Assembly (NCBI GenBank): GCA_029242545.1
Contig: JAQWTV010000066.1
Coordinates: forward strand, 1 to 64,000
Direction: 5' to 3'
DNA length: 64,000 bases
Source of the DNA: Roseibacillus sp.
Lineage (GTDB): Bacteria; Verrucomicrobiota; Verrucomicrobiia; Verrucomicrobiales; Akkermansiaceae
Position numbers and translations under genes: made by a program
Notes under the pieces: model-generated
What the model saw: the letters and a program-made list of their open reading frames with translations, nothing else
Database searches by the model: none
Told to the model about the DNA's origin: nothing
Shown here: positions 1 through 64,000 of the stretch, piece by piece
Layout: every line of letters begins with the position of its first letter
Numbering within the stretch: position 1 is the first letter of the stretch

Positions 1-1043
1 ATGCCGCCATTATCATCATTGGGATCCTTTGTGTGATCTATACTGTGATGGGAGGGATTGAGGCTGTGGTGTGGACTGACGCGATTCAGGCGGTGGTCCT
101 GCTGGGTGGTGCGATCCTCTGCTTTATTCTTGTTGTTGTCCGCCTCGATGGGGGATTCGATGAGTTGTTCTCGATCGCTCATGCTGATTCCAAGCTCTTA
201 CAGAATCTGACCTTCGACTGGAATATCAAGGATGGTACAACAGCAGGTATCATCATATTTCTCGCCTTTGGTTTTAATTCTCTGAACCAGTATACATCCG
301 GGCAGGACGTCGTGCAGCGCTATGTGACAACCAAGGATATTGGTGGGGCTCGCAAGTCGCTCTGGACTACGATGTGGATGTCGGTCTGCTTTTCTATTGT
401 CTTTTTTCTGCTCGGGACTGCGCTGTACGCCTTCTACAAGACACAGCCGGAACTGCTGAATCCGGCAATGGCAAAGTCAGATGGGATTCTTCCATTCTTC
501 ATTATGCAGCAGCTCCCGGTAGGAGTGGCCGGACTCATTATCGCAGCAGTCTTCGCTGCTTCCCAGTCCTCGATCTCCAGTTCGCTGAACAGTATTGCCA
601 CAGCGTGGACCAAGGATGTAGATAGTCGCCTGCTTCGGCCGAAGGCTACGGATAAGGATTACCTTAATGCCGCGAAGTGGGTTGTTGTCGTCGTTGGAAT
701 CCTGGGCATTGGTGGGGCGGCGCTCGTGGCACTCGCGAATATCGAAAATGCCTTTAAGGCGTTCATGTCAATTATCGGTTTGGCCAGCGGGTCCCTGGGC
801 GGGTTGTTTGCGCTGGGAATCTTCACCAAGCGCGGGAATGGAAAGGGAGCGATGGTGGGGGCAGTGGTTGGAATAGCCACCGTAGCCATCATCAAGTTTG
901 GAGGATTCCCTGTCACCGGAATCCTGAATGGCTTTATCGGGTTCACCTCCTGTCTGGTGGTGGGCTATCTCGTCAGTCTTGCCACGGGAGGAGGCACCGA
1001 GCAGGGCGAGGAGTTGTCCGTCCATGGAAAGCCCCAAACTTAG
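1..1043 (+). CDS. Sodium:solute symporter (SSS family), 5'-truncated by window edge
   Basis: Frame is open to base 3 (AAIIIIGILCVIYTVMGGIEAVVWTDAIQ...); multi-TM; SSS-like GQDVVQRY and SSISSSLNSIAT motifs. Confidence 0.85.
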   Translation, partial: AAIIIIGILCVIYTVMGGIEAVVWTDAIQAVVLLGGAILCFILVVVRLDGGFDELFSIAHADSKLLQNLTFDWNIKDGTTAGIIIFLAFGFNSLNQYTSGQDVVQRYVTTKDIGGARKSLWTTMWMSVCFSIVFFLLGTALYAFYKTQPELLNPAMAKSDGILPFFIMQQLPVGVAGLIIAAVFAASQSSISSSLNSIATAWTKDVDSRLLRPKATDKDYLNAAKWVVVVVGILGIGGAALVALANIENAFKAFMSIIGLASGSLGGLFALGIFTKRGNGKGAMVGAVVGIATVAIIKFGGFPVTGILNGFIGFTSCLVVGYLVSLATGGGTEQGEELSVHGKPQT

Positions 1044-1082
1044 ATTGCGGAGAGCTTTACCGACGACCCATGATTTGAGGGA

Positions 1083-2264
1083 TTGATGAAGGGCTATCAA
1101 AAGGAGGAGCTTGGTGAGCTCGCTTCGTTTTACCGGGCGGGCCTGCTGAATAACACCTTGCCGTTCTGGTTGCCGCGGGTTCTCGATGAGGAGCACGGAG
1201 GCTATCTGACTATGCGGGAACGCGACGGTGCCCTGCTCGATGACGATAAGCCGGTCTGGTTTCAAGGGCGTTTTTCCTGGCTACTGTCTACACTACATCG
1301 GACGGTGGAGCCGCGACAGGAATGGATTGAGGCAGCACGGAGCGGGGTCGATTTCCTGCGGGATCATTGTTTTGACGAGGATGACCGAATGTTTTTTCTG
1401 GTTAACCGGGAGGGAAAGCCGCTCCGTAAAAGGCGTTACTTTTTTTCCGAGGCCTTTGCGGTGATGGCTCTCGCCTCCTATGGAGCGGCCGCGGGTTGCG
1501 AAGAGTCGGCAGAGCAGGCGCGGCAGTTGTTTCGCCTGTGCCTGGAGTATATTGAGGGTCGTCTGCCAACCGGGGAGGCAAAGTGGATGGAGGAGCGTCC
1601 GAGCCGGTCAATTGGGGTCCCGATGATTTTCCTGCATGTCGCCCAGCAACTTATTGAGACCGTGGGCGACGAGCTTGCGGAGGAAGTGATCGATGAGTTC
1701 ATCGGGGAGATCCGCCTGTTCGTGGACGACGATAGAAAATGTGTTTTCGAGCAGATTGGATCGGATGGTTCATTGAATAACCACGTAGACGGGCGAGTAC
1801 TTAATCCCGGGCATGCCATCGAGGCGGCATGGTTCATTCTGCACGAGGCGAAGCGGCGGGAAGGCGACGAAGAGCTCACAGCGCTCGGGTGCCGGATGCT
1901 TGATTACATGTGGAAGCGGGGATGGGACGAGGAACGCGGAGGGCTTTTCCACTTTGTTGATGTCGATGGGAAACCAGTCCAGGAATACTGGCATGATATG
2001 AAGTTCTGGTGGCCGCACTGTGAGGCGATTACAGCGACCCTGCTGGCCTACCGAATGACCGGGGAGGATCGCTACGCGGAATGGCACCGTCTCATACATG
2101 ACTACTCCTACCGGACCTTTGCCGATGGGGAGCATGGGGAGTGGTTCGGTTACGCCCATCGTGATGGGAGTATTTCAAACACCGCAAAGGGGAATCATTT
2201 CAAGGGGCCGTTTCATCTCCCACGGATGCAGTGGTATTGTTCGAGACTCCTAGATGAGTGGTAG
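1083..2264 (+). CDS. AGE family epimerase/isomerase (N-acylglucosamine 2-epimerase-like)
   Basis: 393 aa; GRFSWLLSTL, NPGHAIEAAWFIL, EYWHDMKFWWPHCEAI motifs typical of the AGE (alpha/alpha)6 barrel. Confidence 0.85.
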   Translation: MMKGYQKEELGELASFYRAGLLNNTLPFWLPRVLDEEHGGYLTMRERDGALLDDDKPVWFQGRFSWLLSTLHRTVEPRQEWIEAARSGVDFLRDHCFDEDDRMFFLVNREGKPLRKRRYFFSEAFAVMALASYGAAAGCEESAEQARQLFRLCLEYIEGRLPTGEAKWMEERPSRSIGVPMIFLHVAQQLIETVGDELAEEVIDEFIGEIRLFVDDDRKCVFEQIGSDGSLNNHVDGRVLNPGHAIEAAWFILHEAKRREGDEELTALGCRMLDYMWKRGWDEERGGLFHFVDVDGKPVQEYWHDMKFWWPHCEAITATLLAYRMTGEDRYAEWHRLIHDYSYRTFADGEHGEWFGYAHRDGSISNTAKGNHFKGPFHLPRMQWYCSRLLDEW

Positions 2265-3728
2265 ATGAGGAGAGAGTCCTATTTGGGATGGAAAGAGAGC
2301 TGTAACCATGCAGGCTGGTTCGTGATGTCCCGCTCTGCTCTTACTGTAATCATTTGCCTGCTGACCCAGTGGGCCGAGAGCTTGGAGGCGCGCTCTAATG
2401 TGGTCCTTTTTCTGGTGGATGATCTTGGGTGGATGGATCTGGGATGTCAGGGCAGTCACTACTACAAGACACCTCATATTGACCGCTTGGCAGCCAGCGG
2501 AATTCGTTTCACCAACGCCTATGCGGCTTGTGCGGTGTGCACGCCCACGCGTGCGAGTATCCTGACCGGAAAGTATCCGGCGCGGAACCTGATGACTCAG
2601 TGGTTGCCCGCGGGTCGCTGGAGCGCCAGTGGACACCGCATGAAGGAAGGGCGCTTTTTGCGGAGCCTCCCGTTGGAAGAGGTGACGCTTGCGGAGTCTC
2701 TCAGGGATGCTGGTTACCGGACTTTGCATGTGGGTAAATGGCACCTTGGAGGACCTCCTTTCTCGCTGCCTGCTCACCACGGATTCGACGTCAATGTGGG
2801 GGGCAGTGAGCATGGTGCCCCCGGACACTATTTCTACCCCTACAAGGGGAGCTGGAAAATTCCGACCACCGGGCAAAGGGTGCAGAAAGTGACTCTGCCG
2901 GATGGAGAGGAGGGGGAATACTTGACAGACCGCCTTACCTCAGAGGCCCTGAGCTTGATCGAGAAGAGCAGGGACAAGCCGTTCTTTCTCTATTTTCCCT
3001 ACTACGCAGTACATACTCCCCTGCAGGCAAAACGAGATATGATCGCCCGTTTCAACACGGTGCCCAATGCGGAGCGTCAGGGAAGTCCAGTCTATGCAGC
3101 CATGGTAGCGAGCGTAGATGAAAGTGTGGGGCGAGTGTTAAAAAAACTGGAAGAGCTGAATCTGGATAAGGAAACTCTGGTGATCTTCACTTCGGACAAT
3201 GGAGGGTTTGCCGGCGCAACAAAGCATGACCCGCTAAGGGCCAATAAGGGGTCGCATTATGAGGGAGGTATCCGGATCCCCTTGATTGTGGCGGGGGCTG
3301 GGGTGAAGGGGAGAGGGCGAACCTCTTCTGTGCCCACCATTACGAATGATATCTATCCGACTGTTCTGGAAATGGCGGGGTTGTCTTCCCGCCCTTACCA
3401 GCACGTCGACGGAGTGAGTCTTGCTCCGGTTATCAAGGGTCATGGGGATGTCAGGCGGGACGCGCTTTTTTGGCACTATCCACATTACAACAGGCACCCC
3501 CAGAGTGCGCCGGTATCCATAGTGAGAAAGGGTAAGTGGAAATTAATCGAGTTTCTCGAGCGGGATGAGTTTGAATTGTATGACCTTGAAGGTGATCCGG
3601 GGGAAAAGGTAAACAAGGCAGAAGAGCAGAAGAGTCTCGTCAGCGAATTGAATGTAAGATTACAAGAGTGGAAGAAGGAGGTAGGGGCACAGGCAATGGA
3701 GACTAATCCGCAATACACCGGCCAATGA
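2265..3728 (+). CDS. Sulfatase (arylsulfatase A-like), secreted; probable start at internal Met 2325
   Basis: Sulfatase signature CTPTRASILTGKYPAR (C-x-P-x-R) and HVGKWHLG; signal peptide follows internal Met. Confidence 0.9.
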   Translation: MRRESYLGWKESCNHAGWFVMSRSALTVIICLLTQWAESLEARSNVVLFLVDDLGWMDLGCQGSHYYKTPHIDRLAASGIRFTNAYAACAVCTPTRASILTGKYPARNLMTQWLPAGRWSASGHRMKEGRFLRSLPLEEVTLAESLRDAGYRTLHVGKWHLGGPPFSLPAHHGFDVNVGGSEHGAPGHYFYPYKGSWKIPTTGQRVQKVTLPDGEEGEYLTDRLTSEALSLIEKSRDKPFFLYFPYYAVHTPLQAKRDMIARFNTVPNAERQGSPVYAAMVASVDESVGRVLKKLEELNLDKETLVIFTSDNGGFAGATKHDPLRANKGSHYEGGIRIPLIVAGAGVKGRGRTSSVPTITNDIYPTVLEMAGLSSRPYQHVDGVSLAPVIKGHGDVRRDALFWHYPHYNRHPQSAPVSIVRKGKWKLIEFLERDEFELYDLEGDPGEKVNKAEEQKSLVSELNVRLQEWKKEVGAQAMETNPQYTGQ

Positions 3729-5170
3729 GAGAGGGTCAGCATGTAAGTGGCGGCGAGTCCTTCTGGAAAAGGGTAAGACGCGGAGTCCATTTCTTGGTGG
3801 CGCTTTGCATGGCGCTGATCCTGGTCATGACTGGGGAGGCGAAGCCCAGACCGGACGTTCTCTTCATCGCGATCGATGACATGAATGATTGGATCTCGTT
3901 GCTAGATCCGGAGGCTCCGATCAAGACCCCTAATCTCGAGCGCTTGGCGGCCCGAGGTATGCTCTTCACGCGGGCTTACTGTATTTCCCCTGCTTGCAAT
4001 CCATCTCGGAGCGCCCTTTTGACCGGGTTGCGCCCTTCAACCTCCGGCGTCTACGCCAATAACAGCGATTGGCGCAAGGCCCTGCCGAAACGGCGAACCA
4101 TCATGCAGCAGTTCCGGGCCGCAGGGTATTCGGTTCGGGGAGCGGGTAAAATCTTCCATCATAAGGCTGAAGGTTTCCACGATGAGGATTCCTTTGACGA
4201 TTTTCAGATGATGGCACCCCAGAATATGCCGCCTAAGAAACTCAACCAAGGTCCGGAATATGGCTCCCGGAATACGGACTGGGGAGTGTGGCCTCCCGAT
4301 GAGAGAAAGACGATCGACTTCCGCACTGCGGACTACTGTATCAAGGCGTTACAGTCTCCAGTGAAGGATAAGCCTCTCTTTCTCGCTTGTGGCATCTTTA
4401 AGCCGCACTCGCCGTTCTTTGCGCCAAGGCGGTATTTTGTGGATGCCAGAAAGATTGGCCTTCCACCGCGCCGTGCCGACGACTGGAACGATCTTCCTCG
4501 CGGAGCGCAGATGCTCATGGGAAGGACGAAGTGGTTCTGGACAGGCATGACAAAACTCGATCGTCGACTGCCGGGGTCTTTCGAGCGCTTTGTTCAAGCC
4601 TATGCCGCCTGCTGCTCCTTCGCGGACGCCCAATTGGGACGGGTGCTTGATGCCCTCGATGCCAGTCCGCGACGTGACCGCACTATCGTGGTGTTATGGT
4701 CTGATCACGGGTTTCATCTTGGAGAGAAGGATCATATTGAGAAGTTTGCTCTCTGGGAAAAGAGTAATCATGTTCCTTTCATCGTGGTTGCTCCGGGAGT
4801 AACCGGCGAAGGGGTGCGCTGCGTGCGCCCTGTGGATCTGTCGGTAATCTATCCGACTCTCCTGGAGCTGTGCGGGCTTCCTGAGGAGAAGTGTGATGGA
4901 AGAAGTGCGGTGCCCTTGCTTCGCGATGCGGACAGTGAATGGAAGCATCCTGCGGTAATGACCTACGGACGAGGGAATCATGCAGTGCGTAGTGAGCGTT
5001 GGCGGTATATCCGTTATGCGGACGGATCTGAGGAATTGTATGATCATGAGGTGGACCCTCATGAGTGGTTAAATCTGGCGAGCCGGGCTGAATACAAACA
5101 GGTGAAGATGTCACACCGCTCCTGGTTGCCCTCGAAGGAGGCCGGGGAAGTTGCTGGGTTGAGGAGGTAG
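3725..5170 (+). CDS. Sulfatase (iduronate-2-sulfatase-like), secreted
   Basis: CNPSRSALLTGLRPSTSGVY signature, GAGKIFHH, SDHGFHLGEKDH; 4-nt ATGA overlap with preceding sulfatase. Confidence 0.88.
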   Translation: MREGQHVSGGESFWKRVRRGVHFLVALCMALILVMTGEAKPRPDVLFIAIDDMNDWISLLDPEAPIKTPNLERLAARGMLFTRAYCISPACNPSRSALLTGLRPSTSGVYANNSDWRKALPKRRTIMQQFRAAGYSVRGAGKIFHHKAEGFHDEDSFDDFQMMAPQNMPPKKLNQGPEYGSRNTDWGVWPPDERKTIDFRTADYCIKALQSPVKDKPLFLACGIFKPHSPFFAPRRYFVDARKIGLPPRRADDWNDLPRGAQMLMGRTKWFWTGMTKLDRRLPGSFERFVQAYAACCSFADAQLGRVLDALDASPRRDRTIVVLWSDHGFHLGEKDHIEKFALWEKSNHVPFIVVAPGVTGEGVRCVRPVDLSVIYPTLLELCGLPEEKCDGRSAVPLLRDADSEWKHPAVMTYGRGNHAVRSERWRYIRYADGSEELYDHEVDPHEWLNLASRAEYKQVKMSHRSWLPSKEAGEVAGLRR

Positions 5171-5204
5171 CTGGCCGCGATGCCGGTTAGGCCTGCTCAC
5201 TTCG

Positions 5205-5231
5205 CCCGGCTTGTTCACTAAACGAACCGGG
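5205..5231 (+). terminator. Hairpin between the sulfatase genes and the T2SS-like operon
   Basis: CCCGGCTTGTT-CACTA-AACGAACCGGG, 11-bp stem with one mismatch and one wobble; no U-tract, so factor-independent termination is uncertain. Confidence 0.4.
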
Positions 5232-5336
5232 TAGTAACGGGGAGGTTAGAGGGCAAAAAACAGCGAAATTTGCGGAAATGGAGTAAGTTCACCGCATAGA
5301 GACCCAAGGAAGCTAGTCTCTCATCCTTCTAGACAC

Positions 5337-5876
5337 ATGAGAAAACTAGTGATTCCACGGAATTTTTCAGTCGAAAGGGACTATGATCCCTGTAAGTTAC
5401 CCCCCGAAAGCCACATCCATTTAATGAAAGTGAAGTGTAAGCATCAGCATAGGAGTCACGCCACAGGTTCGCAGGGATTTACCCTTCTTGAGATGGTCAT
5501 TGTCTTGGGGATCATTGGCTTGATCCTTGGGGCAGCGATTGGACTCAGTGGGGGCTTCACCGGATTTGGACGTGAAGTGCAGACCAAGAGTAAGCTGCAG
5601 CGGATTAATAGTGCGCTCACAATGTACAGACACAGGGCTGGCCATTATCCTTCGGAGTCCCAGGGTGTGAACGCGCTAGTTGAGAAGCCGACCAGCGCTC
5701 CAGAACCAAGAAGCTGGGAGGCCACCTTCAAGAGTTTGCCCAAGGACGGCTGGGATCAGGAATTCGTCTACAAGTATCCAGGGAGCAAGGACCGGAGCTA
5801 CCCAGAAGTGATTTCGAAAGGGAAAGACGGCGAAGCAGGCACGGATGATGACCTCAGTAGTCAGGATCAGGAGTAG
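5337..5876 (+). CDS. Type II secretion major pseudopilin, GspG-like (start may be 5424)
   Basis: Prepilin leader G|FTLLEMVIVLGIIGLILGAAIGL and GspG-like C-terminus (YPSESQGVNALVEKP, DGWDQEFVYKYPG). Confidence 0.88.
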   Translation: MRKLVIPRNFSVERDYDPCKLPPESHIHLMKVKCKHQHRSHATGSQGFTLLEMVIVLGIIGLILGAAIGLSGGFTGFGREVQTKSKLQRINSALTMYRHRAGHYPSESQGVNALVEKPTSAPEPRSWEATFKSLPKDGWDQEFVYKYPGSKDRSYPEVISKGKDGEAGTDDDLSSQDQE

Positions 5877-6441
5877 ATTGACCTCGCGTGCTGGGCGACA
5901 GAGGGGAATGACCCTCTTGGAAACCATCCTTGCGATGGTGATCGTCCTGATTGTGATTGGGGTGGGTCTGGCCTACCAGTTTGCCTCCAACGACAAGGAG
6001 TTGCTCAGGAAGGCAAGCATCAGGATTGAGGCCATGTCTTCGCGCGGTCATGCGATGTCGGTGCTTCACCAGAAGCCATTTTGGATTCGGATCGAGCGCG
6101 ATAAAGTCGTGCTGGCTGGGGCTGATGTGCGCAGGCAGGAGCCGGAGGACCAGATTGGCGCCTCAGGGTTGACCGAGGATGAGGAGTTTAGTGAGTCCAA
6201 TGAGGAAGTCTACGATACTCTAGAGGCTGGCGAAGCAGTAATCGCGCTGCGCCGGTGGGGAACGCAGGATGATGCATGGATTGAGCCCGAGGAGGGGGAA
6301 TCGATCGTCTGGCAGTTCCAGAGCACTGGATTGTGCGAGCCGGTTTCGATCCGGGTAGCGCGAGAGGACAGCTATATTATCATGCACATGAATCCGCTGA
6401 CTGCTCGGGTTGATGAAGAGGAGGCGGTCATCGTTCAATGA
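5845..6441 (+). CDS. Pseudopilin, GspH-like
   Basis: G|MTLLETILAMVIVLIVIGVGLAYQ prepilin N-terminus; operon position H after G. Confidence 0.7.
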   Translation: MMTSVVRIRSRLTSRAGRQRGMTLLETILAMVIVLIVIGVGLAYQFASNDKELLRKASIRIEAMSSRGHAMSVLHQKPFWIRIERDKVVLAGADVRRQEPEDQIGASGLTEDEEFSESNEEVYDTLEAGEAVIALRRWGTQDDAWIEPEEGESIVWQFQSTGLCEPVSIRVAREDSYIIMHMNPLTARVDEEEAVIVQ

Positions 6442-6875
6442 AGAAAGGCGATTTCAGAGCGCGGAGGCGTAAGGGGTTCATCCTGATGGAGGTCATGATT
6501 GCCCTCACGGTTTTTTCCATGGTGGGAGTTTCTTACATGGTAGCGCTCAACGATATTGCCGAGATCCTGCGCGAGATGCGGCGTGATGCCAAAATGGGGC
6601 GTATCCTGCAGAGCGAGCTGATGAAGTATGCCACCCTGCCGGAGATCGAGGAGATGGAAGAGAGCTACCCCCTAGAGGAGAAGACCGATTTGGAGATTCA
6701 GGTGATTATTCAGCCGCTGGAGGACGTGGTGGAAGAACAGCGGATTACGACGGAGAAGGGACGGGTCATGCAGCAGATGTTTCATGTGCAGGTAATTGGT
6801 ACCTGGTATGAAGATCTGATCTACCATGAGAGAACTGCCGAAACGTGGCGTTATGCGAGACTCTACCAGCAATAA
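6438..6875 (+). CDS. Pseudopilin, GspI-like
   Basis: G|FILMEVMIALTVFSMVGVSYM; ATGA overlap with upstream gene. Confidence 0.7.
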   Translation: MKKGDFRARRRKGFILMEVMIALTVFSMVGVSYMVALNDIAEILREMRRDAKMGRILQSELMKYATLPEIEEMEESYPLEEKTDLEIQVIIQPLEDVVEEQRITTEKGRVMQQMFHVQVIGTWYEDLIYHERTAETWRYARLYQQ

Positions 6876-7761
6876 TTACTCTCGAGGAATGAGGCGGCGA
6901 GGACGGCGGGGGATCCTACTTCTCGAAGCCGTACTTGCTCTCGCAATTGCTGGAATCCTTCTCGTTTCGATCATGTGGATCGTCGATGGCGCTCTGCAGA
7001 TGTCGAATGAGATGGCGGATGATGGTCGTGAGCACATGACCCAGGAGGCGCTTATCAACTTTCTTGATCGCAATTTCAGCCAGTTACCAGGGAACGCCGA
7101 GGTCGAGCTTGAGAGGCAGGACGCTGGCTCACATTTCCTGAGTGACCTCACGTTCCAGAATGTGCCGACCTCCTTCTCTTGGTCAGGCCAGGCCATATCG
7201 GCAGAGGCTGTTCAGCTATCGACTATCCCAACAAGAAGCGGGGACCTTGATGTCGTCCTGCGCTACTACGAGGAGGCTATTCTAGATGATAGCGACTCCA
7301 CGGCGAATGTGAATGCTGAACCCGTAGCTGAAATCACGCTGCTGAAGGATGTCTTCTTCTTTGAGTGGTGGGCGAGAGATGGACGGGCATTGGGGGACGA
7401 TGCACAGGGATACACGGAAACGTGGGATGTTCGTGGGCGATTGCCCATCCAGATGGAGCTGAGGGTGAAATTCGATGAGAATTCCGATGAAATCGTTCAT
7501 CATTTCTGGCTTCCGCCCAAGTTGAATCCAGAGAGCGTGGTCAGGTCGCAGCGCCGTGCGGCGCCACAGAGTGGGGGTGGAAACTCTGGCAGAAATCCCT
7601 CCGGTCGCGACGCTGGACGTGGGAGAGAAGGTGGGGACAGGCGTGATAGCCGAGGCAGCAGCAGAGGCAGTGATAGAGGAGCTCCGACACGTTCCACTCC
7701 TCCGAGTCGTGGAAGTGGGAGCCGTGCTGCTCCGCCGAACCCGGGAGGCTCAGGACGATGA
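6826..7761 (+). CDS. Pseudopilin, GspJ-like, with R/G/S-rich C-terminal tail
   Basis: G|ILLLEAVLALAIAGILLVSIMW prepilin N-terminus; low-complexity tail GRNPSGRDAGRGREGGDRRDSRGSSRGSDRG... Confidence 0.7.
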   Translation: MRELPKRGVMRDSTSNNYSRGMRRRGRRGILLLEAVLALAIAGILLVSIMWIVDGALQMSNEMADDGREHMTQEALINFLDRNFSQLPGNAEVELERQDAGSHFLSDLTFQNVPTSFSWSGQAISAEAVQLSTIPTRSGDLDVVLRYYEEAILDDSDSTANVNAEPVAEITLLKDVFFFEWWARDGRALGDDAQGYTETWDVRGRLPIQMELRVKFDENSDEIVHHFWLPPKLNPESVVRSQRRAAPQSGGGNSGRNPSGRDAGRGREGGDRRDSRGSSRGSDRGAPTRSTPPSRGSGSRAAPPNPGGSGR

Positions 7762-8768
7762 AAGTTGGATTTTTAGATGTGCAAGGGAAGACGCCGAAAA
7801 AGGTGGTCTCTGCTGCGGCGCATGGAGGGAGAAGAGGGAGTACTATGGTTGCTGTCTTCTGGCTGATTAGCGTGATGGCCCTCTATATCTTTACCGCTAT
7901 CCAGTTGCTTGATTACGAGGATCGGCTGGTATCAGGCCAAGTCGAAGGGACGAGGGCCAGTCAGATGGCTGAGATGGGCGTTTCAGTCGCCTGTAACCCG
8001 GTTGTTGAACGCTCTGATTACCTTTTGCTGGAGCAGCGGTTTCCTGGAGACGTTGGGTTTACTGCCACCATCGAGTCGGAAGGATCCCGCTTTAATATCA
8101 ATTCGCTGCTGATGAACCGGGGAGACGGAGCCGATCCGGATAAGGCCCTTCTCCGTGAGATGTTCGTAGAATGGGGCGCGGAAGATGATTTCGCTCAGGA
8201 GGTGGTGGACGCCCTTGTGGACTGGGTGGATGAGAATGAGCTCGAAGAGCTCAATGGGGCAGAATTTCCTTTCTACGAAGGCGAAGGCTTCCTGAACAGG
8301 CCCTATAACCGACCGTTTTACTCCCTTGATGAGATGCGATTGGTGCGAGGAATGGAGGACTTGGAGCGCATTTATCCCGGATGGAGGGATTGGTTCACGA
8401 TCTGGAGCAGCGGAGGCCTGGACGTCAACGAGGCGGACCCGGAAAAGCTGGCCCGAGCCGCGGAGGTGTCCATCGATGATGCGACATCGATTCGGGATCG
8501 GGTCCTCGGGCCGGACATGATTCGAGGGACAGAGGACGACCAGCCTTTTAGTAATAGCAGAGAGGTCCTCGATTTGCTAGGGGTTCCGGACATTCAGCGG
8601 ATGATCGTCGAGCCCCGTCTTACAGCCAACGACCCAACTACCCGGATCGAGTCGACGGGCTGGTCTGGATTGGGCGGATCGCAGATCAAACGCCGAATTA
8701 CTCTGATTGTGAGAAATAGGACGGGTCGTCCGTCAATCCTCGAGAGAAAAGTGGAACAGGTGCCATGA
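7758..8768 (+). CDS. GspK-like minor pseudopilin
   Basis: GSTMVAVFWLISVMALYIFTAIQ N-terminus, then helix-hairpin-helix-like SAM regions (DVNEADPEKLARAAEVS); position K; ATGA overlaps. Confidence 0.75.
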   Translation: MKVGFLDVQGKTPKKVVSAAAHGGRRGSTMVAVFWLISVMALYIFTAIQLLDYEDRLVSGQVEGTRASQMAEMGVSVACNPVVERSDYLLLEQRFPGDVGFTATIESEGSRFNINSLLMNRGDGADPDKALLREMFVEWGAEDDFAQEVVDALVDWVDENELEELNGAEFPFYEGEGFLNRPYNRPFYSLDEMRLVRGMEDLERIYPGWRDWFTIWSSGGLDVNEADPEKLARAAEVSIDDATSIRDRVLGPDMIRGTEDDQPFSNSREVLDLLGVPDIQRMIVEPRLTANDPTTRIESTGWSGLGGSQIKRRITLIVRNRTGRPSILERKVEQVP

Positions 8769-10078
8769 GCTCAAAGGCTAAAAAGAAAGGTGAGAAGGTT
8801 CTCCTCATGCCCGGTTCTGAGGGATGGGAGGTCTGGACTGCAGAAGTGGGCGGGACTGGATTCAGCCTTCACGAGCGCTCCGAAGAGATTCGGGTGCTCG
8901 ATGTAATTGGAGTTCCGGCAGGGAATCTGACGATGGCATTTCCAGTTCGCGATGTCTCCGCATTGCCATTTCGGGCTTCCACTACTGATGATGCATTGCT
9001 CAGCGATCTCGCGGAAACTCATCTTGAAAGAATGGGAGCACGCCCTGGTCTCGACGCAGGAGTCCTCAGCGATGTGTTTAAGGTCGCCACGCGGGGAGAA
9101 GAAACTCTTGCTGTTCCGGTCGTCCTTGCTCCTCCCTTCGAGGGAGACCTGCCCCGCCGGGCGCCACAGAATTTCGATATCTCATCCCGTTGTCTGCCCA
9201 TGCCGTCTACTGGGTTGGTGGTTTGGAAGGAGCTGGGACGGTGGGTCTTTGCGCTTTCTGTGGAGGGCCAGCCTCTTGAGTATGAAGCCTTGGCAATCAA
9301 TCAGCTGAGTGAAGATGCGGGCCGGGAAATTCGTCTCGCGATGATGCAGATGGAGTTACAGGGCCTGATAGGAACCCTACCCCGGAATTGTATCGTCTGG
9401 GTAGGAGAGGGAGAACCCTCGCCGACAGCTGATGAGCTTCAATCCCTCGGTGAAGGTGTGGGCCTGCAAGGTCCCGCAAGCGTGGAGTCCAAACCCGCTC
9501 CAGAGCTACCAAGTCGGTCCAGTCAGTTGCTTCCTGCCGATGTCCGTGCGGATCGGGTCGCGAAGCGTAAAAAGCAGCAGGTCCTGCTGGGTTCAGGAAT
9601 TGCGGCGCTGGTGTATATCATTTTGATTGGGTTCTCTTTCGTGAGCTTATCGAGAGAAAAGGCGGCGGCTCAGAAGGCGGAGAACAACTACGCTCCATAT
9701 GCTAACGTCTTTGAGAGAGGGGAGCGTCATCTCAGGAAGTGGCAGGAGCTGAGTCCGGTGCTTGAGCAGGAGTATAGCACTGTGGAATTGCTCTACCACT
9801 GTATCCGAGCACGGCGGGGAGAGGAGGGAGTGCGTCTGGATCGGGCTGACATTACTAATCAGGTAACCGTTGATGGTGATGGGCAACTCCAGCGGATTCT
9901 GGATATTCGCCTTCAGGGGAAAACCGATGAGCTGGGTCAGGCAAACGCGTTCGATGAGGCCTTGCAGGGAGCCAGAGGGTTGATTGAGTTTCAGTGGAAC
10001 ATGCCTTCTGCGCAACAGAAGGGTGATAAATGGGCCTTCCAGTGGGGGGCCGCGGTGTCAAATTCTGAAGGGCTGTAG
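8765..10078 (+). CDS. GspL-like inner-membrane assembly protein
   Basis: Cytoplasmic N-domain, single TM (VLLGSGIAALVYIILIGFSFVSL), coiled periplasmic C-domain; operon position. Confidence 0.55.
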   Translation: MSSKAKKKGEKVLLMPGSEGWEVWTAEVGGTGFSLHERSEEIRVLDVIGVPAGNLTMAFPVRDVSALPFRASTTDDALLSDLAETHLERMGARPGLDAGVLSDVFKVATRGEETLAVPVVLAPPFEGDLPRRAPQNFDISSRCLPMPSTGLVVWKELGRWVFALSVEGQPLEYEALAINQLSEDAGREIRLAMMQMELQGLIGTLPRNCIVWVGEGEPSPTADELQSLGEGVGLQGPASVESKPAPELPSRSSQLLPADVRADRVAKRKKQQVLLGSGIAALVYIILIGFSFVSLSREKAAAQKAENNYAPYANVFERGERHLRKWQELSPVLEQEYSTVELLYHCIRARRGEEGVRLDRADITNQVTVDGDGQLQRILDIRLQGKTDELGQANAFDEALQGARGLIEFQWNMPSAQQKGDKWAFQWGAAVSNSEGL

Positions 10079-10080
10079 TA

Positions 10081-10653
10081 ATGAATGAACGGGAGAAAAA
10101 ACTGTTGATCGTGGTAGCTGTCCTCGTGTTTGGGCTCATCAATGTGGGTGCCTATAAGCTGTATTATTTGCCGCAGAAAGAAGAGGCGGAGAAGAGCAAG
10201 GAGGAGTTCACGAGCAATAGGCAGACTGCACTTGAAATGCTAAAGATTCAGGACTCTCAGCGAGCAGAGATGGATTGGCTCGAGCGCAGTGAGCAGAAGG
10301 TGATTAAGAGCTCACAGCAGGCCCTTACCGACCTGGAGGGATTGGCAAACCGGGAGGCACAACGCAGGGGGCTCACAGTGAAGAGGGTAAAGCCTCTGCC
10401 GGCGCTGGAGGATCCCCAATTGGAATTCCATCGGGCCCGGGTCGAGATCGAGGTGAGTGGGAGGGAGCAGGTCCTGTTCCAGTGGATCGATCGATTGAAT
10501 GCTCCTTCCGACCTGCGTGCCGCTACGACCCTTAGTATCAACCCAAAAAAGGACGATGATACCCAGGTAGACTGCCGTGTTACTCTCGAGCAATGGTTCC
10601 TCCCGAAGGAAAAGTGGGAGAGCCAGAATGGTAGCGAAGAAGGTTCAACCTAA
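10081..10653 (+). CDS. GspM/PilO-like protein
   Basis: N-terminal TM (KKLLIVVAVLVFGLINVGAYKLYY), coiled coil, ferredoxin-like C-domain; immediately after L-like gene. Confidence 0.55.
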   Translation: MNEREKKLLIVVAVLVFGLINVGAYKLYYLPQKEEAEKSKEEFTSNRQTALEMLKIQDSQRAEMDWLERSEQKVIKSSQQALTDLEGLANREAQRRGLTVKRVKPLPALEDPQLEFHRARVEIEVSGREQVLFQWIDRLNAPSDLRAATTLSINPKKDDDTQVDCRVTLEQWFLPKEKWESQNGSEEGST

Positions 10654-10664
10654 AGATTTAAACC

Positions 10665-11249
10665 ATGATTAATCTCCCAAGACCACGACTGGTCCTCTTC
10701 CTTGCGGCGGGGCTGCTCCTTTCCCTGCCCCTTGAGGCTCAGGTTCCTAAAAAGCAGCCTCTTGGGCGCTACAGCGAACTCTGGACGAAGTCGGCTTTCA
10801 CGATACCCCCGCTCAAGGAAGTAGTAGAGGTTGAAGAAAAAAACCCTCTGGAAGAATACACTCTCGCGGGGGCATGCGAAGTAGAGGGAGGCTGGTTTGT
10901 GGTCTTGATCAATAAGAAGGAGCGAGACAAGCGGATCCGGTTGCATCCAGATGAGGAGAACGAAGAAGGATTCGAGGTCGTAAAGGTGGACCGTGGATTG
11001 TCCTACATGGATACGCGGGTCGAGATTAAGAGCCGGAGCGGGAAGATTGGAGCGGTAGAGTATGACGAGAAGTTTATAGTACTCAAAAAGGCAACTCCAA
11101 AGGCTCCAGCGGGCAAGAAGCCCTCAGTCAAACCCAGTCAGCGGCCATCCACTCCTCAGCGGACCGCAACCCCTTCCAAACGTCCGACCAGTCCCTCCTC
11201 AGGAGGGAATCCGCGTGTTCGACGCATCCCAAGTCCTCCCAGTCGTTAG
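10665..11249 (+). CDS. Hypothetical periplasmic protein, GspC/PilP-like by position, with S/P/K/R-rich tail
   Basis: Signal peptide (LVLFLAAGLLLSLPLEAQ); lies between M-like gene and secretin. Confidence 0.4.
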   Translation: MINLPRPRLVLFLAAGLLLSLPLEAQVPKKQPLGRYSELWTKSAFTIPPLKEVVEVEEKNPLEEYTLAGACEVEGGWFVVLINKKERDKRIRLHPDEENEEGFEVVKVDRGLSYMDTRVEIKSRSGKIGAVEYDEKFIVLKKATPKAPAGKKPSVKPSQRPSTPQRTATPSKRPTSPSSGGNPRVRRIPSPPSR

Positions 11250-11278
11250 AGGACAGATAGTTTTTACCCAGCATCATA

Positions 11279-13843
11279 ATGAGATTAATAATTGCATTCT
11301 CCCTCCTGTTCGCCCTGGTGCCGCCATTGGTGGCGCAGGAAAATGATCCTCCGGCACCCCAGAATCCTCCTGCGCCTCCAGCTCCGGCAGCTGAGCCACC
11401 AGTGGCTCCTCCTGCCCCGGTTGCTCCGGTTGAGAATCCAGCCGCTCCCGTAGAAAACCCGGTTGTTCCTCCTGCTCCGGTTCCCGCTCCCGCGTTGCCA
11501 GGCCTGGTTCCTCCCGCTCCGGGTGAGAACCCGATCAATCCGGACCCTCAGGACCCTGTGCCCGGAGAGGCCAAAGCGGCCATCTCAAATGCACCAGATC
11601 CAAACCAGCCTGCTCAGCTTAATGCAGCCAACCTGAACGGTCAGGATATTGCAGATCTATATTTCACATACACGGGCAAGAAGGTTCTGGTCAGCCAGGA
11701 AGCATCGGCAGCGGAGGTGTCCTTTATTGTGCCCGGGCAGATGACCTACGCTGAGGCTGCGATGGTGATCGAGAAGAGGCTTGTAATGGAAGGGCTTGAG
11801 ATCGTTCCTGATGATGATGATCCAAGCTTCGTAAAGCTTGTGCTCTCTAACTCGCAGACCAGTGGTCCCAAACCCCTTGGCCCTCCTGTCGGTGACGACA
11901 TTGATCAACTGGAAGGAAAAGTATCTGCTGATGGTTTCGTTACCTACGTGATGGCTCTGACGTATCTCAAGCCCGATGACGCGCTTCGGGCGTTCCAGTC
12001 GGTTGTTCAGCAGTTTGGGTCGGCGGGAACCGTCGCGGCTATTCCGAATGCCGGATCTGTTGTGATCTCCGGTAACCTCCCGCTCGTTCGAATGCTGGTG
12101 GAATTGAAGGACCGGATTGATGTCCCCTCGGCGCAGGTGGGAACAAAATTCGTGGAAGTGACCTTTGCTGATGTGGAGGATCTTGCTGCAAGGTTGAATG
12201 AGATTTTCAATAGCCAGCGCCAGAACAATAGTACTACCGCAGGGGTTCGAAGAACTACGAACACCGCAGCGAATCCAGCTGCGCCGCCAGCACCAAATGC
12301 CGCAGCTGCGGCAGCAGCGGCTGCCAGAGCTAATACCCCGGGAGCATCCTCCTCAGCCGGGGAAGACACCCCCATCAACATCATTGCTCAGCCAAGAACC
12401 AGTCGTATCTTCCTGATGGGGAGACCGGTGGATATCCTCTTCGTGGAGGGCTTGATCGCTGACTTTGATGCCCCCAGCTCAAAGCGGAATTTCCTGCGTA
12501 AGAAGCTCCGTTATCTACCTGTCACGGAGTTTATTCCAGTGGCTGCTGATGCGCTTGAGCGGACCTTGGAAAGCGCGGTTGGAGGCGCGGGAGGAAGCTC
12601 TCGTAGCTCTGCCAGCACAACTGGTCGGAACAGTGGAGCAAGCAGTCGTCGGACCACCGGGACCAATGCCACGGGCCGCTCCAACGCTGGGACTGGAGGA
12701 ACCGGGGGAGGTTCGCGTGCTCAACTCGCTCAACAGGATATTCAGACTGCTCCGGAATCAATTCTCATCGGCAAGACTTTGCTGGTTGGAGATAACATTT
12801 CTAACAGCATCGTGGTGAATGGTCCTCCGCACCATATCGAGATCGTGCAGAGTCTCGTCGATGAGCTGGATCAGCCATCAGAGCAGGTAGCAATCACGGC
12901 CGTCTTCGCGCGCTATGACCTTGGTAAAGATCGCAGCTTTGGAGTCGACCTTGGCCGGCTACTGACCGGCGACAGTGATTTCAGAGGCGCTTTACAGAAT
13001 AGAAATGGGGTTCCCTCTGTGATTGACCCGAATACCCTTCTCGACTTCAACTCGCTTCTTGGTGCTCCGGGGGCCGCCGCAGGAGGGCTCTCAGCTTATG
13101 CTGTGATCGGAGACAACTTCGGGGTTTTTGTGAATGCACTAGAGAGCAACAGGAACTTCACGGCGATCTCACGGCCAACCATTTTCACTACGAACAATGG
13201 GGTGGCCAGGATCAGTTCTGGTTCACGGATTGCGGTTCCAACCAGTACATTCCAAGGCGGAACCCAGACCGGATTTTCGACGAACGTGGAGTTCCGCGAT
13301 ATTGTTCTTGAGCTAGAAGTTCGGCCGTTGGTGAACTCCCCAGATGAGGTAACCCTCGAGATTTCTCTCGTCAGGGACAACATCGGGGAAAATCGGGCGA
13401 TCCAGGGATTTGGAGAGGTTCCGGATATTGATACGGATGAAATTTCCACGAGAGTCACGGTGCCCAATCGCTCTACCATCGTTCTTGGAGGACTCATTAC
13501 TGAGTCGGATACCCGAAGCGGATCAGGAGTTCCTTTCCTCAGTTCAATCCCGATCCTGAATAAGCTTCTGGGAGTGAGCAGTAAGGATATTCTCCGAGAA
13601 GAGCTCGTGATTCTAATCCACCCGTCAATTCTCACCGATCCGTCCGAGGTTGCTGCGTATCAGAAGGCTTTTGATTCTGATAGCAGGGTTTCCCCACGGG
13701 CCCGTGCCTCGGTTCAGAAGGGAGTTCTGCCGCCTCGGGGCGCACTGGCGCCTGACGAAGAGGCTGAGCAAAAGAAGGTTGCCCCGGGCTCCATGATGAC
13801 ATCCCCTGTGCATCGGGCCATGCGCAAGAAAAGTGGACGCTAG
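11279..13843 (+). CDS. Type II secretion secretin, GspD-like
   Basis: Signal peptide, N-domains, secretin core (VEFRDIVLELEVRPLVNSPDEVTLEISL, TRVTVPNRSTIVLGGLITES, VPFLSSIPILNKLLG). Confidence 0.93.
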   Translation: MRLIIAFSLLFALVPPLVAQENDPPAPQNPPAPPAPAAEPPVAPPAPVAPVENPAAPVENPVVPPAPVPAPALPGLVPPAPGENPINPDPQDPVPGEAKAAISNAPDPNQPAQLNAANLNGQDIADLYFTYTGKKVLVSQEASAAEVSFIVPGQMTYAEAAMVIEKRLVMEGLEIVPDDDDPSFVKLVLSNSQTSGPKPLGPPVGDDIDQLEGKVSADGFVTYVMALTYLKPDDALRAFQSVVQQFGSAGTVAAIPNAGSVVISGNLPLVRMLVELKDRIDVPSAQVGTKFVEVTFADVEDLAARLNEIFNSQRQNNSTTAGVRRTTNTAANPAAPPAPNAAAAAAAAARANTPGASSSAGEDTPINIIAQPRTSRIFLMGRPVDILFVEGLIADFDAPSSKRNFLRKKLRYLPVTEFIPVAADALERTLESAVGGAGGSSRSSASTTGRNSGASSRRTTGTNATGRSNAGTGGTGGGSRAQLAQQDIQTAPESILIGKTLLVGDNISNSIVVNGPPHHIEIVQSLVDELDQPSEQVAITAVFARYDLGKDRSFGVDLGRLLTGDSDFRGALQNRNGVPSVIDPNTLLDFNSLLGAPGAAAGGLSAYAVIGDNFGVFVNALESNRNFTAISRPTIFTTNNGVARISSGSRIAVPTSTFQGGTQTGFSTNVEFRDIVLELEVRPLVNSPDEVTLEISLVRDNIGENRAIQGFGEVPDIDTDEISTRVTVPNRSTIVLGGLITESDTRSGSGVPFLSSIPILNKLLGVSSKDILREELVILIHPSILTDPSEVAAYQKAFDSDSRVSPRARASVQKGVLPPRGALAPDEEAEQKKVAPGSMMTSPVHRAMRKKSGR

Positions 13844-13855
13844 GGCAGGCCCTAG
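13840..13855. repeat. Palindrome CTAGGGC-AG-GCCCTAG overlapping the gspD-like stop codon
   Basis: Perfect 7-bp arms, 2-nt centre; weak terminator candidate. Confidence 0.35.
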
Positions 13856-13964
13856 ATAGTTGTGTTTAGCCCTTTGTGGATGGTTATTCCGCCATCTCGC
13901 AGGAGGCGCTTGCCATGAGGGCCCGGAATCGCTTCATTAGCGCCCCCAGCAAAATCCCACTTCC

Positions 13965-15362
13965 ATGGCCGACCAACCCTCCCAAGAATCGAGTCCTGTT
14001 GAAATTTCAGTAGCGGACCTTCCCAAGAACCTTGGAGACCTTGTGCTCAAGGCAGATGCAGCTATCGAGCAAAATAATTTGGGCTATGCCGTGAAGCTCC
14101 TTTTGTCCGTCCTGAAGGCGGAGCCAGGTTTTGTCGACGGTCGGAAAAAGCTTCGTGCGGCGGAGATGAAGATCGCGGGGCCTCCCAAGAAAAAGGGTCT
14201 TTTCGGTGGGGGTGGAGCCGGGAAGTTGAAGGGGAGGGCCAAGAAGGATCCCGCGGGTGTGATAGATGACATCGAGAAGGAGTTGGAGAAGGATCCCTAC
14301 AATGCAGGTCTGAACGAATTGCTTCATGATGTCTCCTTTAGCCTAAACATGCTGGATACCGCGGCCTTCGCACTCGAGACAATCCGGCGCGCAACTCCGG
14401 ACAATACGAAACTCCTGCATAAACTTGCGACGTTCTATGAGGCGCGGAACATGCCCGAGGAGGCTGCCGCAGTTTACAAGGATATTGTTAAGGCCGATCC
14501 AACTGACACGGATGCGGTCAAGGGTGAAAAAGATATGACAGCGCGGGCCTCGATGGCGCGTAGTCAGGATGCTTCGGGCGCCCTGGTGAAGAAGGATGAC
14601 AAGGAAACGCTGGCCCTCGAGAAGGCTTCCCGGGCAGCGATGACTCAGGATCAACTTGAGGAAAAGCGCGATCAGCTGGTCCAACAATACAATGAGGACG
14701 TTAACAATTTCGAAGTGGTCAAGCAGCTAGCCGCCATCTACGAGCAGTCGGAGGATTGGGCCATGGCTCAGCAGATGTATGAGTGGGCTCATACGCTTTC
14801 AGCGGGGGATGCGGCCCTTAAAATGAAGTCCAATAACATGAAGGACCGGGCAGGGGAGGAAGAGATTCGAGTATTGGAATCCCGTGTTGAGGAAAATCCC
14901 GATGATGAAGAGGCTCAGGCGGCCCTTGAGGACTATCAGCAGACCCGGGCAGTTGCGCAGGTGGATGAGCGTCGGAAGCGGGTGGAGCAGAATCCAACGG
15001 ATCCGCAATTACGCTATGATCTGGGTCAGGCCCTCTATCATGCAGGCGAATACAGTGAGGCGATTCCCCATCTCCAGCAAGCGACCCGAAACCCTCATAT
15101 TCGAACCAGAGTGCTTTTGCTCCTTGGGCGGACGTTTGACGCCAAAGGAATGAGCGATATGGCAATCAAGCAGCTGACGGATGCTAATTCAGAGCTCACC
15201 GTGATGGATAAGACCAAGAAGGAGGTTCTCTACGAACTCGGCTTGATCCACGATAAGGTGTCCAGCAAGGACGATGCGCTCAATTGTTTCAAGCAGATCT
15301 ACGAGGTGGACTACGGCTACCGGGATGTTGCCCATCGAGTGGAGTCCTCATACTCCGGCTAG
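13965..15362 (+). CDS. Tetratricopeptide-repeat protein
   Basis: Multiple TPR helices (LATFYEARNMPEEAAAVYKDIVKADP; LRYDLGQALYHAGEYSEAIPHLQQATRNP); no signal peptide. Confidence 0.8.
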   Translation: MADQPSQESSPVEISVADLPKNLGDLVLKADAAIEQNNLGYAVKLLLSVLKAEPGFVDGRKKLRAAEMKIAGPPKKKGLFGGGGAGKLKGRAKKDPAGVIDDIEKELEKDPYNAGLNELLHDVSFSLNMLDTAAFALETIRRATPDNTKLLHKLATFYEARNMPEEAAAVYKDIVKADPTDTDAVKGEKDMTARASMARSQDASGALVKKDDKETLALEKASRAAMTQDQLEEKRDQLVQQYNEDVNNFEVVKQLAAIYEQSEDWAMAQQMYEWAHTLSAGDAALKMKSNNMKDRAGEEEIRVLESRVEENPDDEEAQAALEDYQQTRAVAQVDERRKRVEQNPTDPQLRYDLGQALYHAGEYSEAIPHLQQATRNPHIRTRVLLLLGRTFDAKGMSDMAIKQLTDANSELTVMDKTKKEVLYELGLIHDKVSSKDDALNCFKQIYEVDYGYRDVAHRVESSYSG

Positions 15363-15387
15363 CTGCAAGCTGACCCGCAGTAAGCCT

Positions 15388-16008
15388 TTAGAATTTATCC
15401 AAGGCATCCACGCAAAAGCGTGACCATGACTCAAGCAGGTCGTAGAGTGGCCCCTGAAGCTCTTCGGTGCTCTTAAATTGGAGGTCGCAGAGGGCATCTT
15501 CACGAGCCTGAGCCTCCATGCTTTCGAGCTCGAAAAGGTGGACAACTCCGAGATGCACACGACCTACGGGGTTGCTGTCGTCATTTAGAAGAGCGACAAT
15601 CCTTTGCTGAGGACGAGCGGGGAGAGCGATCTCTTCATCGATTTCTCGTGCCACCCCAGCGATGTAGGTGGCATGACCCAAGGGGTCGCTCCTCTCGTCG
15701 ACTGGATTGATGTGTCCCCCAATCCCGAGTGATCCCTGAGCATGGAGTCTGCTCTCTCCGCCAGATTTTCCACGGACATAATGGAGGTAATGATTCCCGA
15801 ACCGGAAGATGGAGTATGGGATAATCTGTTTGAAGCCGGGGTCATCCTCCGCGGCTTCTCGATCCATAAAGAAGTTGTTAGACGGGTCCAGAAGGGTGGG
15901 GATATAGTGATCCGTTTCAGTGGTCAGGCCTTGAAAGGCTCCCAGATCATCTAAAAGGCTACGCGGAACAACCAAGATCTCCTCTCCATCATATTTGGAC
16001 ATGCCCAA
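15388..16008 (-). CDS. NUDIX-domain protein
   Basis: NUDIX-like box GHINPVD...ATYIAGVAREIDEEI. Confidence 0.6.
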   Translation of the reverse strand: MGMSKYDGEEILVVPRSLLDDLGAFQGLTTETDHYIPTLLDPSNNFFMDREAAEDDPGFKQIIPYSIFRFGNHYLHYVRGKSGGESRLHAQGSLGIGGHINPVDERSDPLGHATYIAGVAREIDEEIALPARPQQRIVALLNDDSNPVGRVHLGVVHLFELESMEAQAREDALCDLQFKSTEELQGPLYDLLESWSRFCVDALDKF

Positions 16009-16096
16009 CTCTGGGTCTGAACAGTGGTGATTCGAACTGCTAAATCAAAACCTGAATGGGAACAGATGTTAAAAACTCTCGGTTCTTCCAAGGCTC

Positions 16097-16621
16097 CTAC
16101 TGTGGTGTTGTTGTGGATGTGGAGGTAATCAGCTCGAGGATCTTCTCATCATTCTCACCAGCAGCCCACACGTGACGAAGAAAGTCAGCAGGGTGAATGC
16201 TTTTTTTACGAAGGAAGGCGCGGTCTCCGCCACAGCAATACATAATATCGGGATCAAGTTCGCCGCGGAGTTTTGCGCGAGCTTTAGTTATGATCCGGGG
16301 AAGGTAGGCGATTTCTCCCAGGGTATCTCCGAAAGTCGGCAGAGCTTCTCTTGTGATTTCTTTGTCACTGAGTTTGCCATTCTGAACGACTTGCAGGTAA
16401 TCACGGCGAACCGCGGCAATTAAAAGAGCCGTGGTGGCTGCAGGAGCGTTTTCATCCACATGGTCTTCAATAAAGTCGAATAGTTCCCGTGGCTTGCAGC
16501 CAATACCTTTGAGAAATTTCAGATCTTCTGCGCTGTAGTATCCTTCGAAGTCGCTATTGCCGGCCCGGTAGAGCTCGACACAGCGATTAAAAAGGAGAGT
16601 GAATGTTTCATTCCAAGTCAT
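16097..16621 (-). CDS. DUF5069-like protein
   Basis: AYLPRIITKARAKLRGELDPDIMYCCGGDRAFLRK resembles the DUF5069 family (recollection, not searched). Confidence 0.5.
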   Translation of the reverse strand: MTWNETFTLLFNRCVELYRAGNSDFEGYYSAEDLKFLKGIGCKPRELFDFIEDHVDENAPAATTALLIAAVRRDYLQVVQNGKLSDKEITREALPTFGDTLGEIAYLPRIITKARAKLRGELDPDIMYCCGGDRAFLRKKSIHPADFLRHVWAAGENDEKILELITSTSTTTPQ

Positions 16622-16796
16622 GTTTCCCGCTTAGTTGAGGTCTCAAATCCCAATCTGTCAACCATGGTGGCTCGAGGATACGCAGGATGATGGCGTAAGG
16701 ATTATTTTGAGGGGAGCCAGTAAATTTATTGATGGATACGGGTGCAGGTCACGCGGCCCCACCTGTAAGCGAATCAGGGCGTCTTCTTGCCTGTCC

Positions 16797-16930
16797 TCAC
16801 TGATAAAAGTTTAAGAGGTTCGGGAAGCCGCCGAAGAGTTCGTCGTTCGTCATCAGCGAAATATTGAAGGCGAGATCCCTGATGCTGTCATCGGCTTTCA
16901 GGATATGTGCGTTCTCCGGTTGGCACTAGC
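16797..16930 (-). pseudogene. Possible decayed 3' gene end, family unknown
   Basis: Minus-strand reading PENAHILKADDSIRDLAFNISLMTNDELFGGFPNLLNFYQ* with an upstream in-frame stop and no start; protein-like composition in a 0.4 kb gap. Confidence 0.3.
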
Positions 16931-17033
16931 GATGATCTCAAGGATTGTCTCCAGAGAATATTCTATGCAGCGTCATGCAATGTGTCGGGAGAGCCTCTGC
17001 CGCAGGGAAGATGCCTGAACGAGCTGAACCAAC

Positions 17034-17471
17034 CTATTCGTTCAGTCTCTTGAGGGCTTGTCGCCGGAACTCGGGAGTCTCACGCAGGGTCTCTGTAACG
17101 GCCCGTAGCGCGCTAAGGGTTGCTCTGGAAACATGATGCTCCATTCCCTCCACGTCCTTGTAGATCGTGTCTTCGTCGATGCCGAAAATCCTGAGAAATT
17201 CGGTCAGGAGCTCGTGACGGTCAATGATTGCTTTTGCGATCTGCTCTCCCTCTGGGGTCAGGACCGTGCCGCGGTACTTCTCGTGCTTTACGAGCCCCTC
17301 GGAGTCCAGTCGCTGGAGCATCTTGGTGACGCTGGCCTGGGAAATGCTCAGGCGCTGGGAAATGTCAACCGGTCTGGCATAGCCCTTCTCTTCTATGAGG
17401 TGCAGGATTTGTTCCAGGTAGTCGTCCATTGCGACGCTACCACTGGTTCTGGAGGCATGAGAACCCACCAA
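17034..17471 (-). CDS. MntR/DtxR-family metal-dependent transcriptional regulator
   Basis: MDDYLEQILHLIEEKGYARPVDISQRLSISQASVTKMLQRLDSEGLVKHEKYRGTVLTPEGEQIA, classical wHTH plus dimerisation region. Confidence 0.88.
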   Translation of the reverse strand: MVGSHASRTSGSVAMDDYLEQILHLIEEKGYARPVDISQRLSISQASVTKMLQRLDSEGLVKHEKYRGTVLTPEGEQIAKAIIDRHELLTEFLRIFGIDEDTIYKDVEGMEHHVSRATLSALRAVTETLRETPEFRRQALKRLNE

Positions 17472-17533
17472 GGGAGGGTAGCTGGCTATTTCTGTTCACG
17501 CACGGAATTTCCCACAATTCTTGGAACTGGCCT

Positions 17534-18421
17534 CTAATCCGTTTCCAAGCCGGCGAAGGATTCTATCAGTAATTCCCCGGAATACAGATCGCGATTCGAT
17601 GCTTGGAACTCAGATTTCAGCCTTACTTCCAAGGCGCTGAGGTCAAGCAATTCCCATCCGACAAAGGTCCATTGCCCATCTGCTCCGTCATGAGGAAAAC
17701 CAAGAAGAAGGTGATGAGCCTCTTCCGTGATCTTGGATGAGGATGACGAGGCAAGCTTGTAATAAAAGCTCCTCAAGGTAGAGGCACGACTTTTGTCCTC
17801 GAAGAGTTTTGGGTCGAGATACGTAATTCTTCCAGACTCGACGTGTTCGATACGGAGGTCTGGATACCCAGTGCGTTGTTCCTTTCCGTTGCCGGTTTGA
17901 GGAATGGAGCAGAAGAGAGCCTCGTGAGCGTCGATATGCTCTCGCAGAGTATCCTCGAAGAAAACTGAACCTTCATTAATCCGGCGGAGATCTCTAAGCG
18001 CGGAGCTCTCGCTGCTATGGATTTTAATTGCGTGATCAGCAGCCTCTCGGATTGCTTCGAGAATGATGGAAGATACCGGATCTTTCTTGTCGAAAGGAGC
18101 TACTATGTGTCCGGTCGAACTCTCGACGAGTTGGGCAAAGGAGAAGCCACGTTTTCCCAGGTCCGGGGTCTGAAGGATGGCGATGAGATCCTGACTTTCG
18201 GCAGGTGATGCCCGAGGGGATTGCGCATGCTGCGCCTCGGCTTTCCGCTCGGCCTCCTTACGGCTTGCAAGGCGTCCAATTTCGAATGATCCGAAAGCGA
18301 CAAGGAAGAGCACACCAGGTGCGATCATGAGAAGGCGCTCGCGGGGGGTCATCTTAGCCAAGCATCTCTGGTAACGGCTAAGGAGGCAAGTAAGGTGACA
18401 TGAGACAAATCGACCCGACAT
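17534..18421 (-). CDS. Hypothetical membrane-anchored protein (start may be 18352)
   Basis: N-terminal TM (LLMIAPGVLFLVAFGSFEIG), no recognised domain. Confidence 0.5.
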   Translation of the reverse strand: MSGRFVSCHLTCLLSRYQRCLAKMTPRERLLMIAPGVLFLVAFGSFEIGRLASRKEAERKAEAQHAQSPRASPAESQDLIAILQTPDLGKRGFSFAQLVESSTGHIVAPFDKKDPVSSIILEAIREAADHAIKIHSSESSALRDLRRINEGSVFFEDTLREHIDAHEALFCSIPQTGNGKEQRTGYPDLRIEHVESGRITYLDPKLFEDKSRASTLRSFYYKLASSSSSKITEEAHHLLLGFPHDGADGQWTFVGWELLDLSALEVRLKSEFQASNRDLYSGELLIESFAGLETD

Positions 18422-18518
18422 GCTGTCCCGTTTTCCGGGTCACGGTGTCCCTCGATCGATATCAAGCCCCTGAAATACAGGGAGTTAATGATGGTCCGGG
18501 AATTGCGATAACCCTGCC

Positions 18519-21110
18519 ATGGGTCTCGAAAAAATAACGATCAAACTTCAAGAGGCGCTCCAGGGAGCACAGCGATTGGCATCCAAGTCCGGCCATGCTG
18601 AGTTAAAATGTGAGCATGTTCTCCTTGGGCTTATACAGCAGGAAGAGGGACTGGCAGCCTCTTTGCTCGAGAAAGCCGATGTCGATATTACAGGGCTGAA
18701 AGCAAGGCTAATCAGCGCCCTTGATGGAGAACCGCGGGTAGAGGGCGTCAGTGGCCAGCCACAGTTGGATAGAAACCTCAGAGCCACGCTGGATTTTGCT
18801 GATGAGATTCGGTCGGAGATGAGTGACGACTTTCTCAGTGTTGAACACGTTCTTCTAGGTCTGATGAAAGTAGCTGGATCCGGAAACGAGCTCCTTGTTG
18901 GAGCAGGTGCTACTGTGGAAGGTTTGAAGAATTCTTTGCGAGAGGTGAGGGGAAGCCAGACCGTCACGGATGAAAACCCTGAGGGAAAATATGAAACTCT
19001 CGAGAAGTATGGGACTGATCTCTGCGCCCTTGCGCGAGAAGGAAAAATCGATCCTGTCATTGGCAGAGATGGAGAGGTGCGAAGGGTGATGCAGGTGCTT
19101 TCCAGGCGGACAAAAAATAATCCCGTTTTGATTGGGGAGCCAGGCACCGGCAAGACGGCCATCGTAGAAGGGCTTGCCCGGCGCATCGTAGGAGGAGATG
19201 TGCCGAACTCGATGCAGAATAAGAGGGTTATTGCGATGGATCTTGGAGCCATGATTGCGGGAGCAAAGTATCGAGGTGAGTTTGAGGACCGCTTGAAGGC
19301 TTTCCTCAAGGAAGTCACGGAGTCCCAGGGTGAGATCATCCTGTTTATCGACGAGCTTCATACAATCGTTGGTGCTGGAGCAAGCGAAGGAGCCGTTGAT
19401 GCTTCCAACCTTCTAAAGCCCCAGCTGGCCCGTGGTGAGCTGCGTACAATTGGAGCAACGACGCCGACTGAGTATCGCAATTATGTGGAAAAGGATACGG
19501 CCCTCGAGCGTCGTTTTCAGCCGGTCAGGGTCGAGGAGCCTTCAGTTGAAGACTCGATCGCAATCCTCCGAGGGCTCAAGGAGCGTTATGAAATTCACCA
19601 TGGAGTGCGAATCCAGGACTGTGCGCTGGTAGCAGCAGCACAGTTAGGAGATCGATATATCTCGGCCCGATTTCTTCCAGATAAGGCGGTGGATCTCGTT
19701 GATGAGGCCGCGTCGCAGCTTAAGATTGAACTAGATTCTAAGCCGACAGATCTTGACCAGGTTGAGAGGCAGCTGATGCAACTCGAGATGGAGCGGCAGG
19801 CTCTGGAAAAGGAATCAGATACAGCAAGTCTCGAGCGTTTGGAGCGGGTAGAAGGAGAGATTTCCAGCCTTCGGGAAAGATCCGGAATCCTGACCGCGCA
19901 GTGGAATAGTGAGAGGGCTCTTATCAATGAGGTGCGTGGTCTTCAAGAGCTCATCGATCAGCTGAAGACAGAGGCTGAGCAGGCAAAGCGCATAGGGGAT
20001 CTTGCCCGGGCCTCTGAGTTAACCTATGGATCCCTGCCCGATGCTGAGAGTGAACTGGAGAGTGCAAAGGATCGCCTCGGGGCAAGAAATTCGGATCTGC
20101 AGCTCCTGCGAGAGGAGGTAACAGAAGATGATATCGCAAGGGTTGTAGCTTCATGGACTGGAATTCCCGTGGACAGACTGCGCGAAGGGGAGCGGGATAA
20201 GCTGGTAGAGATGGAAAGCCGTATTGGTAAGCGGGTTGTCGGTCAGGAGGATGCAATCGGAGCGGTTGCCAATGCGATTCGGCGTGCCCGGGCGGGCTTG
20301 CAGGACGAGAATCGACCTATAGGATCCTTTATGTTCCTTGGATCGACAGGGGTGGGCAAAACAGAGCTTTCCAAGGCTCTCGCGGAATTCCTTTTTGATA
20401 AGGAGGATTCCATGGTGAGGATCGATATGTCGGAGTATATGGAGAAGCATAGTGTCTCCCGCCTTATTGGTGCTCCTCCTGGATATGTCGGTTACGAGGA
20501 GGGTGGACAGTTGAGCGAACACGTGCGTAGGAATCCCTACTCAGTGGTTCTGCTGGACGAGATCGAGAAGGCCCATCCTGAGGTGTTTAATGTTCTCCTG
20601 CAGATCCTTGATGATGGACGAGTCACCGACGGACAGGGGAGAACGGTGGATTTTCGTAATACAGTCCTGATCATGACCTCAAATATTGGTGGAGAATTGC
20701 TTGCTAGAGAGGGAAATCCCGAGCAGCAGGAGGCCGGAGTCATGGGGGCCCTGCGCGGGCATTTCCGTCCGGAGTTTCTTAACAGGGTCGATGAGACTGT
20801 ACTTTTCCACCGTCTTGGAAGAGAAGAGCTGAAAAGAATTGTGCGGCTACAACTGGAGAGGGTGAAGGCAAGGTTGTGCCGGAAGGGTCTTGGCTTGCGA
20901 ATTAGCAAGGAGTCCGAGAATTTTCTTGCGGATGAGGGTTATGACCCAGTTTACGGGGCAAGACCCCTTAAGAGGGCTATTCAAAAGTGCCTACTAGACC
21001 CGCTTAGTATGCAAGTTCTCGAGGGCGTCTTAAAGGAGGGCGATGCGATAGAAGTGGAAATCCGAGATGGAGAGATGATCTGTCAGCTAGCCCAGAAGAA
21101 GGCCGCTTGA
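18519..21110 (+). CDS. clpB: ATP-dependent chaperone ClpB
   Basis: Two AAA+ modules ([31 protein letters not shown]), Clp N-domains, ClpB-type middle coiled coil, [21 protein letters not shown]. Confidence 0.93.
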
Positions 21111-21130
21111 GAGGTTCCCGCGGGCCTCTT
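21109..21130. terminator. Hairpin between convergent clpB and M28 peptidase genes
   Basis: GAGAGG-TTCCCGCGGG-CCTCTT, 6-bp stem with one wobble, inner CCCGCGGG palindrome. Confidence 0.4.
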
Positions 21131-23595
21131 CAGAATAAGGGAGACTTTAGAGTCACCTGCCGGAGAGTGATGGAGCGGTCTCCGGCGTGTGCGGGGCAGC
21201 CCGGGATCCGATCGCGATTTACTCGTAGGGTTTCGAGTTGGGGAGGAAGATTCGGAGTGATGCCGATAAGTGACATTGACAGGGTAGGGCGAGACTCCCA
21301 TGTGAGAGTCATTTCGAGGCCATCTTCCGGGACTCCCCGGAACACCAGGAGCTGCTGGCCATTGAGATCCGGTTCCGGCAACGGGATATCCATGCCAAGT
21401 GCATTGACCTCGGAGAGGCCCTCTGATTTGGCAATCCTGAGCTGGATTTCCTGGGATTCGATAGTTGGACGAAGGCGAATTCGCGCGCTATGAGACTGCT
21501 CTCTCGTATCCCATTTCAAGAGCTCAAGATCAGGGTTGGTCAGCTTTGCCCTGGGGGCAATGAAAAGAGAAGGCCCAAAAGGATAAAGGATCTCATCAGG
21601 GTTTGGGAATGGTTCAAGGGCTTTGGTGAGCGAGGTAGGAATGTCTCCCTCCCAGGATGATATTCCGACCTGGGCATCGTTCCTGCTAGCTGCCTCAAAG
21701 TAGGTCAGATTGATCTGTTGCGGGGATTCAGGAGTGAAGCTTGGAGATTGCAATGCGGTGTATCCGGCCCCTGCGGCCCCCACAAGCAGGAGGAAACAAA
21801 GACCTGAAGTAAGGCGTCTTGAGAGGAGGTGAAGCAGGGGGACGAGCGGAAGGGCGAGGACAATTACAAGGAAGGAGATCAACGGTGGGGCAGCGAATAC
21901 TCCAAGAGCAGTTGGAAGAAATTTGATGAGAGGAACAAGGACGAGGGAGGTAGCTGCTGCTACGAGAAGGCAGGAGGCAGGGAGGAGAGAGCGTCGCTTG
22001 CGATTGTGGCCACCAAGGAGGAATGAAACGAGGGCGGCAGTGAAGGCTGGAACTATGAGGATATATGAGAACCCCTCGGCCATAAAACTCAGGATCAGAG
22101 AGCCGATTGCGAGAGCGATTCCGTGGAGGAAATAGAAGACGACTGGATCGGTTCGAATGATCACGACAGTTGCAAGGGTAGACATGGCAGCAACGAAGGA
22201 GGGCACGAGGAGGTCGAAATGAAATCCGTCCGGCCAAGGAGATGAGGTAGAATCAAGATGCTGGAGGAGCGCGGCAGAGAGCCAGCCTAGCATAACTCCA
22301 ATTAAGACGATCAGAGCCCAGCAAATTCCTCCGTGGAGGAGGTCCCGTGTCTGCCAGCGAGCGGTGCTTCCTGAGGAAAGAAAGGAGAGGATAATCGAGA
22401 GAAGAATTGCTCCGGAAAACCAGAGGGAGCGTCCTGCAGGCCATGAGAGGATGAAGTGTGCTCCGACATCGGTGTAGACCGCGTCTTTGGAGGAAGAAGG
22501 GTCTGTCCACTCCGAGCGCAGGAGCTGACGAGTTATGGCAAGAGCGAGGTCGCCCTGATGTTGTAGGCTTCCAAGGTCAAGGTTTCCGGTGGTATCGAGA
22601 GGGGTATGATAATGCTTAGGGTTGCCGATAAAGGCAAAGTTGAGGCCGCTCAGACCTCGTTTCATAAAGACGGTAAGATCCGAGGAATTAGGCATTGTGC
22701 GGTAAATTGAGACATAAGCGGAGCTGCTTACCGGACGCTCAAGGCCTCGAGCCATCTGTTTCACGAGCCAAGAGTTTCCCTCTGAGCTTTCGAACATGAG
22801 ACTGGCTCCGGAACTCCCCCGGGCCTCCAGATTGATGACAATGCCGACCCGGTCTGCGAATTCGTTAAAACGGACGAATCCCCGGGCGCCAACGAGGCCT
22901 GCTTCCTCTCCGTCGGTAAAAAGGAGGAAAACAGGACGCGCGAGGGGCGTTTCCCTCATCAGGATGGAGGCAATTTCGATCAGTGATGCCACTGCAGCTG
23001 CGTCGTCACTGGCGCCGGGACCTGCAGCCACGGAGTCGTAGTGGCAGGCGAGGAGAATGGCTGGAAGATCTGGGTTAGAAGAGGGTAATTCGACAAGCAG
23101 GTTCCGAGCAAGCGTGAGGCTCGTGCCCTTTGTATTGCTTCTGCTCGAGACCCAATGGTCATTTTGCATGGGATCAAGCCCAAGTCCTTTCAGTGCCTCA
23201 ACGATTCTAAGGCCCAGTCGTTTGTTGGCGGCCGACCCGAGGGGATGAGGCTTGGAGTGGGGAAGGATCTTCTTGAGAGAATCGAATGCACGTTCCCCGG
23301 AAAAAGAATCTGCTGGTCCCTCCCTGCCGATGATCGGTGGCGGGTCATACCGCGTCGAAAGATAGCCCCCGAAGGTAAGGACAAGGGCCATCACCGCGAA
23401 GAGCGAGGTTTTTGGGTGATCCGCCAGAGACCATCTAGAGACAGGTCTGCTACTACTTCCGGGATCCATTAGAGATCGGTATCCTCGCAGGGTCATTGCT
23501 GGGGTCGATGCGGAAAGTTTTTTAGAATTGTGAGGTCTACCGCTTAAAACTCGCCTTCGGCCTTGTCCCTTAGTGTGGGAGTTGTCAGCCTTCAA
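21130..23595 (-). CDS. M28-family membrane metallopeptidase (ER-metallopeptidase-like); start likely 23496 or 23469
   Basis: ILLACHYDSVAAGPGASDDAAAVASLIEIA and LFTDGEEAGLVGARGF zinc peptidase motifs followed by multi-TM region; TTG at 23595 is the ORF-caller start. Confidence 0.85.
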   Translation of the reverse strand: MKADNSHTKGQGRRRVLSGRPHNSKKLSASTPAMTLRGYRSLMDPGSSSRPVSRWSLADHPKTSLFAVMALVLTFGGYLSTRYDPPPIIGREGPADSFSGERAFDSLKKILPHSKPHPLGSAANKRLGLRIVEALKGLGLDPMQNDHWVSSRSNTKGTSLTLARNLLVELPSSNPDLPAILLACHYDSVAAGPGASDDAAAVASLIEIASILMRETPLARPVFLLFTDGEEAGLVGARGFVRFNEFADRVGIVINLEARGSSGASLMFESSEGNSWLVKQMARGLERPVSSSAYVSIYRTMPNSSDLTVFMKRGLSGLNFAFIGNPKHYHTPLDTTGNLDLGSLQHQGDLALAITRQLLRSEWTDPSSSKDAVYTDVGAHFILSWPAGRSLWFSGAILLSIILSFLSSGSTARWQTRDLLHGGICWALIVLIGVMLGWLSAALLQHLDSTSSPWPDGFHFDLLVPSFVAAMSTLATVVIIRTDPVVFYFLHGIALAIGSLILSFMAEGFSYILIVPAFTAALVSFLLGGHNRKRRSLLPASCLLVAAATSLVLVPLIKFLPTALGVFAAPPLISFLVIVLALPLVPLLHLLSRRLTSGLCFLLLVGAAGAGYTALQSPSFTPESPQQINLTYFEAASRNDAQVGISSWEGDIPTSLTKALEPFPNPDEILYPFGPSLFIAPRAKLTNPDLELLKWDTREQSHSARIRLRPTIESQEIQLRIAKSEGLSEVNALGMDIPLPEPDLNGQQLLVFRGVPEDGLEMTLTWESRPTLSMSLIGITPNLPPQLETLRVNRDRIPGCPAHAGDRSITLRQVTLKSPLF

Positions 23596-23597
23596 AA

Positions 23598-25304
23598 ATG
23601 AAGGTCTTCCCCGGCTGCTTTCGCCAATTACTGCTCCTCGGTTCCGTTCTCCTTCTCGGTGATGGAATTCTTCTCGCTCAGGACTCGGAGACGAATTCTC
23701 TGGCTCCGGCTGCTGAGGTTGTACCGCCAGAGGAAGCCACGCCAGCGGTAGAGCAAAGTAAATCGGTCGACGAGCGCATTAACGAGGGATTCCTTGAGGC
23801 AACTGGCTGGTTCGTTAAAGCCATTTTTTCTTCCATCCGAATTGCGGATTATGACGTTCTCTGGGTCATTCTCTGGTTGGCTGCGGCAGGGATCGTCTTC
23901 ACGGCGGTTTTCAAGGCCATCAATATCCGAGCTTTTCCTCTAGCATTGCGAACAGTCAGGGGGAAATACAGCGGCCCGGATGATCCCGGTAATATCTCGC
24001 ACTTCCAGGCACTCGCGACCGCAGTCTCGGGAACGGTAGGCCTTGGGAACATCGCAGGAGTCGCGATCGGTATTTCCATTGCTGGTCCGGGAGTTGCGTT
24101 CTGGCTCTTTCTCAGTGGTTTCCTGGGAATGGCTACCAAGTTCGCCGAGTGCACCCTTGGGGTAAAATATCGGAGCATCGACGGAGAGGGGCATGTTCAG
24201 GGTGGCCCCATGTATTACCTGAAGCGAGGAATGGCGGAGCGTGGACTGGGTCCGGTCGGTGCCATCCTTGCGGTGTTCTTCGCGATCTTTTGTGTGTTCG
24301 CGTCGTTCGGGGGTGGAAACATCTTCCAGGTCAACCAAGTTACCCAGCAACTTATCAATGTTGCCGGAGAGGATAGTTTCTTCGCATCGAATCAGTGGGT
24401 GTTCGGTCTGATGATGGCGCTGGTAACAGCGCTGGTAATCATTGGAGGGATTAAATCGATTGCCAAGGTCACCTCGAAACTAGTTCCTACGATGTGCGTA
24501 ATTTACATTCTGAGCGCTCTCCTTGTGCTTGTGGTGAACGCCGAGGCGATTCCCGGAGCGATTGGCATGATCGTAACCGAGGCGTTTCAGCCTCGTGCTG
24601 CGGTAACGGGCGGGATTCTGGCAGCGTTTATTTGGGGTATGCGTCGGGCTACCTTTTCTAATGAGGCGGGAATCGGATCTGCGCCTATTGCTCATTCGGC
24701 AGCCCGGACGCGTAAGCCTGCATCGGAGGGCGTGGTAGCGCTCCTCGAGCCCTTCGTGGATACAGTTATTGTGTGCTCAATGACTTCCCTGGTCATCGTT
24801 ACAACGATGCAGTTCGATGGTGAGACAGCGAACTTTACGGTGAACGGTCAGGCCTTCGAACTCGGTCGGGATGCGAACAACAGCTCTTCGTTCGGAATCG
24901 GGCTCACCTCGGCTGCTTTTGAAACTGTGAACTCCGGATTCAGGTATCTCCTCTTTATTTGTGTCCTTCTGTTTGCGTTTTCCACTCTGGTGACATGGAG
25001 TTATTACGGTCTTCAAGCGTGGCAATATCTCTTTGGAAAGAACCAGGCTCTGGAGCTTACCTATAAGACAGTCTTCTGCCTTATAATTATCGCTGGAGCC
25101 TCGGCCAATGTTGGTAATGCGGTCGACTTCTCGGATGCTGCCTTATTTGCAATGAGTATCCCGAACCTCATCGGAGTCTATTTTATGATTCCGATTATCA
25201 GGAGGGAATACGCCAAGTTCCAACATTTTGCCGATAGAGTTGATAAAGGGTCGTCCCTTGAGGAAGCGGATGCCTCCGCTGAAAAGGCCTTTCCGGACCA
25301 GTAA
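23598..25304 (+). CDS. Sodium:alanine/glycine symporter (AGCS family)
   Basis: GTVGLGNIAGVAIGISIAGPGVAFWL, EAGIGSAPIAHSAARTRKPASEGVVALLEPFVDT. Confidence 0.92.
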   Translation: MKVFPGCFRQLLLLGSVLLLGDGILLAQDSETNSLAPAAEVVPPEEATPAVEQSKSVDERINEGFLEATGWFVKAIFSSIRIADYDVLWVILWLAAAGIVFTAVFKAINIRAFPLALRTVRGKYSGPDDPGNISHFQALATAVSGTVGLGNIAGVAIGISIAGPGVAFWLFLSGFLGMATKFAECTLGVKYRSIDGEGHVQGGPMYYLKRGMAERGLGPVGAILAVFFAIFCVFASFGGGNIFQVNQVTQQLINVAGEDSFFASNQWVFGLMMALVTALVIIGGIKSIAKVTSKLVPTMCVIYILSALLVLVVNAEAIPGAIGMIVTEAFQPRAAVTGGILAAFIWGMRRATFSNEAGIGSAPIAHSAARTRKPASEGVVALLEPFVDTVIVCSMTSLVIVTTMQFDGETANFTVNGQAFELGRDANNSSSFGIGLTSAAFETVNSGFRYLLFICVLLFAFSTLVTWSYYGLQAWQYLFGKNQALELTYKTVFCLIIIAGASANVGNAVDFSDAALFAMSIPNLIGVYFMIPIIRREYAKFQHFADRVDKGSSLEEADASAEKAFPDQ

Positions 25305-25323
25305 AAGGGGATAAGCTGATTCG

Positions 25324-27342
25324 ATGGCGCGCAAATATACTCTGGAGCGTCCGACCACCAGTGGTGCGTCCGGGATTGATTTTGCGGAGGACCTTAACGA
25401 GCAGCAGCTTGCAGCGGTGTCTTCGCCGCCGGGTCCGGCTCTCGTGATTGCAGGGGCAGGCTCTGGTAAGACCCGAACCCTGACTTATCGGGTGGCCTAT
25501 CTTCTCGACCGTGGAATCGAGCCCCGAAATATTCTGCTTCTCACCTTCACGAATAAAGCTTCCAAGGAGATGCTTGAGCGTGTCAGGTCGCTGGTTCCCC
25601 GGGATGTGAGCGAAATGTGGGGTGGGACATTCCACTCGGTTGGGAATCGGATTCTAAGGCGGCATGCGGAAGAGATCGGATTGACAAAGTCGTTCTCGAT
25701 TATGGACCGGGATGACCAGAAGTCATTGATGAATACGGTGATCGCCGAGTGCGAGATTGATACTACTGCGAGACGTTTCCCCAAGCCGGACGTGCTTATC
25801 TCTATTTTCAGCCTGATCGAAAACACGGGAATCGCTCTCGAGGACCTTCTGGAAGATCGCTATCCCTATTTTGAAGAATGGGCAGAAGAGATTGCGAGGG
25901 TAGAGGCGCGCTATCGTGTGAAGAAGCGTCAGATTAACTCTGTGGACTTTGACGATCTTCTAGTGCTGACTCTGAAGCTTCTGCAGGAAAACGAGGAATT
26001 ACGCGGGCTCTACCAGAAGCGATTTCAGTATGTTCTGGTTGACGAGTTTCAGGATACGAACCATGTGCAAAGTGAACTGGTAGATCTTTTAGTGGGGGAG
26101 GGCCAGAGCCTTATGGTGGTAGGGGATGACGCCCAGTCGATTTACTCGTGGAGAGGGGCGGACATGGATAACATCTTGAGCTTTCCTGAGCGTTACCCTG
26201 ACGCGCAGGTCTACCGGATCGAGAAGAATTATCGCAGTGTTCCGGAAATTCTTGAGCTCTCGAATTCGGCGATCAAGGCCAACCGTCATCGCTTCGAAAA
26301 GGATCTGGAGGCAGCGCGGGAGGGTGGAGCGATGATGCCGGCATTGGTATCGCTGGAGGACCCCAATTCACAGGCTCAATTCGTCGCCCAGCGTATTCTC
26401 GAGTTGCGGGAGGAGGGGGTGGAACTTGAGGAAATCGCAGTCCTCTACCGGGCTCATCATCAGAGCATGACTCTTCAGATGGAGCTAAAGAATCGAGGTA
26501 TTCCTTTCCAGATCACCAGTGGTCTGCGCTTCTTCGAGCAAGCTCATATCAAGGATGTCGCTGCTTTCATGCGTTTCGTGACCAATCGCCGCGATGAAGT
26601 CAGTTTCAAACGGATGGTCTGCCTGCTCCCCGGGATTGGAGCAAAAGGTGCCAGCAAACTATGGAAAGGCTGGGCGGCAACCCCTCACGCTACGGCAGAG
26701 AATCCTCCTGCGGCTTTTTCTGATATTCTTGGAGATCTGCCGGTCCCCAAGAAGTCGGCATCCCACTGGGAGCAGCTGGGGCACACCCTTGATGAGCTAG
26801 TCAGTTCGGATGGTTTTGCGAGACCTTCCGAAATGATTTTCAGTGTTCTCGAGGGGGTCTACGACGAAGTGATGCGTGAGTCGTTCGATAATTATGAGCA
26901 TCGACGCTCGGACCTCGAGGAATTGATGAGTTACGCGGATCGATTTGACGATGTCCTTGAGTGCCTCGCCCAGCTCTCCCTCATGTCTGCAGTGGATGGG
27001 GATCCCAGTGGAAGTAAGGCCGAGTTGGATGCCGAGCAGGTTGTGCTCTCCTCTGTTCATCAGGCAAAGGGGCTGGAGTGGAGAGTTGTTTTTGTGATCT
27101 CCCTGACAGATGGAATGTTTCCAAACGGGAGAGTGCTTGATGCAGATGATGAGTATATGCTTGAAGAAGAGCGCCGGCTTTTCTACGTGGCGATCACGAG
27201 GGCGAAGGATGAGCTCTATCTCACCTATCCGCAGATCAATCCCAAGAGTTACTCTGGCGAGGTTATTCAGAGGCCTTCCCGCTTCCTCGATGACTGTCCT
27301 GCCGAATTGATGGAGGAGTGGCAGGTCTCAGGCGAGTGGTAA
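25324..27342 (+). CDS. UvrD/Rep/PcrA-family ATP-dependent helicase
   Basis: IAGAGSGKTRTLTYRVAYLL, VDEFQDTN, GDDAQSIYSWRGAD, VHQAKGLEW, LFYVAITRAKDELYLTYP. Confidence 0.92.
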   Translation: MARKYTLERPTTSGASGIDFAEDLNEQQLAAVSSPPGPALVIAGAGSGKTRTLTYRVAYLLDRGIEPRNILLLTFTNKASKEMLERVRSLVPRDVSEMWGGTFHSVGNRILRRHAEEIGLTKSFSIMDRDDQKSLMNTVIAECEIDTTARRFPKPDVLISIFSLIENTGIALEDLLEDRYPYFEEWAEEIARVEARYRVKKRQINSVDFDDLLVLTLKLLQENEELRGLYQKRFQYVLVDEFQDTNHVQSELVDLLVGEGQSLMVVGDDAQSIYSWRGADMDNILSFPERYPDAQVYRIEKNYRSVPEILELSNSAIKANRHRFEKDLEAAREGGAMMPALVSLEDPNSQAQFVAQRILELREEGVELEEIAVLYRAHHQSMTLQMELKNRGIPFQITSGLRFFEQAHIKDVAAFMRFVTNRRDEVSFKRMVCLLPGIGAKGASKLWKGWAATPHATAENPPAAFSDILGDLPVPKKSASHWEQLGHTLDELVSSDGFARPSEMIFSVLEGVYDEVMRESFDNYEHRRSDLEELMSYADRFDDVLECLAQLSLMSAVDGDPSGSKAELDAEQVVLSSVHQAKGLEWRVVFVISLTDGMFPNGRVLDADDEYMLEEERRLFYVAITRAKDELYLTYPQINPKSYSGEVIQRPSRFLDDCPAELMEEWQVSGEW

Positions 27343-27354
27343 AAAGAACCTTTC

Positions 27355-29223
27355 TTAGCAGCTTCTTCCGCCATCGGGAAGAGTTTCGGTGGATCCGGAC
27401 AGATCTTCAATTACACCCCGCGCACGAGGCCACGCTGCTTTCGCCTCCAGAATGATCCAGAGCTGCAGAGCGATAGTCGCTAGTCCCAGAACTGCGAGGA
27501 GGAATTGAGAGTTCTGGAAAAATTCATAGACTTTGATCGTCATCGCGATTCCGGGGAGAATGAGCATCACGACAGTAGGGGGTATGATAAACCAGATGGG
27601 AAGAGAGCGACGCCATAACCAGAATGTGATCACGAGGAAGGCAAGGCCAGCCAGGAGTTGATTGGTCGCCCCAAAGAGAGGCCAGAGGATCAGGCCTCCC
27701 TTGCCAGCTGATTGCAGCGTCCAGGTGACCTCGGGACCGGGAGGCGGCAGGGCGGCAAGAGCTCCGGCAAGAAGAATCGCGAAGATCGTGGCGCCATGCT
27801 TGTTGCTGAGAACGGTGAGCGGGCGAAGAAGTAAGGGCGAGGAAGGATGCTTTTTGCTACTCGTGAAGGTTGAGGCCAGTTCCTGCACAACGTATCTCTG
27901 CAGACGACAGGCGGTATCGAGGGTGGTGGCAGCAAACGAGGCGACAAAGACTCCCATCAAGGCTACCGCGAACGGGGCCTTCAGTCCCAAGACGACAAGG
28001 AAGTTGGCAGAGCCCTCTACAAAGGCGCCTATCTTGGCTGCGAGGCTGCCCGCCGCAGACCATGAGCCGTAGCGGGCATCATACGCAGCACTCCCGAACA
28101 GGGTCTCGCCGTCAGCTTGAGCTCCCAAACCCAGACCTGCGACGCAGGCAAGAATAACAAGAACGGCAAGGAATCCCTCGGTGATCATCGAACCGTATCC
28201 TACGAAGAGGGCATCAGACTCTGACTTCAGCTGCTTGGAGGAGGTTCCTGAGGAAACGAGGCAGTGAAAACCGGAGATTGCACCACAAGCGATCGTGATA
28301 AAGAGGAAGGGAAAGAGAGAAGGGGCCCCGTCTGGGGCGGAACGAAAGGCCGGAGCCACAATTTCCAGCGCCTGACGCTCTGCTCCAGGATTCGGAGGAG
28401 CCCCTCCGATGAAAGCTGCCGCTATCAAGCCAGCCACGATGAGGCCGAGAGTAGAAATAAGCTGAAGCGAATTGATGAAATCCCGGGGTTGAAGGAGGGC
28501 CCAGACTGGTAAAACCGAGGCGATATAGGAGTAGACGAGAAGAATGCACACCCAGGCTATGGTCGGCATGGAAGCAAGGGTCTCGTTTATTGTTGCGAGG
28601 AAGCCAATGTTTCCGAAAGCGACGGTGAGATACATGATGCCCAGTGTTACGAGCGAGGGAACAACGAGGTTTACTCCGTGCCGGTAGAGGTAGACTCCAA
28701 TTGCCACAGCGATGGGGATTTGAACGAGACAGGGAAGGATAGCGGATGGGTATTGCTTTAGGACTGCTGCAATGACCAATCCGAAAATGGCGAGGACGAT
28801 TGTGAGGGCGAGAAAGAGAACAGAGAGAAAAAGAAGCCTCGTGCGCTGGCTCAGAACGCGTCCGGCAATGTCTCCCACGGTTTGGCCGCGATTTCGGATT
28901 GAAACCACCAGTGAGCCAAAGTCGTGGACCGCTCCGATAAGAATGGACCCAAAGAGCACCCACAAGAGGGCCGGCACCCAGCCCCAGATGACAGCAAGAG
29001 CAGGTCCAACAATAGGTCCAGTACCTGCAATGCTGGTAAAGTGATGCCCAAATATGACGCTCTTCCTGGTAGGAACGTAGTCATTTCCATCCTCCATCTC
29101 CTGGGAAGGAACCCGGGCTTTGGGGTCCAGCTTGAAGATCTTCCGGGCGAGAAATCTGCCGTAGGTGTGATACGCGACAAGGTAGAAAACAAAAGCGCCC
29201 AGCGCGATGGCAAGAGTCTGCAT
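27355..29223 (-). CDS. cstA: Carbon starvation protein A family transporter
   Basis: HHFTSIAGTGPIVGPALAVIWGWVPALLWVLFGSI, FHCLVSSGTSSKQL. Confidence 0.92.
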   Translation of the reverse strand: MQTLAIALGAFVFYLVAYHTYGRFLARKIFKLDPKARVPSQEMEDGNDYVPTRKSVIFGHHFTSIAGTGPIVGPALAVIWGWVPALLWVLFGSILIGAVHDFGSLVVSIRNRGQTVGDIAGRVLSQRTRLLFLSVLFLALTIVLAIFGLVIAAVLKQYPSAILPCLVQIPIAVAIGVYLYRHGVNLVVPSLVTLGIMYLTVAFGNIGFLATINETLASMPTIAWVCILLVYSYIASVLPVWALLQPRDFINSLQLISTLGLIVAGLIAAAFIGGAPPNPGAERQALEIVAPAFRSAPDGAPSLFPFLFITIACGAISGFHCLVSSGTSSKQLKSESDALFVGYGSMITEGFLAVLVILACVAGLGLGAQADGETLFGSAAYDARYGSWSAAGSLAAKIGAFVEGSANFLVVLGLKAPFAVALMGVFVASFAATTLDTACRLQRYVVQELASTFTSSKKHPSSPLLLRPLTVLSNKHGATIFAILLAGALAALPPPGPEVTWTLQSAGKGGLILWPLFGATNQLLAGLAFLVITFWLWRRSLPIWFIIPPTVVMLILPGIAMTIKVYEFFQNSQFLLAVLGLATIALQLWIILEAKAAWPRARGVIEDLSGSTETLPDGGRSC

Positions 29224-29274
29224 GATCTAGGAGATTCAGGTGGTGAGGAGGGCAGTCGCCAAACGGTCAGAAGT

Positions 29275-29784
29275 TCACCGGTCTGATTCGTCTGCGTTAT
29301 ATTTTGCGGGAGAGAGCGCGTCAAACACAGGCCCGGGCACGTAGCGCCGAACGGTATCCTCCCACCCCTCCGGGCCGATTAACCCCTTGATCATACTGGA
29401 GCTAAGCTCTGCGATATCACGGGGCGGCATCAGGAATATTGTTGTGATCTCTGGCGCAAGGTCTGAGTTGATATGGCGCATCACTCGCTCATATTCGTAG
29501 TCATCAGCGGTCCTGACACCGCGTAGGATGTAAGCCGCTTTCTTCTCCTTCGCGTAATCTACCAGATAGCGGTTATCAAAATGAGAGATCTCAAGACGCT
29601 CGCAGGATGGGACCGAGGCCTTTAGTAGCCTGAGTCGTTCCTCGATGCTGAAGCTGTATTGCTTTCCGGGATTGGTTCCAATGGCAACTATCAGGCGGTC
29701 AAACAATTCCAACCCGCGTTGAATCATCCAGAGGTGACCGTTGGTCGGAGGGTCAAAGCTCCCTGCGTAAACAGCCGTATGCAT
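29275..29784 (-). CDS. coaD: Phosphopantetheine adenylyltransferase-like protein
   Basis: AVYAGSFDPPTNGHLWMIQRGLELFDRLIVAIGTNPGK, RGVRTADDYEYE, SSSMIKGL. Confidence 0.85.
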   Translation of the reverse strand: MHTAVYAGSFDPPTNGHLWMIQRGLELFDRLIVAIGTNPGKQYSFSIEERLRLLKASVPSCERLEISHFDNRYLVDYAKEKKAAYILRGVRTADDYEYERVMRHINSDLAPEITTIFLMPPRDIAELSSSMIKGLIGPEGWEDTVRRYVPGPVFDALSPAKYNADESDR

Positions 29785-29812
29785 GATGTTTCTGTCCTCC
29801 CTGCCGGAGGTT

Positions 29813-30814
29813 TTAAATGTTCCGCCGGATTATGGCGGTTCGTTTTAGCATCTTAATCCATTCGTCATAGCGGACCGAGCGTTTTTCCATCTCGACCTCC
29901 CTACGCATTCTTTCTCGCATTTCTGTGTCGAGTGCGGGAGTTGGCCCCGGGCTGATTTTAACAATCTTGACGATGGTAAAGCCGATCCTGTCTTTTAGCG
30001 GCCCCACTATGTCGTCTTTCGAAGCTTCGAAAATGATATCAGCAAATCCGATCTCGAGGTCGGAGCGCAAGGTGTCTTCCCAGAGGCCACCCTTGTCAGC
30101 AAAAGCTCCCGAAGAGTGAGCCTCGGCGGTAGAGGCGAAGTCCGCCCCGCCTCGAACCTCTTCTGCAAGCTTTTCAGCGAGGGAGAGTTGTTCCTGCTGG
30201 GTAGCAACCGGGTTCTCCTGATTGATCGCAGGAATGTAAATTTTCCGGAATGTAATTTTATCCCCGGTCTGATCCCGCAATTCCGTAGCGCGTGTCTTGA
30301 AGCGTGAGGCGATCTCACTCTCCGTTGCAGGTGCGACATCCTTGAATTGCTCCCGCTTGAAGGACTGCACCAGAATTTTTTCCTGTTGCGATTTCTCGAA
30401 TTCTCGTCGGGTCATTCTTGTCGATTGGAGATACTTCCGGAATTCCTGCTCGTTACCGTCGAAATTGATTCGGATAAATCGTTCAACATCCTGTTTCACG
30501 ATGTATTCGGGGATCTGAAGCTTGCGCTCTTCGAGGTTGCTGAGGACCAGTTTGTGCTCAATAAGCTCCTCCAGCACTTCATCTCGCGCCTCAGCAAAAG
30601 CCTGTTGGAACTTTTCACCGCGGCGGGGATACTTTGCCAGCAGAGAAGAGATGGTCGGGGCGAGTTGCTGCTCAACCTCCCGGGTGCTGATCATCTTGCC
30701 ATTTACGGTCGCCGCAGTTTTGAGGAGTGGCACCGGCGCGGCTGCCAAGGGGGCGATCAGGAGGGCGATAACGGAGAAAATAGTTTTCATGGTCGATTGA
30801 GGGACTCTAACCAC
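29813..30814 (-). CDS. Periplasmic peptidyl-prolyl isomerase (SurA/PpiC-like)
   Basis: Signal peptide, SurA-N-like helices, parvulin-type AEEVRGGADFASTAEAHSSGAFADKGGLWEDTLRSDL...GFTIVKI. Confidence 0.85.
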   Translation of the reverse strand: MVRVPQSTMKTIFSVIALLIAPLAAAPVPLLKTAATVNGKMISTREVEQQLAPTISSLLAKYPRRGEKFQQAFAEARDEVLEELIEHKLVLSNLEERKLQIPEYIVKQDVERFIRINFDGNEQEFRKYLQSTRMTRREFEKSQQEKILVQSFKREQFKDVAPATESEIASRFKTRATELRDQTGDKITFRKIYIPAINQENPVATQQEQLSLAEKLAEEVRGGADFASTAEAHSSGAFADKGGLWEDTLRSDLEIGFADIIFEASKDDIVGPLKDRIGFTIVKIVKISPGPTPALDTEMRERMRREVEMEKRSVRYDEWIKMLKRTAIIRRNI

Positions 30815-33774
30815 TCTATTGCCTCAGAAAGCATACTGCTCGGAGCCTTCGACCTCAAGCGGGGAAACTGGCGGTTATCGACCATCAGGAATCCTCCGTT
30901 ACGTTGGACCATGAGCCGATCTCCACGGATTTCGACGGTCTCCGCGTCAGCCATTGTTGCCTCAAATCTAAGCCGGGTGACTTTAATAAGATTTCTCGCG
31001 GGTCGAGTGATCGGGCCATAACGATCCCGGAGCCTTGATTCGAAGGCGTGTAGCTCTTCCAGAGAGGTCAGGCTTGCCATTTCCCGGTAGGCGGCCACCC
31101 GAGCCTTGGAGTCTTTGATGTATTCTGCGGGGAAAAAAGCTGGAAGCTTCTGATCATCAGTCTCTTCGTATCGAGATTCTGAAAAGATAATGAAGCTCGC
31201 ACGAAGAATGACATCTACCCTTCGGCGAACCTTGCGGCCGCTGAGCTGCTCGACGGATTGCCTCAGGAGCTGGCAATAGAGATCGAAGCCCACTGCGGCT
31301 ATGTGGCCTGACTGCCTTGTGCCAAGCAGGTTACCAGCACCGCGGATCTCGAGATCGCGCATGGCAATTTTGAAGCCTGATCCCAACGCAGTGTATTGTT
31401 TGATCGCGCTGACTCGTTTTTTTGCATCACCGGTAGAAACCTGATCTCGGGGCAGCATGAGGATGGCATAAGCTCGTCTGTCAGCCCGTCCAACCCTGCC
31501 TCTCAATTGATAGAGGTCCGCCAGGCCGAAGCGATCTGCCCGGTCTATCATGATGGTATTGGCGTTGGGGATATCAATCCCGCTTTCGATAATAGTCGTA
31601 GAAAGGAGAACATCGGCTTTGCCCGCGACGAATGAATGCATCACCTCCTCGAGGTCTTCCCGGGCCATTTGGCCGTGGCCAATTAGGATCCGGGCTTCGG
31701 GAACCAGTTCGAGCAGGCGCTTTCGGATCATGTCAATGCTCTGAACCCGGTTATGCAGAAAGAATACCTGTCCTCCACGCTCCAGTTCCCGGCGAATGCA
31801 GTCCCTTATGACGCGTTCGTCATAGGAGCAGACCGAGGTGTGAACCGGAATCCGATTCGGAGGAGGGGTGTCGATAGTGGACATGTCGCGAACGCCCATA
31901 AGGGAAAGGTAGAGCGTGCGCGGAATAGGGGTGGCCGAGAGAGAAAGGAGGTCAATCTGATGGAACCGCTCCTTGAATTGTTCCTTGTGCTTAACGCCGA
32001 ACCTTTGTTCCTCGTCAACGATAGCGAGTCCGAGCTTATGAAAAATGACATCGCCGGAGAGAAGGCGGTGAGTGCCGATCACGATATCCACACTTCCTTC
32101 TGCTACGCCTCGGATGGTGTCGGAGATCTCACTAGGTTTTCTAAAGCGGCTTAGTAGGTCGATCCGGATGGGGAAGTCGCTCATTCGCTCGCGGAATGTC
32201 CGCCAATGCTGTTCGGCCAGCACGGTCGTTGGGACAAGAATGGCAACTTGTGATCCGCCGGTGACAGCCTTGAAAGCAGCTCGGATGGCAACCTCAGTTT
32301 TGCCGAAGCCAACATCGCCGCAGATGAGGCGGTCCATAGGCTGGCTGGACTCCATGTCTGTCTTTGTTTCTGAGATTGCCTGAGCTTGATCGACTGTTTC
32401 TGTAAAGGGGAAGGAGTTCTCAAATTCCCACATCCACCGACTGTCTGGCGGGTGACTATATCCTTGTTGAGAGTCGCGCTCGGCATGTGTGCGGAGAAGC
32501 CGAGCCGCGTAGTCCATGATCGCGGCTTCTGCCGATTTGCGGACTTTTCCCCAGCGACTATCGCCTAGCCGACTCAAGACAGGAGCCTTACCTCCAACTC
32601 CGACGTAGCGGGAAATGAGATGGGAGTGGTCGATAGGTACATGCAGGGTGCTCCCGTCCCGGTATTCGATGGAAAGCTCCTCTTCGCCGTTTTCCCCGGC
32701 TGTCAGGCCGCGAAAGCGTCCGATTCCGTAGTCGGCATGCACGACGAGATCGTCTTCGTTGAGTTGATCCAGTTCGGTGGCGGCAGCATGAGAACGTACC
32801 TTCTCGAGACGGCGGAGGCGATTGTTTCCTCCGGCAGGTTGGGGGCGACCGAGTAGTTCTCCCAGAGAAAGAACTGCCATTTTTGTGGTCCGCAGAACGA
32901 AGCCTTCTGGAATCGAGAGGTCGAGGAATCGATAGTTGCTCTCTGGGAGATGAGTTCCTGCCAGTTCGCGAAAGCGTTCACGTTCTCCCTCGGACCCAGC
33001 GGCGATATAGATGGTCCATTGCTCGGCAAGCCATTGGTCGATATGATGAAATACAGTGCTTTGCTGTGCTCCATGGAGCACGAAGTCGCCGGCATTGAAG
33101 TGGGCAAAGGGAGTGCCATATGCCTCCAACATAAGAGCTCCTCCTGAGGGGTTATCAGTGAAGATTAGGTTGGCATTCTTGATCCCTTCCTCAAGGGCAA
33201 TGATGGTATCGGTGTTGGTAAGCCAGTCACAGACCTTGTGTTCCATCGCCGGAGCGCTAAGCATCAACTCAGCGTGATTCATCCGGCGTATTGAGGTTTG
33301 TGAATCGAGATCAAATTCACGAAGGGAGTCTAACTGCAGATCGAAAAACTCGAGGCGTAGCGGGTCGAGTGCCTGAGTCGGGAATACGTCAAGAATTCCT
33401 CCTCTTCTGGCAAACTGGTGACGGGCGTGGACCTGAGATACCTCCTCAAGACCTGCAGAGATCAACTGCTGCTGCAAGGCGTCAGGATCGCACTCCTGTC
33501 CGGCCTTCAGGTGGAGGAGAGAGGATTCAAGTTGAAGGGGGGAGGGCGCCGGATGGGACAGGGCGCTTGTGGAAGCGAGAATGATTTGCGTTCCGGTGTT
33601 TTTTCGCTGTTTGCCGAGGTGTTGAAAGGCCGCCAGGCGCTCGGCGTCGGGTTCGGGGTCGAGAATTTGAGAATCAAGAAGCCCGGAGGGAGGATCTGGA
33701 ATGCCCGTCGCCTCCAGTCCCCAGCTTGCCAACTCGGAGGATATTCGCTCTCGGTGACGAGCGGAGCCTCCCAA
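30787..33774 (-). CDS. mfd: Transcription-repair coupling factor Mfd; 5' end uncertain (frame stays open to 34077)
   Basis: CarD/RID-like ADYGIGRFRGL, helicase motifs GDVGFGKTEVAIRAAFKAV, DEEQRFGVKHKEQ, SATPIPRTL, TRED-like C-terminus. Track start is TTG at 33774. Confidence 0.93.
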   Translation of the reverse strand: MGGSARHRERISSELASWGLEATGIPDPPSGLLDSQILDPEPDAERLAAFQHLGKQRKNTGTQIILASTSALSHPAPSPLQLESSLLHLKAGQECDPDALQQQLISAGLEEVSQVHARHQFARRGGILDVFPTQALDPLRLEFFDLQLDSLREFDLDSQTSIRRMNHAELMLSAPAMEHKVCDWLTNTDTIIALEEGIKNANLIFTDNPSGGALMLEAYGTPFAHFNAGDFVLHGAQQSTVFHHIDQWLAEQWTIYIAAGSEGERERFRELAGTHLPESNYRFLDLSIPEGFVLRTTKMAVLSLGELLGRPQPAGGNNRLRRLEKVRSHAAATELDQLNEDDLVVHADYGIGRFRGLTAGENGEEELSIEYRDGSTLHVPIDHSHLISRYVGVGGKAPVLSRLGDSRWGKVRKSAEAAIMDYAARLLRTHAERDSQQGYSHPPDSRWMWEFENSFPFTETVDQAQAISETKTDMESSQPMDRLICGDVGFGKTEVAIRAAFKAVTGGSQVAILVPTTVLAEQHWRTFRERMSDFPIRIDLLSRFRKPSEISDTIRGVAEGSVDIVIGTHRLLSGDVIFHKLGLAIVDEEQRFGVKHKEQFKERFHQIDLLSLSATPIPRTLYLSLMGVRDMSTIDTPPPNRIPVHTSVCSYDERVIRDCIRRELERGGQVFFLHNRVQSIDMIRKRLLELVPEARILIGHGQMAREDLEEVMHSFVAGKADVLLSTTIIESGIDIPNANTIMIDRADRFGLADLYQLRGRVGRADRRAYAILMLPRDQVSTGDAKKRVSAIKQYTALGSGFKIAMRDLEIRGAGNLLGTRQSGHIAAVGFDLYCQLLRQSVEQLSGRKVRRRVDVILRASFIIFSESRYEETDDQKLPAFFPAEYIKDSKARVAAYREMASLTSLEELHAFESRLRDRYGPITRPARNLIKVTRLRFEATMADAETVEIRGDRLMVQRNGGFLMVDNRQFPRLRSKAPSSMLSEAIEWLESLNRP

Positions 33775-34023
33775 TACCCAGAGATTGGAATGGGAGTTGA
33801 CGCTCAGAGATGCCAGAGCGGTTGCAAATGCGTGCGCAGGAGGCTCGATAGGGCCTATAGAGAGGGGTTTTTCGCCTCCAGCTAGATTGGACGCTTCACC
33901 GAGGGCGCATCTGTCCCTTGCGAAAGCGAGGGCCTCCGCAGGCGTAGAGATTGTTGGAGCTGGGGAATCTGAGTTGATTCGCGGGCAGGGAGACAGGGCG
34001 GGTGGACTTGGGCAACTTAGATC

Positions 34024-34037
34024 TTCACAAATGTGAA
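34024..34037. promoter_or_regulatory. Inverted repeat TTCACA-AA-TGTGAA in the mfd/amidase divergent region
   Basis: Perfect 6-bp arms with 2-nt spacer in the AT-rich divergent intergenic region. Confidence 0.35.
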
Positions 34038-34083
34038 TAATTCGGTATTTTGTTAATAACCTGTAAATAACTGAAAATCACTC

Positions 34084-34902
34084 ATGGGGAGACTCCTCGC
34101 AAATCCACTCATATTTGCCGTTACACTTACATCCCTGCTTGTCACGGGGTGCTCATCTCACAGAAGTTTAAGCCTTGGAGGCGGGGGTGGTTATCGAGGA
34201 GGACCAGCTGGGATGCTCTATTCTCATTCCGCTTCTAGGAGTGGCGAGAGATCTTCCTCGGCAGCGGGCTCGGGACAGTCCCGGCAAGGAATACCAGTCA
34301 GTGTTCGTGCGTTAGTGCCGCGCAAGGCTCCCTTGGCGCTTCTCTCGGAGGTCAGGGTTCACAAGGATTACCTTCCCAAAAGCGCTCGTGGACGCAAAGG
34401 ACAGAGTTCGATGCGACCTCGCTATATCACCATCCATAGCACTCAGAACTGGAGTAAGGGTGCGGATCCGTGGCGGCATTCACTTGCGCTAAAACGCAGC
34501 AAGCTAGGGAGTCTCTCATGGCACTATACGATCGATCAGAGTGTGGCGGTACAGCATTTACCAACGAACATTACTGGGCGGCATGCCGATTTCAATGGGC
34601 CGGGAAACAAGTATTCGATTGGGCTCGAGATGTGCGAGCATAAGGGAAACAGTCTCAGCAGAACGATTGGTCGGACTGCCAAGCTCGCGGCTTACTTGAT
34701 GTATAAGCACGGGATTCCACTCTCGAAGGTAGTCCCCCATTATCACTGGCCCCGCCACGGAATGAATCCGCCGCACAAGAACTGCCCTCATTTTCTCCTC
34801 GATAACGGGCGGCCGGGAAGAAAGTGGCGCGGCTTTCAGGCGAGGGTCAAATACTACCACGATCTGATCACGGTCCAGGGGCCGTCTTATGCAATTCGGT
34901 AA
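34084..34902 (+). CDS. N-acetylmuramoyl-L-alanine amidase (amidase_2 fold), predicted lipoprotein
   Basis: Lipobox-like LLVTGCS; YITIHSTQNWSKG, WHYTIDQSVAVQHLP, SIGLEMCEH, VVPHYHW, KNCPHFLL. Confidence 0.85.
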   Translation: MGRLLANPLIFAVTLTSLLVTGCSSHRSLSLGGGGGYRGGPAGMLYSHSASRSGERSSSAAGSGQSRQGIPVSVRALVPRKAPLALLSEVRVHKDYLPKSARGRKGQSSMRPRYITIHSTQNWSKGADPWRHSLALKRSKLGSLSWHYTIDQSVAVQHLPTNITGRHADFNGPGNKYSIGLEMCEHKGNSLSRTIGRTAKLAAYLMYKHGIPLSKVVPHYHWPRHGMNPPHKNCPHFLLDNGRPGRKWRGFQARVKYYHDLITVQGPSYAIR

Positions 34903-35028
34903 AGTTGGTTCCTTTCGACTGGGAATTGCAAATCCGGATAATGTTGTGGGCCCATTACTCTACGGGATCAGCTTCTTTGCTGCCCGCAAAGGGCGAGTAA
35001 AACCTCCTGTGGGAACCTCTTCTAACCT

Positions 35029-35376
35029 GTGTCGAATAAGCCTCGGTATCACTACGTCTGCCAGCGTTGCACAGCATGCTGTAAGTGGCCCGGAGACGTG
35101 GAGTTAGAGGATTCGGAGATCACGGAGATTGCCTCCTTTCTTCGAATGGCTGAACATGATTTTGTCCAGGAATTTACCAGAATCAGGGCGAACAGGACGG
35201 GACTCTCTCTCGTCGATAAAGATTCGAGCAGCGAATGTATAATGCTGGATGGGGATGAATGCCGCATTCAGGAGGTGAAGCCTGTTCAATGCCGAGGATT
35301 TCCCAATACATGGAATTTTCCCGGATGGGAAAAGGAATGTCAATCTATCGCGGTGCCGCTCAGAGGAGAGGCCTGA
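35029..35376 (+). CDS. YkgJ-family cysteine cluster protein (GTG start)
   Basis: YVCQRCTACCKWPGDVELEDSEI...CIMLDGDECRIQEVKPVQCRGFPNTW. Confidence 0.8.
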   Translation: MSNKPRYHYVCQRCTACCKWPGDVELEDSEITEIASFLRMAEHDFVQEFTRIRANRTGLSLVDKDSSSECIMLDGDECRIQEVKPVQCRGFPNTWNFPGWEKECQSIAVPLRGEA

Positions 35377-35379
35377 TGC

Positions 35380-35403
35380 CTGAACGGTCGGCCCGTTATT
35401 CAG
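35380..35403. terminator. Hairpin between convergent YkgJ-like and hypothetical genes
   Basis: AACGG-TCGGC-CCGTT core stem, extendable with a bulge to CTGA/TCAG. Confidence 0.35.
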
Positions 35404-36490
35404 TAGGAGGAGGGGTTTGTGACCGTAACCAGCGAAGGGCCTCAATGTCTCCAAGTGCCAGTGCTCGCATGGTGTAGCCTTCGAGCAGTTCGGGTGATGT
35501 TCGAAGCGCTTCGGTTGGGGGGGGGAGTTCCCTGATCTCATTCCGGCGACGCTCTATGGAAAGCAGGAGAGTCTCAGGATTTATGTTCTCGATGGGGAAG
35601 GGGGCGTCAGGAGGAAGATTCGCGTAGGCGTTTCCTTGGATGGAAAGCCCAACCAATCCCGAGAGTATATCGTTTTCCTCGGCGAGAAATGAGCCGAGGC
35701 CCGCGTTGCGTCGCCTCGCAATGAAGGCTTCCTCTGGAGAAGCCTGCTCTGCGTAGTCCTGAAGGTTTCGACTCAGGGTGAGCAGCGGAGAGAGGTGAGG
35801 CAAGTCGACGGCGAGGGTGGCGTAGTATGCAGAGGCGGCACGATCGTTGCCTGTCGCGGCAAGGGTCTCAGTGAGGGCGATCAATGACTCGGAGGTAAAG
35901 GTCTGGAACCTTTTGGGATGATCGACTTTTCCGAGAATCTCTAGAGCTGAGTTCTTGGCCTCATTTTCCCAGGTGAGTGCTGCAAGGAGATATGATGTAA
36001 GCGAGTTATCAGGTTGGGCCTCCTGAAGTTGCCGGGCCCATTCAATCCGATCGTCGTTGGAGAAGTCATCACGCGAGGCAAGGGCAAAGAGGATATGCGG
36101 GTTGGAGGGTTCTCGGGTAATCGCGGCCCTCATGAGATTGGGGTCCTGCAGAATTATTCCTGCAGCAAGATACCCTTCGGCCGGGTGACCTTGGTTGGCG
36201 AGGTGGGTATCAAGTTCTGACCGTGTGGGAAGCTTGATGCCTGTGATCGCGAGGAGGTCCTCAAGACTGTCGACCTCTGGGGCCTCGTTGAGAGCCTGCT
36301 GAAACAAGGCAGAGTGGTTGGATTCGGAAGCTGATGCAGGTTGCCGGGTTGATTTACGGAATGGACTTGAGAGCGGAGCGCTACCCTTGGCTTCATGGAA
36401 TACATGCTTTGAAGCGCCTGAGATGCAGAGCAGGAAGATAAGCCCTCCTGCCAGGGCTGCTCCCAGATGCGTAAGAAGAGACTTGGTCAC
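35396..36490 (-). CDS. Hypothetical TPR-like secreted/membrane protein
   Basis: N-terminal TM (LGAALAGGLIFLLCISGA), alpha-helical repeats; ATGA overlap with the upstream M48 gene. Confidence 0.5.
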   Translation of the reverse strand: MTKSLLTHLGAALAGGLIFLLCISGASKHVFHEAKGSAPLSSPFRKSTRQPASASESNHSALFQQALNEAPEVDSLEDLLAITGIKLPTRSELDTHLANQGHPAEGYLAAGIILQDPNLMRAAITREPSNPHILFALASRDDFSNDDRIEWARQLQEAQPDNSLTSYLLAALTWENEAKNSALEILGKVDHPKRFQTFTSESLIALTETLAATGNDRAASAYYATLAVDLPHLSPLLTLSRNLQDYAEQASPEEAFIARRRNAGLGSFLAEENDILSGLVGLSIQGNAYANLPPDAPFPIENINPETLLLSIERRRNEIRELPPPTEALRTSPELLEGYTMRALALGDIEALRWLRSQTPPPTE

Positions 36491-37815
36491 GCGGTCGAAG
36501 CGGGTGGGATTTTCCGGAGTGTGTGGATTCGGACCAGAACAGGGGGATGAGAATAATCAAGAAGAACGCGGAATCTGTGTGGCGTGAGATTTGACAGGTT
36601 GTCCGCGGAAAGTTTCTTCAGAGCCGTAATTAGATGTTCTGGGGTTCGCTGTGCCCCTGCGGCATAGGCGTCAGCCTCAAACTCGTGTTTACGGGACCAG
36701 GCGTTAAGGAAGACCCCGAGGAAGCGGCTGACCGGGCTGAAGAGAATGCCAAAAAAGACGAGCCCAGCGTGAGGGGAGATGTTTTCTGCTGGGATGCCAA
36801 ACGCGGCAAAGAGCTGCCGGGAGAAACTGGCCTCAGGGTCGATTAGCTGGCCGAGAAGATAGAACAGGATCGCGAATTGAGCCAGAGAGAGAACAATTCG
36901 CTGAATAATATGCTTCCGTTTGAAGTGTCCGATTTCATGGGCCAGGACGGCTACGAGTTCCTCGGTCGAGTGGTTTTCGACAAGAGTGTCGTAGAGGGCG
37001 ATTTTCTTGTTCTTACCAAAACCCATAAAAAACGCGTTGGATTTTGCGGAGCGTCTCGATCCATCCATGATCGTTATTTCGGTGAGAGGGAATTCACACT
37101 CCTTCGCCATGTCATAGATAGCGTCCTTCAGCGATCCCTCCTCCATGGGTTCAAATTTATTGAAGAGTGGCATGATCAGTGAGGGAGAAAGGTAAGTGAT
37201 CGCCAGAATAAAGACGCTGAAGGCGAGCCATGCCCAGAGCCATGCGTTGGGAACGTTTTGGAAGATGAGGAGGATGCCGGCAAGAAGAGGTGCTCCAATA
37301 AGAGCGGTGAGAAGAACGGTTTTGAGCTGATCCATCACGAAGGTAGATCGGGTGGTCTTGTTGAATCCGAAACGCGCTTCCAGGACGAAAGTGGCGTAGA
37401 TTGTGAGTGGCAGGCTGAGAATGTAATTTCCAAGAAGGAGACCGAAGACATAGATGAGGCCAGAGAAGACTCCTCCGAGGCCGAGGGAGCGGGTCAACGA
37501 GTCCCACCACGCGAATCCGCCGAACAACCAGAAGGACAAGAGGATCGTCAGCGAGGCAATTGAGGAGAGAATTCCAAAGCGCGATGTGGCTCGGGTATAT
37601 TCCTGAGATTCGGAATACTTCTCGGGATTATAAATATCGATGAATTCCTCGGGGAGTTCGGGCTTGAGGGACCCAAGGGTGAGAAGCGTGGCGATAAAGT
37701 CCAAATTCCAGAGAAGAAGGAGAGCGATGATGAGCAGGATGGCTACGGTATTGAACTCAGGCATGGCCAGGGTGGAGGTTTCCGAGGGTTTAGCCCGGTG
37801 AAGCGATTGAGGCAA
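36487..37815 (-). CDS. M48-family metallopeptidase (Ste24/CAAX prenyl protease 1-like)
   Basis: HEIGHFKRKH zinc motif, multi-TM, RKHEFEADAYAAG. Confidence 0.9.
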   Translation of the reverse strand: MPQSLHRAKPSETSTLAMPEFNTVAILLIIALLLLWNLDFIATLLTLGSLKPELPEEFIDIYNPEKYSESQEYTRATSRFGILSSIASLTILLSFWLFGGFAWWDSLTRSLGLGGVFSGLIYVFGLLLGNYILSLPLTIYATFVLEARFGFNKTTRSTFVMDQLKTVLLTALIGAPLLAGILLIFQNVPNAWLWAWLAFSVFILAITYLSPSLIMPLFNKFEPMEEGSLKDAIYDMAKECEFPLTEITIMDGSRRSAKSNAFFMGFGKNKKIALYDTLVENHSTEELVAVLAHEIGHFKRKHIIQRIVLSLAQFAILFYLLGQLIDPEASFSRQLFAAFGIPAENISPHAGLVFFGILFSPVSRFLGVFLNAWSRKHEFEADAYAAGAQRTPEHLITALKKLSADNLSNLTPHRFRVLLDYSHPPVLVRIHTLRKIPPASTA

Positions 37816-38101
37816 GAACAGCTCAAATCGAACTAAGATTTCATGTTCGGAGGCCTACAGGACTCTTATTCTCCATGTAAGGTTGGGTTGTGTCTGGGGG
37901 GCGGTCGTGGACGCGGTTTGAGGTCTCTCAGGTCGAAACGTTCGATTCTGATCAGGGAGATAACCCACGAGGGGGAGTAGGGGAGTGGTAATGGCATGTT
38001 CAGGCGCGATGTAATGGTGGCTATTGGTTGTGCAGCTCCCATTATTTTGGTGTATCCTTTTTGAACAGGAGGAGTCGTGCTCCCCCCTCCCTAGTGCCCC
38101 G

Positions 38102-41100
38102 ATGGAAACCCCCAGCCCCCGACGAGTCTTATTCCGCTTTCCCGCGATGTGGGTCAGCGGGATTCAGTCTCTCCTATTTTCCGTCGCTGCAGTCGCCGTT
38201 CCGGTCGCGGTAGATGATCGCTACCAGGTCACGGAAGATCTCGTTCTGAATACTCAATCTGGACCTCTTATTGCAACGGACCTAGATAGTAGTAACGGCA
38301 CGATTAATCCGTCTTTTGATGGAGAGTGGGACTATCTCGACCAGCTGGAGAACCAGCTTGGCGCAGGGATGAGTTACCCCGTGGATGGATTGGGAAGAGA
38401 TTGGACGAGTGTCGATTTTGAGGTGGGTTCATCCACTGTTGGTCCATGGGTCTCGGGAGCGCTCCCCCTGCAGGGAGGAGTGGTGCAGGCCTTTCCAGCC
38501 GCAACTCCGAATCTTCTGCTTGGTATCGGCGGCGGACTAAACGGTCAGAATTTGGTAACTACCTACCTTTTTAGGAATACTTTCACCCTGAGCGCGGAGG
38601 AGGTCAGTGAAGAAAAGTGGATTGCCAATCTTGCGGTTGACGATGGTTGTGTGATTTTTATCAATGGAATCGAGGCGGGCTCGCTTTTTATGCCGGATGG
38701 GGCGATCGATTCGGATACTCTGGCGTCTAACAGCGATGAATCGTCTTACTTCGCCGTTGAGCTCGATGTCGCCGGCGTTCTGAGGGAAGGGCAGAACACC
38801 ATTGCGGTGGAAGTTCACCAGGCAAATCTCGGAAGCTCCGATGTAGGCCTCGATTTAAGTCTTGAGGGGGGCGGTGGAGCCTCTGGAGGGTTTGTATTCT
38901 CGGATGACGTGTTTGGAACGACTCAGCCGGAATATGCGGCTGGCGCGCTCGATCCTGCTGGAGGGTTTGCGGGTTCGGGGCTTCGGATTACTATCGGGGG
39001 TTTGGACAACCGGTTCGTTCCCGGACCTCATGCCACCTCTGGAGCTTTTACCCAGAGCTTTACGATTGCGGCCTCTGCATCGGTTCAAATTGATTTCAGA
39101 TATAGGCTGGTTAATTCTGACCCCCTGGAAGCCAGTGAGTTCGGCGAGGCGGTTTTGGAGGTTGATGGAATACGCTATGGTAGTGACACGGATGACTCTC
39201 TCGTTCGAATCAGCAATGGTGGGGATTCCGGTTGGAGGTCGGCAAGTTTCATCCTGCCTCTGGAAGCCGGCAGTCATACCATTGCGCTTGGTGCCTACAG
39301 TGGTGGAACTAGTCGGGGAAATGAGGTTATTAATGTTTATTTTGATGATGTCCTTGTGCAGCAGGGGGATGGCGCGATTGGCGGTGTTTTGAGTAACGAC
39401 TCTGTCGGTAGTGAGCCAGTGGTGAGGGTTATCACCCCTCCGGTGAATGGAGATGTTAACATGGCTGAAAGTGGAGTGTTTCTCTATATTCCTGACCCGA
39501 ATTTCTTTGGCATCGACAGGTTTACATACGAAGTCTCCGATGTTGCTGGAGTTTCCGACGAGGCTGAGGTGGTTATTGAAGTCGTGCCGGTGAATGATGC
39601 TCCGGTTGCTCTCCCTGAGAGCTTTGCGCTTGATGAGGATGAGCTGCTTGTTGTCGACACTGGCGCCAATAGCATACTTGCGAATGACGAGGATCTTGAG
39701 GGAGAAGTGTTGTCGGCGATTCTGGACGAGGGGGTAAGGCATGGGACTCTGTCGCTTGATGCAAGTGGTCTCTTTACCTATGCGCCGGAGGAAAACTTTT
39801 TTGGAACAGACTCCTTCAGCTACAGGGTGAGCGACGGGGTGTTTGAGTCTGCGCCTGTTATGGTCACTCTGCTGGTTGGTCCGACTCCTGATCCTCCAGT
39901 TGCCAGAGATGATCTTTTCGAGGTCGGGGAGAATGTTGCTCTCGAAGCGATTGCAGAGGGTGGCGCGCAAAGTGGCGAGCAGGGTGTAGTCCCATACGGA
40001 GCAGAGTGGAAGTATGATGATAGTGGGTCTGATCTCGGCGAGGCATGGCGGGCTCTCGATTTTGATGATTCTCAGTGGGCTAGTGGTCCCGCTGAGCTGG
40101 GTTATGGCGATGATGACGAAAACACCCAGGTTGGGTTTGGGGGAAATCCCAGGAACAGGAACCCAACTACCTATTTCCGGCATACCTTTACGGTAGATGC
40201 GGTGAATTCGATCATCGGATCAAGGTGTCGCGTTTTTCGGGATGATGGGATCGTAGTCTATCTTAACGGGGTAGAGGTTGGTAGGGACAACATCGGGGCA
40301 AACCCTTCTTACGAAGACTTCGCGAGCAGCGCTGAGGACGATGGGAACCTGGAGATTGAGCTATCCCCGGTTTCTCCAGATCTATTCGTGGAGGGAGAAA
40401 ATACCCTTGCGGTGGAGATCCACCAGAGCGATAGGCAAAGCTCGGATATCAGCTTCAACCTCGAGCTTGAGATCACGAGAGCTCAGAGATCCGGCCTCCT
40501 CGCAAATGACCTGGACCCCGATCAAGCAGGGCTCGTCGCGGTCCTCGAAAGTGGGCCTGCCAATGGTGTGGTTAACCTCGATGAAACCGGGGCCTTTACT
40601 TACACGCCTCCACTTAATTTCGAGGGAGAGGATCAATTTACGTATCGGGCTCTCAATCAGGAGGGAGCTTCGATTGGGGTTGTTACTATCAATGTGATCC
40701 CAGGGACAAATGACATTCCCGAAACGGAGCCAGACGTCTATCAGATATCAGAAGATGTGGAGTATTTCCGTAGCTCTGAGGAGGGTGTGCTATCGAACGA
40801 TATAGATCCCGATGGGGATCCAATTCAGGCGGCACTTGTCGAATCGACTGCCCATGGAGAGCTCTTGTTTAACGAAGATGGGTCGTTTTCTTACGCTCCA
40901 CGTCGCGATTATTTCGGCCCGGACTCCTTCGCCTATACGGTCTCTGACGGTATATCCGTATCGCCTGTGGAAGTCGTTATTCTGAACGTAAGTAATGTGC
41001 CAGACGCTCCTGCAGCTATTGAGGACACCTACGCAACAGATCCCGGGGATTCAATCATAGTGGATGAACAGGATGGGGTCCTATCTAACGATTACGATCC

Positions 41101-44100
41101 GGATCAGTCGGCTCTGGAAGCTGTGCTGGTTACTGGGGTTACGAGTGGGGAGCTGGTCCTGAGCCCTAACGGTGCTTTTTTCTATCGTCCGGTAGATGCG
41201 AGTCCGGGTCTGGTTTCGTTCGCTTATCGAGCGAGTGATGGAGCTCTGTCATCACCGGTGACGACGGTGCGCATTTATCTGGATCAGGCGCCTCAAGGTC
41301 TTCCTGATGACTACGTGGTGTCAGAGGACGCTCCTCTCGAGGTTGCCAGTGATCAAGGAGTGTTGGCCAATGATGGTGATGCAGAGGGAGACTCTCTGAC
41401 CGCGGTTCTGCTTTCACCAGCTTCGCATGGGGCCTTGGATCTCCGTTCGGATGGATCCTTTAGCTATACGCCGGAGGAGAATTTCGAGGGGCCGGATTCC
41501 TTCCGCTATGTAGCGGCCGGGGGCGCGCGCTCTTCAGATCCGGTAGTAGTTCGGATCGCTGTGTCGGAGGTGAATGACCCTCCCGTGACAAGAGAGGATT
41601 ACTACCTGGCGATTGCCGACCAGGAGCTGCAGATTGAACCAGAGAGCGGCCTTCTCCGGAATGACACCGATGTGGATAGTCTCTCGCTGAGGGTATCGGT
41701 GACCAGGGCGCCTGCTCATGGGGAGCTGCTCATGAATGAAGATGGCTCATTTTCCTACATGCCTTCCCCGGGCTTTTCTGGAAGTGACAGTTTTACTTAC
41801 AGGGTCAGCGATGGCTCTCTTTATTCCGGACCGGAGACTGTAAGCATTCAGGTTGGAGGCGCTTCCGATGCGATCGTGATCAATGAGATCATGTATCACC
41901 CTGAGAGCGGGGCTACGGGTCAGGAATTTATTGAGTTACTCAACGTTGGTGACGGGCCGGTTAGTGTCGAAGGTTGGGAGTTCACAAGTGGGGTCGAAAT
42001 GGTGCTTCCAGATCTTTCTATTCCGGCCGGGGGACTGCTGGTCGTGGCTGCAGATACACAGGAATTCGTTTCCTTCTACGGAGCGGTTGACCTTCTTGTC
42101 GGTGGTTGGAGTGGCTCCCTGAGTAATCGAGGTGAGAGGATCCGTCTGGTGGATGAGAAAGGAGAGCAGGTTGATGAGGTGTCATATTATGATCAGGGAG
42201 AGTGGGCCGAAAGAAGAAGGGTGACAGATACCGGAGAGTCGGGGTGGGTATGGGAAGCAAGACATGATGGTAGAGGTGAGTCACTCGAACTCGTTTATCC
42301 GGCTCTTACTAATCGGTCAGGGCAGAATTGGAGTGCAAGCGAGGGTGGGGCTACGCCTGGAGCGGCGAACTCTACTGCCTTGGAGGAGGGCGGGGTGGCG
42401 CCTTTAATTCTGGATGTTGGGCACAGCCCCCTTGTTCCTAGCTCGACTGATACGGTGACGATTCGCGCCAGACTGAATGACACCACAGTCCTGGGTCTTT
42501 CGGTGAAGGTGCTCTACAGAGTGTCGACGCTGGATCCTGAGGATTTCACGGAAGTGGTGATGTCAGACGATGGTTTGCATAATGACGGAGCGGCAGGCGA
42601 CGGGGTGTTTGGTGTTGTCCTGCCGGCAATGAATGATCAGGAGATCGTTGAGTTCTATCTGTCAGCGAATGATGGATCGAACGTCAGGACATGGCCTGCC
42701 CCTTCTGACGTAGGACAGGTAGCGAATCTCCATTATCAAGTCGACGATGCTTCCAATCCCCCGGGAGAAGGCATCTACCGCTTGATCATGACAGCCTCGG
42801 AAAACCGGGCTTTCAACCGTATTGATCGGGATTCGAACGCGCAGCATCACTGTACTTTGCTGGCTGATGACTGCAGCGGTCCGGTGGTGCGGTATCAATG
42901 CGGGGTCCGGGTTCGGGGCGCAAGTAGTAGACAGGATACCCCCCCGCCGATGAGATTGAACCTTCCCAGGGACCGTAAGTGGAATGGAGAGAGTCAGTTA
43001 AATCTCAACACCCAGTTTACGTGGCTTCAGTTCATTGGGATGAAGCTTTTTCAGGCGAGTGATCTTCCGGCGCCGGACAGCAAGCGGATTGCACTGCGGA
43101 GGAACGGACAGGATCTCGCCCAGGATACGGAAGAGGATTATGGAAGCTTTGTGCATCTTCAGCCTCTGAATTCTGAGTTCATAGATGATAAGCTGCCGGA
43201 TGATGCGCAGGGTAACCTTTACAAGAAGGTGCGACCAGATGTGAACTGGGCTTATCGCGGCGGTAATCTCGAGCGCTACGCCAGAGACGGATGGGGAAAG
43301 CAGACAAACGAGTCGGAGGACGATTGGGCGGACCTCGATGAGTTCCTCCGTGTCATGAACCAGGCCGACGCCCAGCCCGACTATATTGACCAGGTTGAAG
43401 CTGTTGCGAATCTGGAACAGTGGATGCGTTGGTTTGCGGTTGAGACTCTCATCGCAAACGGAGAGACCAATGCAAGTAACGGCACTGATGACGATTACAG
43501 CATGTATCGAGGTGTTCTTGATCCGAGGTTTCAGTTCATTCCCCACGATCTGGATACAATACTTGGAAGGGGTGACGGCTCCAGAATTACGGATCCGGAG
43601 CATACCTTGTTTGACATGACGCTATCGGGGGAATCTCTGGGCCCGCTGGTTCCGCTTTTTGAAGAACCGACAATCAGGGTTCGCTACTTCGAGGCCCTTC
43701 GGAATCTGATAGGCACTAGTTTCTCCAAGCAAAGATTCGATGCGCTTGTAATCAATCACCTTGCTGGGTGGGTGCCCTCCGGGGTTCTTGATGATGTGAT
43801 TGATTTTATGGATGCCCGCCGTGCGTTTGTGCGGGAAACCGTTGACAGGGAGCTTGGAGGCGCGCCTCCTATGCTTGAGCCTGCAACCCTGATTGCGGAG
43901 GAGTCTCCTCGTGGTGCCCTGTATCTGAGTGAGCTTCTCGTATTAAACGAGTCGTCACATGAGGTTGATGGGAGATTTCCCGATTATATCGAGCTGGCAA
44001 ACTCCGGGGCGAGACGTTCGCTCGCAGGCTATTCTCTTACGGACGATCCATCGGACCCGCAAAAGTTTGTCTTTCCTGTAGGGGTAGAGATCGGTTCAGG

Positions 44101-45910
44101 AGATCGCCTGATGCTGTATGCTGATTCAAGAACTGGTCCGGGGATCCGGCTGGGCTTTTCCCTGAATGGATCGGGTGAGCAGGTCCTGTTTTTTGATCCA
44201 GCTGGGACGCTTCTTGATTCGGTGACCTTCGGAGCCCAGATCCCAGATCTCTCTATCGGTCGGGGTGGAGCCGCGGAAACCAGCTGGGGGCTGAATATGC
44301 CAACACCCTCGACAGTGAATCAGTTGCATTCCCTCGGGAGCCCCTCGGGTCTTCGCATCAATGAATGGCTGAGTAAGCCGGAGTTGGTCTACAGTGAAGA
44401 TTTTGTGGAGCTCTACAATCCAGATCCGCTCCCGGTTTCGTTGGGGGGGCTTCGTATTACTAACGAGCCAATGCGCTCCATGGGTGGAGCGGTGATGCCA
44501 GCCCTGACGTTTATCAAGGGTGGAGGATTTGTAGTGTTTGAAGCGGTAGGCTCAGGAGCGGAGAATCCCTCTGAATTGCCGTTCAAGCTTGAAGCCGGGC
44601 ATGAATGGTTGGCTATTTATGGAGTTAATCAGGTGGAAATTGACCGTGTTCACGCGAGCTGTGATGCGCCCGATCAGTCCAGAGGTCGTGAAACCGATGG
44701 TGCAGCTCTTTACGCTAATTTCGAGCTTCCCACTCCTGGCCTTTCGAACGCCACTGATCTGGCAGGTGAGAGCCTAGTTCTTCAGTTCCTGAGGATCACC
44801 GAAATCATGTATCATCCGGCTGAGTTCCCTGACTCAGAATACATTGAGTTGCGTAACGTCGGGGATCTGGAAATCAGCCTTGCTGGGGTTGAATTGACAA
44901 GAGGGGTTCGCTTCAGCTTTCCGGATGTTGTTCTCGGTCCTGGTGACTATGCCGTGGTTGTGTCCGATATAAACGAATTTGAGGCGGCGCACGGCGTGGG
45001 TATTAATGTGCTGGGAGAGTGGTCTGGAAGGCTCGATAACGATGAGGATCGTTTGAGGCTTGAGATTTCCGAGCTTAATGCAGCAGTGCATGATTTTACT
45101 TACCGAGATTGGTGGTATCCCTCTACCGATGGAGAGGGTTTTTCTCTGATCATCGTCGATGACTCATTGCGCCCGGGGACATGGCAGGAGCAAGCTAGTT
45201 GGGCAGCAGGAGTGGCAGGTGGAGGATCTCCCGGGATCAGCGGCGGCTTCTTTGTCTTCGGAGGTGCCAGTCAAGAGGTAAGCCTTCCGGCCGCAGCTAC
45301 GCTGGATGCAACAGTGAGTTATGGCTCCCTGAGTCCAGATTCGATTACGCTCAGGTGGAGCCAGCAGGAAGGCCCTGCACCGGCGATCTTCGGGAATAGT
45401 GAAAACGAAGATACTATCGTAACTGCAGCTGTCGGCGGACGGTATACGTTTTCGTTGGAAGCCACTGCCTCGGACGGTTCCTCGCAGACCGGGAGTGTGT
45501 CTGTTGTGTTCCGGGATTCCTATGATACATGGGCACAGCGGCGCTTTGGTGACGTTGGGCAGATGGCGGCGCAGAGAGCGGCAGATCCGGATGCGGATGG
45601 ATTTAGCAACCTGTTGGAGTTTGGTCTAGGTCTCGATCCCGTTTTGTCGGATCGGGATTCTCTTGCTGCTCCCTTTGTGGCGCCCACTGGGGAGCTTACG
45701 ATGGTGTATTTCCGTCCCTATCTGTCGGAAGCAACTCGCATTGTTGCAGAGGTGTCGTCAGACCTTCTTTTCTGGCAAGCGGGGCCTGAAGTGGTCTCGG
45801 AATCTGTAATCTGGCAGACGGTCGAGGGGGAGTGGGTTCAGGCCCGGGATCTCTTTCCTTACGATGGTGCAACTTCCCGGTTTATCCGGCTCCGGGTGGA
45901 AGCGGATTAA
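38102..45910 (+). CDS. Giant secreted multidomain protein: 7 cadherin-like (tandem-95 type) repeats, 3 beta-sandwich inserts, 4 LTD domains, CotH kinase-like domain, calcium-motif C-terminal module
   Basis: ORF 38024..45910 (TTG); signal peptide follows ATG 38102. Repeats of ED..(G)VLxND.DP..L.A.L...HGEL..N.DGSFSYxPxxxFxGxDSFxYxVSDG; CotH-like region ~42770-43610; LTDs at ~41875, 43920, 44350, 44780. Confidence 0.88.
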   Translation: METPSPRRVLFRFPAMWVSGIQSLLFSVAAVAVPVAVDDRYQVTEDLVLNTQSGPLIATDLDSSNGTINPSFDGEWDYLDQLENQLGAGMSYPVDGLGRDWTSVDFEVGSSTVGPWVSGALPLQGGVVQAFPAATPNLLLGIGGGLNGQNLVTTYLFRNTFTLSAEEVSEEKWIANLAVDDGCVIFINGIEAGSLFMPDGAIDSDTLASNSDESSYFAVELDVAGVLREGQNTIAVEVHQANLGSSDVGLDLSLEGGGGASGGFVFSDDVFGTTQPEYAAGALDPAGGFAGSGLRITIGGLDNRFVPGPHATSGAFTQSFTIAASASVQIDFRYRLVNSDPLEASEFGEAVLEVDGIRYGSDTDDSLVRISNGGDSGWRSASFILPLEAGSHTIALGAYSGGTSRGNEVINVYFDDVLVQQGDGAIGGVLSNDSVGSEPVVRVITPPVNGDVNMAESGVFLYIPDPNFFGIDRFTYEVSDVAGVSDEAEVVIEVVPVNDAPVALPESFALDEDELLVVDTGANSILANDEDLEGEVLSAILDEGVRHGTLSLDASGLFTYAPEENFFGTDSFSYRVSDGVFESAPVMVTLLVGPTPDPPVARDDLFEVGENVALEAIAEGGAQSGEQGVVPYGAEWKYDDSGSDLGEAWRALDFDDSQWASGPAELGYGDDDENTQVGFGGNPRNRNPTTYFRHTFTVDAVNSIIGSRCRVFRDDGIVVYLNGVEVGRDNIGANPSYEDFASSAEDDGNLEIELSPVSPDLFVEGENTLAVEIHQSDRQSSDISFNLELEITRAQRSGLLANDLDPDQAGLVAVLESGPANGVVNLDETGAFTYTPPLNFEGEDQFTYRALNQEGASIGVVTINVIPGTNDIPETEPDVYQISEDVEYFRSSEEGVLSNDIDPDGDPIQAALVESTAHGELLFNEDGSFSYAPRRDYFGPDSFAYTVSDGISVSPVEVVILNVSNVPDAPAAIEDTYATDPGDSIIVDEQDGVLSNDYDPDQSALEAVLVTGVTSGELVLSPNGAFFYRPVDASPGLVSFAYRASDGALSSPVTTVRIYLDQAPQGLPDDYVVSEDAPLEVASDQGVLANDGDAEGDSLTAVLLSPASHGALDLRSDGSFSYTPEENFEGPDSFRYVAAGGARSSDPVVVRIAVSEVNDPPVTREDYYLAIADQELQIEPESGLLRNDTDVDSLSLRVSVTRAPAHGELLMNEDGSFSYMPSPGFSGSDSFTYRVSDGSLYSGPETVSIQVGGASDAIVINEIMYHPESGATGQEFIELLNVGDGPVSVEGWEFTSGVEMVLPDLSIPAGGLLVVAADTQEFVSFYGAVDLLVGGWSGSLSNRGERIRLVDEKGEQVDEVSYYDQGEWAERRRVTDTGESGWVWEARHDGRGESLELVYPALTNRSGQNWSASEGGATPGAANSTALEEGGVAPLILDVGHSPLVPSSTDTVTIRARLNDTTVLGLSVKVLYRVSTLDPEDFTEVVMSDDGLHNDGAAGDGVFGVVLPAMNDQEIVEFYLSANDGSNVRTWPAPSDVGQVANLHYQVDDASNPPGEGIYRLIMTASENRAFNRIDRDSNAQHHCTLLADDCSGPVVRYQCGVRVRGASSRQDTPPPMRLNLPRDRKWNGESQLNLNTQFTWLQFIGMKLFQASDLPAPDSKRIALRRNGQDLAQDTEEDYGSFVHLQPLNSEFIDDKLPDDAQGNLYKKVRPDVNWAYRGGNLERYARDGWGKQTNESEDDWADLDEFLRVMNQADAQPDYIDQVEAVANLEQWMRWFAVETLIANGETNASNGTDDDYSMYRGVLDPRFQFIPHDLDTILGRGDGSRITDPEHTLFDMTLSGESLGPLVPLFEEPTIRVRYFEALRNLIGTSFSKQRFDALVINHLAGWVPSGVLDDVIDFMDARRAFVRETVDRELGGAPPMLEPATLIAEESPRGALYLSELLVLNESSHEVDGRFPDYIELANSGARRSLAGYSLTDDPSDPQKFVFPVGVEIGSGDRLMLYADSRTGPGIRLGFSLNGSGEQVLFFDPAGTLLDSVTFGAQIPDLSIGRGGAAETSWGLNMPTPSTVNQLHSLGSPSGLRINEWLSKPELVYSEDFVELYNPDPLPVSLGGLRITNEPMRSMGGAVMPALTFIKGGGFVVFEAVGSGAENPSELPFKLEAGHEWLAIYGVNQVEIDRVHASCDAPDQSRGRETDGAALYANFELPTPGLSNATDLAGESLVLQFLRITEIMYHPAEFPDSEYIELRNVGDLEISLAGVELTRGVRFSFPDVVLGPGDYAVVVSDINEFEAAHGVGINVLGEWSGRLDNDEDRLRLEISELNAAVHDFTYRDWWYPSTDGEGFSLIIVDDSLRPGTWQEQASWAAGVAGGGSPGISGGFFVFGGASQEVSLPAAATLDATVSYGSLSPDSITLRWSQQEGPAPAIFGNSENEDTIVTAAVGGRYTFSLEATASDGSSQTGSVSVVFRDSYDTWAQRRFGDVGQMAAQRAADPDADGFSNLLEFGLGLDPVLSDRDSLAAPFVAPTGELTMVYFRPYLSEATRIVAEVSSDLLFWQAGPEVVSESVIWQTVEGEWVQARDLFPYDGATSRFIRLRVEAD

Positions 45911-46015
45911 AATGATATCAGGGATTCGATACGCCCAGCGGAGGTACAGCGTTGATCAAGGAATTGATCCTGGGATTGCCGTGAGTTTGAAGGTGCGGTA
46001 ATTACGGGTCTTGCC

Positions 46016-48088
46016 ATGAAAAAGCGCAGGATAGTCCTCCTACTGATTTTACTAACCCCGGGAGGGGGTAGTTTCGGGCAGGATGTGAGGGATAGCCCTC
46101 TTCAAGGCACTGAGGAAGGAGTGGCGGCAGGAGAAGAGGCCTCCGTGTTAACGCGTCCAGATGCAAGGACGATGACCTTGAGTATCCCTGGACCCAGAGG
46201 ATTGATTACAGACCGGAACGGTAGGCCGCTTGCCGAGAACAGGGTGGGGTATCAGCTCGCGCTTCAGTTCGCGCATTTTTCCGATCCGGGTGATGAAGAT
46301 ATTCTGAATTGGGCGAAGAAGCGCCTGAGCCATGCATCGAAGATCGCAGAGAAGAAGTATGTGGTTTCAGATGAGGACCTTCTCTCTCACTATAAAGACC
46401 GGCGCTGGCTCCCCCTTGTTTTTGGCGCTTCCCCAGTGCCGCCCGAGAAAGAGAAGGCGTTGAATGGGCAGCTCATGTCCGGCTTGATTATGCACCCTGT
46501 CTACTTGCGGCATTATCCGGGAGGAGACTCAACAGCTCACGTCATCGGATACGTGAGGAGCAAAGGAAAATTGCCTACGGGTCCGATCGTTCATGGTGAC
46601 CTTCTTTTTGAGGATACCCGTGGAGACGCCGGGCTTGAGAGGACAATGGACGAGGATCTGACCGGAAGAGCGGGAGAGCGGAAGTTGATTTTTGATTCCA
46701 ACGGCAGAAAAATTCGCGATGAGTTAACCGAGCGCCCCGGGATCGGACATACGGTTGTAACGACCTTGAATCTCGATTGGCAGCAGCATGCGGAAAAGGT
46801 TCTGAAAGACAGTTGTCAGCGTGGAGCATTCGTAGTTGTGGATATTCCAACAGGTGAAGTCCTTGTTCTCGCTTCCAGACCTAGCTACGACATCAATGTC
46901 TGGATTCCGCGTATCAGTAACGAGGAGCTTGGAGTGCTCATGGATGATGAATCCCGCCCCATGTTTGGCCGTGCCTTTCAAGGGTTGTATCCCCCCGCGT
47001 CAAGCTTCAAGCCAGTAGTAGCCCTGACCGCCTTGACCCAGAAAGTAGTTGAGGAATGGACGGAGGTTGACTGTCCGGAGTTTATTGAAGTGGGAACGAT
47101 CCGACCAACCAAGATGTGGAACTGGACGAAGGAACCCGAGGGTCTTATGAATGTGACCCGAGCGTTAGCTCGTTCGAATAATTGCTGGTTCTATCTGGTT
47201 GGAATCGACACCGGGCCGAGTTCGTTTTTGTCGACAGCGCGAAAACTTGGGTATGGATCCGGATCTGGATTGCCCCTTTTCGGCGAGTCCTCTGGACGAG
47301 TCCCGACAAATGAGTACGTGCTTAAGAAATACGGAAGGCCCTTTACCGATGGTGATACAGCGAATTATTCCATCGGTCAGGCTTGGGAAGCCACCCCTCT
47401 TCAGGTTGCTCAGTCCATGGCAGGAATTGCGAACGGCTCTGTATTGCCGAAATTGCAGTTGATCCGTCAGATTCAGGATCCCGCTGGGGGAGTGCTTGAG
47501 GCCGCAGATCCGCAGTCTCGCAATTCTCTCGATTTGGATCCGGACGCGGTACAGATAGTCCATCAGGGTATGTACGATGTTGCCCATTCCTCCTGGGGCA
47601 CCGGACGGAGGGGAGGCCTTACCTTTGCCGAGGTTTGCGCAAAGACAGGAACAGGCCAATGGATCCCTGCGCTCAATCAAGAGGTGGCTTGGTATGCCGG
47701 TTTCTTTCCAGCAGAAAATCCACGACTCGCATTTACAGCGCTTTATGAAGGTGATCCGGGAGAGGATATCTCTGGTGGCAGGAAGGCGGCACCAATGATT
47801 CCGGCGTTTTTTGAGGAATTTAAGGAAGAAATCGAGAATATGATTCGTCCTCCGTCCAAGGCGCTCGTCGTGGTTGAGGAGCAAGAGGATCCTGCTTCGC
47901 CCATACCTGCAGCGCAGCCAGTTGACGAAGAGGGTAACCTGATCCCCTTAAATGGAAAAATCCTAAAGGCAATTCCAGTGGAAAAGTGGGAAGAAGATGG
48001 AGAGCCAGTAGATCCGGTCGGGGAGGCTCTTCCTGCTATTCCTGTTGATGGAGCTCCGGTAGCCATTCCGGTTGAAGAGGATGAATAG
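46016..48088 (+). CDS. Penicillin-binding protein 2-like transpeptidase
   Basis: SSFK (YPPASSFKPVVAL), SNN (ARSNNCWFY), KTG (CAKTGTGQW); N-domain RGLITDRNGRPLAEN. Confidence 0.9.
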   Translation: MKKRRIVLLLILLTPGGGSFGQDVRDSPLQGTEEGVAAGEEASVLTRPDARTMTLSIPGPRGLITDRNGRPLAENRVGYQLALQFAHFSDPGDEDILNWAKKRLSHASKIAEKKYVVSDEDLLSHYKDRRWLPLVFGASPVPPEKEKALNGQLMSGLIMHPVYLRHYPGGDSTAHVIGYVRSKGKLPTGPIVHGDLLFEDTRGDAGLERTMDEDLTGRAGERKLIFDSNGRKIRDELTERPGIGHTVVTTLNLDWQQHAEKVLKDSCQRGAFVVVDIPTGEVLVLASRPSYDINVWIPRISNEELGVLMDDESRPMFGRAFQGLYPPASSFKPVVALTALTQKVVEEWTEVDCPEFIEVGTIRPTKMWNWTKEPEGLMNVTRALARSNNCWFYLVGIDTGPSSFLSTARKLGYGSGSGLPLFGESSGRVPTNEYVLKKYGRPFTDGDTANYSIGQAWEATPLQVAQSMAGIANGSVLPKLQLIRQIQDPAGGVLEAADPQSRNSLDLDPDAVQIVHQGMYDVAHSSWGTGRRGGLTFAEVCAKTGTGQWIPALNQEVAWYAGFFPAENPRLAFTALYEGDPGEDISGGRKAAPMIPAFFEEFKEEIENMIRPPSKALVVVEEQEDPASPIPAAQPVDEEGNLIPLNGKILKAIPVEKWEEDGEPVDPVGEALPAIPVDGAPVAIPVEEDE

Positions 48089-48151
48089 GCTAGGGACTTG
48101 GCGCTGGACGTTTGATGTTCATCGGTCCAGACACAACAGGTCAGATACGTA

Positions 48152-48589
48152 ATGGATATCCAAATAGCAACTCTCTGTGATTTCGCTGCCGACTATGGAA
48201 ACGGTAAGATGGTGATTAACGGGACCTTCGATGCGCTGCGTGCGACGAAGCTCCCAGTAGTGCATCCCCATTGTTCCCTCGCAATGCGAATTTGTGTTCT
48301 TCCGGAGGACTCCGGTGACCACAAGATGACGATCAATATTATTGATGAGGATGGGAATTCGGTGGACCCATCTAAAATGCCAATCCGTGCGGATATGCCG
48401 ATTAAGGTTCCTGATGAGGTCCCTTTCCTGACTCGTAATCTTGTTCTTAACTTTCAGGGCCTAAAGTTCTTGAGTGCCGGAATTTATCATGTCGATGTTA
48501 CGGTGGACGGAGAGCTTGTTATCAGGCTTCCACTCCGGGTTGTGAAAGTGCAGGGTCAAGGCGCTCTCTCGCAGCCTGTCGAGGAATAG
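48152..48589 (+). CDS. DUF6941-like protein
   Basis: MDIQIATLCDFAADYGNGKMVINGTFDALRATKLPVVHPHCSLAMRI pattern; family name from recollection. Confidence 0.5.
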   Translation: MDIQIATLCDFAADYGNGKMVINGTFDALRATKLPVVHPHCSLAMRICVLPEDSGDHKMTINIIDEDGNSVDPSKMPIRADMPIKVPDEVPFLTRNLVLNFQGLKFLSAGIYHVDVTVDGELVIRLPLRVVKVQGQGALSQPVEE

Positions 48590-48609
48590 ATTAGCGTAAT
48601 GATAACAAG

Positions 48610-49431
48610 GTGGCTTCCCCTCTTCTCTACGACTGTTCTCTAATCACGGGGGCCTCAAGTGGCCTCGGAGAGGAGTTCTCCTGTCAGCTTGCTCCTCATT
48701 GTAGACGGCTCGTCCTCGTAGCGCGCCGGGAGGATAGGTTGGAGGCTTTGCGGGACCAGCTGTGTAGTGAGAACCCGGGACTTGAGATTGCGATATTTGA
48801 CGCTGATTTGACTTCGTCGGAGGCGCGTGAAGAGCTGGTTGCCAAAGTTAAGGAAAGTGATTGGGCGCCCAGTCTTCTGGTCAATAACGCCGGGATGGGA
48901 GATTACGGAGAATTCGTAACAGGTGACTGGGGGAAATTGGAGCAGATGCTGAGCTTGAACATCATTGCTCTTACGCATCTGACCCATGGATTTCTTCCCG
49001 GCATGATCCAATCAAGGCATGGAGCAGTGCTGAATGTCAGTTCTCTCGCCTCTCTGCTCCCCATCCCCGACTTTGCGGTCTACGCAGCGAGCAAATCCTA
49101 CGTGACCAGTTTTTCCGAAGCATTGCGGCTCGAGTTGAATGAGCATGAAATTCCTGTCCTGACTGTCTGTCCAGGTCCGGTTCATACCGGGTTTGGAGAG
49201 ATTGCGGGTCGGGAAGGATCCCTTGAGGGTAGTCCGGCTCGGGAGTGGTTCTTTGTCTCCAAAGAGGAGGTCGTTCTCGATGCTTTGCTAGCGCTCCAGC
49301 GCGAGCAACCTCGATCCTATCCAGGCTTGAAGGTGTCTCTCATTGCTGCGGGACTTGCTAGTATGCCTCCTGGGATACTCCGTTATTTCATGCGCAACAG
49401 GCCACGCGCCGTCCCGGAGGATGGGGATTGA
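48610..49431 (+). CDS. Short-chain dehydrogenase/reductase (GTG start)
   Basis: TGASSGLGEEFSCQLA, LVNNAGMGDYG, YAASKSYVTSFSEALRLE. Confidence 0.92.
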   Translation: MASPLLYDCSLITGASSGLGEEFSCQLAPHCRRLVLVARREDRLEALRDQLCSENPGLEIAIFDADLTSSEAREELVAKVKESDWAPSLLVNNAGMGDYGEFVTGDWGKLEQMLSLNIIALTHLTHGFLPGMIQSRHGAVLNVSSLASLLPIPDFAVYAASKSYVTSFSEALRLELNEHEIPVLTVCPGPVHTGFGEIAGREGSLEGSPAREWFFVSKEEVVLDALLALQREQPRSYPGLKVSLIAAGLASMPPGILRYFMRNRPRAVPEDGD

Positions 49432-49443
49432 ATTAGCTTTGCC

Positions 49444-50799
49444 ATGTCCCGAAATCGCAAGAAGTCAGACCGTCCTCCACTCGATTATCGAGGGGCGATT
49501 CTCGGAGTTGGGCTATTAGTGGCCGGGCTGTTCGGGCTCCTGGTTCTGTTCACTCCACTGGGAGGTAAGGTGAAGGCTGGTCTGGCAGAGATCTTTGGCC
49601 AAAGGTCGGCTCCGGTTCAGAGAAATCAGGAAGGCGATGTTTTGATAAAGACTCAACCTGACAGGCCTCTCTCTCCCCTCGAGGTAGATCCCGACCCCCA
49701 GTTTCCGCGTGGGGTTCTCCGACCTCCATCAGGGACGGATATAAGGAGTCTCTCAAAAGGTATTAATCTTAAAGTCGAGTTTGATTCGGAAGAGGGTGAC
49801 CTCGCCTCCTTGGAGCGAAACGATGAGGAATCCTATCTTGCTGAATACGCCCTTAAGGTGCGGATGCCTCGTCCGGCGACTTCTCTTTCTGAGGTAGCTT
49901 TGACAAGCCCTCACCTCATGGATGTCTTTCCGGGACTGAGAGAAATGATTCCCCAAGGGAAACTCTCAGCATGGTATCGGCAATTATACGCGAATAAGAC
50001 TGCGAGAGTCAAAAGTGACATAGGGCGACTGGGAGAGATCCTGAGCAGGCATAACTTTTACGACTGTGAGACGATTTTGAACCTGCGATCGGAGAGGACC
50101 GGACAGCGGCTTTTCCTGATGCAGGCTGAGATGGATGTGGTGTCCGATGGGTCCGATGGCGACAGGCTGCCCCAGATGCCGGATGGTATCGTGAGCTCAA
50201 CGAACTATCAGCCCTTTACCAGTTACCGGTGGAGGAAAACAGGGGCCACTCCTAACCCCATGATCGCTGGCTGGGAGAGTAGAATTGGCAAAGCCAACAA
50301 GGAGCTTGAGGGCTCCTCTGTCGGACAGGATCGTGCGAGCTGGCTAAGGGGCAGGATAAAGATGCTCGAGACGGGTATCGCTGACATGAAGCTCGCGAGT
50401 TTTCTCATCGCTGAATACGACCCGTTCATCGTGATTCCTACAAATATAGTGAAGGACCGACGGGATCCCTACGCTCCCAACATAGGGGATTTTGCGATCG
50501 TCCTTTATGGGCGAACTGCCTACCCGGCTATCGTTGGTGACGCAGGTCCGACCTACAAGGTAGGGGAAGCCTCCTTGCGGATGGCTCGTGAGATCAATTC
50601 TAAGTCGACCCCATACAGTCGCCCGGTATCCGATCTCACAGTTACCTACCTTGTATTCCCTCGAAGTGCAGATGATCCGCGGAGGGCTCCTGATTACCAG
50701 CACTGGCATAAGCGTTGTGAAGAGCTTGTGGATAAGATTGGAGGATTGGGTGATGGCGTGGAATTGCATCAGTGGAAAAATCTACTCGCACCAGAGTGA
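49444..50799 (+). CDS. Membrane-anchored protein with a possible GH75 (chitosanase-like) domain
   Basis: N-terminal TM; QAEMDVVSDGSDGDRLPQMP, NIGDFAIVLYGRTAYPAIVGDAGPTYKVGEASLRMARE, VTYLVFP resemble GH75 motifs (recollection). Confidence 0.45.
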   Translation: MSRNRKKSDRPPLDYRGAILGVGLLVAGLFGLLVLFTPLGGKVKAGLAEIFGQRSAPVQRNQEGDVLIKTQPDRPLSPLEVDPDPQFPRGVLRPPSGTDIRSLSKGINLKVEFDSEEGDLASLERNDEESYLAEYALKVRMPRPATSLSEVALTSPHLMDVFPGLREMIPQGKLSAWYRQLYANKTARVKSDIGRLGEILSRHNFYDCETILNLRSERTGQRLFLMQAEMDVVSDGSDGDRLPQMPDGIVSSTNYQPFTSYRWRKTGATPNPMIAGWESRIGKANKELEGSSVGQDRASWLRGRIKMLETGIADMKLASFLIAEYDPFIVIPTNIVKDRRDPYAPNIGDFAIVLYGRTAYPAIVGDAGPTYKVGEASLRMAREINSKSTPYSRPVSDLTVTYLVFPRSADDPRRAPDYQHWHKRCEELVDKIGGLGDGVELHQWKNLLAPE

Positions 50800-50930
50800 A
50801 TCCAGGTTTTTGTGTTCCTGCTCTGTTAGGGTCAGGTCGCGAAAATATCGATAGATAGAGGTCAGGGATATTCATTGCAAAAGAGAAACAAGCTAGGGTG
50901 GTTTGACTTCGGTAGCCCGGGCAGAGTGGC

Positions 50931-51179
50931 TGGAAAATCTGTAATCATGAGACGCCAGTAGAATTATGTGATCGACTTGGCTCACAGGGCTCAGAATTCG
51001 AACGAATCCGAGTTCTTTGTCCATCTGATGAACTGCGCCAAATCAGTCACGAATTTGGTCTGGAGGTTGTCGATTGGCCTGTTCTTGCTAATGGCCGTCT
51101 GGAGTTGCGGCACTACCTCAGGGAGTAGACAGTGAGTGTAACTCTCCATCGGTATGGAAACATTATCATGAGCAGGTGA
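50931..51179 (+). pseudogene. Remnant of the C-terminus of a bifunctional proline/P5C dehydrogenase (PutA-like)
   Basis: Frame reads ...ERIRVLCPSDELRQISHEFGLEVVDWPVLANGRLELRHYLRE*TVSVTLHRYGNIIMSR*; matches the PutA C-terminal GR-EL-YLREQ-(I/V)S-HR(Y/F)GN motif with TAG in place of the Gln codon. Confidence 0.65.
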
Positions 51180-51284
51180 CTCTGGATCGCCTGAGTGCGC
51201 CCTACACGAGGATGTTGGCTCCAAGGCCTTAGGCTGGTCCAAGCTCAACTTTTCTGGCTATGAGGCCTCGTTGAAGCTTGGTCC

Positions 51285-54206
51285 TCAGGGCGCTTCTGTG
51301 GGAATCTCGTATTGTTTTGCGAGGGCTAGGACCGCTTCGGAGATTTCATCGTTAAGCTGAAGGAGGGAGGGTATTTCCTGCGACAGAGAGGCCTTCACTG
51401 TGTCCTCCTTCCGTGGGGGTAGTGGCGCGTAACGCCCCAGGGATTGATCGACAACGGGCGGATTCGTCCAAATCTTAAGGAGCCTCAGTGCTTCCATACG
51501 CTCATGAAAGGGCATTTTCGTATTTGCCGAAAAACGGAGGAGCCGGGAGGCATTCTGTCCTCCACCAGTTCGGAAGGCGCTATGCAGAATTCTCCTCAGA
51601 ATTATACGAGAGAGAGGACGGCCCTGCTGGCCTGGGGCATACTCGTCTAGCAATGCTGCCACTGCGGGGCGGGATTGCTCCACGGGTAGATCGTGAACTG
51701 CCCTGATAGCTTCGTCTGCAATCTCACTTTCTTCGTCAAAAAAGAAATGAATGAGATTTGGAGAGAGTAAACGTCTGAGCGCCAAGACAGAGGCTCTCCG
51801 GATGGCTTTGCTTGGGTGTCTGGATAAGGCCGCAAGCTTGGCCTCGGTGCCTGCTCCAGCCAGTGCCATGACCCCGGCGTGGCGGAGATAGGGATCCTTG
51901 TCCCCGTTTTCGGCCAGGAGCAGGAGAGCAGGGTTGAAGGCTGCTGTTACCCGAAGGCGAGCGAGTGAGATCGCCGCGAAGGCGCGGACACGGGAAGAGG
52001 GATCCTGTAAGGAGTTGATCAGGCATCCAGCGTCCTTGAGAGGGGCCTCTCCGAGGGCGCGGGCTGCTTGGGCACGAAGCTCTTCTTCTGGATTTGCGAG
52101 GAGCTCCACTAAACGGTCGGTCGAAGCAATGGATCCAAGGCGGCGCGCGCGAATCCAGAGACCCCATGTGCCGTGGAGGGCGAGATCGAGGCTTTCCCGC
52201 TGTCGGGTTGCGTTGATGAAGTAAGGGACCGCTTCGGGGCGGTTCGCAAGGGCTAGCTGGGCCTGGAGTCGGACGCGAAAATCTCCGTGTTTCATCAGCT
52301 CAAAAAGCTCAATGGCTGGAAGCTTCATAAGGCCTTCCTTGGAAAGTAGGCCGGCTACTCCAGCCTCTTCGAGAGGGGTTGGGTCCGGCTCAGACATAAG
52401 GGTGAAAATTCTCCCCTTAGGCTCTGACTTATTCTGCTCAATGATGTCGCAGACGTAGAGGCGCCCATCGTTGCCAAATGCAAGGTCGGTTGCCCTCGTG
52501 CCCCAGATCAGCTTTTGGGGGCGTTCCATTCTCATCCCGGCGCCCTCCGTTTTCAGCTGGAAAGACCAGATTCCAGAGCCTCTAGGATCAGGGTTGTTAT
52601 CGCACAGGAGGAATGAATTTAGAGCGCGATCAGGAAATCCTGTCCCCGGATAGTACGCCAGCCCTGCGGGATTGACAGGGAGGAGGCCCACGGGTGGTAG
52701 AAGAAAGGCGGGTTGTTCCTCGTGGTGGACATCCCATTGGCGCTCCTGCATCCACTGATTCAGGGGTCGCTGTGGATAGCCGATCTCTCGGTGAAAGGTA
52801 TGGAGGTTCTGATGGCCCGTGCGCCACCCGCTGTCTGCTCCATCAATAATGTATATGATTCGGGCTTTGTCCCCTTGGCCAGAATCGCTATCCACGGTCA
52901 CAGGATTGCCCCTGCGATCGAAGGTGATTCCCTGCGGGTCTCTCAGCCCAGTATGAACGACTTCAAAGTGCGACCCATCTGGATCGAACCGATAAACCAC
53001 CCCCTGATCATTATAAGAGTAATTGCGGCCTTCCTGTGTGGAGACATTCAAGGATCGGTCTCCAACTGTTCCGTAAAGTCGCCCATCAGGGCCAAGTGAA
53101 AAGCCGTCGAGATCATGTCCTGCCAGTGAGATTCTCGGCCCAAACCCTGAGAACATTTTCTTACGCTCATCAACCTCTCCGTCATCATTTGTGTCTCGCA
53201 AGGACCAGATATGAGGAATGCAGGCAAAATAGACCCTGTCGTCAAGAGGGAGGACACCACCTGCTGCCCCATCGAGGATACCATCAAACCCATCAGCGTA
53301 GATTGTGTTTTGGTCTGCGATGCCATCTTTGTTGGTGTCCTTCAGGAGCAAGATCCTGTCGGATCTTTCGCTCATTTTTGAGATAGGATACCGGTGGTTC
53401 CATTTTTTGTGCAGAACCCTTCTGTCGTTCACTGTCAGGGCGGCGATGTCGTCGTGCAGCCAGTAGGGGTGGTCCCGGGTGTCAGGAACGCAGCGCCCAA
53501 AACGGTGCGTTTCAGTCACGAGAAGATTTCCGTCCCTGTCGATGGAGAGGGCATTGGGGTAGTGAAGGCCGTGCTCTTCATGAGTAGCAAAGATTTTAAG
53601 GCTGCTATTTTTGGGAATCTGTAATCCTGGGATTATGGAGCTGCCACTGAGCCCTGCAATCATGGGGAGGCCATTCCTGGTCGCGGGAGGAAATGGTGGT
53701 TCTGCTTGATCGCTGAACAGGATATGGTCGACCAAAATATAGCCTTGCCTGCGAGTCGAGGCATCCACAAGCCTAAGGGCGGCCTTCTTCCCTATTAGAG
53801 CAGTAACATCCCAAGTTTTTGGGAGCATGTTGTGATCGGCCCGCCCGATGGCCTCCTTCAAGATCTTCTGATCTACCAACAGTTGAATAGAGGTAAGTCC
53901 CTTCAGGCTTCCGCCCCCGATGAGAAAGCTGATGTAGGGTTGCCGGATAGTGAATGAGGGCGAAGTGAGCGAGCCCATCCCTTCCGGTCCTTGAGCGAAT
54001 GAGCTTGCAAAGAATTCTCCTGCGAACCCGGTGATCTCCCCTGGTTGATTTCCGCCTTCCCCGGAAGAGGGTGATTGTCCGAAGGCGTTGCCGGTCTTGC
54101 GCCACGCTCCGAAATTTCCCTGTTCGAAGTCCTCAAAGAGGCTTTGCTCTACTGCAAAAACTGCTGTGAGAGAGATAAATAAGAGGATGAGAGATAGGAT
54201 TGCCAT
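51285..54206 (-). CDS. Beta-propeller (glucose/sorbosone dehydrogenase-like) plus HEAT-repeat secreted protein
   Basis: Signal peptide; DRDGNLLVTETHRFGR, GPDGRLYGTVGD, GLRDPQGITFDRRGN propeller motifs; HEAT-type repeats (LRAQAARALGEAPLKDAGCLINSLQDPSSRVRAFAAISLARL); no CxxCH heme motif seen. Confidence 0.75.
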   Translation of the reverse strand: MAILSLILLFISLTAVFAVEQSLFEDFEQGNFGAWRKTGNAFGQSPSSGEGGNQPGEITGFAGEFFASSFAQGPEGMGSLTSPSFTIRQPYISFLIGGGSLKGLTSIQLLVDQKILKEAIGRADHNMLPKTWDVTALIGKKAALRLVDASTRRQGYILVDHILFSDQAEPPFPPATRNGLPMIAGLSGSSIIPGLQIPKNSSLKIFATHEEHGLHYPNALSIDRDGNLLVTETHRFGRCVPDTRDHPYWLHDDIAALTVNDRRVLHKKWNHRYPISKMSERSDRILLLKDTNKDGIADQNTIYADGFDGILDGAAGGVLPLDDRVYFACIPHIWSLRDTNDDGEVDERKKMFSGFGPRISLAGHDLDGFSLGPDGRLYGTVGDRSLNVSTQEGRNYSYNDQGVVYRFDPDGSHFEVVHTGLRDPQGITFDRRGNPVTVDSDSGQGDKARIIYIIDGADSGWRTGHQNLHTFHREIGYPQRPLNQWMQERQWDVHHEEQPAFLLPPVGLLPVNPAGLAYYPGTGFPDRALNSFLLCDNNPDPRGSGIWSFQLKTEGAGMRMERPQKLIWGTRATDLAFGNDGRLYVCDIIEQNKSEPKGRIFTLMSEPDPTPLEEAGVAGLLSKEGLMKLPAIELFELMKHGDFRVRLQAQLALANRPEAVPYFINATRQRESLDLALHGTWGLWIRARRLGSIASTDRLVELLANPEEELRAQAARALGEAPLKDAGCLINSLQDPSSRVRAFAAISLARLRVTAAFNPALLLLAENGDKDPYLRHAGVMALAGAGTEAKLAALSRHPSKAIRRASVLALRRLLSPNLIHFFFDEESEIADEAIRAVHDLPVEQSRPAVAALLDEYAPGQQGRPLSRIILRRILHSAFRTGGGQNASRLLRFSANTKMPFHERMEALRLLKIWTNPPVVDQSLGRYAPLPPRKEDTVKASLSQEIPSLLQLNDEISEAVLALAKQYEIPTEAP

Positions 54207-54226
54207 CGGGTTTGGGAGGGGCTCTC

Positions 54227-56476
54227 TCAGTCGAGCATGGAAATCAGTTGGTCTTCGGAGATGATTTCAATTCCAAGGTTATCTGCCTTATCTCGCTTGG
54301 ATCCTCCTCCTTCACCAGCGAGGAGAAAGCTGGTGCTTTTGGAGATGGATCCAGTCACCTTTCCTCCGCCGTTTTCGATCATTTCCTTATACTCGGATCG
54401 TGGCTGAGAGAGGGTTCCTGTTATGACGAATGTTTTCCCCACGAAAGGCATTCCGGTAGTTTCTTTGCTCTCAGATGGACGCGGGAGGAAGTTATCTGAA
54501 GTAGGGCAAAGTTTTAGTCGTTCGAATTGTTCCATGAATTCTTTCCCGTGTTGGGAGCTGAAGAAAGTCATCAGGTTCCTTGAGGCTACTGCTCCGATGT
54601 CAGGGGAGACCTCGAAACCAGCAATCTCATTTTCCGCCTCCGTAATCCTTTCCCTCAGAGCGTCATGTCGCTTTTTTCGGGCGCTTCTTTCTGCTTCATT
54701 GAGAGGAGGTCTCTCCTTGTTCAGTGGGGAGACCTCTTTTCTTTCCTCCTCAAGATCTGCAAGCAGGCAAATAGTGCGGAGAATTTCGCTGGAGCAGATG
54801 TCCGGTATGCTGTGGTGAAGGCGGCTCAGTTCCCTTGAGGCGGATTCTCCGATCTGTGGAATGCCCATGGCGAAAATCCACCGGGATAGCGGCTGACTCA
54901 CCTTTGAATTGTTTATGGAGTCTATCAGGATTTGGGCTTTCTTTTCTCCAAAACGTCGGGGTTTGGAGCTTTCTCCGGTCTGGAGGCGTGCAGGGTCAAG
55001 GAGAAGGTCTGACAGCTCGGGGAGCTGAATAGAGAAGAGGTCCAAGGGCGACTCCACCATTCCTGACGCAACAAGTTTGATAGCGACTGATTCCCCAAGG
55101 CCTTCGAGATCAAGTGCCTTTCGTTGAGCGAAGTGGGTGAGAGCAGCGACAGCTTTTTTGGGGCACAGCGGATTCTCACACCACCATGTGATAACAGGCC
55201 GCTCCTTGTTCTCTGAATTCACCCTTTCAACTATGGAGCCCTTACAGGCCGGACATTTCCCTTCAAGATGGTCCTGTATCGAAAATGGTTTTGCCTCCGG
55301 AGGGCGGTGCTCCTTAATAACTTTTAGGACTTCGGGTATGATTTCTCCAGACTTGTGGGCCAGGACGGTGTCACCAATGCGGATATCACGTTCTTGAATA
55401 AAGGACTCATTGTGGAGAGTAGCCCGGGAGACGGTCGTGGCAGAGAGAGAGACGGGTTCCAGTTCGGCCACAGGAGTGAGGATTCCACTCCGACCTACCT
55501 GTACGGTAATATCCAGAAGACGGGTGGGCTTTTGTTCCGGAGGGTATTTGAAGGCAACTGCCCACCTGGGGGCGCGGGAGGTAGCTCCAAGCACAAGGCG
55601 ATCCGGCAGGGAAGCAACTTTGATAACGGCGCCGTCGGTGGCATAGGGAAGCTGGAGTCGCCGCTGTTCGAGTTCGCGGATGGCTGAGAGGACACCATCG
55701 AGAGTATCTGTAGTCCATGTGGGTTCGTTACATGGGATAGAGCAGGAATTGAGGAGTGAGCGGAAGTCCCCCTCGCTCAAGAGATCAAGGCCCTCCATAG
55801 CGCCAAGTCCGTGTGCGATAAAATCAAGGGGGCGCTTTGCTACTGCCCGGGAATCGAGCTGTTTGAGGGTTCCTGCAGTTGCATTCCTCGGATTCGCGAA
55901 TGTCTGTAAGCCTGCATCTTGCCGCTCCTCATTGAGACGAGCAAACGCCTGGTTAGGCATAAAGACCTCTCCGCGGATTTCCAACATTTTGGGATAGGGG
56001 TTATCAAGGGTGAGCGGCAGGGTAGGAATAGTTCGTAGGTTTGCTGTGATCTCGTCGCCGGTAAGGCCATCTCCACGAGTGGCCCCGTAATCAAGAGAGC
56101 CATCCCTGTAAACCAGAGAGGTGGCAACGCCGTCAATTTTTGGTTCGATCGTGACGGTGATGCTTTTTTTTCCGAGATTCTTCTGCAGCCGCTGGTAGAA
56201 TTCGAGAACCTCCTCGTCGGTGAATACGTCATCAATAGAGAGCATGGGGACCGGGTGGGCTACCTGTTCAAATCCCTCGAGTGGGGCTCCTCCTACCCGT
56301 CTAGTAGGGGAGTTCGGATCATCAAGATCGGGATGAGTTTTCTCCATGCCCTCAAGTTCACGGAAGAGTTTGTCATACTCAGCGTCTGTTATTTCAGGGC
56401 TAGCTTCCACATAGTAGAGCCGGTTGTGTCTCTCTAGGAGGGAACGGAGCTCAAGAGTTTTCTGGGCTGGGGACAT
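54227..56476 (-). CDS. ligA: NAD-dependent DNA ligase LigA
   Basis: EPKIDGVATSLVYRDG (KxDG), zinc-finger region CPACKG...CENPLCP, HhH, C-terminal BRCT (GKTFVITGTLSQPRSEYKEMIENGGGKVTGSISKSTSFLLAGEGGGSK). Confidence 0.95.
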   Translation of the reverse strand: MSPAQKTLELRSLLERHNRLYYVEASPEITDAEYDKLFRELEGMEKTHPDLDDPNSPTRRVGGAPLEGFEQVAHPVPMLSIDDVFTDEEVLEFYQRLQKNLGKKSITVTIEPKIDGVATSLVYRDGSLDYGATRGDGLTGDEITANLRTIPTLPLTLDNPYPKMLEIRGEVFMPNQAFARLNEERQDAGLQTFANPRNATAGTLKQLDSRAVAKRPLDFIAHGLGAMEGLDLLSEGDFRSLLNSCSIPCNEPTWTTDTLDGVLSAIRELEQRRLQLPYATDGAVIKVASLPDRLVLGATSRAPRWAVAFKYPPEQKPTRLLDITVQVGRSGILTPVAELEPVSLSATTVSRATLHNESFIQERDIRIGDTVLAHKSGEIIPEVLKVIKEHRPPEAKPFSIQDHLEGKCPACKGSIVERVNSENKERPVITWWCENPLCPKKAVAALTHFAQRKALDLEGLGESVAIKLVASGMVESPLDLFSIQLPELSDLLLDPARLQTGESSKPRRFGEKKAQILIDSINNSKVSQPLSRWIFAMGIPQIGESASRELSRLHHSIPDICSSEILRTICLLADLEEERKEVSPLNKERPPLNEAERSARKKRHDALRERITEAENEIAGFEVSPDIGAVASRNLMTFFSSQHGKEFMEQFERLKLCPTSDNFLPRPSESKETTGMPFVGKTFVITGTLSQPRSEYKEMIENGGGKVTGSISKSTSFLLAGEGGGSKRDKADNLGIEIISEDQLISMLD

Positions 56477-56561
56477 GCTGCTAGGACGGAAGGTAGATGA
56501 TTCTCATCCAGTGGGGAAACTCCAAACGCAAGATGGAAGGGTCTTCACGCTTAGACGGTTT

Positions 56562-56960
56562 TCAACACGCTGGCCGCCGTAGCGCCTTGCAGATCAGGGC
56601 GCCAGTCAAGGCCCCGAGAAGATCTGCCCCCCAATCCCCAAGGTCGTTGCCTGAGCGGCTTGGGATCCAGGATTGATGCCATTCGTCAAGTGCTCCGATC
56701 GTAGCAAGGGTGATCACGACGACGAGGAAGTTGCGCCGCCATGAGGAGCTTCCACGGAGATGTAGCGCGATTGAAAACAGGAGAGCCCCAACGAGAAAAT
56801 AGGTAAAGTGAAGAACCTTGTCGAAACCGGGGAGATCAAGGTTGATGGTTTCGGGAGCCGGCCGTTCTGAAAGGATCCACAGGATGAGAGCCCAGCAGAC
56901 GAAGGCAGAGAGCCATACGCTGCTGTTCCTGAAAGGAGAGAGAAATCTGGCGACGGGCAT
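56562..56960 (-). CDS. VanZ-like family protein
   Basis: DKVLHFTYFLVGALLFSIAL...GALDEWHQSWIPSRSGNDLGDWGADLLGALTGAL. Confidence 0.88.
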   Translation of the reverse strand: MPVARFLSPFRNSSVWLSAFVCWALILWILSERPAPETINLDLPGFDKVLHFTYFLVGALLFSIALHLRGSSSWRRNFLVVVITLATIGALDEWHQSWIPSRSGNDLGDWGADLLGALTGALICKALRRPAC

Positions 56961-57238
56961 CAGCGGTCGTCACCGCGTTGTTCAACCTCCAATCGCTCGG
57001 CGAGCCACTGTTTCATCATGGATTGATAATTGAGGAACCGCTCTCTCGCAATGCGCTTGATTCTAGAAAGCATTCTTGGGTCGAACCGCAGAGTGATAGT
57101 CGTTGATTCGCGGCTGTCCGGGACGTGCTCGGAGGCTTTCATCAAAGGAGGCATCAGTTCATGTTCTTTCCAGAACTGAGCCTCTTCAGCTTCACTTGCA
57201 AAGTCTGGGATTTCACCCCATGTAGAAATGGATTTCAT
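56960..57238 (-). CDS. CopG-type/BrnA-like antitoxin
   Basis: SEAEEAQFWKEHEL... ITLRFDPRMLSRIKRIARERFLNYQSMMKQWLAERLE. Confidence 0.82.
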   Translation of the reverse strand: MKSISTWGEIPDFASEAEEAQFWKEHELMPPLMKASEHVPDSRESTTITLRFDPRMLSRIKRIARERFLNYQSMMKQWLAERLEVEQRGDDR

Positions 57239-57241
57239 ACC

Positions 57242-57529
57242 CTACTTGTATTGAGCATATTTGCGGTCGTAATACTTTCGCTCTCCTTCAGTGAGATCCC
57301 TTACTGCCACAACGCGCACCTTCTTGCCGTCGGACCAGAAGCAGAGGAAGAGGTAGCGGTCCTCTACGGTACGGCCGAGAGAATAATAGCGAGTCTCTCC
57401 GTCGCTGCGGTCTCGATCAGGGAGGAACCTGACCGAAAAAGGGTCTTCGAGGGCCTCTTCGATCTCACGGGGTTTTATGTCCTTTAGATCGAAGTGAACG
57501 TCCAGCAGGTCGAGTTCCATCCTTGCCAC
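57242..57529 (-). CDS. BrnT-family toxin
   Basis: EIEEALEDPFSVRF...GETRYYSLGRTVEDRYLFLCFWSDGKKVRVVAVRDLTEGERKYYDRK; directly upstream of the CopG-type antitoxin. Confidence 0.78.
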   Translation of the reverse strand: MARMELDLLDVHFDLKDIKPREIEEALEDPFSVRFLPDRDRSDGETRYYSLGRTVEDRYLFLCFWSDGKKVRVVAVRDLTEGERKYYDRKYAQYK

Positions 57530-57804
57530 AAGGCTAAGGTAGGGAGATCCGGTTCCACAATGAAATAAGCGGGAACTAAAAATGGAAGAACTGGAGGAGG
57601 GGGTAAAGCGGTGTTCTTTTTGGAGAGATTAGGCTAAAGAATCCCCGGAAAGAGGCTGGAGGTATGTAGCAGCAGAGGATTGCAGGTGATGGCGCAAGAA
57701 CCTCTCTGCAAATATTCGATGGAGGAGGCGACAGCCTGATTGCATCCATATACAGGCCTTCGTTGTTACGGCAGCTCGCCCTATGAGGTCCACTCCCAAC
57801 GGGA

Positions 57805-59784
57805 TCAAGGCTCTGGGGTATCCAGCAGAGTTTCTTTCAAGGTGGAGTATCGCTCGGACCCGATGACGAAGTAGTTGGGATTTCCAGCTACTTTCCCATA
57901 GAATATGCGATTTCTGGGCGAAGGGCTGGCAGCTGCGAGTTCAAATGAGGACTCGCGGAACCCCTGTAGCTCGCCGTCTTCATCAAGCTCCCGAAAGACT
58001 GCAGTCAGGCGAAAGCTGGGAGAGCGTAGGGCGCGTGCGGCGGCGAGACTGGTGGGGCGCAACCATTGCTCAACGCGCAACTCCTCCATAAACTTAAGGA
58101 GTTGATTGGCGCGATGCTTGTTTAGCTCAGAGGTCACGTCTTCATGGTATTGCCGGGCGCTCCATTCCTCTGACAGGAATTTATATTTGAGCGTCAGGGC
58201 GGGATCTCCCAGGGGAACCTTGATGGGATAATGTTCGATTTTCATGGCGCTGAGATCAACGATTGAAAATGGCATGAGTAGGGAATCCTGCCACTGGTGG
58301 CTTTCTGTTGCTATAGAGGTATAGCTGGCGGGGCTGATCTCTGCGATCGTTGAGCTGCCCTGCTTCATGGCGTAGCAACGTCCTTCGGGAGAGCGACCAA
58401 ACAGGATGTCAACTGGTTCGCCTTGTTCCAGTTCAAGGAGGATTCGTTTGGTTGGAGGGGAAAGGCCGTAACGTGATAAACTAGCGGGGGCATTCGAGGC
58501 AAAGCCAACAACTTCATCGCGCGTGAGCGCTGTTAACACCTTTGCGACTACAGCTTCGTTAGCGGGGGATCGCTGACCCTCTTCCTGTAGCGTCCATCGA
58601 GGGCGCCCAGTTCGATCTTTTCCCAGAAATACATGGATGAGAGAAGTCCGGGTAGATTGATGGATGGTCATTGACTTGAGAGCCGCAATTTCAAAGTCCG
58701 CCAGGGTCCTGTCCCTGAGCTGATCTACCTTCAGTGGGAGCTGAGCGAGAGAGATGCCGCCTGCCACGGGCTTACGGGGAAGCTCAAATACGAGGCCTGG
58801 TCGCTCTTCCGAGGTAGCTAATACTGTATCCGCCTCCGGAGGAGTAGGGGGCTCTATCGTCAGGATGCTCGAAGAAGGGGTCTGATTCGGTCCGGTGCCC
58901 TTGGAAGTGAGTTCAATTTGGAGCAGAAACGCTCCGGGAGGACGAGGGGGGATGGTAATTGTGTTCCGTTCATGAATCCGGATGGCTCTCATCTGGGAGA
59001 GCCCCACGATCAGACCATTGACCATTTCAGGCTTGGTTCTGGTCTCGAGGGGCTTGGTCATGCGCCATGAGGAGGGTTGATCAGGAGCTCTGCTGAGAAG
59101 GATTTCCCGTCCATCTGACCGGATCCTGATGTTGGAGACACTTTTCTGATCAATTAAAAGAGGGTTATGATCGCGAAGGAGGTTCAGGCCGCGATCAAGA
59201 ATACGTCGAATGCTAGAGGTCAGCTTTTTTGGAGAAGAACAGACATAGATATGATCGTCCAAAGACCTCTCGCGGGGTCTCACAAAGAAGGTCTCAAGGA
59301 GACGCTCCTCTTTCTCGTCCAAACGATGCCATGCAGAGCGCCGCCCCAAGGTGAAATCTGCGAGAACTTGGTCGCCAGTCCCCTTGAGGGTTATCTGATA
59401 GGGGCCGGTGTCAGCGCCGGATGCACGCATTCCACTTTCCTCCTCCGTGATGGCTTTCTTCTTGAAGCTGTCCTCGATGCGAAGGTGGCGAGCAGCGTAG
59501 ATAATGGTCTGCAGGATGCCGTAATCCGCGCGGTCTCGTATCGGGGTGGTCATTTGCCAGGCTCCTTGGCGCTTTACGAACCTTGCCCGGTTGTCCTTGC
59601 TCTTTTCGATAATGATTTCTTCGACATCATTCAGTTCAAAGTCTGAGTAAAGGAGGCTGCCTGCCGGTTCAGAGGAGGTTCCGAATAAGAGGCCAAGATC
59701 CTTGCTGCTCAGGTGGATGGCGGCGATGCTTCCTGCCATAATGGCTAAAACGGCAAGAATCAGGGTAAACCTTCGAGAGAGCAT
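57805..59784 (-). CDS. DUF4340 domain-containing protein
   Basis: N-terminal TM, repeated ADYGILQTIIYAARHLRIEDSF / PANEAVVAKVLTALTRDEVVGFA modules; genomic context with GldG-like gene. Confidence 0.75.
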   Translation of the reverse strand: MLSRRFTLILAVLAIMAGSIAAIHLSSKDLGLLFGTSSEPAGSLLYSDFELNDVEEIIIEKSKDNRARFVKRQGAWQMTTPIRDRADYGILQTIIYAARHLRIEDSFKKKAITEEESGMRASGADTGPYQITLKGTGDQVLADFTLGRRSAWHRLDEKEERLLETFFVRPRERSLDDHIYVCSSPKKLTSSIRRILDRGLNLLRDHNPLLIDQKSVSNIRIRSDGREILLSRAPDQPSSWRMTKPLETRTKPEMVNGLIVGLSQMRAIRIHERNTITIPPRPPGAFLLQIELTSKGTGPNQTPSSSILTIEPPTPPEADTVLATSEERPGLVFELPRKPVAGGISLAQLPLKVDQLRDRTLADFEIAALKSMTIHQSTRTSLIHVFLGKDRTGRPRWTLQEEGQRSPANEAVVAKVLTALTRDEVVGFASNAPASLSRYGLSPPTKRILLELEQGEPVDILFGRSPEGRCYAMKQGSSTIAEISPASYTSIATESHQWQDSLLMPFSIVDLSAMKIEHYPIKVPLGDPALTLKYKFLSEEWSARQYHEDVTSELNKHRANQLLKFMEELRVEQWLRPTSLAAARALRSPSFRLTAVFRELDEDGELQGFRESSFELAAASPSPRNRIFYGKVAGNPNYFVIGSERYSTLKETLLDTPEP

Positions 59785-59807
59785 AGTATCGATTGTTGAC
59801 CCATCGC

Positions 59808-61352
59808 CTAGGAGCGCCTTGCGTTCCAGATAGAAAGTGAGATCAGCAGGAAGAGCCCCGGCGCAAAGAAGAGGTTAAGCTTATTTACAAAGGACACTTT
59901 CTGGGAGGAGAGGAGAAGTTTGTAGTAACGTATCGGTTTAGGGCCAATTCCGGAGAGTTCCTCCCGGCCGATAAGCCAGTTGCTGGTATTTCGGAGAAAG
60001 TCGATATGCTCTTTCTGCCTGCTGCGAGGCCGAAGAAAGTCCTTGTTGGCCACGATAATCATGCGGGAGGTGCTTTCTGCAGTCTGCTCGTTGCGTTCGT
60101 TGCCGCGGGAGACCGAGGCAGCAAGGTAGTGTGGGCCCGGTAAAGGTGCGGTGCCGTCAAGCGGCTGGGCCGTGACGCTTTCGTTAGCAGCGATCAGGGC
60201 AAGAGGAAGGATCTGTCTTAGCTCGAGATCCTCTGCGTTTTCTCTCAACTCCAGTGACGAGGTAGCACCCTCAAACATGGTGGAGGCATTGCCGAGGTCT
60301 CCTACGGCAGCTGCGTTCGTAAAGGTCGCAGGAATATCAAAGGCCCTCTGGCTTCCCTTGGCCGTCGACAGGCGTACCGCTCTCGGGGTGACCCCGTGCT
60401 CTCTCAGGAACGCGCGAATGTTGGGGGGTTGCTCCTTTCTCGTGGGGTCCATAACTACGAGGAGAGCGGCCTTGGGGCGTTTCCAGTATTCGCGAAGGAC
60501 ATCCATCTCCTGTGCGTTAAGGTCGAAGCGAGGGGCCACCAAAGCGATTCCTGCCGCGTCATCCGGAATTCGGTCGAGTCCGGAAATTCGGAATGGTGCT
60601 ATTTCGATGTTCAAGCTGGCGAATGTACGGCTTAGAAACGTCCAAGGGGCATCTTCTTCTGATCCAGCGATCTGGCTTTTATCAGCCAGAAAATACATGC
60701 GGCGGGGCGCTCCCTCGAGTGCTCGGCGGAGGGAGGCTGTTATCTGGTCCTCGTCTCGATAGCCAATCACTCTCCGACCCCTTCGCTGGTCACTGCTGAA
60801 CACGAGCATGTCTTGAACGGCAATAAACCTGATATGGGCTTTCTGCATTTCCTCTTCGGTGCGCTCGGCGGTCTCGGCTTTAATGCTCTGGGTAAGGGAA
60901 GGAAGAGCGTCGATGATGATCGTATCGTCAACAAATGCGGTATCGTATTTGTCCGCAATCGCGATGGCGGCATCGCTGTCGCGAACATAGTCTATCAGTT
61001 GAACCCGGATAGTGCCCTGGCTGAGACGCTCGTAAGCATGGAGCATTGAAGATATTCTTGGATAGTGGGCAGAATTTCTCCGGACTGCGGCGATGATTTT
61101 AACAGGGTTCTTTCGTGCGCGGAAAGAGCTGGATTGAAGGAGATTACGAGTTTGATTTGAGAGAGTAAAATCCTTGTTCTGGCTGAGGTCCCAGACTGTT
61201 TGACGATTTCCCGCAAAGTAATTCACGGAGAGTAGAATCGTCAGGCAAAGGAAAAGCTGCAGCATCATCATGCGGCCCTCTGATCCAGAGCGTCTTCGGC
61301 CTTTCTTTGGCGGAGGGTTCTGCTCCTCAAGGGTGTTGGGTTGCTCCTTCAT
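59808..61352 (-). CDS. GldG-like ABC transporter auxiliary protein
   Basis: Two terminal TMs flanking DUF/ABC_transp_aux-like domain (NKDFTLSNQTRNLLQS...; DRIPDDAAGIALVAPRFDLNAQEMDVLREYWKRPKAALLVVMDP). Confidence 0.8.
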   Translation of the reverse strand: MKEQPNTLEEQNPPPKKGRRRSGSEGRMMMLQLFLCLTILLSVNYFAGNRQTVWDLSQNKDFTLSNQTRNLLQSSSFRARKNPVKIIAAVRRNSAHYPRISSMLHAYERLSQGTIRVQLIDYVRDSDAAIAIADKYDTAFVDDTIIIDALPSLTQSIKAETAERTEEEMQKAHIRFIAVQDMLVFSSDQRRGRRVIGYRDEDQITASLRRALEGAPRRMYFLADKSQIAGSEEDAPWTFLSRTFASLNIEIAPFRISGLDRIPDDAAGIALVAPRFDLNAQEMDVLREYWKRPKAALLVVMDPTRKEQPPNIRAFLREHGVTPRAVRLSTAKGSQRAFDIPATFTNAAAVGDLGNASTMFEGATSSLELRENAEDLELRQILPLALIAANESVTAQPLDGTAPLPGPHYLAASVSRGNERNEQTAESTSRMIIVANKDFLRPRSRQKEHIDFLRNTSNWLIGREELSGIGPKPIRYYKLLLSSQKVSFVNKLNLFFAPGLFLLISLSIWNARRS

Positions 61353-61366
61353 GACAAATTAAGAAC

Positions 61367-62152
61367 CTAGCTTTTCCAACGCCGGTAGTTGAGGGCGTGA
61401 TGAGTCATGAGCAGGACGAAGGCTGTTGCAGTCAGGTAATAGATAACCGTGCGGCTGTTAATTAGCCCCCTTGAGAAGTCGCGGAGGTGTTCGCTGGCCG
61501 AGATATGGTGAAACAGCGAAGCTGCTGGAAATTGATCTCCGTAGATTGCAGTGATATATCCTAGGAAGTAGTGAATAAAGAGTAGCCCGACGGTGATCAC
61601 TCCAGCGATGATCTGGCTTGAAGTCAGGGCTGAAGCAAAGGTTCCAATGGCGAGAAAGAGGGAGCCCATGAGAAGGATCAGGAAGAACGCTCCCACAAGA
61701 GAGCCCGCGCTGAAGGGAGGGTCTAGATTCGTCAGGAGGCCAAAGATTTGGAATTGAAGGAAACTCGGAATCCAGAGAAGAAGGTAAAAGCACAGGGTGG
61801 CAAGGTGTTTTCCCAAGACGAGCTGTGAGGTCTGCACGGGCGCGGTCAGGAGGGTCTCGAGGGTTCCGGCCCGCTCCTCCTCGGCAAAGAGGCGCATGGT
61901 AATCAGGGGGAAGAGAGCGAGAAAGTAGAACCAGAACTGGGGCATATGGAAAACGATGTAGACCAGGCTTTCCGGGATTGGTGCGTCCTGAAGAGCCTTC
62001 ATTGCGCTGGAGACTGACCAGCCCTGCATGACGGTTACTAGGGTTAGAAGAATCCATCCTAATGGACTCAGGAAGAAGCCTCGGAGCTCCTTGCGGAGAA
62101 TGATAAGAAGAGTGCTCATTTCAGTCCTTCCGCGTAAGTTCAACGAAAACAT
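61367..62152 (-). CDS. ABC-2 type permease (GldF-like)
   Basis: Six-TM protein with MRLFAEEERAGTLETLLTAPVQTSQLVLGKHLA. Confidence 0.88.
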   Translation of the reverse strand: MFSLNLRGRTEMSTLLIILRKELRGFFLSPLGWILLTLVTVMQGWSVSSAMKALQDAPIPESLVYIVFHMPQFWFYFLALFPLITMRLFAEEERAGTLETLLTAPVQTSQLVLGKHLATLCFYLLLWIPSFLQFQIFGLLTNLDPPFSAGSLVGAFFLILLMGSLFLAIGTFASALTSSQIIAGVITVGLLFIHYFLGYITAIYGDQFPAASLFHHISASEHLRDFSRGLINSRTVIYYLTATAFVLLMTHHALNYRRWKS

Positions 62153-63053
62153 CCTCCAGTGTAGCCGCGTAGCGGTGAAGGCTCCGTAAAGGCCATCCCT
62201 CTTCCCGGGCGAGGTTCGCCAGTCGTTCGCGGGTGTCGGTGCCAGATTCGACTAGGATAGAAAATTCGCCCCAGCTTCCACGATCTCGCTCATGGGTGAC
62301 CTTCTTGACCTGATCAAGACTACTCATTTTCTCGTGGGCGATCAGGGGGTCAGCCTTTAATTCAATGGAGATGCGGCCGGCACTGCGCATTTTGGAAACC
62401 AGGTTTGAGGGGGTGTCTGAGGCGAGAACCATCCCTCCGTCAATAATCACGATCTTATCACAGATCATTTCCACCTCACTCAGAATATGAGTCGAAAGGA
62501 GAATGGTGTGGGACTCTCCAAGTTCCTTGATGAGATGCCGAATAGATCGGATTTGGTTCGGGTCGAGTCCGTTGGTTGGCTCGTCGAGGATCAGGAGAGG
62601 GGGATCGTGGATCAGGGCATCGGCCAATCCTACCCGCTGGCGGAATCCCTTGGAAAGGGTCTTGATCATCTTACGGCGGACGTCACCTAATCCGCAGCGT
62701 TCAATGACCTCGTCCATGCGGCGGCGAAGGGTATTGCCCCTTAGTCCCTTAATGTGACCGCGAAAGCGCAAATATTCACGTATTCGCATGTCGCGGTAGA
62801 GAGGGACTGATTCGGGAAGGTAGCCGATGCGTTGGCGGGTTTCCAAGGAGTGCTCGCTCACATCCAGGCCATCGACGGTGGCTGTTCCGCTGGTTGCAGG
62901 CAGAAACCCGGTAAGGATACGTATTGTAGTGGTCTTCCCGGCACCATTTGGGCCTAGGAAGCCGACTACTTCTCCCTTTGCAGCTTCGAATGTGGCCCCG
63001 GATACCGCTGAATGTCGGCCGAAGCGTTTGGTGAGATTGTCAACCTTGATCAT
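62121..63053 (-). CDS. ABC transporter ATP-binding protein (GldA-like)
   Basis: GPNGAGKTTTIRILTG Walker A, LSKGFRQRVGLADALIHDPPLLILDEPTNGLDP signature/Walker B. Confidence 0.93.
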   Translation of the reverse strand: MIKVDNLTKRFGRHSAVSGATFEAAKGEVVGFLGPNGAGKTTTIRILTGFLPATSGTATVDGLDVSEHSLETRQRIGYLPESVPLYRDMRIREYLRFRGHIKGLRGNTLRRRMDEVIERCGLGDVRRKMIKTLSKGFRQRVGLADALIHDPPLLILDEPTNGLDPNQIRSIRHLIKELGESHTILLSTHILSEVEMICDKIVIIDGGMVLASDTPSNLVSKMRSAGRISIELKADPLIAHEKMSSLDQVKKVTHERDRGSWGEFSILVESGTDTRERLANLAREEGWPLRSLHRYAATLEDVFVELTRKD

Positions 63054-63187
63054 CTTGGGTATGACGAGAACCGGTTTGCATGTGCGATTGACTCTCCGAG
63101 TAAGAGACCTTAACTAAAGCGAAACGTGGCCGGCACCAAGGAAGAAAACCCCAAGGGCCGTCTGCCAATCCCCTCTGGTCACGCTCG

Positions 63188-64000
63188 ATGAACTCATCCG
63201 TTACCGCCCGCATGACCCCTAATCTGCTGGAAGCGAATTATCAACGCTGGCTCGATGACCCCACGGGTATTGATCCTACGTGGGCTGCCTTTTTCGAGGG
63301 TTTTGAACTGGGAACTGCCCAGCTTGAGGAGTTGGGAGAGGCTGAGCAGAATGGAGCAGCCACGGCCAAAGCGGGGGCGGAGGAAGGAGAGGACTCAGCG
63401 GCTCTACCGGATTCAGTATATTCGGCCTTTCGGGGTAGGTTAGTCAGTCTCGTCTACAACTACCGGACTCTTGGGCACACTCAGGCCCATATTAATCCTC
63501 TCGATGACTGTCCGAAACCGAATCCCAGGCTCGACCCCATCAAGTTCGGGTTCGAAGAGAGGGATCTTGGGCGGAGGGTGTCCACCCAGTTCTTTCGGAA
63601 TGGAGAGGAAATGGAGCTGGGAGAAATGATCTCCGGATTAGACGCGACTTATTCAGGATCGATTGGGTTTGAGTTCATGCACATCCACAACACGGAGGTG
63701 CGAAACTGGATTCGGGAAAAGGTCGAGGGGCGGGTGATTGAGAGCAACCCCTCTCGAGACATGAAGGAAAAGGCCTTGGGGTGGATCTTCGAAGCAGAGC
63801 TCTTTGAATCGTTCATTGGGAAAAAGTTTTTGGGAGAGAAGCGTTTTTCGCTAGAGGGTGGAGAGGGGCTGATGGCGATTCTGAATCGGATTCTTGAGCT
63901 GTCTCCAAGTGTCGGAGTCAAGGAGGTGGCGATGGGGATGGCTCATCGCGGTCGATTGAATGTCCTCGGCCAGATTGTGCGCAAGTCTCTCCGCACGATC
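63188..64000 (+). CDS. sucA: 2-oxoglutarate dehydrogenase E1 component, 3'-truncated by window edge
   Basis: ATG 63188 opens MNSSVTARMTPNLLEANYQRWLDDPTGIDPTWAAFFEGFELG...; EFMHIHNTEVRNWIREKVE, KRFSLEGGEGLMAILNRI, EVAMGMAHRGRLNVL. Missing from the ORF track because it runs off the edge. Confidence 0.92.
   Translation, partial: MNSSVTARMTPNLLEANYQRWLDDPTGIDPTWAAFFEGFELGTAQLEELGEAEQNGAATAKAGAEEGEDSAALPDSVYSAFRGRLVSLVYNYRTLGHTQAHINPLDDCPKPNPRLDPIKFGFEERDLGRRVSTQFFRNGEEMELGEMISGLDATYSGSIGFEFMHIHNTEVRNWIREKVEGRVIESNPSRDMKEKALGWIFEAELFESFIGKKFLGEKRFSLEGGEGLMAILNRILELSPSVGVKEVAMGMAHRGRLNVLGQIVRKSLRTI

Follow-up and report, generated by a model that had tools for sequence, protein, structure and literature searches.

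Two of the seven tandem-95 repeats in a giant protein of a Roseibacillus-like marine bacterium are split, each broken in the loop preceding GxLxND, and homologous modules are nested at that one slot. The nested layout is conserved in two phyla, and in relatives the payload is exchanged for others, including a C-type lectin. The split Ig-like domains probably project glycan-binding modules sideways from a rod, in a putative surface protein of a non-RTX kind with CotH and lamin tail (LTD) domains. The gene lies in the window, the whole 64,000-nucleotide stretch analysed, in an open reading frame of 2,628 codons counted from TTG (38024-45910, plus strand). The ATG at 38102 is the likely start in preference to this TTG, and a signal-like hydrophobic stretch follows just after it. 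Residue numbers are counted from the TTG, residue i beginning at nucleotide 38024+3(i-1). The features are as follows, with PSSM scores from the head profile described below.

38102..45910, plus strand: gene of the giant, putatively secreted protein, 2,602 amino acids from ATG 38102; reading frame open from TTG 38024
38201..38272, plus strand: repeat 1 head (PVAVDDRYQVTEDLVLNTQSGP..), residues 60-83; PSSM 24.9
38294..38875, plus strand: module M1, nested in repeat 1, residues ~91-284; homologous to M3, predicted fold like the N-domain of GH2 enzymes
38882..39373, plus strand: module N, nested in repeat 1 after M1, residues 287-450; ~165 amino acids, beta-rich
39380..39592, plus strand: repeat 1 tail (GGVLSND... 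to VVPV), beginning at G453
39593..39883, plus strand: repeat 2, uninterrupted
39887..39958, plus strand: repeat 3 head (PDPPVARDDLFEVGENVALEAIAE), residues 622-645; PSSM 20.9
39977..40474, plus strand: module M3, nested in repeat 3, residues 652-817; a single module of ~165 amino acids
40490..40708, plus strand: repeat 3 tail (SGLLANDLD... to IPGT), beginning at S823
40712..41863, plus strand: repeats 4-7, uninterrupted
41864..42190, plus strand: lamin tail domain (LTD), profile match
42905..43750, plus strand: CotH kinase domain (PF08757, 67.7 bits against a cut-off of 23.8)
45263..45505, plus strand: PKD-like domain (PF22352)

From its signal-like N-terminus the protein runs through seven tandem-95 repeats, an LTD, the CotH kinase domain and further LTDs to the PKD domain; the Pfam and NCBIfam scan returned seven tandem-95/Big_9 repeats, four LTD stretches, the CotH kinase and the PKD-like domain. 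The repeats score 354.3 bits against tand_rpt_95 (NF012211, cut-off 90), which places them in that family, and 337.6 bits against Big_9 (PF17963) in seven stretches. The CotH domain matches the solved CotH of PDB 5jd9 with an E-value of 2.8e-5, and its PHDLDT and NGTDDDY motifs are kept across the family, where they read (I/L)PHD(L/F)DT and ETNxSNGxDDDY. In the phmmer alignment the FDG of the solved CotH is replaced by another triplet, which may mean an altered active site. The neighbouring genes are a mixture of housekeeping genes and enzymes, with no evident operon partner and no functional clue among them; a putative GH75 chitosanase (PF07335, 41.4 bits) is encoded downstream at 49444-50796.

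The initial annotation had described repeats 1 and 3 as interrupted just before xGxLxND, and repeats 2 and 4-7 as free of inserts, and both descriptions are borne out. In repeats 1 and 3, an HMM built from the uninterrupted repeats 2 and 4-7 begins to match only at about column 14-26, near GxLxND, and the first ~22 residues absent from those matches (AxDDxYxxxED/ENxxL) sit before the inserts. The HMM column of the head-tail junction (~22/23) is the same in every relative with seven repeats. With a 22-column PSSM derived from 135 uninterrupted repeats, the two heads of the window score 24.9 and 20.9; the mean is -10.5 (sd 5.5) when flanks are shuffled and -12.4 for the flanks of non-nested copies of M, the module family of M1 and M3. 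Scores above 99% of shuffles were obtained for all 22 repeat-1 heads and for 27 of the 28 heads that immediately adjoin M; in the 11 remaining cases another module stands between head and M. The AlphaFold model of nested repeat 3 (pLDDT 84, pTM 0.73), a structure prediction of the kind the initial annotation had proposed, assigns strands on both sides of the M domain, two in the head (positions 9-13 and 19-22) and five in the tail, with pLDDT moderate in the head blocks (57-77). The model of nested repeat 1 is weaker (pLDDT 75, pTM 0.46).

It is very improbable that the head is a separate small domain or linker, that the tail folds alone and that the inserts are beads in line. Such an arrangement would suit a head of just ~22 residues, tails that the HMM recognises alone, and head strands that are among the least confident parts of the AlphaFold model of nested repeat 3; but the fit of the heads to the strand-A motif of the repeat itself is far better than chance, the heads end where the tail match begins, and the model makes their strands beta. 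The split domains of RTX adhesins also share the layout of one strand followed by an insert (PMC10865825). Judged by sequence, head and tail are true halves of one repeat, and strands of the two would pair across the insert. Tandem inserts between unrelated half-repeats, the arrangement opposed to the domain-in-domain pattern of the initial annotation, were looked for by sequence and not found.

The two inserts had been reported to contain matching segments, and M1 and M3 are indeed homologous, with 33% identity across an alignment of 162 columns (E 4e-17; 25 SD above shuffles). The homology extends to an N-terminal W..D..W..DF..W.SG part that was absent from the segments listed. The second beta-rich module reported for insert 1, which overall covers residues ~91-450 (38294-39373), is real and is conserved in relatives; this module N is unlike M, and homology of the two was rejected, their similarity being just 0.8-1.3 SD above shuffles. 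No Pfam or NCBIfam family matched M or N above its cut-off. The insert coordinates first given were correct to ~30 bases; the start placed at 40009 for insert 3 falls within M3.

Whether other Verrucomicrobiota carry the same insertion point had been posed as a check; they do, and so do Planctomycetota. Repeats 1 and 3 are both interrupted in all 18 seven-repeat proteins compared from the two phyla, a set that includes the window's own. A nested repeat-3 orthologue is present in 13 of the 14 genomes of the same genus, and beyond the genus, further families of the order and also Planctomycetota (L065, L072) have the seven-repeat protein with both inserts; Roseibacillus and Akkermansiaceae metagenome-assembled genomes are among the named relatives. 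Among 236 sampled genomes of the class, matches spanning host and M on both sides are rare (G180, G081) and M alone is common. M occurs at 30 places in its own 4-Mb genome (loci L002, L003, L004 and L005, for example), and also in Bacteroidota, Pseudomonadota, Acidobacteriota, Armatimonadota, KSB1 and others, with 112 of 180 copies outside split tandem-95 repeats. With about 30 copies in one genome, an occurrence in many phyla and no Pfam name, M merits a family model of its own. Viral spread of the module was considered and set aside, as M was found on one viral contig only (L141, IMGVR_UViG_3300010883_000616), which may be a bacterial contig inside a viral collection.

The payload of the slot varies between relatives. 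In L043 the position before GxLxND is occupied by N alone; in L053, L054, L065, L066 and L068 it holds a ~190-residue module, designated NFD, together with M; and in L112 an unnamed module (GVQGQDGWYYGYY) together with M. One protein of the Planctomycetota lineage PLA5 (L070, QEVJ01000002.1) carries, nested in two of its tandem-95 repeats, a C-type lectin with M and an L-type-lectin-like module with M. The C-type lectin passes its Pfam threshold (PF00059, 27.6 bits against 22.6) and the L-type-lectin-like module is below that for its family. At a second nesting site M follows the F strand of the tandem-95 repeat and precedes its last strand (L083, L075, L044, L048, L049, L052, L069 and L129). 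In L083 and L075 the canonical last strand (..PxTVTxxV) comes after the M module, and in L075 and others M occupies both sites of one repeat. Since the slot is constant and the lectin class of its payload is not, a port for presentation fits better than a spacer. A more general reading, offered tentatively, is that the A-B loop of tandem-95 repeats might be a payload port throughout Verrucomicrobiota and Planctomycetota, with repeated uptake of unrelated lectin-type modules and usually with M beside the host tail. By the same tentative reading M might be a very abundant, unrecognised family of glycan-binding domains, and its Asp-Asp pair may bind metal and sugar as in PA14 lectins.

The common position of M1 and M3 could have been inherited. 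It is rather unlikely that one ancient nested unit was duplicated along with its host repeat, so that no slot was preferred, even though a clade uniting all M1- and M3-type nested copies is not rejected (p-AU 0.42). In the M tree a single group, separate from the M3 copies, holds the M1 copies of the two phyla (SH-aLRT 93-94, not starred), and copies directly before a tail are scattered among free copies. A clade that joins the M1 and M3 copies found in this genus is rejected by a narrow margin (p-AU 0.044), and host repeats 1 and 3 are not mutual nearest (path 1.63, against 1.48-1.82 from repeat 1 to the others). The slot also accepts unrelated payloads, which argues against duplication as well. 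The marginal rejection, the grouping of M1 copies and the distance between the two host repeats lend weak support to M1 and M3 having entered a favoured slot independently.

The fold class of M is predicted to be like that of the sugar-binding N-domain of GH2 enzymes, a jelly-roll. The best Foldseek matches of the two AlphaFold models are GH2 beta-glucuronidases and beta-galactosidases (E 7e-7 and 3e-10), and the 50 matches listed for the two models are GH2-type glycosidases, with TM-scores on the query that are low (0.22-0.38) because several domains were aligned together. By sequence the likeness to Glyco_hydro_2_N (PF02837) stays below the cut-off of 28 bits, at 19.7 for the whole protein, 17.5 for M3 and 15.5 for M1; M also differs from that domain in being free-standing or nested, without a GH2 catalytic domain. 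A repeated but weak similarity was found to the alpha-L-rhamnosidase StRha78A (PDB 3w5m; E 4e-5 by phmmer and 3e-5 by profile), from which M differs by low identity and partial coverage, with single stretches at E 0.1-2. StRha78A carries a CBM67. M has no Pfam match to PA14 (PF07691) even at E 10, and shares with PA14 lectin domains the shape of the DDG...(N/D)G motif (compared with PDB 36gk_A, residues 129-170). The Asp-Asp at alignment columns 86-87 is invariant in all 180 distinct M copies, and W21, W31, R65, G137 and N139 are conserved at or close to 100% in the same set. Residues 129-305 of PDB 36gk_A, a solved 'RTX protein', comprise a PA14-like DDG..IDG stretch and then an intact repeat; this repeat resembles the host repeat of the giant protein (E 5e-6) and is a useful template.

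The modules may be nested and yet structural, with M and N stiffening, bending or spacing the rod or touching neighbouring domains, and with no external ligand. The N-domain of GH2 enzymes is partly structural, and so the invariant residues of M may be structural too; among the most conserved of them are W, G and R positions of the sort usually seen in fold cores, and M is very widely used in many protein contexts, both within its own genome and across phyla. Such a role is nevertheless doubtful, as the slot is kept while its payload changes between lectin classes. Glycan binding by M is suggested by analogy, from its fold class and from the lectins in the same slot of relatives, and the precedent of RTX adhesins points in the same direction for ligand presentation by the inserts.

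In RTX adhesins a split Ig-like domain is interrupted after its first strand by a ligand-binding domain, beyond which the fold is completed, and the insert, often sugar-binding, is projected away from the adhesin axis (PMC10865825, PMC12077191). The host domains of MpIBP, of FrhA from Vibrio cholerae and of AhLap from Aeromonas hydrophila are discontinuous in this way. The parts are 12 and 106 residues long in one described split domain (PMC10865825) and ~22 and ~72 residues long in repeats 1 and 3 here, which likewise have a short N-terminal part, an insert and the bulk of the fold. In contrast, the giant protein has a signal-like N-terminus with CotH and LTD domains, its hosts are canonical tandem-95/Big_9 repeats, its payload is the GH2-N-like M, sometimes with two modules per slot, and it belongs to Verrucomicrobiota and Planctomycetota. 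No RTX nonapeptide GGxGx(D/N) was found in it. With no RTX motif and with CotH and LTD domains present, it would work like a split-domain adhesin without being filed as one. No account was found in the literature searched of nested domains in Verrucomicrobia or of CotH/LTD in Planctomycetes.

In the proposed mechanism the seven cadherin- or Ig-like repeats would form a rod ahead of the LTD and CotH kinase domains of a secreted or cell-surface protein. In repeats 1 and 3 the first strands (A and A') would be laid down, and the chain would exit at the A-B loop before GxLxND, fold one or two independent beta-sandwich modules (M1 and N, or M3) and then complete the host sandwich. As entry to and exit from a module coincide at a single point, the module would stand out to the side of the rod and keep its far face free. 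As M resembles GH2 sugar-binding domains and is most likely glycan-binding, the two branches, which lie close to the N-terminus, probably anchor the protein on a polysaccharide, a cell surface or a matrix.

Split domains have been proposed as a signpost for ligand-binding domains in the long RTX adhesins of Gram-negative bacteria (PMC12077191). The repeats described here make the signpost readable from sequence alone in another class of giant proteins, those with CotH and LTD domains, in two phyla whose surface biology is little known. A simple rule follows for payload modules, namely a tandem-95 match that begins at GxLxND, and M is a new domain family without a Pfam name whose ligands are directly testable.
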